DNA from: Entamoeba invadens IP1
Taxonomy: Eukaryota; Evosea; Mastigamoebida; Endamoebidae
DNA: 64,000 nt
Direction: 5' to 3'
NCBI RefSeq assembly: GCF_000330505.1
Contig: NW_004443552.1
Span: 224,474 to 288,473, forward strand
Of the stretch, positions 1 to 64,000 are shown in pieces. The translations under genes and the position numbers were made by a program. Numbering within the stretch: the stretch's first letter is position 1; each line of letters opens with the position of its first letter. The notes beneath the pieces were generated by a model. It was not told the DNA's origin. It was given only the letters and a program-made list of their open reading frames with translations, and searched no databases.

Positions 1-364
1 TCACAAATGCGAGAATTGCCGACGAATGATGGAGTATGACAAAGACTTTTACTCTGCGAAATTTAGTGGGTTTGTTTGATATATATATATATACTATCTT
101 AAACTAATATAAAATTAATGTCTTCAACTCTTATTTACTACTATTCAATATTTTAATATACTATAATATACTATAGAGCGGAGAGTGACATACAGAATGA
201 CAGCACTCTTAAGACCGGACCGAAGTTATATATCGAAAGTGAAAGGGATGCGCGAGGATTACGTTGTTGGGTTATATGCGACGAGTTGTGAAGGGACCGT
301 CCCTCCCGAGATAGAACGACTTGCTGCCGAAAATGGTGTTCAAATACTCTGTAGTTCTCATTGA
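1..364 (+). CDS. 3' end of an unidentified gene with a CxxC zinc-binding motif (partial)
   Basis: The window opens inside a gene. Bases 2-69 read HKCENCRRMMEYDKD and continue to a GTTTGT donor at 70. Two acceptors are possible. The CAG at 193-195 gives a 126-nt intron and a 56-codon last exon ending at 364, which reads like real protein (for example DYVVGLYATSC and IERLAAENGVQIL). The TAG at 174-176 gives a shorter tail ending at 291. I prefer the first because it is longer and better behaved, although TAG is the commoner acceptor in this window. A CENC pair suggests one half of a zinc ribbon or similar finger. The family is not recognised because the N-terminal part is missing. An antisense reading frame over the same bases is treated as a shadow. 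Confidence 0.45.
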
Positions 365-435
365 TTGAAGCGAGTTTATTCATATAGTTAGGTTAAAGCT
401 TGAATAACGAATCCAATAGAACACAAATCGATAGA

Positions 436-1521
436 TTAAAGCTTGTGTGCTTTGTTGGTGAACAACCCTCCGACGGTATGGAAGATGAATGCGTCGAGCA
501 AACTAAATATCGTGAAGATGCCCCCGACAATCCCACAGATGCCTGTGAGTAAATGTCCGAATGAACCGGTCTCTTCGGTATATAACACTTCCATGGATGA
601 GATCTCATATAACACAAACACCCCCGGAACCCCTTGTTCCATTGTTTTTAAATTACCTGAACGGTAGTGTTCCGTCACAGAATACCCATTCGTTTTCACT
701 ACTTTCTTATCTAAACCAAAATACGTCATTGGAACAACTTGAACAAAGTACTGATACATCGAGTTGTTCGTGACATCTACCTTTTGAATTGAATCCATCG
801 GCTTAATCATCCCCGGGAAATTGTCCCCAAACGATAAGGAATTCCAGGTGTGCGTCAAATTCAATGAACCAATCCACTCCGCTGAGTGCCGGTGCCCTTC
901 ACCTTGTTGTTCACTCATCCCAGGAGCTATATGGAAATTGCCAGAGACCCGATTGACAAAGACTGACCCATACATGTGACACCCTTCCCCATCTAACGCT
1001 AAAGCCATTTTCTGGATGTTCTTTAATTGGCACTGAACCGCATTGGGTGGGACTTCTTTACCGGCTTTTTTGTAGGACTCTTTTAATTCGTCACATGTAA
1101 AACAACACTTGTTCTTGTCAACTGACTCTTCACAAGCAGGACACTCAATACCATACACTTTATGAGCAGTGGCTTTGTTGGAAGACTCCGTCATCGAGTG
1201 CGGGTTCAATCGTTTCTTATTCACATTCGATTCGATATCAATGGAGACTTCCCCAGTTGTGTCCAAGACATCAATCGTCATCAAAGAACACGATATTCGA
1301 GGAAAAGTGATATCAAAGTTGATCGGCAATTTTTCACTCTTCGACTCGTCGACACGCAGTGTCGGGCGCATTTGCACCGTGTAGTAATCCTGGACCTCAG
1401 AGTAAAACATCCACCCCATCGTCAGAAGACATAAGATCGACAATAACCCACCAAGCCAGTAACGCACCCGCACGTCATAATTCAGCTTCGGATAGGCGTC
1501 AAATCGTTTAATTGTATCCAT
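436..1521 (-). CDS. ERGIC3/Erv46-like COPII cargo receptor
   Basis: This 361-residue protein matches the ERGIC/Erv46 family, which cycles between ER and Golgi in COPII and COPI vesicles as a cargo receptor, usually paired with Erv41. The N-terminus has the family opening (IKRFDAYPKLN), then a membrane span at about residues 22-43, a long lumenal domain with a Cys-rich stretch (YGIECPACEES, KNKCCFTCDE) typical of Erv46/ERGIC3 rather than Erv41, and a second span near residues 325-350. Length is close to the human protein (about 383). The gene is uninterrupted and diverges from the eL18 gene, so the 258 bp between them should carry both promoters. The short basic tail (NKAHKL) is not a canonical KKXX signal. 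Confidence 0.9.
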   Translation of the reverse strand: MDTIKRFDAYPKLNYDVRVRYWLGGLLSILCLLTMGWMFYSEVQDYYTVQMRPTLRVDESKSEKLPINFDITFPRISCSLMTIDVLDTTGEVSIDIESNVNKKRLNPHSMTESSNKATAHKVYGIECPACEESVDKNKCCFTCDELKESYKKAGKEVPPNAVQCQLKNIQKMALALDGEGCHMYGSVFVNRVSGNFHIAPGMSEQQGEGHRHSAEWIGSLNLTHTWNSLSFGDNFPGMIKPMDSIQKVDVTNNSMYQYFVQVVPMTYFGLDKKVVKTNGYSVTEHYRSGNLKTMEQGVPGVFVLYEISSMEVLYTEETGSFGHLLTGICGIVGGIFTIFSLLDAFIFHTVGGLFTNKAHKL

Positions 1522-1779
1522 CTCAATTTTTCAGATGAAGTCCTAAAACATTTTAAATTTTGTTATACCAAAATTGTTATTCCGTTTTCTTCACGATTGA
1601 AGGTATTATATATTAATAGTAAAAATACTATAAAAAAACCACACAAGGTCATTGAATTGTTTTGTGGAGGGGAGAGATGACTAGTAAAAAGAATAATAAA
1701 AGAGTTAATAGCGTCTAGTACTGGAGGATGTGAGGAAAAAAGAAAACCCTAAGAACTGCGGAAGTGCACTCAGCGGAGA
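1522..1779. promoter_or_regulatory. Divergent promoter region between the ERGIC3-like and eL18 genes
   Basis: These 258 bp separate two start codons facing away from each other, so both promoters must lie here or overlap. The eL18 side carries AAAACCCTAAGAACT at 1743-1757, about 25 bp before its ATG. Similar AACCCT-containing sequences occur just before the start of the PUF gene (26359-26374) and at 33586-33599. An AAACCCT-type motif has been reported upstream of expressed Entamoeba histolytica genes; its role here is inference. Confidence 0.4.
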
Positions 1780-2295
1780 ATGGCAATTGACCTTGACAGA
1801 CACAACAAAAGAAAGCACGTCTCGCGCACCCCACGAGGCACTAACCCGTACATGAAATTGTTAGGGAGAATATATGCCTTTTTGGCCAAAAGAACCCAAT
1901 CCAAATTTGCGAAGACCGTCCACCACCGATTGTGTTTGAGTGGAGTCAACAGACCCGTCGTTTCGACTTCCAAAATCGCAGCACTCCTCAAGGACAGAGA
2001 ACAAAAAATCGCCGTCTGCATCACCACTGTCACCTTCGACGAGAGAATGCCAGTCCTCCCAAAAATGACCGTCTGCGCGTTGAGATTCACAAAGACCGCT
2101 GAACAGGCTATCACTAAGGCCGGCGGAAAATGCCTCAGATTCGATGAGCTCGCCATGAAAGCTCCTACTGGAAAGGACACCTTGTTGATTAGAGGAAAGA
2201 AGAGCACAAGAGCAGCTCTTAAGCACTTCGGTAAGGTCTGCGCTAAGAAACACGCAGCCAAGGAATACAAGGGAAAGGGAACCAAGAAACACTAA
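1780..2295 (+). CDS. RPL18: Large-subunit ribosomal protein eL18 (L18)
   Basis: A 171-residue basic protein of the eL18 family, a structural component of the cytosolic 60S subunit. The N-terminus MAIDLDRHNKRKH aligns with the family start, followed by the conserved core (YMKLLGRIYAFLAKRT, HHRLCLSGVNRPVVS) and a Lys/Gly/His-rich C-terminus. It is about 17 residues shorter than the human protein, mostly at the C-terminus. The start is fixed because the first methionine matches the family start. Codon choice is biased toward C-ending codons, as expected for a highly expressed gene. No intron is seen. It diverges from the ERGIC3-like gene. Confidence 0.95.
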   Translation: MAIDLDRHNKRKHVSRTPRGTNPYMKLLGRIYAFLAKRTQSKFAKTVHHRLCLSGVNRPVVSTSKIAALLKDREQKIAVCITTVTFDERMPVLPKMTVCALRFTKTAEQAITKAGGKCLRFDELAMKAPTGKDTLLIRGKKSTRAALKHFGKVCAKKHAAKEYKGKGTKKH

Positions 2296-2609
2296 GATCG
2301 TTATTGAGCGTTGTTTTGCCTTCTTTTAGGTTTCTAGTCGGATAAGACAACACCATTGACTATGAAATGTTATATATAACATAACTTCAATTAATCTAAT
2401 AGAAACTAGTAATTCTATTAATAATATAGTAATCATTTAAAACTAATGAAATAGTATAAATGAATTATTTATGAAATCTTTTGGAATTACAATTCGATTA
2501 TAGTAATATACTGATAAATTAATAATAAGACATTTATAATAAAAATAATAATAATCAAATTAAAAAGAGTTAATAAAAGAAACAACTGAAAAAGAAGAGA
2601 AGAAGACAC
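2296..2609. other. AT-rich spacer between eL18 and importin-alpha
   Basis: About 310 bp of AT-rich intergenic DNA, holding the eL18 3' region and the importin-alpha promoter. A purine-rich run (AAAGAAGAGAAGAAGACAC) directly precedes the importin-alpha ATG. Nothing else was seen. Confidence 0.7.
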
Positions 2610-4290
2610 ATGAACAACGGAAGAAAGGGCGGGACATTGGAGGATCTGTGCTTTAGAAGGAGAGAAGACACATCTCTTCTGAGGAGCAAGAGGAGAGAGG
2701 AAATGATGAAAGTCCAGAGAGGAATGTATAGTGGGTCCCTTGTGAGTGAAACTACAATGAAGGATTTTCTAATGGAACTCGACTGTGCTCAAGGAAAGGA
2801 TGAAATCACACAGATCGAAGTTCTGAAGAAAGTCTCTGTGTCACTTGGAGACGAGAACGTCATTCTTCAAATCGACATCGACCAAATGGTGAAGCACTTG
2901 AAACACTTCATCGAAACAAGTGCCAATTTGGAGATCATCAAATTGACGCTGATCTGTCTCTCGTCTTGTTTGTTTCATTTTGTTATATTCGAACTATCAA
3001 ACAAACTATATTAACAAATTCTTATATGACGAATAGTATCGATTCATAAGAGGTGTCTCGATACGTTAATACAAAATGGGTGCCAATTCGACGTTTTTAA
3101 TGCAATTCAAACATCAAGTGGGGATATAGTAAATATAGTTTGTTTAAATTATAAATTATAGTTCACTGACACTAACGACGAGGGCGTGACGACATTAGCC
3201 AACCTCGTGTTCGACGACGTGTCGGTGCGCGACCAGTTGATCAGCATGAAACTTATCGAGATGCTTTCGACAAAACTTGTGGACCTCCGCACGTTAAGTT
3301 ATTTATATGAGTGTTTGCTGCAAACGACGCCTCTCATGTCGATTAAGAATGTGATGAAATTAATACCGATGATATCCACTTTTGTAACAGAGAAAGTTGG
3401 GTATTCTTGTGTAAGAAATATTCTCCATTACGAGAGTCTTCATTTGGATATGAACATTGTTGAAATCATTCGAGAAGTTCATAAAGAGGCATGGGTTGAC
3501 CGTGACGCATTCAAATGTATTGGAAACGTTTACGCATACAAACATACTCAATTGGTCACAATGTTTCTCGACGAGACGTTTTCATTGATTAAAATGGTGA
3601 GTACCAATTTTCTGGAAGAAATGAGTCAAGCAACTTTCGTCGATGAGGAATTTTTGAGAACATTTTTATGGGTCTGTGGAAACATCGTCGCGTGCACGCA
3701 AGAATTACAAACAAATCAAGCAGAGGCAGTTTTGAGTCAATTCATCGACTCACCGATTTGTTGTGTATTGGTGTTATCTATTTTGAAACAAAATGCGTCG
3801 GTCGCACGGGAAGCTTTTAAAACACTTTCTACCGTCATTTCAGTCTCACAGAACATCCCTTTATGTATTTCTAAATTGGGAGAAATCCCCGATTTTTTCG
3901 ACGTGTTTCAAGTCATTTTTAATGTCATTTCAGACTTGGAAGATATCTTGGACTTTTTTCAAGTGTTGTTTATTGTCGTTTCTACTCGAAATATGGACTG
4001 GATCAACAAATTAAATCAACTCAACGTCTTTCAGACTTTGCAGAATTACACAACACACACAAATCTTCAAATTGCTGGAATGGCCCAAAAGTTTGGTTAT
4101 TTTTTATTATATTTTATTAGTAATTATTATAGTATTTTATTAATCAGAATTATTATAATATTATAATAATGATTTATTAATAAAAAATACTATATTATAA
4201 AATTATAATGTTTATTATTTATATTTGATGTTGACTAATAGTATAATTCGAGTTGGAGTTATGTGCTCTGAAGATGGATTTGAGTTGTAA
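2610..4290 (+). CDS. Importin subunit alpha (karyopherin alpha), four exons
   Basis: Rebuilt as exons 2610-2967, 3037-3137, 3162-4090 and 4242-4290, about 478 residues, near the usual 500-530. Importin-alpha binds classical nuclear localisation signals and couples cargo to importin-beta. The first ~45 residues form an importin-beta-binding-like domain rich in Arg/Lys (FRRREDTSLLRSKRREE). The rest is helical ARM repeats (DEGVTTLANLVFDD, FLWVCGNIVAC). Intron 1 is GTTTGT..TAG, 69 nt. Intron 3 starts GTTTGG and ends TAG, 151 nt, leading to a last exon ending CSEDGFEL. The second junction contains an in-frame TAG that only a 24-nt intron (GTTTGT..TAG, 3138-3161) or a 33-nt one (from GTAAAT at 3129) removes. 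The ARM repeats are divergent, so the call rests on the IBB-like start and repeat pattern. Confidence 0.75.
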
Positions 4291-4607
4291 TGGATTGTTT
4301 ACGTGTTCTCTTTCTTTCGTTTTAATTCAAATTCATTGTAAAGTGCCAAAAATAATACTTTTTCTAATAAATTAAATTAATCATTTTGATTTATGAGAGT
4401 ACTTATTTTTAAATCTTGTGACAAACTATACATATATAAAACTAATTATAATTAAAATAATATTTAAAAACATCAAGAATGGTAATAAAAACACGAAGAT
4501 GCCAAAAAAAACCGACAAAAAAAAGAAAAACATTACGAATAACATTTTTTACTGAAAACTGTTGGATACAAAATCAAGTGAACTCAAAAATCATATTTTT
4601 AACGCGG

Positions 4608-5120
4608 ATGTTGACAGTCGTATTTTTGTTGCTAATTTCGCTGAGCGAGTCGATTAATTTAAAGAAGCGTTCTTCCAAGTACGCCGACAAACTTGCGAAC
4701 AAACTTGTGAATTCCGAAAAGAAGCGATTCAACGCGGAGACGTGTCGCAATTCAACCGAGTCACAGTGTTTCTTATGCAAAGACAAAGTCATCGAAGATG
4801 AAGAGTACTGCGACCACCCAACTACAGTCGAACAAAGGTGTATGTGTCGAGCTGCAAAGCATATGTGGAGAACAATGTATGAAAACGTCGAGGATAAACT
4901 TCAAACCGTTGCTGAAGCCTGTTCCTTCGTGTGTGATATCAAAAAAATTAACGAGACAATCGCTTCAGACAACTCTACTGCAAAGGCCGAACAAAACATT
5001 ACTGAAATCATTGACTACCAAAACGGAACAATCACTAAACAATCCCTTGCTAAGAAAAATAGTACTCCAGCTCTTCTCACTTCCTTGGCTGCATTGTCAA
5101 TGTTCCTTTTGTTCTTCTAA
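4608..5120 (+). CDS. Small Cys-containing, probably GPI-anchored surface protein
   Basis: A 170-residue protein starting MLTVVFLLLISLSES, a clean signal peptide. An upstream in-frame ATG at 4479 would add 43 basic residues and bury the signal peptide, so 4608 is preferred. The mature part is charged, has about nine cysteines (CRNSTESQCFLCKD, QRCMCRA, CSFVCD) and several N-glycosylation sites (NST, NET, NIT, NGT). The end (STPALLTSLAALSMFLLFF) is a hydrophobic tail with no cytoplasmic residues, the usual pattern of a GPI-attachment signal. The specific family is not recognised. A surface or secreted role is inferred from topology only. Confidence 0.75.
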   Translation: MLTVVFLLLISLSESINLKKRSSKYADKLANKLVNSEKKRFNAETCRNSTESQCFLCKDKVIEDEEYCDHPTTVEQRCMCRAAKHMWRTMYENVEDKLQTVAEACSFVCDIKKINETIASDNSTAKAEQNITEIIDYQNGTITKQSLAKKNSTPALLTSLAALSMFLLFF

Positions 5121-5395
5121 GTACATCTTTTGTGGTCGTTCTTCAGACTTCTCTGTATAACATTTTGAATACCATTTTTATACCCATTTGTTTTATAAAA
5201 ATTATTTTTTTATATATTTTGTAATAAAATGGTATTTAAAAAATAACAATTTAAATAACATTTTCCCAAAAAAACATTTTAAAAACATTTATTTAAACAA
5301 TTCTTGAACGAAGAATAACATTTTAAATAACATTTTAACAAACAAGTGATTTAAAAAACGAAAAACATTTTTAATAGCAATTTGTAAACCAACAG

Positions 5396-8300
5396 TTACT
5401 TGATGAGTGTTATCTTGAATTTGTAGAAGTCTGCGACCTCTTTGATGGCGAATTGTTCTTCTAAAATTTGCGAATACCGCTCGTAAACATCTTTGCAGAT
5501 GTCACCGAAAGTGGTGTAATTTTTGGGACTCTCGAAAACGACGGTTTTCATGTTAAAAGACACATCAGTGGTAAAGGTGGCGATTTTCTCTGAGAGGATG
5601 ACATCGGCCAAAAGTGCGGCGAGTTGCACGAATTTTCCATAAAAGAGTACACGGACGGCATCGATGAAGCCGCCTATCTTCATTAGGTTTATAGCCGCCG
5701 TGACGTAGTGGCCTTTACCTATTTGTTGGACGATCCAAGGGATATATATGATGGTCATAATTTTGTTGAGGGGCATATGAATAGTCGATGCGTGTACTGC
5801 TTCAAAGACCTTTCCTGTCTGAATCATTAATTGACAGGCGGATTGATAGTTGCCAAGATTCTCTAAGACTCTTACCGCCTCTTCTTCACGCCGAGTGTCT
5901 AATAACTCATTCACGACATTCTCGATGGTTTTGTCTAACTCTTCTGGGTATGTGGTCAAGGATAAAAGTATCGCCTTAAGCCCATATTCGATTTTTTGAG
6001 TCTTTTTAAGCATGTCCATGTATTGCCCGATGATCGTAGACTTGCGCCCAAAGATCAGTTGTAACTCATTCAATTTGATGTTCTTTTCTATGTCACTCAA
6101 TTCCGTGTCGTCCTTCATCGAAAGACCATATTTCTCCATTCGCATTTCTTCGGTGTCTGCTATTAAAGACGTGTTAATAAATAACTCCGGGTATAACCCT
6201 GGTGGCGGATGTGGTATTTCAATGACATGTGGAATTGATTTCACGCGTGTAGTTGTAGCGACGTCTTGTAAATTAGTGTGATTAGATTCATCTTTTATAA
6301 TGGTTTGATACTTCTGTGCATCGTCACGGAGTTTCTATAAAGTTAGTAATATAATAATATATTATAATTATATTATAATACTAATATAATTATAGTATAT
6401 TATAATAATATATTATAATTATAGTATATTATTAATTAATGTATGAAAGAAGAACAAACGAAGACCATAATGTACTTCTTTACATATCCCCAGAACTGTA
6501 CATATTGTGGGAATTTAAATAATTCTGCCACTGCAATGAACAAGTCGTTGAGTGAAGAATCGACTTTAGTAATGATTTCTTTATATAGTATTAATTCATT
6601 TTTCATCGTGATACTCTCAAGCCATTTACTTAATTCACAGATAGGTCTTCTATCGAAATTTTCTGCTATATTAGTGGAGTTAAAATACTTTCTCAGTGTC
6701 ACAGAGAAAGAACTATCATCGAAGAATCCATGGAACATTAAAGTCATTGCCTTTCTAAAATTGAGACCGGTGTGTAAATGGAGAGGTGTTGCAATGAGTG
6801 TGCCTTCGTTTGCCTCTTTCTCCAACTCCTTTGAAAACGTCATAATTTGTCGCACATGAGTTAAAACGACGGGGATGTTTCCTTTCACCCAACACATTGA
6901 TAACGTCTTCAACCGACGTTGTTGCATGAAGACGTTGAAGTCATTTCGAAGATATCCGGCTTGACTCGAATAGTCATAGATATAACAGTTTTGCTTCTCC
7001 GTCATCAACGCAATCAATTTGTTCCCTTCAACAGGACATGCCCGGATGTTGACTATTTTCTCACCTAAAATGACTCGTTTGTCGCACGTCTCGACGTTGT
7101 TCCTCAACAGTTGCGACAACGTGACAAAGTGCACGACATTTTTGACGTCGACAAAGACAAAAGCCGTTTGCGACAAGTTTGCGAGGAACCGGAGTTTACA
7201 GGGGTGCGTGTAAATCGGGCGAATGTTCACTTCAAATTTGGACAATGTCACAATCAAAATGTCTTTGTCTCTCGAACACAAAAACGACGACTCCGTTTGT
7301 GTGATTTTCACTGCAATGGTCGACGACACGGAGATCTCTAACACTCGTTTGGGGCCACTTTTGTTATCACTCTTGTTCTCCCAAAACTGCAATTTGGTAC
7401 TAAATTGGAACACCACAATCGCCCCGTTCGTCGAGATCACAACGTCACACAATTTCTCTTTATTCGACGTAAACAAGTCATTAGGAAAGACCGAGTTCTC
7501 CCGTTTACTTGAAAACCGCACCACGCGATTTTCAAAGAAGTCTCCGGAGTGTGAGGTCTTTGGGTGCGACACAACTCCATACACAAATATTGCGTCGGGT
7601 GCCGTTGTGATCCCAAGGACAGGACATCCAATCGACTGCACATTCGTTACACTGATTTTTTGAGAGTCGACGTCCATGAAGAAGACGTCGCCATTCTCCG
7701 TACCAACACAAAGAGTGTTTTCATTATAAGTTGTAAGGGTGGAGCTCTGACATGAGAAGGAAGTGTCTGAAAGGGATGTATTGAAGCTTGACTTGTCTCC
7801 GTGTAAGATGCCGAGGGAACCATTTTCGAGTTGCAAACAAATGTCGTTTGACATTGGATCTCTGATTAAATGAAAGAGGGGAGGAAGGACTTTAGTTAAG
7901 ACTGCAATAGCTGGTGTATCAAAAGAAAGATTATTTAAGTCGATTCGATACTGGGACAATGTATGGTTCTCACTAAAGACATTCATTGTAGTCTCATCCG
8001 TTGAAAACGAGAAGTTGAGAGGTGGAGGGAGTAACCCAAGAGACCCGATGGCTTGCGCCAAAACTGTGTCAAACACAACTAACTCCGTCGACGACAACAC
8101 AAAAAGGCGTTGTGGCGATTTCGCAAATTTGATTGAACGTACGACTAACTTGTCTTGTTTTGAACTTTTCACGACGTCGGGGGTTGAGTAGATTTCCGTT
8201 GCAGTGACTTGTTTAGTAGACAATAAAAACACGTTGTCTCTTGTTGCAGCTGCGATTTGGTCGGAGTCATACGGGTCTTGTTCAAAGTAAAAGGCGTTTT

Positions 8301-8787
8301 GTAAGAAGTTCTGTGCAATGTTTCTTACCGGAAGCCCCGTGTTCGTGTCATAGAAAGTTATTGACCCTTTCGCATAGAGTGCAAGGAAGATATTTGGGGA
8401 CGAGTGATGCCATTGAATACACGTCACTGGGGAGTTATGCGTGTTAGTAAATGTGATGAGAGGGACATTAACAAAGTAGTCCCATAAGATGATATTCCCA
8501 GCATAGTCCCCACTGACCAATTTACTGGGGCGTTTTGAATACGGTTCTTCCGTCGGAAAGTTGCTTTGGAATTTTAAAGCAGTGACGTCCTCAATGTGGT
8601 GACTCAACAAATTGATCACAGTCGAATTTTTGGGGTCTACCACTATGATACTCGTCCGCGTGCCAAAAGCTATGACCCCATAACTCCAATCTATTGCTCG
8701 TCGGTTCGACTCCGATAACATGCTTTGTGGTTGTACAGTCTTTTGTTTGCTCACAAAGTCTCCTAGGAAATTAGTGATAAGGTCCAT
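5396..8787 (-). CDS. WDR11-like WD-repeat protein, two exons
   Basis: Complement of 6460-8787 joined to 5396-6334 across a 125-nt GTTTGT..TAG intron, giving 1088 residues (human WDR11 is about 1220). WDR11 works with FAM91A1 at endosome/Golgi membranes in vesicle tethering. The N-terminus has the family signature AIDWSYGVIAFG followed by IIVVDPKN and degenerate WD repeats (GNIILWDYFV, NSPVTCIQWHHSS, GSITFYDTNTG). A second beta-propeller follows, and the C-terminal exon is helical (LLDTRREEEAVRVLENLG, KVFEAVHAS), as in the family's alpha-solenoid. Both sides of the splice are phase 0. The intron is a chain of TATAATTATA-type palindromes. The ATG at 8787 is the first in frame. Confidence 0.8.
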
Positions 8788-9522
8788 TGATTGACTCTGC
8801 TTTTGGAGAATATTACAGTTGAAAAAAGGAAAGTTCTTTCAAATAACATTTTTCGAGTAGTTAAAAAACTAAAATTGTTATTCAATTTATTTAACTTTGT
8901 TATAAAACGAGTGTTTATTTTGTATTGTAGTTCTATAATATAATTTCAATAACATAGTAGTTATTTTTTGTTAACTATCACTACAATTCATTGTTGTTTC
9001 AAATTATTATAAATATATGTAAGTTTTATAACTATAAATTATAAATAATTATATATATACACAACAAATATGGGAAACTATATATAAATTATAATTAAAC
9101 GACAAAATAATTAAAATAAGAGTTCGCCTTTTCGAAGTTTCATAATTTGATTTACAAATTGGCTTTCTAAATCAATCAATTAGAAATTAATTATAAGTAA
9201 CTACAATTTATCAATAATTAATAGTAAATGACACTCAATTATTATTACAAAGCGCTATTGCCAATTCACACCCAAAACGCCAACAACGATCTACAAAATC
9301 ATTTTTCAGGAACATTTCAAGATGTTCAATAAACTAAAAACGGAAAAAAATTACTTGAAAATATCGAACCCAAAACTTTATAATTGAATTATTTTGATGT
9401 TTTCCCGAAATTTTATGTTGATTAAAAGTCATAATTATTCAAAAAATGAATCAAATAGAAAATACACCACTTTTGATCTTAATCACTCATAAATTAATCA
9501 CGAGTTAATCTCGAAAATAAGA
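8788..9522. other. AT-rich intergenic spacer
   Basis: 735 bp between two divergently oriented genes. It is AT-rich with short imperfect repeats (ATTATAAATA-type). No open frame or RNA was recognised. Both promoters must lie here, but no convincing core element was found. Confidence 0.7.
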
Positions 9523-10828
9523 ATGGGTGATTACGTGTTTCAGAACCTCGACGATAATACTCTGATGACCTGCGACCCCGAAATCATATACCGTCAGTAC
9601 CAAATGCTGACGGACGGCTTTCTCAAAATATTGTTTGCTGTCGAGCCGACCTTCAACTTGGGATCACCACTTGCTGGTGAACTCCAACGCTCGGTCAACC
9701 AAAACCGTCTCGTCCGTGGAGACTACCTTGTGAAGTACGCGGAGAACCAACAGGCCCGTCAAAAAGTTTTAGAACAAGGCCAAAAGATTAGAAAAATGGA
9801 GAAAGAATATGAGAAGAAGAAAGTCGACTCGTTAGATGAACAGAAAAGTCTTCAAACTTCTCTGCAAAAACTGATAACGGAGTCGGAGGCGGGTCGAGAA
9901 AGTGTGAAAAAGCTTTACACGTCCACGGAGACCGAATTCGACAATTTACTTCGAGACGTCTTGGCTCCTCTTATTGAGCAAATAGAAAACGTACAACACG
10001 AGATCAACATTTTGAAAGAACAAAAGCAACAAATCAACTCCGAGGAGATTTCTGGCAACGCAGAAGACTTGAAGACCCTCTTGGAGAAGAGCAAAACAAA
10101 ATTGGAGGGCGATTTGGAAGAGAAGAACAAGACCCTTTCTTCGTTGGAATCCAAAGCAAAAGAAATCGATCAATCCAAAACGGAGAACGAAGAGATGTTA
10201 GAAGCTAAGACGGCGTTCTTGGAAAAGATCACAAAAGACAGCGCGAAGATGGACGAACAACTCAAAGAGCTTAGAAAACAGGCAGAAGCCAAACGACTCG
10301 AAGAAGACAAAAAGAAGGAAGAAGCAATTGTCCAATCATTACCACGCCCAAATCACGTCTCCAACTTGGAAGAGAAGTTTGTCATCTACTTTATTGTATT
10401 GTATATTATGTATGTAGTGCTGTTACATCTATTCTATTAACTCCACATGTTTGTAACCAATCTATTGTATACAAGAGCACTAACACTCTAGTTTGATCGT
10501 CGAATGGTTCTCCAAATTCGGATTGCAAGTTAAAAACTTCGATAAGGACTTCAACGACGGATTACTCATTTGCCAAATTGTTGATAAGATTAAACCCGGA
10601 TCGGTTAACTGGAACTTGATCGCAAAGCCAAGAGGAAACAAACCGTTGAACATCTTCCAGAGAAGAACCAATTGTACAGTCTTAATTGAAATGGTCAATT
10701 CACTCGGACTCCTCAAGACTGGGATTGGATCGGAGGATATCACTAGTGGCAACTCGAAAATGCTTAAAGGTTTCTTCAGAACACTTATGGTGTGGGAGAG
10801 TACCCTCAACAAGTCGCTCTTGGGTTAA
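9523..10828 (+). CDS. Coiled-coil protein with C-terminal calponin-homology (CH) domain, two exons
   Basis: Exons 9523-10376 and 10492-10828 join across a 115-nt GTTTGT..TAG intron (phase 2), giving 396 residues. Residues 1-80 are a globular N-terminal part (LMTCDPEIIYRQYQML). Residues ~80-280 are a long charged coiled coil (EKEYEKKKVDSLDEQK, LKELRKQAEAKRLEEDKKK). Residues ~288-396 are a CH domain with the family signature FDKDFNDGLLICQIVDK and PGSVNW, closest in look to single CH domains of the fimbrin/filamin type. CH domains bind actin or act in signalling; a single CH after a coiled coil suggests a dimeric actin-associated protein (inference). The first 20 codons of the second exon lie in a different frame from the end of the first, so the join is essential. 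Confidence 0.8.
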
Positions 10829-11224
10829 TACGACTTATTTTCATCTTTTTTTTGGTATTGATTTCTTCACGAATTTATAGGAAGAAAGACGGCACTAATT
10901 TGGAACAAATCCGCCTGTTTTTTTATCTTTGGAGTAACTACATATACAAAATTTTACTATAAATAACTTATGAACAACTGCTTTGTTCCCAAAGATACTT
11001 TTAGAGTGGATTTGAAACAGACATTTGTTATCTCCAATTTAAAAATAACATGAATTAATTAATAGACTCAAGAAATATTTTCCGGTTAAGGGACTATTCC
11101 AGCAGTTTACTTAGTTTTTTCATACCTATTTGAATGATTGACTTTGAGTGTAAATGTGTCTCTTCTTTATTCCTTTCATATTTTGATGGTATTAAAACTC
11201 TTTCAAATCTTTAACTTTAATCAG
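10829..11224. other. Intergenic spacer
   Basis: About 395 bp between the CH-domain gene and the four-pass membrane protein gene, AT-rich, with no frame that looks coding. A potential upstream ATG at 11138 is in frame with the next gene (see that entry). Confidence 0.6.
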
Positions 11225-11782
11225 ATGAAAGTCTCTGTTGGAATCATTATCAAAACTTTAACATTCCTTTGGGTGTTGGCTTGTGGAATCTTACTTGTAT
11301 CGACTGGCGCAGTACACTTTGCAAAGAACAAACGCATCAAATACCAAAATCCAAAGAACCTTCCCGCCTATTATTCTCAAGGCACTTTTTCTATTACATT
11401 CCAAGCCGGTATAGTTATAGCTCTTGGTGCTATTCTATTTTTCCTCCCGTTCATGTCGTTCCTTTCTGGAATTAAAATCGTCAAACAGTTTTCCTTTGTT
11501 TATAGTCGATTGGTTGTCGTCGGATTTTTAATAATATCGGGCTGTTTGTTATTTCTATTCTATATACTATATTATAATATATTTTACTATTATATTAACT
11601 ATTTTTCTATTATTAAAATTAATGATAAATATCTCTTCTAATTCATAGTATTGGCTTTCCCTCTAAGTGGCTTCTTAGGTTTAGTTGTTGGCGTCATCTT
11701 GTGGTTCTCCGTTTTGGTCATCATCATCTCTGCTTTCTTCACAACAAGCATTTCAACTTTCAAAGACGAAGAGGACAAGTGA
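11225..11782 (+). CDS. Four-pass small membrane protein, two exons
   Basis: Exons 11225-11543 and 11649-11782 join across a 105-nt GTTTGT..TAG intron (phase 1), giving 150 residues. Four hydrophobic segments are visible: residues ~4-28 (TLTFLWVLACGILLVSTGA), ~54-80, ~88-110 and ~115-140, with a short loop rich in Lys/Asn/Pro after the first and an acidic tail (FKDEEDK). The topology resembles tetraspan proteins, but no tetraspanin CCG motif or Cys-rich loop is present, so no family is assigned. An in-frame ATG at 11138 would add 29 residues (MTLSVNVSLLYSF...); the inner ATG is preferred because it sits directly before the first span, but this is uncertain. Confidence 0.65.
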
Positions 11783-11895
11783 CTCAATATAAATTGAATT
11801 TTATTTATACAAATATTTTATATTATACTTTTACTATTAAATAACTATATTAATATATTGAATAAGATGCACCCCAAAGTAGATTCAAAAATGTA

Positions 11896-13380
11896 TTACC
11901 ACCAATTAAACCATCCTTTCTTCTCAAGAGATGGATATGTCAAAGTATCCGCGCACACGTCGACAACAACTGGTTTTGATCCCGATTTTTCCTTCCAAAG
12001 TTCCATCAAGATTTGGACGGACAAGACATGAATAGCCTTGTCGACTAAATCAATACGCTTTCTCTCTTCACCTTCGACAAGTGGAGTTGCTTCTTCCAAC
12101 TTTTCTGTCATCTTTTTAAGGTTGGTGAAACTCTCCTTGAGCTTCTTTTGGTTAAACAATGCAACAGAGTGGTAGTAGTCCTTGTAAATGCTCCACGCTA
12201 ACAATCGCCACTCTTTCTTCTTCTGGCGCTTCTTCTCCATCACCGCCAATTTATTATACAAAGCAATCAGTGTCTCAATTTTGCCGTCTCCCTCTTTGGC
12301 TCCTTCAACCAACGAGAACTTCCCGAGCAAATTTTCAATTGTATTTATCTCGATTAAGATCTCTTCGACCGTCAATTGGTACTTCTCTTCAAACGCAAAA
12401 TCAAGCAAGTCCTTGTACAACATTCTGTTCTCTATTTTTCGGTTCGAAATTATCTTGTTACAATACACGACGACCTTTTGAATGATATCCATTCGTACGT
12501 TGACGGGCTTGCTTTTACTTTCACGATATGTCTTCATTGCATCTCTCATGGTGTCATCGGGAATGTTAAACACTTGCGCCTCTCCTTCGACAACTCTCCA
12601 CTTCTCAATTTCGACTGTTGCGTTCTCGGATTCCGGACTCTCTTCTTTGCACACTCGAACTTTTGCATTACAGTCGTCCAAAATGTCTCGGAAGATAAAC
12701 TTGGCTTCTTCAGACATATCCTTTGTGATAAATCCAACAATGCCAACTGCTGCCAATAACTCAGTAACAGCTTGCTCATACTTTTTACATTCAAAGGCAA
12801 CAGTCCCGCGAATGTAACTGACATAACATTGAACCTCACGTTGTGTTCGTTTGTTGCACCCCTTCACCAACGCTAACAACTCATCGCAGTACTTTCTCAT
12901 TTTGTGGATACGACGGAGTTGATGGTGACCCTTTCTTCCTTCTGTCTCATCAGCAGGAGTCAAGTCGTTTGCGTACGCCCAACACCTTTCCAAGTTGAGT
13001 AATGGGATCATCAAGCACTCACCCGTCTTCATGTACTCTGGGATCATATGGATTCTGTTGAATACCATCTTAAATACCTTTGGAGTCGTAGTGCTTGTCG
13101 TTTTTTTCCAATGACTGACTAAACCAACTTTCTGCCTCAATCGTTTTAACCGTCGAGTGCAAAACCGCCTGTAACGAGTGTAGTCGTCATGCTTCAGTCC
13201 ATTGATTTGTCGCCACGAGTTAATTGTTTCAAAGACATTCAGATTCAACCCTTTATCCAATTTCACGGTCGACCTCTTTTCAATCGGTTTGCTCGAAGAA
13301 GACTTTTTCGACTTTTTTGTTGTCTTGACGACAGTGGCTGCTGGAGTGATTGGCTTCGTTGTATCAACAGAGGCAGACAT
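11896..13380 (-). CDS. SRP68: Signal recognition particle subunit SRP68
   Basis: A 494-residue protein matching SRP68, which with SRP72 binds the S domain of SRP RNA and helps target ribosomes to the ER. The diagnostic N-terminal RNA-binding block is present (INGLKHDDYTRYRRFCTRR, then LKRLRQKVGL). It is preceded by a low-complexity Lys/Ser/Thr segment (KTTKKSKKSSSSKP) and followed by TPR-like helices (WAYANDLTPADETEG, YVSYIRGTVAFECKKYEQA). It is shorter than human SRP68 (627). The start at 13380 (MSASVDTTKP) is chosen over an upstream in-frame ATG at 13422, whose extra residues are non-conserved and fall in AT-rich leader DNA. No intron. Confidence 0.88.
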   Translation of the reverse strand: MSASVDTTKPITPAATVVKTTKKSKKSSSSKPIEKRSTVKLDKGLNLNVFETINSWRQINGLKHDDYTRYRRFCTRRLKRLRQKVGLVSHWKKTTSTTTPKVFKMVFNRIHMIPEYMKTGECLMIPLLNLERCWAYANDLTPADETEGRKGHHQLRRIHKMRKYCDELLALVKGCNKRTQREVQCYVSYIRGTVAFECKKYEQAVTELLAAVGIVGFITKDMSEEAKFIFRDILDDCNAKVRVCKEESPESENATVEIEKWRVVEGEAQVFNIPDDTMRDAMKTYRESKSKPVNVRMDIIQKVVVYCNKIISNRKIENRMLYKDLLDFAFEEKYQLTVEEILIEINTIENLLGKFSLVEGAKEGDGKIETLIALYNKLAVMEKKRQKKKEWRLLAWSIYKDYYHSVALFNQKKLKESFTNLKKMTEKLEEATPLVEGEERKRIDLVDKAIHVLSVQILMELWKEKSGSKPVVVDVCADTLTYPSLEKKGWFNWW

Positions 13381-13924
13381 AGTGAATTTAATAGTTCTTA
13401 TAGTTGTTTTCTTTCTTTCCAAGTTACTAGTTTTTATACTATATTTTTAACTTGTTGAATAAGAACTATATCTATTTTAATATTTATAATTGTTTAATTA
13501 ATAGTTTTAGTTTAGCAATATTTATAATTTATTTATAATTATTTAAATACGTCACCACTTCTTTTTACTGTATTAATATAATAATAAAATTTATAATTTG
13601 TATATAATACAACGTGAAAATAATTAATAAATTTTAATAATAAATAATTATATATATAAAATATATTATATAATATTTAAAATTATAAATACTATTAAAA
13701 AATTGATTATTAATATTCATACTATATAAAATGTTTTTTAATAGTTTGGTAATTTAAATATAATAAAATAATTATAAATAGTAATACAATTTTTGAAATT
13801 AGAAATAACTGGTATATTATAGTACATTTATTATATTCAAACTCCTCATAACTACTTTGAGTTTAAACAATTTGAAATTTAAATTCTTTAATTTAGATTT
13901 AAAATCCAGAATAAACTCTAGAAG
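13381..13924. other. AT-rich divergent intergenic region
   Basis: About 540 bp between SRP68 (minus strand) and the BspA-like gene (plus strand), over 80% A/T by eye, with many short TATAATTATAT-type palindromes. No gene seen. Confidence 0.7.
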
Positions 13925-16900
13925 ATGGCTGCATCCCTAACCGTTTTTTATTTACAAATTGTATCAAAATATTTTACAAGTGCAGACGACTTTGTTAATG
14001 CTGTTTTGATTAATAAAAAGTTTTCAAGTGTTCTTGATCGTTTTCGATACAACCCAATTCCAGTCCGATCGAAAAAGCTTTTTCCATACATGGAGACACA
14101 ACACATTTATATGAGATATGAGGAAGTCATTCCCTCTATTAAGAGAGTAGTTATATGGTATGAAGTTACTTTCAATGAAACACAGACTTTATTCTCCGAG
14201 CTTACAACAACATTTAAACACATTAAAGCTACATTTAGTGATGTCCAAATGTTAGGAATAACACAGTTTACTGACATTCCAAACACCGTTACGATTTATG
14301 GTAGTAAGGTTTTAAATAACTTTAAAATAGACTCAGTCTCACTTCCTTCACACATCACAAAATTGGATAGAGATGCATTCAGTGGAAACACAAATTTGAC
14401 GACAGTCGAACTCACTGAAAACATCACTGAGATCCCAGTGGGGTGTTTTCAATTTTGTGAGAACTTACTCTCATTGAACATCCCATCCTCTGTCTTAATA
14501 ATTGATAGTTCCGCATTTGAGAAGTGTGGAATAACAGCTTTAACTCTTCCAAACACAGTGAAATGCATTGAGTCGTTTCTCTTTGGTCAATGCGACAACC
14601 TTGTTGAAGTTAAAATTTCACAAAGCATTATTAGTCTCGCCCATTACACCTTTTCAGAATGCACAAAACTCTCAAGTGTGATTCTCCCAGACAATTTGTT
14701 ATATATTGGAACAGACGCATTCTCAAATTGTTCTTCCCTTAAAGAATTGCATATTCCCAAGTCGGTTCTTTATGTTGATTATGGCGCCTTTATGAATTGT
14801 GTTAATATCAAAGAGTTGGTATTTTCAAAGAATTGCACATTGAAGCAAAGTACATTCATAATGTGCACCAGTCTCACAAAGTTAATTGTTCCCACGCTTA
14901 ATGGCAGAGTAAAACATTTGATATCATATGAAGAGGTCGATATCTTTAAGAAATTTTATGACGACTTTTGTTGTGAGACTGATGAAGACAATTGCTTGAA
15001 CGACAACGGCGAGTTTAACGACAAGAAAAGGTTCACCAAATTAGTTTCAAGTAATCAAAAGTTAGTTAACAGTGAAAACTATTATGTTCCAGACAATTAT
15101 CACGAAGTGTATAAATACACATTCTCATTAAACAGCACTTTCAAAGTTATAGATTTTGGAAACAATATTATGAAACTCGAAAACGGAATCTGTGACAATT
15201 CAAACAATCTTCAAGAGGTCTTTATGTCACCCCTTGTTCTCCAACTTCCAGAAATGGCGTTTAATGGATGTAAACAATTGAAACAAATTGTGAACATGGA
15301 AAATGTGACACAAATTGGTAACTTGTGTTTTAACGACTGTTCTTCACTTCGGAGTCTAATAGTCAATAATAATGCCAAAATGGGTGTCGGGTGTGTTGTG
15401 AATTGCGTCTCTCTGACACGACTTGATATCCCAAATACTAATAAAATTGTCAACTTCCAAGTGGGGCTCAACGAACGACCTATTATCGAGAAATTTGGGT
15501 ATAAATGTTTTAAAATTGAAGCAAATTTGAATAAAGATGGTGCTGATGTGGTGAAGACCATTTTGTCACTTCCAGATGATGTGTATTTGACTGTCAATGG
15601 GAGTTACCCAAAAGTTCATTCCCTCACAGTTTTTTCTCCAATAAAGAAAATAAAAGGTTCGTTTTTCAAGAATGTAAGTGGTGAAGTTGATTTGGGGAGT
15701 GTTCAAGAAATGGGGAGTTGTTGTTTGAATAATGCAATTACGAGTATCACACTACCAACAACATTAACAAAGATAAGAAGAAATGTGTTTGAAAAATGCA
15801 ATAATTTACAACATGTGGATTTATGTGGCAAAAGTTCATTTTTTGGGTGTGTCTCGGTCATTGAACAGAAACGCTTAGAGAAGTGTGGAGTGACATGTGA
15901 CAATGTTATATTTGGGAGTGATGAATGGAATCAATTCAAGTGTATTTCAAAAGAATTTAAAACGCTGGACCTTAACAATAAAAGTAAATGGTGGGGTGCA
16001 GCTACTTACTTTGAAATGCCAAATAATATTGTAACTATTGAAAAGGACTGCTTTTCTAATTACAATTTGTTGACGCAAATTATACTTTCAGATACATTGG
16101 AAGAAATTAAGGAAAGTGCATTTGAAAGTTGTTATTCACTTGAAAGTATAAAATTTCCAAAGTCTTTGAAACGAATTGGCGAATTGGCCTTTTACCGTTG
16201 TGTAAAATTAAAGGAAGTAATTATCCCAAGTAATGTCACACAAATTGGTGACTTTGCATTTAACGAGTGTTTTCAGATACAACGTGCCGTGATTCCAAAT
16301 ATCACAATTAACAATACGTCAGTATTTAATTGGTGTACTTTGTTATCGAAAGTTAAGTTCATAAACAACGACGAAACAACATGCAAATTATTTAACAAGA
16401 CATTTGCATTTTGTTTATCATTAAAAACTATTTTAATTCCAGAAAGTGTTGAAAAAATACAAGAAAACAGTTTTGAGGAAATGACAAGCCTTGTGAATAT
16501 TGAAATACCAGAGAATGTTGTTCTTATCGAAAACAGAGCTTTTTTGAATTGTATTTCACTGTCGAAAATAACATTTGGCAAGAGTGTTGAGTCACTTGGA
16601 GGGTTTTGTTTTGAAAATTGTGTCTCTCTTAGGGAGATAGAACTACCACAGTCAATCACTTCAATTCAAAGTTGTTGTTTCAAAAATTGTAGTAATTTAA
16701 AAAGAGTGATTTTTGATGCAGACGTTCCCAAGTGTTCGTATAACACTTTTGAGGAATGCATTTCATTATCTGAGTTCTATATTAGTAAGAAAAGAGTCAC
16801 CGAAATAACACTCCCAGTCACATGTGCGATAAATGAAATGTTACGTAAGAATGGTATTCAGAGCAAAAACGTTGTATTTGTAAAGACTGATGTTGAAGTG

Positions 16901-17128
16901 TATCTAAGAATTGATTACGAAAATGGAAAAAAAATTGGAAGACTTCCAGAAAATGTTGTTGAGATTGGAAATAACTGTTTTAGAGGTTGTAAGAACGTTG
17001 ATGTAATAGAAATACACAAAAACGTAAAGTGTGTTGGGCGATTTGCATTTTACAACTCAATCGACATAAACAACGTTCTTTTTATGGATCCAACAACCAC
17101 AACAATCAACAGCCGCGCGTTTAAATAA
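13925..17128 (+). CDS. BspA-like leucine-rich repeat (LRR_5) protein
   Basis: A single 1067-residue open frame. After a ~110-residue N-terminal region (LQIVSKYFTSADDFVNAVLINKKF) that looks like the F-box-like head common to Entamoeba LRR proteins, it consists of about 30 repeats of the LRR_5/BspA type, with cores such as IPSSVLIIDSSAFEKCG, LPNTVKCIESFLFGQC and IPENVVLIENRAFLNC. The consensus is roughly L-P-x-x-V-x-x-I-G-x-x-A-F-x-x-C. The family is named after bacterial surface protein BspA and is greatly expanded in Entamoeba and Trichomonas, where some members are surface-exposed. Here no signal peptide or membrane span is visible, so a cytosolic location is as likely. Repeat spacing is irregular near residues 330-400 (FCCETDEDNCLNDNGEF), an insertion. 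Confidence 0.9.
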   Translation: MAASLTVFYLQIVSKYFTSADDFVNAVLINKKFSSVLDRFRYNPIPVRSKKLFPYMETQHIYMRYEEVIPSIKRVVIWYEVTFNETQTLFSELTTTFKHIKATFSDVQMLGITQFTDIPNTVTIYGSKVLNNFKIDSVSLPSHITKLDRDAFSGNTNLTTVELTENITEIPVGCFQFCENLLSLNIPSSVLIIDSSAFEKCGITALTLPNTVKCIESFLFGQCDNLVEVKISQSIISLAHYTFSECTKLSSVILPDNLLYIGTDAFSNCSSLKELHIPKSVLYVDYGAFMNCVNIKELVFSKNCTLKQSTFIMCTSLTKLIVPTLNGRVKHLISYEEVDIFKKFYDDFCCETDEDNCLNDNGEFNDKKRFTKLVSSNQKLVNSENYYVPDNYHEVYKYTFSLNSTFKVIDFGNNIMKLENGICDNSNNLQEVFMSPLVLQLPEMAFNGCKQLKQIVNMENVTQIGNLCFNDCSSLRSLIVNNNAKMGVGCVVNCVSLTRLDIPNTNKIVNFQVGLNERPIIEKFGYKCFKIEANLNKDGADVVKTILSLPDDVYLTVNGSYPKVHSLTVFSPIKKIKGSFFKNVSGEVDLGSVQEMGSCCLNNAITSITLPTTLTKIRRNVFEKCNNLQHVDLCGKSSFFGCVSVIEQKRLEKCGVTCDNVIFGSDEWNQFKCISKEFKTLDLNNKSKWWGAATYFEMPNNIVTIEKDCFSNYNLLTQIILSDTLEEIKESAFESCYSLESIKFPKSLKRIGELAFYRCVKLKEVIIPSNVTQIGDFAFNECFQIQRAVIPNITINNTSVFNWCTLLSKVKFINNDETTCKLFNKTFAFCLSLKTILIPESVEKIQENSFEEMTSLVNIEIPENVVLIENRAFLNCISLSKITFGKSVESLGGFCFENCVSLREIELPQSITSIQSCCFKNCSNLKRVIFDADVPKCSYNTFEECISLSEFYISKKRVTEITLPVTCAINEMLRKNGIQSKNVVFVKTDVEVYLRIDYENGKKIGRLPENVVEIGNNCFRGCKNVDVIEIHKNVKCVGRFAFYNSIDINNVLFMDPTTTTINSRAFK

Positions 17129-17856
17129 GTCTTCTTGTGATTTGTTTAATTTGGTTTTATCATACAATGCTTTTATATTTCTCATAGACTTTAAAATAAT
17201 GTATTATATTTTAATTGTTTTTTTGTTCTTATTTTATATTAAAAATTTAAGGCTATTTGACTTTGGTTTGGATAAAACCTGGTAATACCAGGGGCAAAGA
17301 TGTGGGTTATAAAAGATGACTCCTCGGCGCTATGTAGACTCTTTAAATGTTATAAGAGTAAAACATAATTGATTTCTTCTTATTAAAAATTTTAGTATTC
17401 CTTGTTTATCAAAAATATCTTTTTGTTATAAATATAATCCAAAATTTGTGCAATTACATTTTGTGTTTGCAAATGTTTATAAGAACACTTATTAGTAGGT
17501 AACAATACAAATTATATTATATAAATACAATTCACAGATAATAAAAAATCAAGAGCTTCATAAATTCGTTATCTACAGGTTATTTATTCAGGTTTTTATT
17601 TTTACTATATTTTGAAAGGAAAAAATATGATTTGATTTATAAAAAAGAAAAAAAAAAACATATTTGTATGGAATAAATCAATTTGTATTTTTCTAAAATC
17701 AATATTAATTTCACAAATTATAATTTTAATATAAGAATAAAATAGTTGTTTTATTTGGAAATAAAAAATAACCAAAACAATAAAATTTTGTAACGTTTTT
17801 ATGTATATTAGTTATAAGAGTTTATTTAATTACTAAAGGGTATAAAAAAATCAAAT

Positions 17857-17866
17857 AGAAAATACC
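17857..17866 (+). repeat. Left target-site duplication of the MULE-like MITE
   Basis: AGAAAATACC, identical to bases 18311-18320 on the far side of the element. Seen directly in the sequence. Confidence 0.85.
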
Positions 17867-18310
17867 GGGACCTACATTGACCACCACCACCACCTTTACC
17901 AAAAAAAAATATTTGCCGCGAGTGTTTTTTGAAGGGAGTCCATTTTTCAGCCACTGTTTGTGCGTCCCCATGTCACCCACTTTCCTTGTCCGTACTGTGT
18001 GGACGCGGATGTGGTTCCCCCCGCTTGCTGGGGGGTCAGGGGGGGATCCGCGCCAAGGGAGGACTTGGAAAGTGGGTGAAACGGTGCACAAACAGACTGT
18101 TTGAGTGCGTCTTTATGAGCCTTCTTTTCAATGCTCCGTCTCACTCGGTTTCCACTAACTCGAGGTGATTTTTCGGCATTTCTTGAATTCGGGAACCAGA
18201 CCTAATATTATCCCAGTTTCCTATTTACTATAATTTTAATTTGAATATGATTCGAAATAGAAAAAATAAATCTATTTTAAGAGGTGGTGGTGGTGGTCAA
18301 TGTAGGTTTC
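17867..18310. mobile_element. Mutator-like (MULE) non-autonomous foldback MITE
   Basis: A 444-bp element with 30-bp terminal inverted repeats matching at 27 of 30 positions: left 17867-17896, right 18281-18310, core ACCTACATTGACCACCACC. A perfect 10-bp direct repeat AGAAAATACC flanks it at 17857-17866 and 18311-18320. A 9-11-bp target duplication with long inverted ends is the signature of Mutator-like transposons. The inside is far GC-richer than its surroundings and is itself palindromic: the left arm around 17956-18010 and the right arm around 18045-18100 are imperfect inverted copies (shared cores GTTTGTGC, CACCCACTTTCC, GCGGAT), so the element can fold back over much of its length. It has no transposase frame and must be mobilised in trans, if at all. 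Confidence 0.85.
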
Positions 18311-18320
18311 AGAAAATACC
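18311..18320 (+). repeat. Right target-site duplication of the MULE-like MITE
   Basis: AGAAAATACC, identical to bases 17857-17866. Perfect identity suggests a fairly recent insertion. Confidence 0.85.
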
Positions 18321-19183
18321 TGTTAAGATAAAAATCATTGATGTTTTAAAATAATAATTTGAGAAAATGTTCAAAATTTTGAAACACGAATAAATTATAT
18401 TGAAATAAATAACAAATAATTAAATTTTGACGGAATAAAGAAATAAAAATATGATAAATCTTCAAAAAAAATATATATAATATATAAGAAAAAGTTTTAT
18501 TTATTAAATAAAATATTCAATGAAATAACAAAAAATAATAAGAATTACAAAAAATAATTTAACAAATATAAGGAAAAAAGAAAAAATAAATATAAATGTA
18601 AAAATAAACTGATATAATCAAAAAGACAAATCAATTGAGGTTATGCTTTTTAGAGGATTCAACACTAATCAATTGAAGTGATGCTTTAAAAATAATTCAT
18701 ATTTTTATTAAATATACAATTTTATCATAATATTAAATTATAATTTTTTTTATATTGTTAATATAATTTATATATTTTTTAAAATATATATTTTAGAATT
18801 ATTAACATTATTTTAATATATTTTGTTAAGAAATTATTTTAATTTTGTTACCTTTATAATATATTTAATATTATTTGTATTTTGATTGTCTTTTTATAAT
18901 TTTAAAATGTTTATTTAAAAATATTAATATTTATTATTTTAAATTTTACATAAAACAGTTATATTTCCAACGATGCTATGTTATATCTACAATTGGGAGT
19001 TTGTTTTCAATGTGACTTTAAAATATTTATTAAAAAAATCATAAAAAAGAATTTGATTTGCAGCATTAAAGTAAATACGTTTTACTGCAAAGAAAACCGC
19101 TTTTCTTTCATTTCAATAAAAGTGTTATAAAAAAAGATTTAGAATATCAAAAAGGAAAACGATAAAAATAAACAATATGAAAA

Positions 19184-20335
19184 TTATAAAAGGCTACAAA
19201 TACTGTTTTGTCTTTGTTTTTTGTTTTTGATCACTTCGAACTTTGATTCAAATGAATCTTTTGAATCAGTAACAATAAACGATTCATCTCCATTTTTGTA
19301 CTTGACCACAATTTCATCATTGACAATTACGGTCTTACCAACAAATTGGTCTGTCACTGTTGGATTACAGTCTTGTGTTAAGAATATATTTTGTGACACC
19401 GTGTTCATATTGTTCATTGCATTTAATGAAGGATGTCCATATTGATTGTTTGCTCCACAAGATATTAAGGAAACAGTAGGGTTTAATGTTTTAACCCATT
19501 CTTCGTTGTTAGAGTGTTCTGACCCGTGGTGATTAGCATGGTAGACATCTACTTGTCCAACATTGTCTTTGTATGGTGTTTCTATGTCATGATAAACGTA
19601 CCCATATCCTGTCGAATACTCTCCATCCAAATCTCCAGCAGTAGAATATACAAAATCTCCATGTTGTATTCTAAGTGCAATTGAGTAGTCGTTTTCACTT
19701 GGTGGAGACGATTCGGTGTGGTGGTCGCCATTCAACGGAACATTTTTATATAAAACACCATTTGCATTGACAACAACAATTTCAATGGTGGTGTCTTTAT
19801 CTGGTGGATTAATTTCATTTGAGCATGAAGTGGCTAATTGCCGATTTGGTTGTATTTTAGTGATCAACGTTTGTTGTGTCGCATAACAAATCCAGTTAAT
19901 CGCAGTAGAAGAAAGGCTTCCAACTGTGTGCCACTCAATATCGTCTTCTGTGGAACAATCGGTCACACCACTTTTAACAACACCAGAATCTCGATCAATG
20001 ATCTTACCAAAATTTATGCCAGATGACTCGAGTAAGTACCAGAAGCCACTTTTGAAGGGAACACCAACATGGTCTTGGTGCAGATGAGTAATCACTCCGA
20101 CGTCGACTCTGGTGGTGTTTAAAATGCTTTTTATCCTCTCAGCAATTTTCTTGCAATTCATAGAACCCGTGCTCGTCTCACCAGCGTCTATTAAAATGGA
20201 ATAACCCGAAGGAAAGACTATCAATTGTGAATCTGCTTGGCCAACATCCAAGACATGGATTTCGAGTGAATCTTTTGATATTACTGAAGTCAAACTTATC
20301 AGTAATATAAAGTTGATGTGAGACAAAGAAACCAT
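19184..20335 (-). CDS. Secreted ComEC/Rec2-type metallo-beta-lactamase-fold hydrolase
   Basis: A 383-residue protein starting MVSLSHINFILLISLTSVIS, a signal peptide, followed directly by an MBL-fold domain of the ComEC C-terminal type (LEIHVLDVGQADSQLIVFP, ILIDAG). Metal-binding motifs are in order: HLHQDHVG (HxHxDH) near residue 85, an Asp in STAGDLDGEY, and a His in HANHHGSEHSN. In bacteria this domain sits in DNA-uptake proteins and in stand-alone secreted hydrolases, with phosphodiester or nuclease activity suggested for some. Substrate here is unknown. The gene stands alone between two multi-kilobase AT-rich repeat regions, and the family is mainly bacterial, so lateral transfer is plausible (inference). 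The protein ends CSLL; see rejected items. Confidence 0.82.
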   Translation of the reverse strand: MVSLSHINFILLISLTSVISKDSLEIHVLDVGQADSQLIVFPSGYSILIDAGETSTGSMNCKKIAERIKSILNTTRVDVGVITHLHQDHVGVPFKSGFWYLLESSGINFGKIIDRDSGVVKSGVTDCSTEDDIEWHTVGSLSSTAINWICYATQQTLITKIQPNRQLATSCSNEINPPDKDTTIEIVVVNANGVLYKNVPLNGDHHTESSPPSENDYSIALRIQHGDFVYSTAGDLDGEYSTGYGYVYHDIETPYKDNVGQVDVYHANHHGSEHSNNEEWVKTLNPTVSLISCGANNQYGHPSLNAMNNMNTVSQNIFLTQDCNPTVTDQFVGKTVIVNDEIVVKYKNGDESFIVTDSKDSFESKFEVIKNKKQRQNSICSLL

Positions 20336-21000
20336 TCAATGAATTTTAATTATCAACAAGAATTTTTATAGCAAAAAAGTCTATTTCTAAATTCAGTGTT
20401 TCTTATTCTAATTCAATCATTCGGTGTTTCTGCTTTTTTTCTCGATTTTTGGAAAATGGAGAATAATAATAAGAAAAATGAATTTAAAAAGGATGAAATT
20501 TCCGGGACTTTTTCTGGGTGGTTTTGTATTTTTTTTTGAAAAAAAACTGTGAGTTGTCCGGTTTCCATAGAATTCTTAAAACAGTTTTAAATATTCTTTT
20601 TAAGTTTTATTGAGTTTACATCTATATTAAATCATCGTTATAACACATGGAAGTTACTGGTATTTACCGGGACAATGATGTCTATTTGATTGTAACTTTT
20701 TAAAAATTTGGCAAATTAAAAAATGTGTGTTACCATTATATAAAAACTAAAATAATATTGAAAATTAAATCAAAAAATAATATAATACTATCAAAAGTGA
20801 AAATAAAATCAAAAAAATGTGTAGAAAAATAATTTAATATGTGATGTTTTTGTGTCAATCTGAAAATATATTGTAGAGTTTATGATGAAATAAATGATTT
20901 TTTTCATATGCTTTTTAACAAACCAATAAATGTTTAAATAAATTAAAAAAATCACACAAAAATCATGTTTTTTAAAAAATAAAAACAAATCATTTATTTT

Positions 21001-23049
21001 TAAAGGTGATTTTGAAGATCCATCAAAATGCTTGGGCTGACAATAATTATTTAAAGTCAAAAACAAACTTAAAATAATTAAGAACTGGTAACAAAAGGTT
21101 TGAAATGCATGTCAGATAATTATAAATTAAAAAAAAAGAATTAATTAATTATTTTTAATGTTAAAAAAGTGATTACAAAATAATATTTGGTAAACAAAAA
21201 ATAAATGTATTTCTTTATAATTATTCATATTTAAACAAATAATTTCATATAAAAAAGTAGTTTTTTGATAATCACACATAGTTACCAATGTGACAAGTCA
21301 TCGAATGATAAATAAACAATTATAATCATGTTCGAATGTAATTGTTGATGTGAACATAAACCAAAGAGAATAATTATTTATGACATATTTTTGATATTTG
21401 AATATATCTTTTATATTTATAACATGTGTGACCATTTTCATTGTGTAACCACATCAAAAAAAGATTATTTTCAAATAACTTACTGTCGATGATAATATGT
21501 AAATAATGTTATTTAATATATATTATTTTTTTAATTTATTATGTCTACCACACACATAAACAACACAATTATAAAAATGACATCACAACTGTTATTGAAT
21601 AGTGAAATAATAACATGATTATATCGTTACTTTTAAATGAATTTATTTTGATAATTAATATAAAACTATTCACTTTTATACTCTACATATTTATTATAAT
21701 AACGGATAATATTATTAAACATGAAAACCTTTTGAGTGTGTAAACATATAATTTCAAACTAAACAAATACAAAATTATTATAATATGAAAAGAATGTAAA
21801 TAAATATTTTGACGACTTGTGGTTCACACTCTTGTGTACACGTAATAAAAATAAATCATATATTTACTGGTTAAAATGACTGACAACCAGATAAAGTTGT
21901 TATGATAAATGATCAAATATATATGTGAATAAATAAAAAAAATGTTGATAATAAACGAATTTGTATTTTTTTAATTACATTGGTGTTGTCACTTAGATAC
22001 AATTAAATATATTATATAAATTTAATTATTTTTTTCTACATTATAATATAATTCAATTTGAAAGCAATTGAATTGTTATTAAATTTTTGTGTATTACTCA
22101 GATTATATGTGCATCGTATTATAAATCCAAAAAAACAAATATTTATGTTTTAATGCACTTTTATGTATGATCTAAAGAGATAACTGTTATAATAAATAAA
22201 GATGTATATAATTATTTTTTAAAATAATTATGAAAAGTGTATTCATTTTTGTTGAAATGACTTATGTTCCACAACAAAGAACTGGAATCAATTTTGTAAT
22301 TATTTATCGTCTGCTTTTACTCCTTGACGATAAAATATTTATTTTTATATTTTATGTATATATGTGAGAGAGCATCAAGTTATAAGCAAAAATGTTTTAA
22401 ACTGTGCTATTCTAGTAATTTCAGTGTAATGATTTTAAGTTCAGGTTTGATGTTACATGTTTACACACTAAAAATTTATCACGTTTTATTTTTGACATTA
22501 TATAAAAATAAAAACGTAGTGATTAACGGTGAAACCTGATATATCATCTATTGCTATTAAAATATTGAAATTTATAATCAATTGATGTTTCTATTTTAGA
22601 TAATAATAAATGTTGTGTTGTTACTGTGTGTTTAATTGTGTGTTTTTATATGAATAATAAGAAAACGATAGTTAAGAAAATAATCGTATATAACAACTCT
22701 CTTACATGTAATTATCAACAAAAAGTTGTTGAATAAAAATTGTGTACATCGACGTAGTTACACAATGAAATTGATGATAATCGTATATTTTTGTTTTAAT
22801 GTATATCATAGACATAACACAAAGGTTATTATTTATAAATCAATAAATTCAATGTAATAGATAACTATTATTTTAGTGGAAATATAACTTGAGAATTACC
22901 TTTGTATCAACACTCTTGTATATTTGTTTTGTTTTTGTCTTTTTGAACCTTTAATTGTGTTGGCAACTTTGTTATGAAAATTGATAACACGATCTGTTAA
23001 GGTTAATGATGATCATATATAATCAATTCAACATTGTGTAAATTCAGAA
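21001..23049 (+). repeat. Dispersed ~2-kb non-coding repeat, copy 1
   Basis: This stretch reappears in direct orientation at 44528-46387. Both copies begin at TAAAGGTGATTTTGAAGA and end near AACATTGTGTAAATTC. Many blocks are nearly identical, for example GCTTGGGCTGACAATA, AAGAACTGGTAACAAAAGG, ATCACACATAGTTACCAATG and TTTTGATGTTACATGTTTAC. Copy 1 has roughly 190 bp more than copy 2 around 21760-21960. No terminal inverted repeat, target duplication or long open frame is seen in either, so the class is unknown: a decayed retroelement, a non-autonomous element or a segmental duplication. Confidence 0.85.
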
Positions 23050-23131
23050 AAAAATAATTTTGTGAAATTTTAAAAAATATTTTTGTGTTATTTGGTAAAA
23101 AAAATGCCGATTTACAAAAAAATAATTTATT

Positions 23132-23163
23132 CGACCCAAATAATCTTAAGATTACTTGGGTCG
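23132..23163. repeat. 32-bp near-perfect palindrome upstream of UDP-GlcNAc pyrophosphorylase
   Basis: CGACCCAAATAATCTT followed by AAGATTACTTGGGTCG: the two 16-bp halves are inverted copies with one mismatch, centred on TTAA. It lies about 245 bp before the ATG and is GC-richer than its surroundings. It could be a regulatory hairpin, a terminator for nothing obvious, or the scar of a transposon. Confidence 0.7.
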
Positions 23164-23407
23164 TGAAAATCTCGAAGGTCACCTTTAGAATTAATTTACT
23201 AATTTTTTGATTATTTTGTCACCAATTTAATCATAGTAATAAAAATATCATTTATTATATCAACATAAGAAAATTAAAATTACATTATAAAATATGGTTT
23301 CTAATTATTATTAACTGATAAAAATATCAGGAGATTTTAAAGAAAGTGAAGACTGATAAATAATTATTTAAAAAGAAAAAGTGAACTATTCTTTCAATCT
23401 CAACAAA

Positions 23408-24691
23408 ATGTCAGACGAGCAACTTGAATCCAAAATTGCCACAAGTGGGCAATCACATCTTCTCAAATTTGTTTCGAAACTATCTCCAAATGAAAAGTCC
23501 CTGTACTATACAACACTTGCTTCTCTGGACTTCGACTGTATTTCAAAATTGTTGCACCCACAAAACTTCCTCACAGGAAACATTGCCCCATTCCCCAACG
23601 TGTCATCAGTCACTTCTCCTGACTACAACAAATGGATTAACAGAGGCCTCGAGCTTATAAAAGAAGGAAGAGCTGCTGTTGTTATGCTGGCTGGAGGACA
23701 AGGAACCAGGCTCGGGTTTGATCACCCAAAGGGGTGCTACGACATCGGCCTTCCAAGCCACAAAAGTCTCTTCCAAATCCAGAGCGAGAGGCTGCAATCC
23801 CTCCAACGACTTGCCAATACGACAAATGCCATTCCACTTGTTGTGATGACGAACCACTCTAACTCTATTGAAATACAACAGTACTATGAATCGCACAACT
23901 ATTTTGGGCTTAATAAAAATGATGTCTACTTTTTCGAACAAGGAATGCTACCAGCGGTTGACAAAGATGGGAAAGTACTGATGGAGACGACACATTCGGT
24001 TTCACTTTCACCAAATGGGAATGGAGGAGTTTATAGAGGGCTGATGGAGAGTGGGGTGTTGGCAAATTTGGACGCAAGAGGAGTCAAATACGTCATTCAG
24101 ACGGCTGTTGACAACGTCTTGAATAAAATGGCGGACCCGGCCTTCATTGGGTATATGGACTACAACGGATTTGACTGCTGTGCAAAGGTGTTACCAAAGA
24201 CATCACCCAAAGAGGCTGTAGGGGTGTTGGTGTTAAAAAACAATGAACCAGCTGTAGTTGAGTACTCTGAGATATCAGGAGAGATGGCTGAGAGAAGAGA
24301 CTCAAAGGGTGAATTAGTGTTTAATGCTGCACACATCTGCAACAATGGCTACACTGTTGAATTTTTGAAAAAGGTTGGAGGAGAGTATTTGCCGTTCCAT
24401 ATTGCACACAAAAAGGTCCCATTTATTGACGCAGACGGTAAATTGGTTCACCCCGAAAGCCCAAATGGATTCAAATTTGAGATGTTCATATTTGACGCGT
24501 TTAGACTTGCTAAGAAGATGGGAGCACTCGAGGTGAGAAGGGAAGAGGAATTTTCTCCACTTAAAAACGCCAACGACGCCAAAGTAGACTGCCCAGACTC
24601 AGGGAGAAAAATGTTCTGTGAACAAGCTAAGAATTGGTTGAGAAAAGCAGGTGCGAGAGTGGATGACTCACGTTTGTTTTATAATATTTAA
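23408..24691 (+). CDS. UAP1: UDP-N-acetylglucosamine pyrophosphorylase
   Basis: A 427-residue cytosolic enzyme that makes UDP-GlcNAc from UTP and GlcNAc-1-phosphate, the precursor for N-glycans, GPI anchors and, in encysting Entamoeba, cyst-wall chitin. The nucleotide-binding signature MLAGGQGTRLGFDHPKGC is near residue 95. Other family blocks follow: VVMTNHSNSIEIQQYY, FFEQGMLPAVD, PNGNGGVYRGLMESG, and a C-terminal PNGFKFEMFIFDAF. The ATG at 23408 (MSDEQLES) is the first in the frame; upstream codons have no ATG. Slightly shorter than human UAP1 (505-522). No intron. Confidence 0.93.
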   Translation: MSDEQLESKIATSGQSHLLKFVSKLSPNEKSLYYTTLASLDFDCISKLLHPQNFLTGNIAPFPNVSSVTSPDYNKWINRGLELIKEGRAAVVMLAGGQGTRLGFDHPKGCYDIGLPSHKSLFQIQSERLQSLQRLANTTNAIPLVVMTNHSNSIEIQQYYESHNYFGLNKNDVYFFEQGMLPAVDKDGKVLMETTHSVSLSPNGNGGVYRGLMESGVLANLDARGVKYVIQTAVDNVLNKMADPAFIGYMDYNGFDCCAKVLPKTSPKEAVGVLVLKNNEPAVVEYSEISGEMAERRDSKGELVFNAAHICNNGYTVEFLKKVGGEYLPFHIAHKKVPFIDADGKLVHPESPNGFKFEMFIFDAFRLAKKMGALEVRREEEFSPLKNANDAKVDCPDSGRKMFCEQAKNWLRKAGARVDDSRLFYNI

Positions 24692-25459
24692 TAGATAAAA
24701 TGTTTTTGTACAGTATAACTTTTGAATGAATGTTTTCATCCATTATATTTGCACTTAACAAAATTGTTTGTTTAAGAAAACACAAATTCATCAGTAGAGT
24801 CCGATTTATGCGAAATCAGCTTTGCTAAATCATATAATGGAGAAGGGCTTGAGGAGTTCAAGGACAAAACAATTAAATTGCCATTTTGTGTGAACTAAGC
24901 TACTGCTTTTACTTTATTTTATTTGACAGTAACTCTTCGTTGTGCTACATGATTAACTGTTGGATCTTTGAAATTACTACTCTACTTCACTTCAAATTTG
25001 AACATCTAGAATTGAATAATAAAGTGTCTGGTTTTTACTATTGTGGTTATCACAACAATAAATATAATCATTTGATAAAAAATACTTGTAAAATATCTAT
25101 ATATATAAAAGCGATTTCGGATGAAAATATGTAGTAAAATATATAATAAATATAATCATTTTATAATACAGTGAATATTTAAAAATAGAAATATAATTGG
25201 TTCTGGAAAAAGACCAAAAGTCTTTGTTAATGATATTTTAAACAGGCTGTCCTATAATAAACGGGAATACAACCTAACAAGAGGAAGTGTTCCCGAAAGT
25301 CGGAGATATTCAAAAACGATGACTAGAAATAATATTTATATTTAAAACAATGATAAATGGTAAAATAACCACAAGTAATAGAAAGTGAGACAATTGAGGT
25401 GAACTGGACAGAGTCTTGTTCTCTTAAACAAAACACAAAACTGTGAAAGACAAAATAAC
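24692..25459. other. Intergenic region with a possible decayed coding fragment
   Basis: 768 bp between UAP1 and the thioredoxin-like gene. A frame at about 24778-24897, opened after a stop and lacking an ATG, reads like protein (VESDLCEISFAKSYNGEGL, LEEFKDKTIKLPFCVN). It may be a gene relic. The frame at 24886-25134 is low-complexity and not supported. A small inverted repeat AAAGACCAAAAGTCTTT lies near 25208. Confidence 0.4.
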
Positions 25460-25780
25460 ATGGCAGAACCAATCCAACTCACTGACGGCGCTCAACTCAA
25501 AGAAAAGATTGCAAGCGGTGTTGCTGTCGTTCAATTTCATGCAACATGGTGCAAGGACTGCATCTATGTCAAGCCACTTTACAGAAAATTGGTCAAAGAA
25601 TCCAAGAACTCAGTCTGCATCGATGTTGATGTCGACAAAGCGCCACAACTGAAAGCAGAGTACAAAGTTGCACATGTCCCAACATTCATCCTTTACCATA
25701 ATGGTGTTGAGCAGCAGAGAATTGTCGAGCCAAAGTACGAGCAATTAGAGGACTTCATGTCAGTTGCTGCTAAACTTTAA
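25460..25780 (+). CDS. Thioredoxin-like protein with WCKDC active site
   Basis: A 106-residue single-domain thioredoxin fold. The redox motif is WCKDC (Cys31, Cys34) in the context VVQFHATWCKDCIYVKPLY, instead of the classical WCGPC. The cis-proline is in AHVPTFILYHNG. The central CIDVDVDKAPQL matches the usual thioredoxin strand. The protein has no signal peptide, so it is probably cytosolic and reduces disulfides. Replacing Gly-Pro by Lys-Asp should change the redox potential and partner choice (inference). It may serve the peroxiredoxin encoded 7 kb downstream, but nothing in the sequence proves this. Confidence 0.92.
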   Translation: MAEPIQLTDGAQLKEKIASGVAVVQFHATWCKDCIYVKPLYRKLVKESKNSVCIDVDVDKAPQLKAEYKVAHVPTFILYHNGVEQQRIVEPKYEQLEDFMSVAAKL

Positions 25781-26382
25781 CTCATTTATACCACTCATTG
25801 TTAGTTATTTAACTATAATTATTCTATACAAATTATATACAAAATTATAATACAAATTATTATAATAAATAGTTCAAACATTGTAAATGAATTTATAGTA
25901 TTATAATAATAAAATACTATAATTCACAAAAAAAAAATGAAATGTCCAAAAAAAATCACCACACAATTTTTTACAAGTTTCGCAATTTTTTTCAACTCGT
26001 TTTTGATTTCACAAAATTTAAAAATCCACAAACTTAACATTTTTATAATAAGTACTATCTCAAAACTAATAAAAAAAATAAAATTTTTGTTTATTGTTTG
26101 AAATAACAATTTAGACTTGTTTTTTTAGGTTGGTTATTTTTTAAAAAAAACATACAAAACAAAAAGGGAAAAAAACATAAATAACTAATTTCTATCTTTT
26201 TCGACAAATAAGCACAAAAAGAAAAAGGTAATATTCCCGAACAAATCCTCCAAAATGGTTTCCTTTTCCACCAAAAATGATTTTAGGAAAAAGGGAAAAA
26301 GAAGGGGATTGGAAATAGTAAAAACAGCTACAAAAGAACTATAGAACACAAAACTTGGAGAACCCTTAGTTCGGTCATTTTT
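25781..26382. other. AT-rich intergenic spacer before the PUF gene
   Basis: About 600 bp with long A and T runs and no credible gene. Its last 25 bp carry AGAACCCTTAGTTCGG at 26359-26374, an AACCCT-type element right before the PUF start codon. Confidence 0.65.
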
Positions 26383-27609
26383 ATGAAGCAAACGTTAGAG
26401 AGCGTGTTGGGTAATTTGCTCGACGACGGAGACGTCCAGGAGAAGACGTCGTGCGACATAGAGAAGTTCATGCACGCGGACATGAGTTCTCCGAAGGAGG
26501 GTTTGAGTCGGCCTGATGGTGAAGAGAACTCGGAGGGGTATGATGTCTTCCTTCAAAGGTATTTCAAGACAAGTGACGACGACAAACCACCCCAACCACA
26601 AAACATTTCACTCGCGACACCCTCCAAAAGATTCCACCAACAATTCAAAGAAGACTATTTGACACTGTCACAAGACCAATCGGGCAGTAGGGTTGTCCAA
26701 CACAAAATAGAAACTTCAACATCTGACAGAGATGCTATCTTCGATGGTATTGAAGCCGAGGCTGTTCACTTGTCTAAAGATGTCTTTGCCAATTATGTCA
26801 TCCAGAAACTCTTTGAATTTGGGACGGTCTGGCAAAAGAGCCAACTGACTAAGCGCTTAACTGGCTGTTTTGTCGAGTTATCACTGCATATGTACGGCTG
26901 TCGAGTTGTCCAGAAAGCAATTGAATTTGTCGACGATATCGACAAGCGGACGATCTTTAATGAAATCGAAGAGAATATAGTAGCCTGCATTCAAGATCAG
27001 AACGGCAACCATGTCATTCAAAAGTGTGTGGAGAAGGGGGATACCCGTATCATCGACGCGATTATTTCCGCGTTTCAAGGTCGTGTCTTGGCGTTTTCTC
27101 AACACCCATACGGGTGTCGAGTCATTCAAAGAATTCTCGAGAAGATCCCAACAGAGAAGAGTTACCCTTTACTCCAAGAGATCCTTCCAAATACTTTAGA
27201 GTTGTCCAAAGACCAATACGGCAACTATGTAATCCAATACATTGTAGAGAGATGTCCGACGGAGAGGACAAAAATCCGTAGAGCTCTTCAAGGCAGTATT
27301 GCCGAGCTATCGATGCAGAAGTATAGCTCTAATGTGATCGAGAAGTGCTTCATGTGTGCGAACGCTAAAGGACGACAGGAGATGCTCAAAGAGATCTATG
27401 GGACCAAACGGGAAGGAACACCATTACTTATGATGATGAGGGACCAATATGCGAACTACGTCGTCCAGAAAATCATCGAGAATGTCTCCGACACCGAACG
27501 AGAGTTCATGGTCAACAACGTCGTCCTCCCACAAATTTCGTCGCTCAGAAAAGTTCCGTACGCTAAGCACATTTTGGTCTTGTTGCAGAACTACGGTGTT
27601 GATGTGTAA
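26383..27609 (+). CDS. Pumilio/PUF-family RNA-binding protein
   Basis: A 408-residue protein whose last ~330 residues form a complete PUM-HD of eight repeats. PUF proteins bind 3' UTRs and repress or destabilise mRNAs. RNA-contact triplets can be read from repeats 1 to 8: SRxxQ, NYxxQ, CRxxQ, NHxxQ, CRxxQ, NYxxQ, SNxxE, NYxxQ (for example GSRVVQHKI, ANYVIQKLF, SSNVIEKCF, ANYVVQKII). By the established PUF code these specify A, U, A, U, A, U, G, U, so the predicted target 5' to 3' is UGUAUAUA, the classical Pumilio element. The N-terminal ~85 residues are acidic and probably disordered. No intron. Confidence 0.94.
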   Translation: MKQTLESVLGNLLDDGDVQEKTSCDIEKFMHADMSSPKEGLSRPDGEENSEGYDVFLQRYFKTSDDDKPPQPQNISLATPSKRFHQQFKEDYLTLSQDQSGSRVVQHKIETSTSDRDAIFDGIEAEAVHLSKDVFANYVIQKLFEFGTVWQKSQLTKRLTGCFVELSLHMYGCRVVQKAIEFVDDIDKRTIFNEIEENIVACIQDQNGNHVIQKCVEKGDTRIIDAIISAFQGRVLAFSQHPYGCRVIQRILEKIPTEKSYPLLQEILPNTLELSKDQYGNYVIQYIVERCPTERTKIRRALQGSIAELSMQKYSSNVIEKCFMCANAKGRQEMLKEIYGTKREGTPLLMMMRDQYANYVVQKIIENVSDTEREFMVNNVVLPQISSLRKVPYAKHILVLLQNYGVDV

Positions 27610-27829
27610 TTGATGTGCATTTGTCTGTTTGTGAGGGTTCACTTGCAAAACAAATCTTGAGTCTTAAGAGTAAGATGTTATAAGTCTAATGCCTAAGATA
27701 TTTATAACAATACATAATACTAAGAGTTTTAAAGGTAATAAGAACGAATTGTTATATAATTTTGCTTGTTATTTACAATAAGAGAAAAAGGAGTGGAAAA
27801 TGAGGAACAAAGAAAGGGTAAAAATGAGT

Positions 27830-28208
27830 TTATTTTCCAGTACGAGCATATTCCCACTGCTTTTGATCAAGAGGGCAAATGGCTCTGTTCCTAAGCCATC
27901 CCGAAATGCAATGAGTATGGAAGGCATGGTTGCAAGCACCCCAAGAAATGGTACATTCTATATGTAAGTGAGAATACGAGAGATATATGGTGTGTTGCTT
28001 TGTATATGCATTTGTGTAATAACAAAGAAATTAAACATAACAAGAACAAACCTTCGGCATTTGAGCCAGTGTTTCCTTGACACTCAAGGCATAGATCCAT
28101 TAAACTGTTTCTACAAATGGCACAAGTGTCGACTTGCAAATCCCACGACCACAACGCGACGGCGTTCCACTTCTTAATTTCGAACTTTGGAGGTGCGGCT
28201 TTGGCCAT
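27830..28208 (-). CDS. RBX1/ROC1-type RING-H2 subunit of cullin ubiquitin ligases, two exons
   Basis: Complement of 28052-28208 and 27830-27957 joined over a 94-nt GTTTGT..TAG intron (phase 1), 94 residues. RBX1 binds the cullin C-terminus and recruits the ubiquitin-loaded E2. The cullin-inserted strand is seen in [12 protein letters not shown]. All zinc ligands are present: CAIC, CLEC, the CT cysteine after the splice, CNHAFHTHC, and the CPLD pair whose Asp is the characteristic last ligand of RBX proteins. The tail [10 protein letters not shown] resembles the RBX1 end. It is the first of a tandem pair: the next gene on the same strand is a paralogue with the intron at the same position. Confidence 0.92.
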
Positions 28209-28472
28209 TTTTTTGAATTTGTTATTTGCAGATGGGTGGACTTAAAAAAATAAAAGTTAAACCTCAAATTCCCGCCATCTAGGATTGGCTTTTCTTCTTC
28301 ACTTTTTTGGAGACTTTCCCGATGTTATAGATTTTTTCTACGTATTGTTTACTGTTATGTGGTATGAATTGTTAAGCTTCAGCCAAAAGTGCTTTACAAA
28401 GTGACGGAAAACAAAAGAAACAGCTTTTTTGAACATCAAAAAGAAATAAAACTGTAAATTTGTACGAAAAAC

Positions 28473-28829
28473 TCATACTTTGTCAACGGGTTTTTGGGGA
28501 ATGATTTCAGTGCTGTCACAAACCCAAGGGCCAAAGTCGATGGGACAAACCGGCTTGGTCTTGAGCCAATGCTCGATGCAATGGGAATGAAAGGCGTGAT
28601 TACACGCACCAGTACTGACCGAGCAAGCTTTCTGTTATTGATCACTTTTAAATTATATCACACAACACAAACCCGTGTGCGTGGACTGACACGTAAGACA
28701 AGGCTCAGAGAGCTTGAGCGTGCAAATCGAACACGTCACCGCTTCAATTTTGTACGACCACAGCCCAACGCCGCTCCACTTTTTTAGACTGATTTGGTCA
28801 TCGTCTTTGGATTTTTCTGGAACAGACAT
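28473..28829 (-). CDS. RBX1 paralogue (RING-H2), two exons, apparent AAG acceptor
   Basis: Complement of 28673-28829 and 28473-28627, 103 residues. Zinc ligands are all kept: [19 protein letters not shown] and CPID. The cullin strand reads [12 protein letters not shown]. Exon 1 is 157 nt and splits in phase 1, exactly as in the neighbouring RBX1 gene, so the two arose by tandem duplication after the intron was gained. The homologous join ([11 protein letters not shown]) requires a 45-nt intron that starts GTTTGT and ends AAG. The nearby CAG acceptor shifts the frame into an early stop. The C-terminus differs from RBX1 ([17 protein letters not shown]). It may be an RBX2-like or stage-specific subunit. 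Confidence 0.82.
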
Positions 28830-28967
28830 CTTTTGGAAATAAAAAGTGCTTTTCAAATCAATGGGAAAGAAATGATTGTTTAATACAATAAAATTTGGCC
28901 TCAAAATTGTTAAATATATACAACATAAACCATTCAATTATTTATTCAAAAACAGAAATACACACTT

Positions 28968-30828
28968 TCAAAGGTGTTTGGCACAATCGAAGAAGGGAAG
29001 CTACTTGTGATTTATCACTGATATAAGCAAAAAACAAACTTTGAGCAATTCTTCACAAGACGCTCGTTTTGTATAATCATACACAAAACACTTTTCCATG
29101 AACTCCAGAAATTGTGGGGTGGCTTTTCTGACATCACGAAGACCCTGCGCACCGTAAATTACAGTTTTAAACATCCCTTTAACGATGCCATGTTCCTTGT
29201 ATGGTGGTTGCGTTTCTAAAAGCTCTTGCGCAACACACCCAATACTCCACACATCGACTTTCTCGTTGTACAAAATTTGCTTGATGACTTCTGGCGCCAT
29301 GTACGACTTCGAACCAGCTCGGTTGTGAGGAAGCGCGCTGTTTCGGATGACAAGGCCAAAATCGATAATTTTCAGCTCATTGTTGGAGTCCAACATCAAA
29401 TTTGCCGTTTTGATATCACGGTGGATAAACCCTTGCTCGTGGATGTACCGGACACCCTCCACTATTCCACGTAACAAAAAGGCGATTATGTCAAGTTCTA
29501 AAGGACCGCGCTCTTTTATCAACATTTTTAAACTTCCGTTTGTACAGTAATCCATCACAATCTATTCATAAGTACTTGTATAATAGTATCAACATTTTGA
29601 CAAAAAAAAGACAAACATATATTTTTCCTTTGAACATAAGGCACTTTTCCAGCTTGATCAAGTTTTTGTGGTTCCAAATTGACATCCGAGAAATTTCAAT
29701 GCCAATTTTAGATGCTCTTTGTGTGATTGTGTGTTTGAGTTCTTTCACTGCAAAGGCTTGATTCCCATTTTTGCTCAAAACTTTGAACACTTCACCAAAT
29801 CCCCCTTTTCCAACCGAAACAAAGTTGGTGTATAGGTCGGTTGGGTTGCCTTGCTCGCAGTAAATCAATGGGTCGTCCTCTCGGAAATCTTGTTGAATCT
29901 GTCCAATCCTCATTTGGTTTCTTCGTTCTTCTTCTTGTGCGATGTCGGGCCTAACCTTCTCAAGTACTTTACGTCCTTTCAGAAGAGCTTTAAGTATTTC
30001 CATCAAATCGAAAAAGTGTTCATTGCACTCGTCCGGATCCAACAAATTTTTGACACAAATTTCTCTCGACGAAGTAGTTAACAGCCCCAATTTACCCGAT
30101 GTAAAATTTCTCGTTTTAAGTCGAATTTGTGGTCTTGTAAACTGAAAGCATGTATTGAACGTTTCGACAACTTGTTTCATTTTCTCCTCGCTCTCGAATT
30201 TCAAAATGTAGCTTCGAATTACAGAGTCGATTTGAAGAATTGCACCAACATGGGTTTCGAATTTGAGTCGTGCGGAAAAGGGGCATATATTTGCCGGTTT
30301 CGATTCTCCCTCTTTGTACAACACAAACTTCCCGTTGTATATAACCAGTTTTCTCGGAGACCACAAATTGTTTGTATTTCTACAACACGGCACTTCCATT
30401 TTGACTTTCACTGTGTCCTGCCCAAAGTCTTCGTTATAGAATTTGGAACGTGGCGTAAGCGACAACTGATAAAAAATTTGAAATATTTGTATAGCGTCGT
30501 TCGAAGACTGTGTCACGATTTCGAGTGTAGACACATTACCCGTCAGACTCAAAACAGTGACTTGTGGTTGGAGCGTGTCCCCCATAGAAACGTTCGACAC
30601 TTGTGTGAAAAAGTACTCTTCCTTAACAATGTTGTGCCTCAGTAGTACAAACCTCCTCTCTTCGAAGAGGAAGCACATTATCCTGTATTGGTAGGTTTTC
30701 GAAAATTGTATCGCAACGTCAAAATAGAGTACTTTCAAAGGCGTCTTTTTGCTTTGTGGCGTAAGGTTCATTTCGTTTATCAATCTTGTGGACTCGATGT
30801 CCAAAGTCCGCTTCCCCTCAACTGTCAT
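28968..30828 (-). CDS. STE-group serine/threonine kinase with long N-terminal domain, three exons
   Basis: Complement of 29617-30828, 29040-29561 and 28968-29000, both introns phase 0 (55 and 39 nt), 588 residues. The kinase domain starts near residue 332: glycine loop VGKGGFGEVFKV, Lys in FAVKELK, catalytic HRDIKTANLM, DFGLV, APE in SYMAPEVI, and the end SCEELLKLPFFDCAKHL, completed only by the 11-codon last exon. All catalytic residues are present. The RDIKxxNL and SxxYMAPEV context fits the STE20/PAK or STE11 group. The N-terminal ~300 residues look like one or two PH-like beta-rich domains (VLYFDVAIQFSKTYQYR, YNGKFVLYKEGESKP), but no CRIB motif was seen, so I do not call it a PAK. The start is the ATG at 30828. 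Confidence 0.85.
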
Positions 30829-31282
30829 TGCTTTCCGAGTTTATTAATCTCCAAAAACTCAAAGCCCATCATTTTAGTTATCTACCATATTTTTGGTTTA
30901 TTTTACTATTATTTATAATTTCGTAAAGGGTTATTATTGTTTCACATTTTAATTTTTTGTTATGAATTGTTTTTATAGTAACATTTTTAAATACATAAAC
31001 CAAATTAACACAATGTAGTTTAAAAACCAATTCATTTTAGTTATATATATTATAATAATCATTATAATAAATAATAATTATTATTTAATGATATTAAATA
31101 TTATAATATCATTATTAATATTATTATATTTAATATTATTAATAATATTATTAATTAAAACAAAACAATACACATTCTTTTTTTGTTTTTTTTGAGTTTT
31201 TTGTTTTTTATAAAAAAAAATAAAAAAGAGATGGGAGATTGTAATGATGAAGTTTTTCATTTAATGAGAACTCTAAAATTTA
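30829..31282. other. AT-rich divergent intergenic region
   Basis: 454 bp between the kinase and proteasome beta-2 genes. It contains a dense run of ATTATTAATATTATTA-type repeats near 31050-31150 and a T-tract near 31180-31210. No gene seen. Confidence 0.7.
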
Positions 31283-32071
31283 ATGGAAAACTGCGACTTT
31301 GGGTTACCAGTTGGGACGAATTACGTGAATGACAAGTCGAAATTTTTAAAGACGGGAACAACCATCTGCGGATTGATTTGCAATCATGGAGAAGCCGTGG
31401 TTGTTGCTTGTGACTCACGAGCAACAGCTGGACCAATAGTTGCAGACAAGGACTGCATGAAACTCCATAAATTGGCGCAAAACATATACTGCGGTGGTGC
31501 TGGGACTGCTGCGGACTTGACCCATGTCACCAATTTCATTGCGACAAAATTAGGAGTCCATGGGCTGACTACTGGAACATTCCCTCGAGTAAAAACAGCA
31601 GTGACAATGTTTAAGAGACACTTATTCCAGTACGGAGGACACCTCGGTGTCTATTTAGTACTTGGTGGGTATGACTGCACCGGCGCACATTTGTATGGTT
31701 TAATGGCTAATGGATATACATCGGAACAACATTATTATTCGCTTGGAAGTGGGAGTGTTGCAGCAACTACTATTTTGGATGATGGGTGGAATGAAGGATT
31801 GACAATCGAAGAAGGAGCGGCTTTGGCACAACACGCGATTGAGGCTGGTATTCTGAATGATATGGGTTCGGGAAGTCGAGTGAGAGTGTGTATCATCACT
31901 AAAGATGGTGTTGACGAAAGATTGCATGTGTCGTACCCATGCCCAAGAATATTCAGAAACCCAGATTTCAAGGGATTCCCCAAAAAGTTGGAACTTGTCA
32001 AGAAGACGTTCGTCCCAACAATTGCAGACAACGACATTAATGCAGAGAACAACAAAATGGAGATCGATTAA
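31283..32071 (+). CDS. PSMB7: 20S proteasome subunit beta-2 (beta type-7), catalytic
   Basis: A 262-residue precursor of the trypsin-like catalytic subunit of the 20S proteasome. A 25-residue propeptide ends LKTG, and Thr26 opens the mature chain as TTICGLIC, matching TTIAG of beta-2. The conserved Asp/Ser (ACDSRATAGPIVADK), Lys (MKLHKL) and GSGS in YSLGSGSVAA follow. The C-terminal extension after residue 225 (RNPDFKGFPKKLELVKK) corresponds to the arm of beta-2 that wraps around beta-3. No intron. It pairs functionally with the beta-1 gene at 56657 in this window. Confidence 0.94.
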   Translation: MENCDFGLPVGTNYVNDKSKFLKTGTTICGLICNHGEAVVVACDSRATAGPIVADKDCMKLHKLAQNIYCGGAGTAADLTHVTNFIATKLGVHGLTTGTFPRVKTAVTMFKRHLFQYGGHLGVYLVLGGYDCTGAHLYGLMANGYTSEQHYYSLGSGSVAATTILDDGWNEGLTIEEGAALAQHAIEAGILNDMGSGSRVRVCIITKDGVDERLHVSYPCPRIFRNPDFKGFPKKLELVKKTFVPTIADNDINAENNKMEID

Positions 32072-32505
32072 CTTTGTTGTTATTCTTTTGTTATTTATAA
32101 CATTTTTTCTGTGTGGATGAATCTATGACGTGGATACCAATTTTTTTTGTTTGCATTAATTATTGTCTGTAAGTCCATATGACCACTTCACATCTGTGTA
32201 TTAATTTAGTATAAGTATTTAATAAAATAAGAAAAATATTAAAAAAAGATGGGAATATCACGCGTTACTTGTCAAATGGTCAAAGAAGACAGTTGCAAAA
32301 ATAGTTTATAAGTTGAGTCAAACTAAAATGAATAATAAAAGAGTTATAAATAAGTTAATATTAATAAATACAATTGACTTCAAGAATAAAAGAAAGAGAA
32401 GTGATTTGTGGAGAAGTAATGACGTTAAAACAGAAGAGAAAAGAGACAATAATTGTGATGAAAATGGTATATAAGTGGTTTTAATAAATCTTATTAAATC
32501 ATACA
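32072..32505. other. Intergenic spacer and peroxiredoxin promoter
   Basis: 434 bp, AT-rich, without a credible gene. The peroxiredoxin promoter must lie in its right part; TATATAAG at 32469-32476 lies about 30 bp before the ATG. Confidence 0.6.
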
Positions 32506-33207
32506 ATGAGTTGTGGGAAGGAGTGTAAGAAGGAAGAAAAGAAGGAGTTTTGCTGCATGAAGCAGGAGATGGTCTGCCCTATAAAAAGAGCTTATGGGAA
32601 GTTTTTGAACAAGTTTGAGAAAGCTTCTATTGGACATCAAGCCCCACTCTTTAAGGCAAAATGTTTCTGTCCGAAGGGAACACTGACTGAATTCAATTTG
32701 GAAGATTTTAAAGGCAAATTTGTAGTCTTGTTGTTCTACCCACTTGATTGGACTTTTGTCTGCCCAACGGAGATGTTGGGATATTCGAAACTTGCCGAAG
32801 AAATGAAGGATGTCCAATTTGTTGGCATTTCTGTTGATTCCGTCTTCACACACAAAGCATGGTGCGACGCTCCAAAAGAAATTGGAGGCATTGGAAAGCT
32901 TGCCTTCCCACTTGTTTCCGATATCAAGAAATGTATTTCAATCAAGTACAATATGTTGAACATCGACGAAGGAATTGCAAGAAGAGGGTATGTCATTATC
33001 GACGACAAAGGCCTTGTGAGATATACTCAAACCAATGACGATGGTATTGGAAGAAACACTGAAGAGACTAAGAGAATCATTGAGGCAATTAAGTTCTCTG
33101 ATAAGCATGGTGATGTCTGTCCATTGAACTGGGTTCCGGGAAAAGATACTATGAAGCCGACTCCAGATTCCATGGTGGAGTATCTTAAAAAGCATCATCA
33201 AAAATAA
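32506..33207 (+). CDS. 2-Cys peroxiredoxin with Cys/Lys-rich N-terminus (Entamoeba 29-kDa antigen type)
   Basis: A 233-residue thiol peroxidase reducing hydrogen peroxide and organic peroxides. The peroxidatic Cys86 lies in DWTFVCPTEM and the resolving Cys205 in GDVCPLNW. The Arg and Thr of the active site are in the expected places (PLDWTF, GIARRGYV). The N-terminal ~40 residues add seven cysteines among lysines (CGKECKKEEKKEFCC), the hallmark of the Entamoeba 29-kDa surface antigen peroxiredoxin, an abundant antioxidant and virulence-linked protein in E. histolytica. This extension strongly supports the genus assignment. It is probably reduced by a thioredoxin. Confidence 0.95.
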   Translation: MSCGKECKKEEKKEFCCMKQEMVCPIKRAYGKFLNKFEKASIGHQAPLFKAKCFCPKGTLTEFNLEDFKGKFVVLLFYPLDWTFVCPTEMLGYSKLAEEMKDVQFVGISVDSVFTHKAWCDAPKEIGGIGKLAFPLVSDIKKCISIKYNMLNIDEGIARRGYVIIDDKGLVRYTQTNDDGIGRNTEETKRIIEAIKFSDKHGDVCPLNWVPGKDTMKPTPDSMVEYLKKHHQK

Positions 33208-33823
33208 ATGAAACATTTCGATATGGTTTTGTTTAAGTATTTTGAGGTTTTCAATCTAATAAATAATTACTGTAAATGACTATATTTTTGATTAATTACT
33301 ATTACTTGAAAATTATAGTAAAACAACTATTAAAAATAACATATATTTATTATATAAAAAAAGACACTTTTAGGAAGATAATGGATCATATTTCTTTTAT
33401 TTATATTGAAAAAGATAAATATAATAAATGACAAGACCAAAAAGGCGTCCTCAAACACCTAAAAAAAGTCTTTTTTTTTGTTTCTTTTGCGTTGATTAAA
33501 GTATTTCAAGCTAAAAGGAACATAAATATGGTCCAACAAAATCAGTAAATTGTGGGAGAATTCTATTGAAACACAATTGAGAGGAAAAACCCTAAATGGT
33601 AGTCAATAAATATCCACTTTGTGAAGACTTTTTATTGCAAAAACGTAAAGAGAAAGGTGTTGAATTCCCAGAAAAATACCTGAAAAGAAAGAGTACAGAA
33701 GAGACAAAATTTGGATTGAAAGAAATGGGGAGGAAAATGGTCCAAATACGACTGCAAAAGAGGGAACACAACAACTAGTTTATATAAAGAGTTTGAACTG
33801 CGAACTTGAATTAAGGAATTGAG
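33208..33823. other. Intergenic region with one doubtful small frame
   Basis: 616 bp between the peroxiredoxin and F-BAR genes. Mostly AT-rich. The small frame at 33596-33778 is listed separately at low confidence. Confidence 0.6.
33596..33778 (+). CDS. Doubtful small protein of 60 residues
   Basis: A 60-codon frame with basic, hydrophilic composition (KRKEKGVEFPEKYLKRK). It is listed because AAAACCCTAAATGG at 33586-33599, an AACCCT-type element like those before eL18 and PUF, overlaps its ATG. It could instead belong to the promoter or 5' leader of the F-BAR gene, whose ATG is 226 bp downstream. No family recognised. Confidence 0.25.
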   Translation: MVVNKYPLCEDFLLQKRKEKGVEFPEKYLKRKSTEETKFGLKEMGRKMVQIRLQKREHNN

Positions 33824-35078
33824 ATGAGCTTTGCAGAGAACCTTATAGATGGATTGGATGTGGTGTACAAACACTCGACAAACAACACAAAGGCGTTTTC
33901 TGATATCAAAGACTTTTTATCGAAAATGGCGTCGGAGCGAAAGGACTATGAAAAGCGTATGACAAAATTAGTTCAAGATTTCCGACAAAAGAAGATCTGT
34001 GGGCCAAACAGTTTGTTTTATGGGACCGTGAAAGATGCTCTTGAGAGTTATTTGAATGCCATCGAAGAAAATGTGAACACGGAGTCTGCGATAACAAATG
34101 TGTTTAGTATGAGCGCTAAAGACCTTGAAAACCAAATCAAAGAATATGAAAAACAAGCAAAAGGATTGATTGCTGACGGACAAAGAATTACTAAAGACTT
34201 TGAAAAGCAAAAAGATGTGTTAAAAAAAGACAAAGACACCTTTGTGAAGTTGTCGAAAGACGCCGACTCGGCAAGCGTCGCTGTTGAAAAAGCTATGCAA
34301 GACCAAACCACTAAAGTCAACAAAATGCAACAACTCACAACTAAAAAGGAATCGGCTATTGAAAAGGCTAAAGAAGCAGATCAAAACTATAGAGCTACAG
34401 TCCAACTTACTAATGAGAGACTCCACGACTATTATAATTCACAACAACCAAACACTTTATCTCAATTCCAAGCATTCGAAGAGACTATTATTAACGCTAT
34501 TAAGGACTTGATGACTAAATTCGGCTTGGCATTTACAGCTCTCCCAGACGCTTATTCCAAATTCGTCGAATTCACAAAGAGCAAATTTGACGCCGTTTGT
34601 TACTTAGAGTTTCAGTGCAAAATATTGTCAAGTGATGTGACTGACTTTGTAGATTGACGCTGACGCAGATATCAACACTTTCGCGACAACTAAAGCAACG
34701 AATGGTCATATGCCAGACGATTTCCCAATCGAAGACGCAAGTGGAAACATCCTCTTCGAGGGAGCAAGTAACGCGGGATCACAACCAATGGCTCAACAAC
34801 CAGCCTCATACTCACAACCTCAAATGGGAGGGGCGGTTTCACAACCAGTCGCTCAACAACAAGAACCAGAAGCCGCGGGCGACCAAAAAACAACGACGTC
34901 CACACAAGTCAAAGCATTGTATGACTACACCGCGGAGGCCGAAAGTGAGTTAACTATCCACGAGGGAGACATTTTGGTCATCACAGAGAAGCACTCGAGC
35001 GGGTGGTGGTTCGCGACGAACGACAAGGGGCAGTCGGGGTTTGTCCCCGAGAATTACGTTGAGCCCATCAGCGCCTAA
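33824..35078 (+). CDS. F-BAR (FCH) and SH3 domain membrane-curvature protein, two exons
   Basis: Exons 33824-34594 and 34653-35078, phase 0 over a 58-nt GTTTGT..TAG intron, 398 residues. The first ~255 residues are an F-BAR helical bundle (FAENLIDGLDVVYKHS, IKDFLSKMASERKDYEKR, YEKQAKGLIADGQRITKD). A Gln/Pro/Ala-rich linker follows (QPMAQQPASYSQPQMGG). The last ~60 residues are an SH3 domain with the ALYDYTAEAESELTI, GWWFATN and GFVPENYVE signatures. Such PACSIN/syndapin- or Cip4-like proteins bind and bend membranes and link to actin nucleation or dynamin during endocytosis. The Q-rich linker is repetitive at DNA level (CAACAACCA). Confidence 0.92.
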
Positions 35079-35141
35079 TTGAAAAGTTCACTTCTGGAAT
35101 TTCGGTTGCCGAACTGTAAATAGCGAGAACTGAATATTTGA

Positions 35142-36284
35142 ATGATTGAACTTATAATTGCCCTCAGTGCATTGCACACTCTTGCTTATTGCGACTATTA
35201 TAAGAATAACACCCTCTTCTTTGTTAAAGACGAAATTTGTAAGTTCGATCCAGAGGTGTATAGTTACTCCATATCTCATCGAGTCAGCTTTAACTTTCTT
35301 AACACAAGTAAAGAACTCACCGTGTTCTTGGACGACTCAAAAGACGTCGACTTTGTACTTGGACTTGATAGTATGAAGACTATGATACCTCGAAAACAGT
35401 ATTTCTCTTCACTTGAAAAGTTGAATGTATATGGGAGTGGAGTGCAAGAACCACATACACTCACTCTGATGGCCCTGGAAATTCAGAAGGATTTTGAATT
35501 GAATGTGTACACTCCAAATACTACAATAAGAGTGTCGAAGAATGACATGGAATATCCTATCACCTACAAGATAACAAGTGTCGATGGGAATAAAGTGGTC
35601 TTTGTGAGAGGCGTAACAAGCCCAGCAGACCATGTTATTCTTGTTGGTAACGTCTCAGTGGCGTGGCAGAACTCCAACTCGAAGCACAGAGAGTCGTGTG
35701 AAATTACGTTTGTTTCTGAAGGGAAGGTGTCAACTACTCCGTTTAAGTTTAGTGTATATGGTGTTGTTCAAGAAGCAGAGAAATTGAATGCATTATGTGA
35801 AAGAAAGGGTTACACCAGATTTACGGATTGTAACGATGAAGAGTTTCAAACCAATGTCTTACAACATGAGACAGATAACTTGTGCTCATGCAAATTCCTT
35901 TGGAGTGATGAGAGAGGAGTTCATTATAACAAGTGGGACTGTGATATTTATTCACAGTATTTAGACTTAATAGCATATTTACCCAATGCTGTTATAACAG
36001 GAAATTGGAGTGGAATCACAGTGAGAAACACAAACGCCAGTTTTGTAAATGAACACGCAAAATGGGTGGTATTGAATAACACAATTATTAAAGGAAGTGT
36101 TATTGCTGAAAAGGTCAAAGTTCTTAGAAACGTTTTCGCTGACAACGTTGAAGCTAAAGATATTTATATCGAAGGAATATTATTCGTGAAAACAGCTAAA
36201 TTGGGGGTGCAATTCAAGTTTGGGAAAGAAGAGAATGGATACAAAGAGGTCATTTTGTATAACAAAGAAAAGAAGGAACTTTAA
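35142..36284 (+). CDS. Secreted protein of unknown family
   Basis: A 380-residue protein starting MIELIIALSALHTLAYC, a signal peptide, with no C-terminal membrane span or GPI-type tail, so it is predicted to be secreted. Cysteines cluster around residues 225-270 (ALCERKGYTRFTDC, DNLCSCKFLW), and the last third alternates hydrophobic and polar residues (VIAEKVKVLRNVFADNVEA), suggesting a beta-rich solenoid. N-glycosylation sites include NNT, NTS, NVS, NWS and NAS. The composition resembles the large membrane protein at 37867 and may be a distant relative. It starts only 64 bp after the F-BAR gene. Confidence 0.75.
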   Translation: MIELIIALSALHTLAYCDYYKNNTLFFVKDEICKFDPEVYSYSISHRVSFNFLNTSKELTVFLDDSKDVDFVLGLDSMKTMIPRKQYFSSLEKLNVYGSGVQEPHTLTLMALEIQKDFELNVYTPNTTIRVSKNDMEYPITYKITSVDGNKVVFVRGVTSPADHVILVGNVSVAWQNSNSKHRESCEITFVSEGKVSTTPFKFSVYGVVQEAEKLNALCERKGYTRFTDCNDEEFQTNVLQHETDNLCSCKFLWSDERGVHYNKWDCDIYSQYLDLIAYLPNAVITGNWSGITVRNTNASFVNEHAKWVVLNNTIIKGSVIAEKVKVLRNVFADNVEAKDIYIEGILFVKTAKLGVQFKFGKEENGYKEVILYNKEKKEL

Positions 36285-36818
36285 AACAATTTTTATTATT
36301 AATAATTATATTAATAATAATAATATATATTTATTTTTTTTAAATGGTATATTTATAAAAGAAAAACCACATTTATGAAGTTAATAAAAAAATTTGGAAA
36401 ATATTTTTGTGGATAGCATTTTTGAGTTTTTTAGTATTTGACTTTTCTATCGAAGCTTCCGTTTTTTAGAAAAAAATTTCTTGAAATATTTTCCTACAAG
36501 CCAATCCCGTAAGCGTTTTTTTTGAATACCAATAGAAAATAAATGATAAATAAACTATATTGTATAATATTATTTCGTTTACATTTCATTTTTGGGAATT
36601 CAAAAGTAAAGGCCTCTGAGGTTTAAAAGGACATTTTTTTCGAACCACACATTCTGACAAACACAAAGAATATAATAAAAAGCTATACATTACTAGTAAA
36701 GTAATACTGAGTAAGAGAAGATCGTAATAATTCGACCGTAGTTGTAGTTTTGGCTGTTTCAGAAAAGGAATTTCTTCCGAGCTATAAAAGGAACTTGTGT
36801 TTGTAGAACATTCAAAAG
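36285..36818. other. Intergenic region with TLDc-gene promoter
   Basis: 534 bp, AT-rich at left. TATAAAAGGAACT at 36783-36795 combines a TATA-like and a GAAC-like element 24-36 bp before the TLDc ATG at 36819. Nothing else seen. Confidence 0.6.
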
Positions 36819-37397
36819 ATGACAGCGAAAGTGATTAACAACAACGACGTTCTTGGGTTTGAATCAGAGAAAGCGACTTGCCCTCAAAGACTCAACTCGA
36901 TGGATCTACTTTCCGAGTGGACTGGGTTAACTCGATCATTAAAGATCTATGACTCTGAGATCGATGAGTTGGAGTCAAATGCTCTCTGGAAAAAGGTTCA
37001 AGGGAGAAAGAATGTGATGTTTGTAGTTGTAACAAACACGGGAGATGTTTTTGGGTCCTTCCATGGTATATTGCCTGAGAAACAAGGTGCTTGGGTGAGA
37101 GAAGATAAAGACCAATTCATCTTCTCTTTAGATAACAACCAAGGCTATCAACCAACTAAGTTTAAGCCAAAGTCAATGACCCACCAACTTCTTTCAATCG
37201 CCAAGAAAAATCAGAAACAAAAAATGTTTTGGATATCAGACGCTTTTCGAATTAACTCAGAAGACAAAAGTTACATCTCAAGTTCCTTTTCTCGATTTTA
37301 CGAAGATACAACTCATTCGGACGGTAATATATTCACAGGGTCTGTATACCCACTCACCTTCTCCGTTGTATCTTGTGTAGCTTTCCAATGGTTCTGA
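36819..37397 (+). CDS. TLDc-domain protein (first of two in the window)
   Basis: A 192-residue protein that is almost entirely a divergent TLDc domain. Key blocks are LLSEWTGLTRSLKIYDSE, VMFVVVTNTGDVFGSFHG, DQFIFSLDN and the end VVSCVAFQWF. They align with the second TLDc gene at 59390 (SLIYDSDVDG, NVMIIVITYNKYVFGSF, VVALKW). TLDc proteins are linked to oxidative-stress protection and V-ATPase binding in animals and yeast; Entamoeba has many short TLDc proteins of unknown role. No signal peptide. It sits between two secreted or membrane protein genes on the same strand. Confidence 0.82.
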   Translation: MTAKVINNNDVLGFESEKATCPQRLNSMDLLSEWTGLTRSLKIYDSEIDELESNALWKKVQGRKNVMFVVVTNTGDVFGSFHGILPEKQGAWVREDKDQFIFSLDNNQGYQPTKFKPKSMTHQLLSIAKKNQKQKMFWISDAFRINSEDKSYISSSFSRFYEDTTHSDGNIFTGSVYPLTFSVVSCVAFQWF

Positions 37398-37866
37398 ATA
37401 TGTTTCTAATAGATGTGTTGTTTCCTTATTGTACCATCTTTTTTATCGGTTAATAATCTTGTATGTAATAACAAACAATTTATTTTTTTATTTCCTTTAA
37501 AAATCGCAATCCAAATCAAAAGTGTTAATTTATTGTAATTTTAACAAATAATTAATAAAAATTAATTCTAATAAACATTTTAAAACTTTAATGTTTGAGA
37601 TTATTATTTACATTTAAATTATATTATAATTATTTATAAACTATAAATATAAAAGTGTTTTATATAGTAAATAATTTATAATGAACTATTTTTATTCTTA
37701 TTGTGGAACTGTCTTTTATTGTAAATAACTTAATAACAAGTCGAAACACTAAGACAAAGTTTTAAAGTTCCCGATTCTTTGCGATAAAAAGTTAATACAT
37801 TCCAAAAACCCCTTTTTACTTTTTTTTAACACTTTTCAAGAACTGAACTTATAAGGAATAAGCCTC
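37398..37866. other. AT-rich intergenic spacer
   Basis: 469 bp without a credible gene. GAACTGAACTTATAAGG at 37841-37857, just before the next ATG at 37867, has a doubled GAAC-like motif followed by a TATAAG-like sequence. Confidence 0.6.
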
Positions 37867-40470
37867 ATGCTGTCTCTTTTAGTTTTATTTGCAGTATTAG
37901 GCGATATTACTATGAGTGCAAAAAGTGTCTGTGAATGTACGGTTCTCTCAGACAAACTCTACACAAGCAATTGTGTTGATGAAAAAGGCGAAAAAGTCCC
38001 GTCAAACGCCGCTTGTGTTTACACGATATCGACGCCAATTGACGCCCCAATTGAGTTAGAAAATGTCGACGAATTGCGTGTGAAAGTTCCATCACGATTT
38101 AATGTCCGCGACGTCGTTATCAATAAATTAGTCATCGAGGACTTGGCAGTCTTCACACGAACATCTCCCGAATCGAAACTCCAAATCAACCAATTAGTCG
38201 CTTCAAAGGCAAAAACAGTCACCTTTTCTACAGACACATTTGTGTTGTCATCTGATGGATTTGTTGATGTTATAGTGAGTGGGGGGTCGAAGGTGTTATT
38301 TAGTGGGCAGATCAATCGACTGACCACCGATGGGAGTTTCTCGTGTGTGTTATGTAAGGTCAACGAACTTGAAGTCCAAGGCCCGACGGAGATTACAATG
38401 AACGAAGTCGATCTCAAAAAAGTCATATTGAAAACTTCAAACTTCCATTTGTTCTCGCCACAACTGACTAAATTAGATATCAAAGAGTTGATTGTCGACA
38501 TGAAGTCAGACTACTTGCAAACACTTTCGTTGATCCACTCGGCTTCTGTTATACCAGAAGATATGATTAAGACTCTTAAAGTCGTTGACACTAAAAACAA
38601 CGTCATCAAAGGAACTATTAAAAGAAAGTGCCAAGGGTATGAGGTCTTTTTTGTCACTAATAGTAACAACGAAGTCATCTGCCACCCTATCACATGTGTT
38701 TATAAGTTCAAGGGATTCAATATGAAGTCGTGTCCTATGGCAGAAAGGAATGTCGGCGATTCACTGATACCAGCAAATATGATCATTGAAGAACCAATTT
38801 GGGACGACAAGTGGAGTGCGTTGAAGTACACCAATGTCATTTTTAAGACGCAAGGAAAAGGACTGAATCTCCAAAAAAAAGAAATCAAAACGGAAACATT
38901 AACCTTTGAGACTGGGAAGTACTCACTTGAGAACGCACAATACAATGGAATTGTAGTGAAGAGTGGAGTCGTTTTAAATATGACAAATGTCATTGTTGAC
39001 AGATTTGAAAGTAAAGAAGCTCAACTTGTGATCGACGAAGTCATTGTAGTGTCTCTCCTCGATTTTAAGGCGAACACAGTGACTATGACTGGAAACTTGA
39101 ACTTTGGCAGCGCACAGTCGAAAGAAGTTGTCAAAGCGTTTTTTGATAAAGACGAGGTCGACACTGATAAGGGAAAGTTTCTGATGCAGAAGAAGACTGA
39201 TTTCTTTGTTGAAGAAATCAGTATCATGTCTTCTGTGTTCCCAGTGATTGAAGACTTTGGGAAAGGAAAAATGTACTTTGAAGAAGGCGTCTATGTTACG
39301 GCAAAGAATAGAGAAGGGGATGGGTGTGTGATGTTAGCCGATTCCAATCAAGTTGATGCAATCACATTGAAAGGGACCAATTTGGTATTGGACCAAAACC
39401 ACATCTCAGCATATTGGTGTAGTGATGCGCAAGACATTCCTCCTTCTTTTATTACATGTGACATGAAACGTTCATATAAGAAGAATGGCGTGTATACCAT
39501 TGGGTCGGAGACTATTAAGAATGCTGGATGTGAGGAAAGCGACGAACAAATAGTGAGCTACGTGTTTGAAGAGGACGACGTTGTTGTGAATTTTGAGGCC
39601 CGTCGGGTTGGGCGAGTCGAAGCGAAAAAGATCACCTTTAAGACTCAGTTGGAGCAAGTGGAGTTGGACGAAATCAACGCAAAAGAAATTACATTTGACG
39701 GGAACTTCTTCAGCAGTTTGATAAGTATCCAAGAGAAAGGCAAGTGTAATATCAAAGGCATAGTTTCTTTTGATAAAATTTTATGCCAAACTGAAAAGAC
39801 TGAAATTACAGTAGAGGAAGGGTCTTTCTTAGAGAGCACTGGCGATGTCGTCGACTCATTGAAGATCGTTTTAAAGAGTAAAGCTGCGTTCCATGGGTAT
39901 GGGAGAGAGTATGGCTTTGATATCTCTAACACTGATTTTGATATAGCGAATGACGCTATAGTCAAAGTGAATTCGGAGTGTGATATGAATAACGTGAATA
40001 TCAAATTAGGGTTGTTGAATCAACATGCTGTGAACTTGTACAGTGGGTCTTTGAAGAACGTGAATGTTTTCTTAGTTATTCCGAATAGTGCAGTTCTCAG
40101 AGCAACAAAGAAGAACCCACAATATCTTGTGTACTCTGAAAAGGGTATTACAATTGAAAACTTTAATACGTACATCTCCGAAGGTATTGTGCAAGAGGCA
40201 ACAGAAACTACCGTTGCATGCAATGGGCATTGGATCCTTGCAAATCTGAAAACTTCAAAAGCTAAGTGTATAAGTAAAGGTATTAATATCAGAGGAAAAG
40301 ATACATTCACAGAACCAGAAAGATGGAGTCGAAAGAAAACGACGTTCAAATGGACGTACATAATAGTTGCTGTACCAGTCCTTGCGGCTGTTGTCTTCAT
40401 CATTTACTCGTTTTGCAAGACGTCGAAGACTTCGACTGGTCAAAAGACTAAGAATATACTGGAGGATTAA
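37867..40470 (+). CDS. Large type I membrane protein, probable beta-solenoid ectodomain
   Basis: 867 residues: a signal peptide (LSLLVLFAVLGDI), a ~810-residue extracellular part, a membrane span near residues 825-848 (YIIVAVPVLAAVVFIIYSF) and a short basic tail. The ectodomain shows repeated strands of alternating hydrophobic residues (VRDVVINKLVIEDLAVF, VGRVEAKKITFKTQLEQ), typical of right-handed beta-helices or solenoids, and scattered cysteine pairs (CSDAQDIPPSFITC). It has no recognisable enzyme motif. Topology suggests a surface receptor or adhesin-like protein. It may share ancestry with the secreted protein at 35142. No intron. Confidence 0.75.
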   Translation: MLSLLVLFAVLGDITMSAKSVCECTVLSDKLYTSNCVDEKGEKVPSNAACVYTISTPIDAPIELENVDELRVKVPSRFNVRDVVINKLVIEDLAVFTRTSPESKLQINQLVASKAKTVTFSTDTFVLSSDGFVDVIVSGGSKVLFSGQINRLTTDGSFSCVLCKVNELEVQGPTEITMNEVDLKKVILKTSNFHLFSPQLTKLDIKELIVDMKSDYLQTLSLIHSASVIPEDMIKTLKVVDTKNNVIKGTIKRKCQGYEVFFVTNSNNEVICHPITCVYKFKGFNMKSCPMAERNVGDSLIPANMIIEEPIWDDKWSALKYTNVIFKTQGKGLNLQKKEIKTETLTFETGKYSLENAQYNGIVVKSGVVLNMTNVIVDRFESKEAQLVIDEVIVVSLLDFKANTVTMTGNLNFGSAQSKEVVKAFFDKDEVDTDKGKFLMQKKTDFFVEEISIMSSVFPVIEDFGKGKMYFEEGVYVTAKNREGDGCVMLADSNQVDAITLKGTNLVLDQNHISAYWCSDAQDIPPSFITCDMKRSYKKNGVYTIGSETIKNAGCEESDEQIVSYVFEEDDVVVNFEARRVGRVEAKKITFKTQLEQVELDEINAKEITFDGNFFSSLISIQEKGKCNIKGIVSFDKILCQTEKTEITVEEGSFLESTGDVVDSLKIVLKSKAAFHGYGREYGFDISNTDFDIANDAIVKVNSECDMNNVNIKLGLLNQHAVNLYSGSLKNVNVFLVIPNSAVLRATKKNPQYLVYSEKGITIENFNTYISEGIVQEATETTVACNGHWILANLKTSKAKCISKGINIRGKDTFTEPERWSRKKTTFKWTYIIVAVPVLAAVVFIIYSFCKTSKTSTGQKTKNILED

Positions 40471-40600
40471 TACTAAACACATTTCTTGTTCTATTTTTTT
40501 TTATGTTGAAAATCTTAGTCAACTCTATTATTAAGTGATAGTACATTTACATAAGATTTTTTTTTTAAAGAAGTGACATAAAAAATTCCAATTAATTAAA

Positions 40601-40615
40601 AATGAACTATAAAAG
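40601..40615 (+). promoter_or_regulatory. GAAC element plus TATA box of the COG3 gene
   Basis: AATGAACT at 40601-40608 is an exact match to the Entamoeba GAAC promoter element and overlaps TATAAAAG at 40608-40615. The pair ends 14 bp before the ATG of a proposed 8-nt first exon at 40629, which supports that start. Confidence 0.7.
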
Positions 40616-40628
40616 AAAAAGACAAGTG

Positions 40629-42415
40629 ATGGAGGTGTTTGTATCTATAACAATAGAACAATCAAACTAATTTATAGAATCAAACAATTACAACAACAAC
40701 TCGACACTCTTTCTTTGATCGAAAAAAGTCTGAGCGAGCAATCGCAACGAACAAATGAAGTCGACGAGTTGGTCACCGGCATCGACGAGAAGTCGTCGGA
40801 CCTTTTTGGGAAGTGCAATGTCATATTAAAAAAGAAAAAGGAACAACAAAACACACTTGAGGCGATTAATAAGGAGATAAGGTACTACGACGCTTTCGAC
40901 GAACTCGCGCGGGCAATCTCAAACCCAAAGTCGATTGATTTCTACTCTGCGCAGTTCAAGAACGTGTACTTGGAAATTAGCGATTGCATCGATTATTTCC
41001 AGATGAAGGTTTGGATACGCCTTTCATTATAAAATAGTACTGATCAACAGAAGACAGACTCAGTGTGTTATAACTACTTCCTGCGATACCAACAACTCAA
41101 GAGCAAAGCACTCAACTACCTCTCCGTCTTTGTGAAGAAACAAATTGATGTGATGCATCAGTCGTGTAAGACACTTCCCGTTCTCCCCCTCAGTCAATTC
41201 ACAACAAGTACGTTATACGAGTCACAAGTGTCTGCGAACTTTTCGACACTTATTGACATTTTGAAATTGAAAAACGGGATTCTCGAGTCGTCGTATTTGG
41301 ACGAATGCGTGAAGCACTATATAGCAATCAGAAAAGCACTTCTCTTACCTTATGTCAGCAAGTTGTTGACAACACTCGAACAAATCAATCCGAATGCAAG
41401 TGTTGTCACTCGAGAAGGCGGGATCTATCTCTTCACAATCTTCTATAAGGAAGGGAAGCTGTTCCGTTCGCTGTTTTCACAAGACAGTCAAGCCCTTAAA
41501 GTTGTGTTGGGAGAGGTTTTCGAAGTGTATTCAACATATGTATCAACACTCTGTTACTCATGCCATGACCTTGGTGTGTTGTGTACTGCATTGACTTACT
41601 TACGAGATGAACAAATTTTGTATCGATTACCACATTCAAAGCTCGTCGCGTTACCGGAATATGCGCCATTCCAGGCGTGTGTTGAAACTTTGATTTCTTT
41701 GATATCGGAAAGACTGTTACATGTGTCTTTGTTGTTGGTGAACACTTTAATAGCAAATTACTCGCCACAAACAAGCGATTTGGACTATCCAAATATTTTC
41801 AAGACGTCGAGTATCTCCGATTTACCGTTCAGACTTGTGTTGTATCCACCAACAGCAAACACCCTCACACTACTTTCAAATCTGCATTTTGCACTCGACC
41901 CAAAACCATTTTCGGAAGTTGCGTCGACGGCCGTGATATCGTGTGTGGACGCCGTGTTGAGAGCTTCTAAAATGGTGTGTCCAGATAAGCAATTTGATGG
42001 CAAACTTTTTGCTATCAGAAATCTGTGTATTCTGCGAGACCAAATAGTCCCCTTCACATGTGTGGATGACTCATTGCGTAAAGTCGAGTCTGCCATCCAA
42101 GAATTAAGCGGTGAGGTATGCAACGAGATTTTGAAGATCTTATGTCCGACTGGTGTGGAGTCGTTGCGTAAGATTGGGGAGAAGTTAGATGGTGTTGATT
42201 CCCAAATTCTTCAAGAAGTGAACACGTCCATACCCCGTGTGAAAGATATTTTGTTGCTCTTTAATGTTTACCTCCATCAAGTCCACCAGAAAGAGCTGAT
42301 TGAAATCTTCAAAGCAAGGATTTTGTACTTCTCTCATAAGCTAGCCGTCATCCTAAGGAAGGAAGAATTTGAAAAACAGTTTGTTGAAGGGGTATCTGTA
42401 GTCTTTACAGAGTAA
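40629..42415 (+). CDS. COG3: Conserved oligomeric Golgi complex subunit 3 (COG3), three exons with an 8-nt first exon
   Basis: Exons 40629-40636, 40678-41008 and 41051-42415, 567 residues. COG3 is a core lobe-A subunit of the COG tether for retrograde vesicles within the Golgi. The N-terminal half has the COG3/Sec34 signature INKEIRYYDAFDELARAIS then DCIDYF and YNYFLRYQQLKSKAL; the rest is a helical rod. Exon 1 encodes only Met-Glu and two bases of a Val codon. It is proposed because the long second frame has no suitable ATG, an exact GT|A join is available (intron 40637-40677, GTTTGT..TAG, 41 nt), and a GAAC/TATA promoter lies just upstream. Intron 2 is 42 nt, GTTTGG..CAG. Human COG3 is longer (828), so the C-terminus is shortened. 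Confidence 0.82.
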
Positions 42416-42562
42416 ATCAAAGCACTTCAGTGTTGTTTAGTGTTATATATTAATAAATTAATTAAATAATTAAATAAAGTAATTAAGAGAATAATTTACT
42501 ATTATGTAGTTATAATATTATATTACTCTCAAAATAGAACGAATAAAAAATCATGAATCAAG

Positions 42563-44023
42563 TTAGACCTTCACCAAATATCTTCCTTGATAAGTTGTGA
42601 ATTTGACACCCTTACGGACTTGGTACGCTTGGTTGCAGTCAAGGTGTTTAAATTTGAGTCCAGAAACAGCATAGTTGATGATTTGGAACCCCATGGAGAC
42701 TTTAGTGAAGGTGTCGACATCCTCGTACATCGAACGGTTCACGGTGCCACTGATTGTTGGGACAACCTTTGGGTTTTGTTTTCCAATATTCCAAATAAGC
42801 AACTGTATATCAGTTTCATTTCGATGTCGATAAAAATACAATAGAACAGATTAGAAGAAGACAACAAACATGTTTAACGGCATCGAACTTGTAGTTCCCT
42901 GTATTCACCACTAACTCGCATGAAGTGACTGAAACGGGCAATTCAATAGTCATCGTCATGTTGATCACCTCGCTTTTCAGTTGTCCCATTCCAAAGCCTG
43001 GGATGTTATTAGCGTACACCGACAACTCAATAATTCCTTTGGTATCCGTATATTTCACAGATCCTCCAAGCTTGATTGGTGCTTGAAGAGTGCCTCTGAC
43101 CCGGTAATTGAAGAGCGAAAACTTCCCTTCTGGGGGGACAAAGGAGAGGACTTTTTGTTGTTCCCATCGTCCTATTCGAACACAAGGATGGAACGAGACG
43201 TCATCCATGATTTGGGGGTTTTCAAATTTGAGAGTGATGTCTGGCATCCCAGTAAGTGCTGACAAACAAACGACCTCCCCTATCACTTCAGTCCGTGTCG
43301 ACTTCCCAGTCACAAGATTAAAGACGGTGTTAACGCGTTCATTCACATCAAAGAGAATTTCGTTGTTCTTATGGACGACACCGTCCTTTCTCCACGGCAA
43401 CGTTCGAGAGCCCAATGCGTCTTTGTCGTAGTTCACTAATAAATCTCCAAGAACTACTTTCTCGATCTTCTGTGAAGTAGTCGTTTGGTTCATTAACGAG
43501 TCCATTGTATTCGGTTCCATAATGAACGGAAACCCACCGTCCATCATGTTGTCGATGATCTCTGTAAATCGGATGTAGTCCTCTTTGAGGATATTGTAGT
43601 CATAGATACCATCAGGGTACATATACTTCAAGACCATTTTTATTCTCTGCAATATTGTGGAGACAAAGAGGGGTTGGACTTCGGTGTCAGTGACTGCGAT
43701 GAAATAGACCGAGTTTGTTGGAAGCTATTAAATGAGTGTGTGACTTCTTTTCATGTCAAATTCTTTTAATAGAGAAGTAAACAAACTTCATGGCAGATGT
43801 GGAAAAGACAATATGTGTTACAATTGATCACTGGAGCTATTTCTTTGTAAGATGTTGTTGTTGTCACTTCTAGTGAGTATGTAAGAGGACTAATAAAGTG
43901 TTAAAAATGAAACAAACATTTGTCATAAAACGGAACTAACACGCCTTTGTCTAATGTGTTCTCGTAGTGTCTGGAGTATATGACGTCGTTCGAGCAACTC
44001 ACAATAAACAGAGATTTAATCAT
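42563..44023 (-). CDS. AP3M: AP-3 adaptor complex mu subunit, four exons
   Basis: Complement of 43918-44023, 43787-43836, 42870-43724 and 42563-42802, 416 residues, nearly the same as human AP3M1 (418). AP-3 sorts cargo to lysosomes and related organelles. The longin-like N-terminus (MIKSLFIVSCSNDVIYS) is split over three exons, including a 50-nt exon 2 (PVINCNTYCLFHICHE). The mu homology domain starts near PWRKDGVVHKNNEILFDV and includes LSALTGMPDITLKFENP, DDVSFHPCVRIGRWEQ and VLSFVPPEGKFSLFNY, close to mu3 rather than mu1/2. Introns are 81, 62 and 67 nt, all GTTTGT donors; acceptors are TAG, TAG and CAG. All joins keep frame, and the exon order matches the family end to end. Confidence 0.92.
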
Positions 44024-44527
44024 AGTCTGCTTTTTGAGTTCATTTTTCCTTTTTCTTACTGAATTTTCTATTCAATTCGATTAAAGAGGAGTAACAGAAA
44101 TTTTGAAACAGTTTTCCTATAATCTGGTATTTATTATGGTTTTATTCTTTCATTAGATAATTATAACACTTTTATTAATATTTTTATTATAATAATGTGA
44201 ATTTGATTATTTCAAATTGTTGGGAGTAAAAGCCCAAAAATGTAAAATTGGGAAATTGTGTTATATATAACATTTTGACAAGTTATAAAAATATTCAAGT
44301 TCTTTTTAAAAAGTAGAACTAAAAGTTTGGTAACTTTTCCATAGAAGTGAACAGAAGTATATCTTACACAAAAAAAGGCGAATTTTTTTAAAAGAATAAA
44401 GATTAAAAAAATATTTTTTTTTGAAAAAATTGAAAGTTATAAATAATTATTATATTAATTATTAAGTATATTACATTATTAAATGATATGTTTAATAATT
44501 TTTTATTATATTTTGAAACTTCATATA

Positions 44528-46387
44528 TAAAGGTGATTTTGAAGATTCATCAAAATGCTTGGGCTGACAATATTTATTTGAAGTCAAAAACAAACTTAAA
44601 ATAATTAAGAACTGGTAACAAAAGGTTTGAAATGCGTGTCAAATAATTATAAATTAAAAAAAAAGAATTAATTAATTATTTTTAATGTTAAAAAAAGTGA
44701 TTACAAAAAAAATTATTTGGTAAACAAAAAAATAAATGTATTTCTTTTAAAATATTCATATTTAAACAATTAATTACCATATAAAAAAAGTAGTTTTTTG
44801 ATAATCACACATAGTTACCAATGTGACAAGTCATCGAATGATAAATAAACAATTAACAACTATGTTCAAATGTAATTTTTGATGTGAACGTTCATTAAAG
44901 AAAATAATTATTTATGACATATTTTTAATATTTGAATATATCTTTTGTATTTAAAACAGGTGTGACCATTATCATTGTGTAACTACATAAAAACTATTAT
45001 TTTCAAATAAATCACTGTCGATAATACATTTAAATAATGTTATTTAATATATATTATTTTTTTAATTTATTATGTCTACCACACACATAAACAACACAAT
45101 TATAAAAATGACGTCACGATTGTTATTGAATAGTGAAATAATAACATGATTATACAATTTCTTTTTAATGATTTTATTATAATAATTAATATAAAATGAT
45201 TCATTTATATACTCTACATATTTATTATAATAACGGATAAAAACAAGAAAACCTTTTGAGTGTGTAAACATATAACTTCAAACTATAGTTAGTTTCACAA
45301 CAATTCCTTATTTTTCATAACAATTGGATTTGTACCTTTGTTACGATTAAATATATTTAATAAATTTAATTGAAAATAATTTTTCTACATTATTAATATT
45401 CAATTTGAAAGCAATTGAATTGTTATTAAATGTTTGTGTATTACTTGAATAACATGAACATTGTTTTTTTTTAAATCCAAAAAATATGTTTTAATTCACT
45501 TTTTTGTATGATTCAAAGGAATAACTGTTATTATATATAAATATATATATAATTATTTTTGAAACGAATTTATAAGTGTATTCATTTTTGTTGAACGACT
45601 AATATAATGTACAACAACAAAGAACTAAGATATATTTTATATTATTTTATCATCTGCTTTTACTCCTTAATGATAAAATATTTATTTTTATATTTTATGT
45701 GTATATGTGAGAGAACATCAAGTTAAAAGCAAAAAAGTTTAAACTGTGCTATTCTTTTGATTTCGGTGTAACGATTTCGAGTTCAGTTTTGATGTTACAT
45801 GTTTACACACTAAAAATTTATCACGTTTTATTTTTGACATTTTATAAAATTGAAAATGTTGTGATTAATAATGAAACCTAAAACACAATCTGTTGTTATT
45901 TAATTATTGAAATTAATAATCAATACATGTTTCTATTATATATAATAATAAATGTTGTGGTGTTACTAAAATATACATGTTTAATTGTGTGTTTTTGTAT
46001 CAATAATAATAAAAATATAATTAAGAAAGAATAATCGAATATAACAACTCTCTAACACGTAATTATCAACAAAAGTTGTTGTATAAAGATTGTGTAAATC
46101 GACATAGTTACACAATGAAATTGATTATAATAGTCTATTTTTGTTTAAATAAATATCATAGACATTACACAAAAGTTATTATTAACAATCAATAAATTCA
46201 ATGTAATAAACAACAATTATTTAAGTAAAAATTTAATTTGAGAATTACTATTGTATCAACACTCTTGTATATTTGTTTTATTTTGAACTTTTAATTGCGT
46301 AGATAACTTTGTTATAAAAATTGATAACAGAATCTGTTAAGGTTTATAATAATAATATAATCAATTAAACATTGTGTAAATTCTGAA
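44528..46387 (+). repeat. Dispersed ~2-kb non-coding repeat, copy 2
   Basis: Direct-orientation copy of 21001-23049, diverged by substitutions and small indels and missing about 190 bp relative to copy 1 around 45270-45340. Homology starts at TAAAGGTGATTTTGAAGA and ends at CATTGTGTAAATTCTGA. The sharp edges with unrelated flanks argue for a discrete unit rather than shared low complexity. Confidence 0.85.
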
Positions 46388-47441
46388 ATAAATTAATTTA
46401 ATAAAGCATAATTTGAATTAATATTTAAAAAAAAGATAAAGATTTTGAAATAATAATTGAATCAACGTAAAAAGTCTTAAGATAACTTAAATTTAAAAAT
46501 GTCAAAGATCAACATAAATAAACAAAGAAAAAAATAATATATTAATATGCAATAAATACAAAATAAATAAAAAATAAAAATATTAAATAAACAATACAAT
46601 TAAAATATATATATTTAAAAAATATATTTAAAATTATTATATAACCACCTCTTGTACAATTTCTACTTAACTACCTCTTTGTACATTTTTTTATTTTCTC
46701 TTTTCATTTTCTTCGTTTCCATTTACTTTTTGTTTATTATTAATTTTGTTTATACTTTTTTCGACCTTATATATTGTTTTTTCTGTTTAATTTTCTTTAT
46801 TTCAATTTTATACAATTGTCAAACATTTGATGTATAACCAATTTTCAATTCTGTATTTTTCAATTCTGTATTTATAAGTTTATTGTTGTCAAAATTCAAA
46901 TTTTGTTATTTTTTATCTCCTTATATTTTTTTTAAATTTATTATTTTTTATAAATTTTATAATAAAAAATATATTCAATTTATCTTTATGTAAAGTCAAA
47001 AAGGTGTTTTTTTCCTATTTATTCACAAATCTTTAAAAAAGATAAATATTTCTCCGTTAAAACGGTGATATTTTTTTCCTGTTTGATAATTGTTTTATAC
47101 ATAAGCAACAACAATACTATTAATAGTTTAAAATTATTGTAATTATTTCTAATATTACAAAATTTGTTATATTTTGCAAACTTATGTTTTTACTCAAATT
47201 ACAAAATGGAAAAAATATAATCATAATCAATTAGTTGGTAATAAAAAATAAGTCTTTTACACAGATAAAGATTAAAATTAAATTATTGATTCTTCATATC
47301 AATACACATTGAATTTAAATTAGTTATGTATTTACATATCAACTTTTTTAAAAAAATTTTAAAAATTTTTAATTTAATTATTTAAATATAATTATATATA
47401 ATATTTTTTCGTTCATAATTGAACAAAAAATGAACCAAATA

Positions 47442-47635
47442 CAGTCGATACTCTATCGGATTGGAATAATGGGAAAATGGTTTTTCCCAAGGATTGGAAA
47501 ATAAAAAGAAAATTTTATACTAATTATACGGGTTTTATTTATAAAATCGGATTGGAACAAGTTTTGATTGGATAAAAAACCAAATCCGATAGAATACCAA
47601 TCCGATAGAAGTCCAATCCGATAGAGTATCGACTG
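47442..47635. mobile_element. Pogo/Tigger-type MITE with perfect 24-bp TIRs
   Basis: A 194-bp element with perfect 24-bp terminal inverted repeats beginning CAGTCGATACTCTATCGG, flanked by TA on both sides (47440-47441, 47636-47637), the target duplication of Tc1/mariner-pogo elements. CAGTCGA..CTC ends are typical of pogo/Tigger families. The right arm carries three copies of CCAATCCGATAGA spaced 19-20 bp apart, and the left arm has further GGATTGGA copies, likely subterminal transposase-binding repeats. No coding capacity. Its ends differ from those of the transposase-bearing element 600 bp to the right, so that element is not its obvious source. Confidence 0.88.
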
Positions 47636-48261
47636 TAATATATAAAGTCATTTTGGAAACCTTATTTGTTCTGTAAATTTTATTTATAAATTTTGATGAT
47701 TGTTTTTTTCCTTTTTTAACAACTCAAAAAATACATTCAAAAACAATAAAAAACAACAAATTCGATATTCAACGATTCACGCTTAAAACAAAGAAGTGAT
47801 GCTTTTTTACAACAAAAAATAAAAAAAAGATTATTTGGTACTCGAAATATACAAAAAAACAAATTTGATATGTTCAAAAACATGTTTGCGAACACGCATT
47901 AAACGAATACAACTATGAATCAAACAACTACAACTAAAAATATAAAACAATGAAAACCAAATAAACCAGATGCATCGTGAGCGTCAACTAAAGAAAGTGA
48001 TGTTGTTTCACACCGCAATTTATTTAGTCATTGATTTTCGAAAAGACTTTTAAACTATCCTCTTAGTTTGTTAGCAACATTTTCATGTTATTTTGTTCAT
48101 AATTTTTTTTCTAATCAATTGTATTTATTCACTTTTAGATGTTTAAAAATCATCGATCAAATGGTCTAAACTTTATTTATGTTATTGGTTGTGTTAGTGG
48201 TTATTTGGTTTTGGAATAGGTATATTAATTATAATTTTTTTTATTTTTATTTTTACTTATA

Positions 48262-50377
48262 TAGTCACCCGCTAAAAGCAATGAAAACACGACAAATGGT
48301 GTAAAGAAACTATAATTTATTATTTTATACTATAATTATAAAAAACATTAAGAATAACATAAATAACATGAAAAAGTCAAAAAAATAAGAAAAAATTAAT
48401 CATTTTTTGTCAAGTTTTTTGAATGGTTTAGAAGACAACGGCAATCTTAAAATTGTGGTTTCTTTTTTCCTTATCTTATTTTGGGTTTTTAATGCTTTTT
48501 TTACTTCCCTTTCTTTTCTTTTAACTTCAATTTGGAAAGGGAGTAATACTGTCTTTCTTTTCTTTTGAAGCAACGGAATTGGTTTTGGAATAAACTGTTT
48601 GAACAATTCTCTGTATTGGGGCGTTTTTATAAATTTACAATGTTCGATGGATACACGACACTTTGGAAGCGTTTTGTCAATCCAGTTGACTATTCCTGCT
48701 TGTTTAAAAGCAATAATATTAAAAGGAGGTGTTGTAACCGCAAAGAAAGAATCCACCAATATCATCAACTCTCTTAGTCTGTTTCCGAGTTCAATATTGT
48801 AAAAATCTGGTTTTTTATCTTCCCAAAATAAATTACCATCCACATCTTCCTTTTCGACTTCTTCTTGAAAAAGCAAATTTACAAAACTGTCGTTCGCTTT
48901 TAAAGAAGACATTCTTCTTTTAAGCCTACCAAATATCCCCAAATCAAGAACTTGAAGGAAATGAGAAGCATGTGGAGTTAATCTAACAAGAGTTATGTTA
49001 TTTTCAGCGAGTAACAATTCAATAATCGAGGAACTGTGGCTTTTTGCATTATCCCACACTAGACAAGCTCTAAGATCGGACATTTTTATTTCAATTCCAA
49101 GCGCATTCATTTCATTTTTAATTTCAACACGTTTTCTATTAATATAATCAAGCAGAACAGTTCTAATCCAGTCTTCACAAATTTCACGCGTAATGAATCC
49201 AGACACACTGTATCGGAATAAAACATTATTTTCCGTTAGTCCATTACACCTATATTCATTTGGAATGGAACAAACGGGCAAAATAACAGTTGGTTTCAGA
49301 GTTGAACCATCAGCAGCAACTGCGGCAATTAAAGTGCAATGTCGTTCATCCCTCTCTTGTCGACAATACACAAATTTCATTTCATAATTCATTGGAACAA
49401 AACAGTGTCCATCCTTAGAATCTGCTCTTGGACTGTAACCCATTTCATCCATGTTAACAACAAGACCAGAAAAACAATTATCTACACTATTTTGGAGAGT
49501 CAAAAAGTAATTTAACACATCAATGGGATTTACATCGAATCGTTTTTCTGCAAGTTGTTTGCACGTTACAAGTTTTAACCCATGTCTTTCTGCCCAACGA
49601 ATTGAAGATTCTTTTGTGGTATTCAAGTTGCATTCATCAACAAAAAGACTCCAAACATAATCTGTTGTTACTGCTTTGTTTTTTAGTAATCTTCTGGATA
49701 TTTTAGAACAAAGTATATCAGATTGTTTAAAAGAAATGTTATATTTACTTTTAGATTCATTACATGTATAACACGCTTCTTCTTCTTGTTTAATAACAGC
49801 GGAAATTCTTGGCTCATTCACTTTGAAAATTTTTGCCAGATCTTTTTGAATTATTTTCAGTCTCAGAAAACCATCCAAAACATTGATATTGTAGTATGGG
49901 TTGATAACACTTATAAACACTTTTGCGGATTCCAAACTTTCCATATTTTTATTGAACACCTTAATATTTTTATAAGCAATATAAATTTGTAACCGTTTAT
50001 ATTGACTGTAGCAAAATTCTTTTTGTTTTAACAGAAACAGCACAAACAAATAACACAATGAATCTGATACATCCAAAGAATTTGCCGAATCGTCGAAAGC
50101 CATCGCAGGTGCAGGTTTGGTCTTTTTGTTTTCTGGTATTGTCCAGGTAAGTGTATTTGTACTGCATTTTTCCATTAATAATTGATTTTCAGTTCACCTT
50201 TAATCTATTTTGACAATGTTTTAGAATAAAGTAAATTTATAGTTAATTTTGAAATACTTGCAATATAAAGAAAAAAATGACAAATTGAAACATAATCTAA
50301 AATCATAATTTCTAAAAACTATAAAATGGTTTCTTTAGACCATTTGTCGTAAATTTACACCTTTTAGCGGGTGACTA
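48262..50377. mobile_element. Complete DDE DNA transposon (pogo/Tigger-like) with intact transposase
   Basis: A 2116-bp element bounded by inverted repeats of about 50 bp: the left end reads TAGTCACCCGCTAAAAG and the right end is its complement. A second matching block (ACGACAAATGGT, then TAAAGAAAC) follows a short diverged segment in each end. TA dinucleotides flank the element, as expected for Tc1/mariner-type insertion. It encodes one transposase on the minus strand occupying most of its length. Intact ends and an intact gene mean it could be autonomous. Its right end is 283 bp before the metallothionein-like start codon. Confidence 0.88.
48400..50175 (-). CDS. DDE superfamily transposase (pogo/Tigger-like), intact
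   Basis: 591 residues with no break. The N-terminal half has a helix-turn-helix of the CENP-B/pogo kind (IIQKDLAKIFKVNEPRISAVI) and a second DNA-binding-like region (ESSIRWAERHGLKLVT). The catalytic core has the first Asp in VVNMDEMGYSPRA, the second in CLVWDNAKSHSS and a third in FLQVLDLGIFG, 35 residues between the last two, so a DDD triad of the pogo type. The HASHFLQVLD block is diagnostic of the DDE_1 family. The C-terminus is basic (KRKTVLLPF, KKETTILRLP). It catalyses cut-and-paste transposition. DNA transposons of this class are known from E. invadens and E. moshkovskii. Confidence 0.92.
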   Translation of the reverse strand: MEKCSTNTLTWTIPENKKTKPAPAMAFDDSANSLDVSDSLCYLFVLFLLKQKEFCYSQYKRLQIYIAYKNIKVFNKNMESLESAKVFISVINPYYNINVLDGFLRLKIIQKDLAKIFKVNEPRISAVIKQEEEACYTCNESKSKYNISFKQSDILCSKISRRLLKNKAVTTDYVWSLFVDECNLNTTKESSIRWAERHGLKLVTCKQLAEKRFDVNPIDVLNYFLTLQNSVDNCFSGLVVNMDEMGYSPRADSKDGHCFVPMNYEMKFVYCRQERDERHCTLIAAVAADGSTLKPTVILPVCSIPNEYRCNGLTENNVLFRYSVSGFITREICEDWIRTVLLDYINRKRVEIKNEMNALGIEIKMSDLRACLVWDNAKSHSSSIIELLLAENNITLVRLTPHASHFLQVLDLGIFGRLKRRMSSLKANDSFVNLLFQEEVEKEDVDGNLFWEDKKPDFYNIELGNRLRELMILVDSFFAVTTPPFNIIAFKQAGIVNWIDKTLPKCRVSIEHCKFIKTPQYRELFKQFIPKPIPLLQKKRKTVLLPFQIEVKRKEREVKKALKTQNKIRKKETTILRLPLSSKPFKKLDKK

Positions 50378-50536
50378 TAATAAAAAAATATTTTTTTTAC
50401 ACATTTTTACTTTGATTTGATGTTTAGTTGTATTATTACTATTATATTATTAAAATAATAACTATTAAATTATAGTATATTGTATTATAACAATATTACT
50501 TACCAAATAACTATACTTTAATAAATAACAATTTGA

Positions 50537-50637
50537 CCAATCAGAACGAAAATAAATTGACCCATCCACGTGGATGGACCACAAAAGTTCAAATGATTGG
50601 CCAGTTTGATTTTGAAAGCCAGCGACGGGTATATAAG
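50537..50637 (+). promoter_or_regulatory. Symmetric promoter of the metallothionein-like gene
   Basis: A perfect 16-bp palindrome CCATCCACGTGGATGG (50562-50577), containing an E-box CACGTG, is flanked by an inverted pair of CCAAT-type elements: CCAATCA at 50537-50543 and TGATTGG at 50594-50600, whose midpoint is within about 1 bp of the palindrome centre. A TATA-like GTATATAAG follows at 50629-50637, 23 bp before the ATG. The arrangement is seen directly; its role as an operator for a dimeric regulator is inference. Confidence 0.65.
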
Positions 50638-50660
50638 ACGCTCTGAATTGCAAAACGACA

Positions 50661-50972
50661 ATGAGTTGTGGGTGTGAGAAGAAGTGCAAATGTGAAGGCA
50701 GTGAAGCGATCATTTGTGGGTGCTGCTGCCAAGATGGGAAGTGCTGCTGTGACTTCAAATGCAAATGTGGTGCTGAAGGGAAGTGTGAGTGCTGCTGTTG
50801 CTGCAAAGAGGGGAAGTGCCAATGCAAGACATTTGCAACTGGGATGACCATCACCTGTGAGTGTTGCTGTGAGGGTTGCAAGTGCACATGTGAGTGCAAG
50901 TGTGGGGAGAAGAAGGTGTGCCAATGCCAGAAAGAGGCATCAAGTGGGTGTTGTTGTGGAAAGACATGCTAA
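50661..50972 (+). CDS. Metallothionein-like cysteine-rich protein
   Basis: 103 residues, 36 of them Cys (35%), in CC, CCC, CxC and one CCCCC run, separated mostly by Lys, Glu, Gly and Gln (for example CGCEKKCKCEG, GKCECCCCCKEGKCQCK). There is no His and almost no aromatic residue apart from two Phe. This composition is that of a metallothionein binding many Zn, Cu or Cd ions through thiolate clusters. It shows two Cys-dense domains (residues 3-55 and 66-103) joined by a Cys-free linker (KTFATGMTIT), as in two-domain metallothioneins. It has no signal peptide, so it is cytosolic. Sequence similarity to known metallothionein classes cannot be judged by eye. The frame is GC-richer than its surroundings and has a well-formed promoter. 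Confidence 0.85.
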   Translation: MSCGCEKKCKCEGSEAIICGCCCQDGKCCCDFKCKCGAEGKCECCCCCKEGKCQCKTFATGMTITCECCCEGCKCTCECKCGEKKVCQCQKEASSGCCCGKTC

Positions 50973-52491
50973 GTCACTCTTTTCATGTTTATGTTTAAAT
51001 TGTTGTTTGTATAATTGTTGAACGAAAAATCAAATTGACAAAAATGAAAAATCAAAGTGATGTAGTGTGTGTATTTACATCTTTGTTTGTATGTATTGTT
51101 GTAATATTCTTGTAAGTATCAAAAAAATATGAACGTTTTTTGATAAAAAGTGAAATATAAAATTAATTTATTTTCAATTGTTAAATCAGGTTGTTTTTTA
51201 ATTATTCGTTTTTTGGATACTCCAGCTATACTCAAATATCAAGATTACCAGGTCCAATAAGTTGGAAATGCCATGTGAAAATAACTCAAAATGGCCAACG
51301 AAAAATAATTGAATTAATTGATTCAAACCATTAAAATATAACAAAAGTACTTGTTGTATAGCGTTTTATACTATTGTTGAAAATGATGATTGTTTAAATA
51401 GAAGTTTATGGTAAATTTATAACTCATTCTAAAGTTTTTGGAATTAAATTAAAAAAATAAATCAAAAGGACATCCTTTTACTTTAATCATATTATTAATC
51501 AATAATCATATTTATTCAAGTTAATTTCAAAATTTTCAAAATTACCATGATATTGGTTACATAATTTTTATTACAATTCGAGATATAAAATTAGAATAGA
51601 TACATTTGTAATAAATAATTGATGGCTTTTTGAATAATAAAGTATATAATATACTATATTTTATTATTGTTATTAATTATATAAAATAGTATAAAAATTT
51701 TACTATTTCATGTCAACTGATAGTAATTAATATAACGGGTTTAAATTTTATTACTTTAAACCTAATTATAGTATAATTGCACATATAAATAATAATGAAC
51801 CTTAAAAGTAATTATTATTGTTTTTACCAATTTGCCAAAATAGTACGGTTTTTTTATTTGACCCAGAAATTATTATTGTAAAAAATAGAACGATTATAAC
51901 CTGATAAGTTGTATATCATTTGAGTGTTGTAATAGTAAAACAAAATATGGGTTGCTTCATTTTTTTCAGCATAATATTCGCTGTTATACCATTGAAGATA
52001 AAATAAATTAAAAAAAAGTAATTTGTTTTAACATGATCCCAATTTTTGAGGTATTTTTTATATAATTTTTTAGGTACATTACAATAACATATTATATGTT
52101 GTATTAAATAAAATAATAAAATTATAATAAAACAATAATACAAGTTTGTATTTTTACGAAAATCAAACCCAAGTGCCTAAATTGTAGCTTCAAAAACCAA
52201 ACCTTCGGGAAAAGTCCGACATCACAAAAACTTCTATTCCCAAAAAGTTACGACTTTTTTCACTGCTTTCTTGAATAAAAACGGGAGTTTTGTAATGGAA
52301 AAAGCAAAAAAAAATCAAAGGTGCAAAAATACGATCATTGAAAATACTCTTCATACCAAAACCCGAGAATAATAGAGGCCTTTTACCAAGAAGAATGGGA
52401 AACCCACGTATCCATCCACCGAACATTCTATTATCTAAACACCGAAAAATCACGTCGACTAAACTTTTCAAAACACTAAGAACATAAGACA
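50973..52491. other. 1.5-kb AT-rich intergenic region
   Basis: Between the metallothionein-like gene and the LRR gene. AT-rich with ATTATTATAT-type repeats; a slightly GC-richer stretch near 51225-51310 and another at 52160-52490 (promoter side of the LRR gene) have no credible frame. Nothing else recognised. Confidence 0.65.
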
Positions 52492-54474
52492 ATGAAGACG
52501 TTGCTTGCTCCACAACGCAGGCGAAAGGCTGTTTCACTTAACATCCCATCGCATCCTTTTGCACTTTTGGCCAAAGAAGGAGTAATCATTCCTTCATTGA
52601 CAGAAATCATTTTGGACGCGTTTGGCCGCTTTGAGGAGAACTTCACTGCACTCTCGGCTTCACAACTCCCACACCCACTTCCTCCTTTATTGGCTTCACG
52701 ACTTTTACAAGTCGTTGCGAACAACCCAACAGCGTCTGACATGGATTTGAATATTATTATGTATAGACTTTTGGCTGCTGGTACGGGACAAACCGCTTTA
52801 GACATTCATGGCACACATTTATTAACAAGACCAACGTGTTTAAACATTTTTCAATTGTCGATGACACTCAATATAACCACACTCGATATTAGTCAGGCAA
52901 GGGGTTGTACGTCCGACGACTTGTCTTTGCTGTGCAAAAATCTGAAGAATTTGAAATACCTCAACACATCGGGATGTCTGGCGTTTGACGATTACTGCCT
53001 TGCCTCCGTCTTACAATTAAGACCGCCACTCGAAACTATTAATATTAGTAGTTGTCCGAGAATAACAGATTACTCCTTGCAATGTATCGCTAACATTCAA
53101 ACACTCCGAATCTTCAAGGCTAACAATACTGCTTTGACATTTGTTGGTCTGAAGTTCTTAAACGGACTTTTCGAATTGGAACTCCTCAATTGTAAATACT
53201 TGACAGATCAATGCCTCGACTTTCTCTCGAGAAGTAATCCACAACTTCGATCGCTTGCAATCTCTGGTCCTAAAATCACAGACAAGGCAATTCAAGTGTT
53301 CTTGCAACGAACACCAAATCTCAATTTTCTTAATTTGACAAATTGCGTGAACGCCGGGGTCTTCACGTTGTCGCAACTCTTCCACTCGAGATTCAAATTA
53401 ATAAGTTTGAATCTTTCCAATTGTTTCAGTGTATCTGCCGATGACCTTATGCGGGCATACAATCAGTTATATGCGTCTACTCTATTTTCTTGGTTAGTCG
53501 ACTTGAGGTATCTCAACTTGTGTGGGTGTACCAGAATAACACCAGCATTTTTATCTACACTTCTTCAAAACACGCCCAAACTGAAGACTTTGATACTCGA
53601 CGCAGTCACCATGGACGAGACTTCAATGCAAATGTTCTTACAATCATCGACTGTGGCGGCAGATGTCACACGACGGTCTGTGGCTCGAAGTGGTGCTAAA
53701 ATATCGCCACTCACTATTTCATTCAGCCACTGTAATATATCAACACAATGTTTTGTCAACTTGTTCAGCGTCAGGGGGTGCGATTTGATATCACTGAATG
53801 TAAACTGCTGTCCAACTCTGAACGAACTTGCCATGAGTGTCTTAGGCGATTGCGCCCATTCGTTGACACATTTCTATTGTCAGAATAACAGTGGCTTAAC
53901 GGAGACTGCGCTGATACAATTCATTTACAGGTCACCACGACTTCGGGTGTTATTCTTAAACGGAACGTCTGCGGTGACAAATCGAGTGATATTAGCTGTA
54001 AGAGACTCGTGCTTAAATATTTCCCATTTTAATATCAGCGAGTGCGAGAACATTACACCGGAGAGCGCCGTTGTTTTGTCGTCAATGCGATCGTTGCAAT
54101 ACCTCGATATATCATTCACAAAATTCACACCAGAAACCATCAAACCAGTTGTAAATTCATTGCCAAGAATCACATACTTCAGCATGCAAGGTGTCACATA
54201 CAAACAATCCGATTTGTTCTTACAGGAGGCACAATGGATGAACGTGATGAGACTTAATTTCTCGCAATGCTCAGACGCACTTCTGGAAAACATCTCAAAC
54301 AACTGTCCTTTACTTACTACACTCGAACTGAGAATGTGCTCCTTAGTCACCGACTCGGGAATTAAAACACTCATCCAAAAATGTACAAAACTCATCACTG
54401 TTGTGCTCTTGGGGACGTCAGTGTCACCACAAATCCTCGGGTTTTTATCATCTAGAGGAGTTGCCGTTCAATAA
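52492..54474 (+). CDS. Cysteine-containing leucine-rich repeat protein (AMN1/FBXL-like)
   Basis: 660 residues, of which about 500 form LRRs of the cysteine-containing (LRR-CC) type known from F-box FBXL proteins, Amn1 and Rad7: LKYLNTSGCLAFDDYCL, TINISSCPRITDYSLQC, LNFLNLTNCVNAGVFTL, LRYLNLCGCTRITPAFL, TTLELRMCSLVTDSGI. The N-terminal ~100 residues (IPSHPFALLAKEGVII, LTEIILDAFGRF) are helical and could hold a degenerate F-box-like segment, but no clear F-box is visible. Likely role is a protein-binding scaffold, perhaps a ubiquitin-ligase substrate receptor together with the RBX proteins of this window (inference). No signal peptide; no intron. Confidence 0.85.
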   Translation: MKTLLAPQRRRKAVSLNIPSHPFALLAKEGVIIPSLTEIILDAFGRFEENFTALSASQLPHPLPPLLASRLLQVVANNPTASDMDLNIIMYRLLAAGTGQTALDIHGTHLLTRPTCLNIFQLSMTLNITTLDISQARGCTSDDLSLLCKNLKNLKYLNTSGCLAFDDYCLASVLQLRPPLETINISSCPRITDYSLQCIANIQTLRIFKANNTALTFVGLKFLNGLFELELLNCKYLTDQCLDFLSRSNPQLRSLAISGPKITDKAIQVFLQRTPNLNFLNLTNCVNAGVFTLSQLFHSRFKLISLNLSNCFSVSADDLMRAYNQLYASTLFSWLVDLRYLNLCGCTRITPAFLSTLLQNTPKLKTLILDAVTMDETSMQMFLQSSTVAADVTRRSVARSGAKISPLTISFSHCNISTQCFVNLFSVRGCDLISLNVNCCPTLNELAMSVLGDCAHSLTHFYCQNNSGLTETALIQFIYRSPRLRVLFLNGTSAVTNRVILAVRDSCLNISHFNISECENITPESAVVLSSMRSLQYLDISFTKFTPETIKPVVNSLPRITYFSMQGVTYKQSDLFLQEAQWMNVMRLNFSQCSDALLENISNNCPLLTTLELRMCSLVTDSGIKTLIQKCTKLITVVLLGTSVSPQILGFLSSRGVAVQ

Positions 54475-54906
54475 TAATTGTTTTTGTGTTATTTCATATC
54501 TCCAAAGCATTTGTTGAGCTTGTTATATAAAAATTGTGTTATATTTGTATATTAGAATGAACTCAACAACACAAACGGGTTAAAATGCATTTTTGGTCAA
54601 TACTGTTGACCTCTTGATCTATTTTTTTACACCCCCTTCTTTCAAAGTTCAAATACGAAAAATTTGAGTTATTAACTTAAAGACAAATATTGTTCAATTC
54701 ATTCTTCATGATTTCATGGGAAATTTGGTTGTTTTTAACCCAAAGGGTATAATAAAATAATGCTATAGAAGTGGTCGTATTATATAATGTTTTTATAGAG
54801 TTTTATAATTAGTATTATTAACTTTTAAAAACGTAATGATTAAAGAGCAGTTAGTCTTTACAAAAATAGTTGATTCATAAAGAAATGAAATGAACTCTTT
54901 TCAACA
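54475..54906. other. Intergenic region with GAAC-type promoter
   Basis: 432 bp, AT-rich. An exact AATGAACT (Entamoeba GAAC element) lies at 54889-54896, 11 bp before the ATG at 54907. No gene seen. Confidence 0.6.
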
Positions 54907-56352
54907 ATGCAACTGAGTAGTAAACCATCTTTCAATATTGGGTCTCATCGTTGTTTTATCCCAAGAGAGAGAAATATGTCAATGGGTAGTGTACGTATGC
55001 GTATATTCGAAAAGAATTCATTTGAAGAATCTCTAGTGGAATCGTTATACACAAAGCCAATAGTCATCTCAAACATTGTTGAAATGGACTTTATAGACTT
55101 GGAGTACAACCCAGTCAAACGCGAAGAAAGAACATCAACCTTTTCTACAAATGCATCATTTAATAAGAAACCACAGATTTGTACTTCCATTAATAAATCA
55201 ATATTGGAATTAAAAAGGTCCTCATTAAATCAAGACTATGGTTATCAACCACCAGCAATTGTTGTTGAAAAACCACGAACTCCATCTCCTCGAAAATTTC
55301 TCAACGAAAAAAGAATAGTGAATAAGTCCCGGCTTGAACCAGAACCAATTAAAACATTTACAAAAGAATGTAGTGAAAGAAAAACACAAAAAGAGTACCT
55401 CAATGAAATTGCACAGAAAACAAAGGATATAACTAAAGTTGTTCTTGAATCCACTGAAGAAGATGTAGACAACAGTAAAGAAATCTCTTCAGAAGAAATA
55501 GAGGAACTGCTGATCGACAAACAAATATCTTATTGTAATGATAAGGTTAAGTGTATAGTTGACAAAACAGTGATGAATAATGAATTTGTCAGTTGTTACC
55601 AAAATGAGCAACTTAATGAATTTGTTGGTCAAAGTAAACCATCTTCAAGAGGAAACTCATTTACAATAAAGTCAAAGCGTGCGCACCCCCTCCCCAATTG
55701 GAACAAGCGGACTGAAATTCTTTTAAACACTGAATTAAAAATGAGCGAAAGTGGTGCTGCTCTTCTTAAACCAACAGAAGAAACTAAAGATATTGAAGTG
55801 CATACTGAACAAGTAGAAATGCTAGAAGCAGAGTTTATACCTAATATAAACGAATTCAATCCAAGAGAAAGAACTTCTCTCAGAACACCTCTTGAACAAG
55901 AGAAATACACTTTTGAACATTCCAAACGTGTGATTTCATCGCCACTATCTCCAACTATTGGAAGTCCGGAATTGTCCCCACTTAAAAAACACGAAAAGAT
56001 TAAGAAGGATATGAAAAAAGTCTCTCTGAAAGAAAAGATGGAGAAAGTTCTTTTAAGATGTTTATCTTCAGAGTCTTCTCCTCGAAGATTAGAGTCGGTG
56101 GTAACTTCTTCTATCTCGCTTCGAATAAAATACCCAGACTTTGAGACAGCTCCAAAAGTTGTAAAAAAAACATTTCAAATTCCTACATTACAAGTCGATT
56201 TAACTCCAGCTTTGGATTTGATTGAAACTGACGACGAAGTTGTTTTTGAAAACAATGATCTCAAAGAAAAGTATTCCAAGAAAAAAGAGAAGTCACAGAA
56301 TATATCAATGGTAATGGCGTCTTATGGAGACTGCTTTTACTCTGTCTACTAA
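54907..56352 (+). CDS. Disordered, phosphosite-rich protein of unknown function
   Basis: 481 residues with no recognised domain, signal peptide or membrane span. It is rich in Lys, Glu and Ser. Proline-directed phosphorylation sites cluster at two places: KPRTPSPRKF near residue 120 and SSPLSPTIGSPELSPLKK near residue 345, the kind of sites used by CDKs or MAP kinases. An acidic segment (STEEDVDNSKEISSEEIEE) lies near residue 185. The pattern suggests a cell-cycle- or signalling-regulated scaffold (inference). A GAAC element lies right upstream. It may be specific to Entamoeba. Confidence 0.7.
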   Translation: MQLSSKPSFNIGSHRCFIPRERNMSMGSVRMRIFEKNSFEESLVESLYTKPIVISNIVEMDFIDLEYNPVKREERTSTFSTNASFNKKPQICTSINKSILELKRSSLNQDYGYQPPAIVVEKPRTPSPRKFLNEKRIVNKSRLEPEPIKTFTKECSERKTQKEYLNEIAQKTKDITKVVLESTEEDVDNSKEISSEEIEELLIDKQISYCNDKVKCIVDKTVMNNEFVSCYQNEQLNEFVGQSKPSSRGNSFTIKSKRAHPLPNWNKRTEILLNTELKMSESGAALLKPTEETKDIEVHTEQVEMLEAEFIPNINEFNPRERTSLRTPLEQEKYTFEHSKRVISSPLSPTIGSPELSPLKKHEKIKKDMKKVSLKEKMEKVLLRCLSSESSPRRLESVVTSSISLRIKYPDFETAPKVVKKTFQIPTLQVDLTPALDLIETDDEVVFENNDLKEKYSKKKEKSQNISMVMASYGDCFYSVY

Positions 56353-56656
56353 TTCTAATTATATTGTCCATTCTATTTTTATTATATCAATAAAATATAG
56401 TTAATATATTATAATTAATAGTTTACTGTATTTAAACAATTCAAAGTATATATACCATGCATTAATAACTAACTAACAAAAAACTATATATTTATTAAAG
56501 AAGAAAATACAACTAAAGAATAAAAAAACATTAATTAGGAGTATATAAGGGATACTTTCCCGATTATTAAGTAATAAAAATACTAGTAAAAAACTTCAAA
56601 GAAATAAAAACTTCAAAAAGCTCACAAAAAAGAGAACTGAGAACTTGAAGAAACAG
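56353..56656. other. Intergenic region before proteasome beta-1
   Basis: 304 bp. The right part (56590-56650) has repeated AAACTTCAAA-type direct repeats and GAGAACTGAGAACTTG, with GAAC-like cores near 56634-56647. No gene. Confidence 0.55.
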
Positions 56657-57298
56657 ATGTCAGTAAAAGTGAACGCATATCAACCAGTCTCATTGGGAAC
56701 GACGATCATCGGAGTGATCTATGACGGCGGTGTTATATTAGGTGCGGATAGTCGAACTTCATCGGGAAGTTTAGTCTCAAACCGATGCACCAACAAAGTC
56801 CGAATGCTTTCTGACAAGATCGGGTGCTGCACTGCTGGGGATGCGGCTCACAGTGAGACAATAGTCGATTATACTCGTCACTCTCTTCGAATGTACACAT
56901 CTCAGACTGGTGAAGAGCCGTGCGTCCAAGCTGCTGCTACTAGTTACAAAAATTTGGTGTATTCTAACAAGTCCTTTTTATCGTGCTCAGGTATTATAGG
57001 TGGGTATGACGATATTAAAGGAGGGTCAATATATCGTGTGTTGCAAAGTGGTGCTATTGTACCCGGTGAGATGTGCCTTGGAGGGAGTGGCTCTACATAC
57101 ATCTACGGATTTTGTGACGCAAATTTCAGGAAAAATATGACCCTCCAACAAGCGAAACAATTTGTCATCACTGCAATCTCTCTCGCAATTGCACGTGACG
57201 GGTCTTCTGGAGGAAATATCCATACAGTTGTTATTAATAAAGAAAGCGTCACTTCGGAGTGGATCACCGGAGATAAAGTCCCTGCACCAGAAATTTAA
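56657..57298 (+). CDS. PSMB6: 20S proteasome subunit beta-1 (beta type-6), catalytic
   Basis: 213 residues from the ATG at 56657 (MSVKVNAYQPVSLG). The propeptide is 14 residues and Thr15 begins the mature subunit with TTIIGVIYDGGVILGADSRTSSGS, whose SRTSSG block and following NRCTNKVRML are typical of beta-1 (caspase-like). Lys of the NKVR motif and the GDAAHSETIVD and GSGSTYIYGF blocks are intact, so it should be catalytically active. No intron. Together with beta-2 at 31283, two of the three active-site subunits of the proteasome lie in this window. Confidence 0.93.
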   Translation: MSVKVNAYQPVSLGTTIIGVIYDGGVILGADSRTSSGSLVSNRCTNKVRMLSDKIGCCTAGDAAHSETIVDYTRHSLRMYTSQTGEEPCVQAAATSYKNLVYSNKSFLSCSGIIGGYDDIKGGSIYRVLQSGAIVPGEMCLGGSGSTYIYGFCDANFRKNMTLQQAKQFVITAISLAIARDGSSGGNIHTVVINKESVTSEWITGDKVPAPEI

Positions 57299-58010
57299 TA
57301 ACACTTTTTTGAATTGTTGTATTTAAATGTTTTTCTTTTTATATTTGTTATATAATAATTTATTATATAGTATTATATAGTATTATAAATTTGATGTTAA
57401 ATTGTATTATTAAAATGTTATAAATTAACTATTTGTGTTTTTTTAAAGAAACAATTGCCTGATCGAAATTCGTTGAACTTTTAATAAATAATAAAACAAA
57501 TGTTAATAATATAGTTTTTTGTATTATATTATGTAACACGCTCATTTTAAAGTAAATTTGAATAGTATATAATATCATTTATAATAGTAATAAAAATAAT
57601 GATTGTAATACAAGAATAATAAAATGTTTTAAACGAAAACGATTAAGTTATTGTATTAAGTATTTGCCAAGATATTTTGCTCAATTAAAAATCAATCAAA
57701 CAAAACAACATTTTTTCAAAACTTTTTACGTTAAACTTAGCACAAACAATCACTGAATTTGATGCTTTTTGGTATCAAAAATCGGGCATCAATAATTCCC
57801 ACAAAAGGAAAAAAATAGTTTAACATATCTTTATAAGAACCATTATTCGTTTTTGCCATTGAACTGTGCAAAATAAGACGGACATTGACCAAAGCAAGCC
57901 AAAGAATAAGCACTACACTATCATTACCACAATCCAAAGAAAAAGTGTAAAACAAAAAGGGAAAACAACATTATTTGAACTTCCAAAAAGATTAGGAACT
58001 CTATTTTGAT
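57299..58010. other. AT-rich intergenic region
   Basis: 712 bp between proteasome beta-1 and the tyrosine phosphatase. AT-rich, with no credible gene. The frame at 57737-57955 on the minus strand is not supported by composition or family. Confidence 0.6.
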
Positions 58011-59216
58011 ATGGATTTTGCAGAAATAAAGAAGAATTCGCCAATATACACACCATCAATGGTGTCTTGTGCAACTAGCCCACAAAATGTTAGTAAGAAT
58101 AGATACACTGACGTTTTGGCTTTAAACAGTACACGTGTCAAGTTAGGAGAAGATGAGAGATATATAAACGCAGACTACTTGATGAATGGCAGACTCATCG
58201 CGTGTCAGGCACCAATCCCAACGACTGTAGAAGATTTTTTAGAGATGATAGTGCAAGAAGAACCCGCAATGGTAGTCATGCTAACTCGATGCCAAGAAGG
58301 GTTTGGGGTTAAAGCCACTCCTTATTGGGGATATGCCTACCAAAACGGTCAAGCTGTCTTTGGGAAATACACTGTGACGACGTTAGACACTTTATACCCG
58401 GACGTCAAAGAGTCCGAGTATCAACACGATTTACAAATCCGCCATCTTCAAATTCTTGAGGGCAATAAGGCATATTCTTTTGTCCAAATACATTACCTGG
58501 GGTGGCCTGATATGGGGGTGCCTAAACATCCAGAGAACTTAGTTGATTTGATCTACGCACAAGTTCTAATAGGAGCGACAGATACCTTTGCCAAGAGAAA
58601 CACAATAGTGGTCCATTGTTCTGCGGGAGTCGGAAGAACTGGCGTGTATTGCATTCTGTCCAGAATCATTGACCAAGTCGTCCACTCTATTCTTGAAAAA
58701 ACTACTTTTTACCAAGCACACCGTTTGTTGTTATTGTGTGTACTGCTTTGATAATTACACGTCCTTTATCATATTTACTATAATATAATTATCTATAGTA
58801 ATAAATATAGTTCTCCTATAAATAGTTTTTTAAAATGTTTCCTGCTACCTAGATACCATCAAAGAAACACAAAAACCTGATGTTCAGCTCGGAAGGATAC
58901 TCCAAAAATCGTGGCTGACATCGATAAGGCGATCGACAAGGTCGTCGATGCTGCTCTTCAAAATGAAGAGCCGGTCCCATTCAGCTCGTGGGAAACCCTA
59001 ATTCCCCAAATGATCTTGTCCATGCGAAACGAACGACCGCTGATGGTCCAAAAGGACGAGCAGTACGGTTTCATCTTCGATTCTCTCGACTACTTCTATT
59101 CCCATGCAATTTCAGTGATCGAACAGTACTATGAAGTCGCAGACGCATTAGAGCCTCTGCTTCAACCAATTCACAAAGACGTCTTGTTGGAATTCATCTC
59201 CCGTAATCAGTTCTAA
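58011..59216 (+). CDS. Protein tyrosine phosphatase, two exons
   Basis: Exons 58011-58722 and 58888-59216 give 346 residues. The catalytic loop VHCSAGVGRTGVYC has Cys203 and the Arg; the WPD acid loop is at residues 166-168 (YLGWPDMGVP), and the substrate loop NRYTDVLALNSTRVKL at ~30-45 keeps the NRY signature of classical PTPs. The second exon supplies the Q-loop region (MRNERPLMVQKDEQYGFIFDSL), which matches the RxxRxxMVQTxxQYxFIxxAL motif of the family, so it must belong to this gene although its own frame starts without ATG. The 165-nt intron has a GTTTGT donor and a CAG acceptor (58885-58887); a TAG acceptor nearer gives the wrong frame. Between the catalytic loop and the Q-loop there is an unusual ~75-residue insertion. 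Confidence 0.82.
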
Positions 59217-59389
59217 GCAACCTTTCAGTACTATTGGTTTCGTTCATGAACAAGTTGGTCTCTTGCAGGGATCAAAAACTGCCACCCCAATATCTGTTTA
59301 TGAAAATATTATGTGTAGTAATACTTGGGATTATGTGTATGGGTAAACCAAAGATCACATGTGGTAAATTTAACAAAATGGATATATTT

Positions 59390-60139
59390 TTATTTCGCTT
59401 TCTTGTTGCTCCATTTAAGAGCAACAACCTTCGTGACTGGGAATGTGTCGGGATGGTGCGAGCCGACAAACAAGTCCGAGGTGATCCCTGTGGGGACTTG
59501 GTATGTGTCCGTGAATTCGGCGGCGATGTATGAAGAGTCGTCCTGTTTGATACCAAAAAAGGCAAGGACAGCAACAACCCACTTTTTGGAGTTACTTGGG
59601 CTGATGACAAGACTGTCCTTCACTGTGGGGACGTGGTCAAACTTCATTGGCTCTGTCTTTGACGGGTTGACCAAAGTGAAGGCGAAATGCTTTTTGTCGT
59701 CTTTGACCCACTCGTCTTGTTTTTGCGATGTTGGTATTGGAAGCGATGTGAACGAACCAAAGACGTACTTGTTATACGTGATGACGATGATCATCACATT
59801 TCGTTTTTCACAGACGCACCGATTGATCCCATATGCGTTTAACCCGTCGACATCGGAGTCGTAAATGAGAGAGAACTCGCTTTTCCCAGTCCACTTCTGT
59901 AAAGTTTCTTTGTTCTTTTCGATAATGTCTTTTGTCTCCACAACATGTTGTGCGTGATCTTTCTTCGAGATGGGTTTCTTTCTCTTCACACCGCCCTCGG
60001 GAGCGTCTTCGATTGGTTTTGGTTTTGGAAGTGGTTTGTTGATTGTGTATGGTACCTGTAGAGTTGGGGGCATGCACATATTAATCGTGCCGTAGTTGAC
60101 AATAGTGACGCCCGTGAGCTGACTAAGTCCCTGGTTCAT
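59390..60139 (-). CDS. TLDc-domain protein (second of two in the window)
   Basis: 249 residues: an N-terminal Pro/Lys-rich segment (PLPKPKPIEDAPEGG), a helical linker (VETKDIIEKNKETLQKWTG) and a TLDc domain (FSLIYDSDVDGLNAYGI, RNVMIIVITYNKYVFGSF, KKHFAFTLVNP, VTKVVALKW). It is a clear paralogue of the protein at 36819 but longer by an N-terminal extension. Function in Entamoeba is unknown. It converges with the tyrosine phosphatase gene; only 173 bp separate their stop codons, so the 3' regions are close. Confidence 0.82.
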   Translation of the reverse strand: MNQGLSQLTGVTIVNYGTINMCMPPTLQVPYTINKPLPKPKPIEDAPEGGVKRKKPISKKDHAQHVVETKDIIEKNKETLQKWTGKSEFSLIYDSDVDGLNAYGINRCVCEKRNVMIIVITYNKYVFGSFTSLPIPTSQKQDEWVKDDKKHFAFTLVNPSKTEPMKFDHVPTVKDSLVISPSNSKKWVVAVLAFFGIKQDDSSYIAAEFTDTYQVPTGITSDLFVGSHHPDTFPVTKVVALKWSNKKAK

Positions 60140-60299
60140 TTTTGTTTTTTATAACAATTTCAGTTTCTCTCTTTTCTTATTTTTTGCAAGACCATCCTTC
60201 ATTAATAGTTTCATTCCTTCATTGCTCTGAACTATTTCTTTATTAGTTTGAAAATAGAATATTTATAGTATCATAGACACAATGACAAGAAAAGATTGT

Positions 60300-61691
60300 T
60301 TATTCGAGTGATGGACCAGTGAACTTGATTTTCTTACAAATCAGTCTCTTTCCGTCTCCCTTCTTCCCCACGAACTCTCCTTCTTTGAACACAAGATTTC
60401 CTCTCGAGTAGACTTCTTTTGGATATCCCTTAAGCTTTAACCCTTCCCAAATCGTGTGATCGACGTTGGAATGCATATTCTTCACACTGACTTCAAACGC
60501 TTTGTGGGGGTCATACAAAACAAAATCGGCGTCAGACCCGACACACAACGCCCCCTTTTGTGGGTAAAGTCCAAACAACTTTGCTGGATTGACACAACAC
60601 ACTTCAACGACTTTAGTGAACGGCAGAACACCTTCATTGGCTTTGGACAACATGTACGGGAACATATTCTCAACACCAGCACATCCGTTTGGGATCTTCG
60701 TGAAGTCCTTATCACCCCAATGCTTCTCACTCAACTGGAACGGACAGTGATCAGTCGCGACAGTGGAGATGACTCCCCGCTTTAACGCGTCCCAAAGAGC
60801 CGCTTGACTCTCTTTCCCTTTCATCGGTGGGGAACAAACATACTTGATGGCGTCGTCTCTCTTGTAGACATCGCTTGTCATCTCAAGATACTGAATGCAA
60901 GTCTCCGCAAAGATCGGGTACCCCTCTTTGCGCGCTTCTTCGAGTGCTTTGACGCCGCCTTTGTTGGCCAAGTGGACAATATAAAGTGGCGCTTTTGTGC
61001 TCTTTGCAATGGCTATGGCACGTTGGTCGGCTTCTTCTTCGACAAACTCGGGACGAGAAAGGTAATGGTAGTACGGTGTCATGTGATTCTCTTCTTTAAA
61101 TTCAGCAATCAGCGTGTTAATGATTTCTCTGTTTTCGGCGTGGACCCCAAGCAATGCGCCACACTCTTTGGTTTTCTTTAAGATGGTGTAGAACTGTCCA
61201 TCATTCACAAAGAAGTCGTACACCATGAATATCTTGAAGGAAGTCACTCCAGACTCGACAGCAGTTTCCACGGAATCGAGTAACGGTTTGGTGCTTATAT
61301 CTTTGATAGCAATATGGAACGCATAGTCGACACATGCCTGTACACTTGCAAGCGCATCTCGTCTCTTAAGAGTGTCACCAAGTAACTCCCCAGTGTTTTG
61401 AATGGCAAAGTCAAAAACGGTTGTTGTTCCACCACAAGCAGCTGCGCGTGTCCCAGCTTCGTAATCATCTGCACTTATTGTGCCACCAAACGGCATGGCT
61501 AAATGGGTGTGGCCATCTATTGCACCAGGAAGGACATAGAGACCAGTCGCATCTATGACTTTCTTACAGTGAGTCTCGGGTATAGAAACACCAATACATT
61601 CAATCTTGCCGTCTTTGATGAGGATATCAGCTTTGTACGTCGCTGTATCAGTGATAATGGTTCCGTTCTTCACCAACGTGTAGTCGTCCAT
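60300..61691 (-). CDS. Dihydropyrimidinase / D-hydantoinase
   Basis: 463 residues of the cyclic amidohydrolase family, which opens dihydrouracil, dihydrothymine or hydantoin rings using a two-zinc centre. Ligands are all present: HxH in DGHTHLAMPFG, the Lys to be carbamylated in TSFKIFMVYD, His in GVHAENRE and in YIVHLANKG, and Asp in VATDHCPF. The PFGGTISADDYEAGT and NCYV-region equivalents (KYVCSPPMKGKE) fit dihydropyrimidinase/hydantoinase rather than dihydroorotase. Amoebae lack de novo pyrimidine synthesis, so a role in pyrimidine breakdown or salvage is plausible. The gene is intron-free and the family is widespread in bacteria; lateral acquisition is possible but not shown here. Confidence 0.92.
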   Translation of the reverse strand: MDDYTLVKNGTIITDTATYKADILIKDGKIECIGVSIPETHCKKVIDATGLYVLPGAIDGHTHLAMPFGGTISADDYEAGTRAAACGGTTTVFDFAIQNTGELLGDTLKRRDALASVQACVDYAFHIAIKDISTKPLLDSVETAVESGVTSFKIFMVYDFFVNDGQFYTILKKTKECGALLGVHAENREIINTLIAEFKEENHMTPYYHYLSRPEFVEEEADQRAIAIAKSTKAPLYIVHLANKGGVKALEEARKEGYPIFAETCIQYLEMTSDVYKRDDAIKYVCSPPMKGKESQAALWDALKRGVISTVATDHCPFQLSEKHWGDKDFTKIPNGCAGVENMFPYMLSKANEGVLPFTKVVEVCCVNPAKLFGLYPQKGALCVGSDADFVLYDPHKAFEVSVKNMHSNVDHTIWEGLKLKGYPKEVYSRGNLVFKEGEFVGKKGDGKRLICKKIKFTGPSLE

Positions 61692-62657
61692 TGTTTTGTA
61701 ATAATCAGTTTTTAATTCGTTGCTTCAATGCTTCGATCTGCAAACTTCTTCTCTTCTTTTTTAAAATGGTTAAAAGGAAAAATTCAACATAAACAATTGT
61801 TATTAATTATTAATATCAATAATTATTTATAATTATTTTATTAATTTATTATAATTAAAATTTCATAACATTAGAACTATTAGATGTAAATTTGTTGTTT
61901 ATTATATAAAATTTGTCATATATTATATTGTTAAAAAATTATTATTATTACAAACATTATTAAACAACATATATATTATTTTATATCATTTTTCATAAAT
62001 AACAAATTCCACAATTAAAAATAAAATAACTATAATTTATAGTTTGTTGTTTTTGTAATAACACATTTAGATTACCTACAAAAATCGGAAAAATAATAAA
62101 ATCCCAAAACTTTGAGCCATTGTCTATTTTTAGTTCAATTGTCAAAAATTTTGAGATCTCCCGTTAAATAGTCGAAAACAGAATTGTTATAATTTTTGTT
62201 TTTGAAGAGTTGTTTACTGGTTGAACGATCCCACAAACGCATGAATATTATGATATCACAAAATTTTCCAAGTAAATTATTAACAATAAGCACTTTTGGG
62301 AGGATATTCAAACTCCAGAAATGCCACGGAACTGAAAATTTAAGAAAAACCAAAAGAAGCCAACGGAACGTTCTATAACCAAAAAAAAGAAAGCAAAACC
62401 AATAGTAAAAGAGCCATCAATAATGAACAGAACCGGGGGATTTGGACTTCATTTGCTCCTCGAAAAGAGGAGAAACTTCCAGAGACTGAAGGATTCCGCA
62501 GAATGCGACAGAAAAGCAAAGAAGTCTAGACGGAGTTGGTCCACTTCTTCGTCCCAAGGGTCAGAAGGATTTAGGTTGTGCAAACTATACGGAATAGTAA
62601 AAAATCTATTTGGACTAATACCTTGATTTAAAATCAACTGAAACTTGAAAGGTTGAA
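61692..62657. other. Intergenic region, AT-rich then mixed
   Basis: 966 bp between the dihydropyrimidinase and type I membrane protein genes. 61760-62160 is very AT-rich. 62340-62640 is GC-richer and contains a doubtful small frame listed separately. Two divergent promoters must lie here. Confidence 0.6.
62423..62626 (+). CDS. Doubtful small basic protein of 67 residues
   Basis: A 67-codon frame with a basic middle (ECDRKAKKSRRSWSTSSS). It is listed because the bases are clearly GC-richer than nearby intergenic DNA, but the opposite strand is also open over the same bases and no family is recognised. It may simply be the promoter/leader of the gene at 62658. Confidence 0.2.
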   Translation: MNRTGGFGLHLLLEKRRNFQRLKDSAECDRKAKKSRRSWSTSSSQGSEGFRLCKLYGIVKNLFGLIP

Positions 62658-63695
62658 ATGCTCTTCCTGTTGGTAGCCCTTGCGTTCTGTGCTTCGGCCG
62701 AGGTGAAATGCACCTTCGACAAAAACACCGAGTCATCGGATCAAACAAACTTCGAGGTCAACGAAAACTACCATGAGCGGTACTGTGGAACTGAGTGCCC
62801 ATGCCGAGGCGTCGAGGGGTGTGTCCTTGACTATACCGAATTCCCCGACAGAGATCTTTCCAATGTCACTGGTACTGTTGCTACTATTATTGGTAAGACG
62901 TATGACTTGACTTTTGCGTTGAGAGTGAAAGACACTTTGAGTGTTGAAACCGTGATGTTGGGATCAAACAGAACCCAATACAAACTTGAAGAAGGAGCAA
63001 CCTTGTCTGTTGGCAAACAACAAAAAGTCGAAGGCACAAACGGCTCGTTCTGCACTATCATTAGATGCACCAAGTCTTGCACTATTAAAAACTCCAACTT
63101 CGAAAAGGATTTGGACTACTCTATTACTTTCATCAACAACCCAGATAACACCGAGACTAACACTACTATCAACATCGACACAGTGACCTTCACTATCGAT
63201 TTCGCTTCAGACGATAGACAACAAGTCTTCACTCGAGAAAACGTCGTCATGGGAACCCTAAAAGCCGTTTTCAAGATTAAAGGAACTAACGAAGATGTTT
63301 TGAACCACGCCAATACTCAAGTCCCATTGTTCTACAGTGAGAACGGATTTAACAAAGAAAACACTGAAGTCACTGCTCAATTGAACGACGGCCTTACTGG
63401 TATCACTTACACCGTCGATTACCAATGCGACGGAAAATGGATTGTTGCCGTCCCATCAGGTGACTCAAAACCAATTGAATGCTTCGATCCAACCATCTCC
63501 ACTGGTGACCAAAGCCTCGAGGACGGCTGTGATATTGCCTTCATCGTCATCATCTGTATGGCTGATGTCACACTCCTCCTCGTTTTGGGCGTCTTCGGTA
63601 CTCTCGCCATTTTGCAATTCCTCAAGAACAGAAAGCACGCCGGGACAGAGGGAGCCGACGCTTATATGAAGATCAATGACGCGACTGTCGCTTAA
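62658..63695 (+). CDS. Type I membrane surface protein of unknown family
   Basis: 345 residues: signal peptide (MLFLLVALAFCASAEV), an extracellular part with Cys-rich N-terminus (YCGTECPCRGVEGCVLD) and many N-glycosylation sites (NVT, NRT, NGS, NTT), a membrane span near residues 294-322 (IAFIVIICMADVTLLLVLG) and a short basic tail (KNRKHAGTEGADAYMK). The tail contains a Tyr-based YMKI-type motif (YMKIND) that could be an endocytic sorting signal. Codons are C-rich, suggesting strong expression. The general design matches the protein at 37867, but no clear homology could be read. No intron. Confidence 0.78.
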   Translation: MLFLLVALAFCASAEVKCTFDKNTESSDQTNFEVNENYHERYCGTECPCRGVEGCVLDYTEFPDRDLSNVTGTVATIIGKTYDLTFALRVKDTLSVETVMLGSNRTQYKLEEGATLSVGKQQKVEGTNGSFCTIIRCTKSCTIKNSNFEKDLDYSITFINNPDNTETNTTINIDTVTFTIDFASDDRQQVFTRENVVMGTLKAVFKIKGTNEDVLNHANTQVPLFYSENGFNKENTEVTAQLNDGLTGITYTVDYQCDGKWIVAVPSGDSKPIECFDPTISTGDQSLEDGCDIAFIVIICMADVTLLLVLGVFGTLAILQFLKNRKHAGTEGADAYMKINDATVA

Positions 63696-63797
63696 TTTGA
63701 GTTGATTATTTCTTTCATTCTCTTCATTAGTATATGTGAATGGTTAATATACTATAAATTATAACATTTGTTTTTAGAAGCAATCGATTAGAAGAAG

Positions 63798-64000
63798 TCA
63801 CTTGAAGAAGCGCGTCCTCATCGTGATGAACTCGTCCATGATCCGATCGCGCTCCGTGATAAGAAAAGGGTCGTTCAGAATCAAAGAAAGTGTTGTTGCT
63901 GTGGCTTCGAACGTTGACATCCCTCCATCTATTTCTTTTCGAACTGTTTTATAGCGACAATACTTCTCGCCGTTCACTAAGATCAGCTACACGTTAATTG
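63798..64000 (-). CDS. 3' end of an unidentified gene (partial)
   Basis: The last exon of a minus-strand gene runs from 63986 to a stop at 63798 and encodes 62 residues (NGEKYCRYKTVRKEIDGG, FLITERDRIMDEF, ending FITMRTRFFK). It is preceded by a TAG acceptor (63987-63989), and the intron continues past the window edge. No family is recognised. The end is mostly helical and charged. It is tail-to-tail with the type I membrane protein gene, 102 bp between stops. Confidence 0.6.

Follow-up and report, generated by a model that had tools for sequence, protein, structure and literature searches.

A constrained, multi-copy family of metallothionein-like genes in Entamoeba invadens, with a lower-cysteine paralog and a promoter block carrying paired inverted CCAAT boxes

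Vertebrate metallothioneins carry 20 Cys in two Cys-rich halves, with CxC and CC motifs, Lys beside Cys, and no His. More broadly, the class has been delimited as proteins of at most 300 amino acids, with 15–35% Cys arranged in CxC, CC, and CCC motifs and less than 10% aromatic residues, and the same source names ciliates as the only microbial eukaryotes in which metallothioneins have been studied in detail (PMC7216689). The metallothionein label is nevertheless already known in Entamoeba, as GenBank in November 2019 contained eight Entamoeba proteins with this annotation (PMC7216689, Table 1), and EIN_381500 of E. invadens is annotated as a "cadmium metallothionein precursor" and gives one of the 40 circRNAs that in-silico analysis classed as cyst-specific (PMC9607107). 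A sequence-only reading of the DNA analyzed here had remarked that no Entamoeba metallothionein is well studied; this stands insofar as no dedicated study could be recognized from titles or the opening of abstracts in the literature searched, but the label itself is not new.

We analyzed a 64,000-nucleotide stretch of the E. invadens genome (the window), in which a metallothionein-like coding sequence (MT) lies downstream of a conserved promoter block and a DNA transposon (Table 1). The encoded protein is exactly as described beforehand, with 103 residues, 36 Cys, no His, and a linker without Cys (TFATGMTIT, residues 57–65), which divides the Cys into 21 on its N-terminal and 15 on its C-terminal side. 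In order, the clusters are CGC, CKC, CGCCC, CCC, CKC, CECCCCC, and CQC before the linker, and CECCC, CKCTCECKC, CQC, CCC, and C after it, amounting to 12 CxC motifs and 12 CC steps, accompanied by 16 Lys. Its size (103 against at most 300 residues), Cys content (36/103, 35.0%, against 15–35%), and aromatic content (2/103 with F, W, Y, and H counted together, both being Phe, against less than 10%) all lie within the published bounds of the class. Its N-terminus, MSCGCEKKCKCEG, reads as lacking any hydrophobic signal-like stretch.

Table 1. Positions of the features discussed in the text; coordinates without a contig prefix refer to the window.
Feature	Position	Strand	Details
DNA transposon with terminal inverted repeats	48262..50377	-	DDE_1 transposase ORF 48400-50175, Pfam 2.1e-12
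Conserved promoter block, about -125 to -1	50536..50660	+	Defined by identity between copies
CCAAT box 1, ACCAATCA, NF-Y-type site	50536..50543	+	CCAATCA at -123/-124 in 7/8 copies
Core GTGGATGGACCACAAAAG between the CCAAT boxes	50570..50587	+	Contains the inverted repeat GTGG-N5-CCAC
CCAAT box 2, inverse (TGATTGGC on +), NF-Y-type site	50594..50601	-	GATTGGC at -66 in 8/8 copies
TATA-like element TATATAA	50630..50636	+	31 bp before ATG, same position in 8/8 copies
Metallothionein-like CDS	50661..50972	+	ATG to TAA, 103 aa, 36 Cys, two Cys-dense halves
Three 19-Cys, 106-aa paralogs (EIN_064430 type)	C225:156374-156691; C205:182960-183277; C205:31192-31509		Genome search with the MT query

That this open reading frame is not a chance product follows from its Cys fraction, which at 0.33 (measured from stop to stop) is the highest among the 662 open stretches that the window contains at a minimum length of 40 amino acids, the runner-up having 0.17. 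An antisense open reading frame (50465..50851) overlaps 191 of the 312 bases of the coding sequence; however, the five intact copies described below vary at 4, 1, and 15 sites in codon positions 1, 2, and 3, respectively, of the plus frame, which identifies the plus frame as the constrained one. The C/G-rich codons beside AT-rich flanks that had been noted earlier are real (GC 0.50 and GC3 0.57, with 300-base windows nearby dropping to 0.16–0.25), but ordinary among the genes of the window: a ribosomal-looking frame at 1780 has GC 0.49 and GC3 0.59, and a PUF-like frame at 26383 has GC3 0.55 (both named by eye). Thus, the gene is not compositionally foreign.

We searched the 34.98 Mb E. invadens assembly with the MT query at E ≤ 10 (the published assembly is given as 40.9 Mb with 70% A+T, PMC4053983). 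The 12 resulting rows correspond to eight dispersed MT copies on five contigs (nine rows, one copy being found in two pieces) and three paralogs. Five of the copies are intact (the window copy on C50, C49:348492, C209, C49:14565, and C148:61443) and three are broken, either by an in-frame stop (C107) or by frame shifts (C49:215523 and C148:168289). An upstream flank of at least 1 kb, with 82–98% identity depending on the piece, is common to C49:14565, C49:215523, C49:348492, C209, and C148:168289, while the window copy and C107 have flanks in common with each other and C148:61443 carries pieces of both flank groups. Comparing neighboring open reading frames at five MT loci (L010, L011, L012, L014, and L016), we find one of about 1,500 amino acids upstream at L012 and L016, of which only parts are present at L011 and L010, and one of about 190–206 amino acids downstream on the opposite strand at L010, L011, L012, and L014. 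This pattern of flank sharing indicates that the family spread mainly by segmental duplication. Furthermore, misassembly, which had been named beforehand as grounds for giving up the gene, is very unlikely given eight copies on five contigs with partly different flanks.

The differences among the intact copies lie mostly at synonymous sites, with Nei–Gojobori dN/dS values of 0.03–0.29 in all ten pairs (dS 0.04–0.36), and Cys is conserved in all five at 35 of the 36 Cys positions. We note, however, that the five pairs involving the stop-bearing C107 copy give similarly low ratios (0.02–0.19), such that a low ratio alone does not establish that a given copy works today. Taking into account also the small counts and the possibility of gene conversion between copies, these values speak for constraint over the history of the family rather than constituting proof for each copy. 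The MT-like gene is thus a genuine, constrained, multi-copy family, and not the product of chance or misassembly.

The right end of the DDE_1 transposon lies 284 bp upstream of the MT start codon, outside the conserved promoter block, and the C107 locus has matching flanks without this element. The transposon is a neighbor and not part of the MT unit, and it leaves the promoter block untouched. Six further near-complete genome copies at 99–100% identity point to its recent activity. There are also many shorter relatives (79–88%) with matching ends and part of the middle, resembling internally deleted derivatives. A 198-bp MITE-like insertion with perfect terminal inverted repeats of 25–26 bp occupies window positions 47440-47637 and is likewise absent at the matching C107 locus. 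At the C148:61443 copy (L014, C148:56597-66596), an insertion at about 5354-7071 with a Tc1/mariner-like transposase frame (identified by eye) lies, relative to the other copies, directly downstream of the 3' block of MT; together with the DDE_1 element of the window, this places a DNA transposon close to two of the eight copies. Elsewhere in the window, positions 32506-33207 encode a peroxiredoxin whose N-terminal extension (MSCGKECKKEEKKEFCCMKQEMVC) is rich in Cys and Lys, and whose best PDB match starts only from residue 39.

The three paralogs were reached by the MT query at E values of 5e-6 to 7e-6, although the reverse genome search with a paralog query returned the three paralogs and no MT copy. 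On comparing the printed sequences, the translation of C205:31192-31509 is letter-identical over 106 amino acids to EIN_064430, a hypothetical protein of E. invadens IP1, which is itself 98% identical to the paralog copy used as a protein query. Pairs of paralogs differ at 8–15 DNA positions, mostly third codon positions, with one or two amino acid changes, so that they also look constrained. In an alignment of eight sequences, MT and the paralogs have 15 common Cys columns, and 36 columns are invariant. When sequences were shuffled with Cys held fixed, none of 2000 shuffles reached the observed MT/paralog score of 157 (mean 81, maximum 115), which argues that this homology does not come from Cys alone. 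EIN_064430 has KCKCGA, M-IT, and CG--KV in common with MT, as well as an upstream CCAATCA box and TATA element, but it differs in having 19 Cys in 106 residues rather than 36 in 103, an identity of only 33–40%, and a single CCAATCA box in place of the inverted pair. Thus, 35%-Cys and 18%-Cys versions of what appears to be one protein coexist in one genome, and with two lineages to compare, either may be the older state.

Beyond E. invadens, the searches give little. Comparison with the Pfam metallothionein families had been proposed as a check, and here neither MT nor the paralog matched any family at E ≤ 10 in a scan whose HMMER filters drop most weak matches, while the positive controls were recognized (MTT1 at 1.9e-64 by PF07846 and human metallothionein at 5.6e-23 by PF00131). 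A search of the genome with PF07846 likewise gave no match, with just two sub-threshold matches in the control genomes; the PF00131 result rests on the protein scan, as the corresponding genome search was silent in all control genomes and is not counted. Among PDB sequences at E ≤ 10, there was no relative of MT, the best E value being 3.5. Twelve stretches of prokaryotic genomes fitted a pattern, none of which was confirmed. A first search of the protein collection with MT alone yielded six candidates and no match, EIN_064430 included, whereas a profile built in part from the paralogs and run against 5.8 billion proteins yielded 35 candidates of which EIN_064430 alone matched. Both protein searches took candidates of 0.55–1.75 times the query length and would thus overlook any longer gene model. 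The earlier proposal to search Entamoeba proteins thus returned EIN_064430, and no further relative within this length-limited collection. In these searches the family appears confined to E. invadens, with the collection possibly lacking other Entamoeba proteomes, and the Entamoeba origin suggested earlier is borne out and narrowed to this species by the letter-identical paralog.

AlphaFold2 models built from the eight sequences show a beta-meander both for MT (mean pLDDT 76, pTM 0.66) and for the paralog (mean pLDDT 64, pTM 0.59), and neither has a match in the PDB at E ≤ 0.001. As both models derive from the same eight sequences, the two folds are not independent. A beta-meander rather than an unstructured chain would speak against the metallothionein reading, but the prediction is weak either way, since little weight attaches to a model that shows a Cys-rich protein in its apo form.

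Taken together, composition, cluster pattern, synonymous bias, and the absence of any other recognizable domain uphold the metallothionein-like reading, and MT very probably encodes a small cytosolic metallothionein. From the sequence, we infer metal binding, two-domain folding, and a cytosolic location. In such a protein, the 36 Cys thiolates, in CxC/CCC arrays flanking the short linker, would wrap d10 ions such as Zn2+, Cd2+, or Cu+ into metal–thiolate clusters, which would buffer and store metal, with a role as a thiol sink being secondary. Metallothioneins usually contain about 2.75–3 Cys per divalent ion, and MT could on this basis hold about 12–13 such ions.

The best of the alternatives is that MT is a thiol or redox protein, in which the Cys would hold reducing equivalents, sulfur, or Fe–S precursors in an anaerobe, with metal binding being incidental. 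Such a role would agree with Cys being the conserved residues of MT, with the retention of 15 Cys columns at half the density in the paralog, and with the occurrence in this window (32506-33207) of a peroxiredoxin whose N-terminus is rich in Cys. However, the CC, CCC, and CCCCC runs and the CKCTCECKC segment are the usage of a thiolate cluster, and no redox or catalytic domain was recognized by the Pfam scan, making this explanation improbable.

The promoter block offers a separate view of the family. It was compared in five copies (L009, L010, L013, L014, and L016, two of which are broken), and shows 82–94% identity in all ten pairs, as against 26–86% in two blocks farther upstream, where the upper value applies to the window/C107 pair only. 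The block is kept also between copies with unmatched outer flanks, as in the comparison of the window copy with C49:348492. Between the two CCAAT boxes, GTGGATGG-CCACAA-AG is constant across MT promoters. The core motif, allowing up to two mismatches, occurs at nine places in the genome (control, zero), of which eight are the eight MT copies (six exact and two with one mismatch), the ninth being C66:648103 with two mismatches. Similarly, CCAATCA-N40-60-TGATTGG occurs at seven places in the 35 Mb genome (14 rows over both strands; control, zero), all of them MT promoters. Of the 30 open reading frames taken as genes in the window, MT is the only one with CCAATCA no farther than 150 bp from its (putative) start codon, while a bare CCAAT is present in one other; of random 150-bp stretches drawn from outside the MT promoter, 0.4% contain even a single RCCAATCA. 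These motif counts should be read in light of the fact that the tests were designed after the sequence had been seen. Each of the three paralog promoters has a TATA element at -35, preceded by a single CCAATCA at -64 to -75; there is no 8-base word that all five intact MT promoters and all three paralog promoters share.

The retention of the CCAAT boxes between copies (the -66 box in every copy, the -124 box in all but one) makes MT a candidate NF-Y-regulated gene. NF-Y of E. invadens has been reported to bind CCAAT in cyst extracts, NF-YB and NF-YC show stage-specific expression during encystation, and fewer cysts form when NF-YC is silenced (PMC6581852). Expression of MT in the cyst stage is thus a testable prediction and, when also considering the cyst circRNA of EIN_381500, a fair one, albeit not a result. 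The same work finds CCAAT in 354 of 900 cyst-specific promoters, an enrichment that is significant but not exclusive (PMC6581852), and CCAAT alone is common, which counts against a cyst-specific reading of the MT promoter. We advance only tentatively that transcription might start at the TATA element at -31, with NF-Y bound to both CCAAT boxes, and that the family would thereby be raised during encystation.

The CCAAT boxes of the promoter and, for the metallothionein-annotated EIN_381500, its cyst circRNA would also suit a disulfide-rich structural or cyst-wall protein, but this is very unlikely considering that MSCGCEKKCKCEG has no hydrophobic signal-like stretch on direct reading, that runs of adjacent Cys would hardly pair fully as disulfides, and that no lectin or other Pfam domain was found in MT. 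Equally remote is a dying or unexpressed repeat, with copies that are segmental-duplication remnants carried along with neighbors or transposons: although three of the eight copies are broken, pairs with a broken copy also show low dN/dS, flanks of at least 1 kb are duplicated in five copies, and transposons adjoin two, this sits poorly with five intact copies at dN/dS 0.03–0.29 and with a promoter block that is kept where the surroundings diverge.

Returning to the metallothionein reading, we hypothesize, as a rather doubtful extension of it, that MT belongs to the encystation program, with NF-Y acting on the paired inverted CCAAT boxes to fill the cyst with a metal–thiolate store, and that it arose within the Entamoeba lineage from a protein with fewer Cys and possibly a beta-sheet fold, still represented by EIN_064430, through a dense gain of Cys. 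If true, this store would serve at excystation as a reserve of Zn or Cu, or would protect the cell while dormant, and MT would be a metallothionein with a less Cys-rich relative visible in the same genome. An intermediate-Cys paralog beside a multi-copy, constrained family makes the origin of a metallothionein open to study and, should the CCAAT module work as its factor suggests, metal storage would become a testable part of cyst formation, the transmission stage.

EIN_381500 comes from the same species and carries the same label, and it may be one of the MT copies described here, although the search of 5.8 billion proteins with the profile turned up EIN_064430 and no MT of comparable length. 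EIN_064430 itself has no mention in the literature searched. The gene is thus known as a kind but, as a family, essentially undescribed in the literature and databases searched; what is new is its copy number, the decay seen in some copies and the constraint on the family, the paralog with fewer Cys, and the promoter block of about 125 bp with two inverted CCAAT boxes. The paralog and the CCAAT pair raise the family above a routine addition. In comparison with known systems, MT resembles the Cd-metallothioneins of ciliates (PF07846, Tetrahymena MTT1) in being rich in CCC, CC, and CxC and in coming from a unicellular eukaryote, but it does not match the PF07846 profile, and pairwise BLASTP gives an E value of 0.19. 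With the vertebrate metallothioneins (PF00131), it shares two Cys-rich halves, CxC and CC motifs, Lys beside Cys, and the absence of His, but it does not match the PF00131 profile, and it has CCC and CCCCC runs and 36 Cys as compared to their 20.
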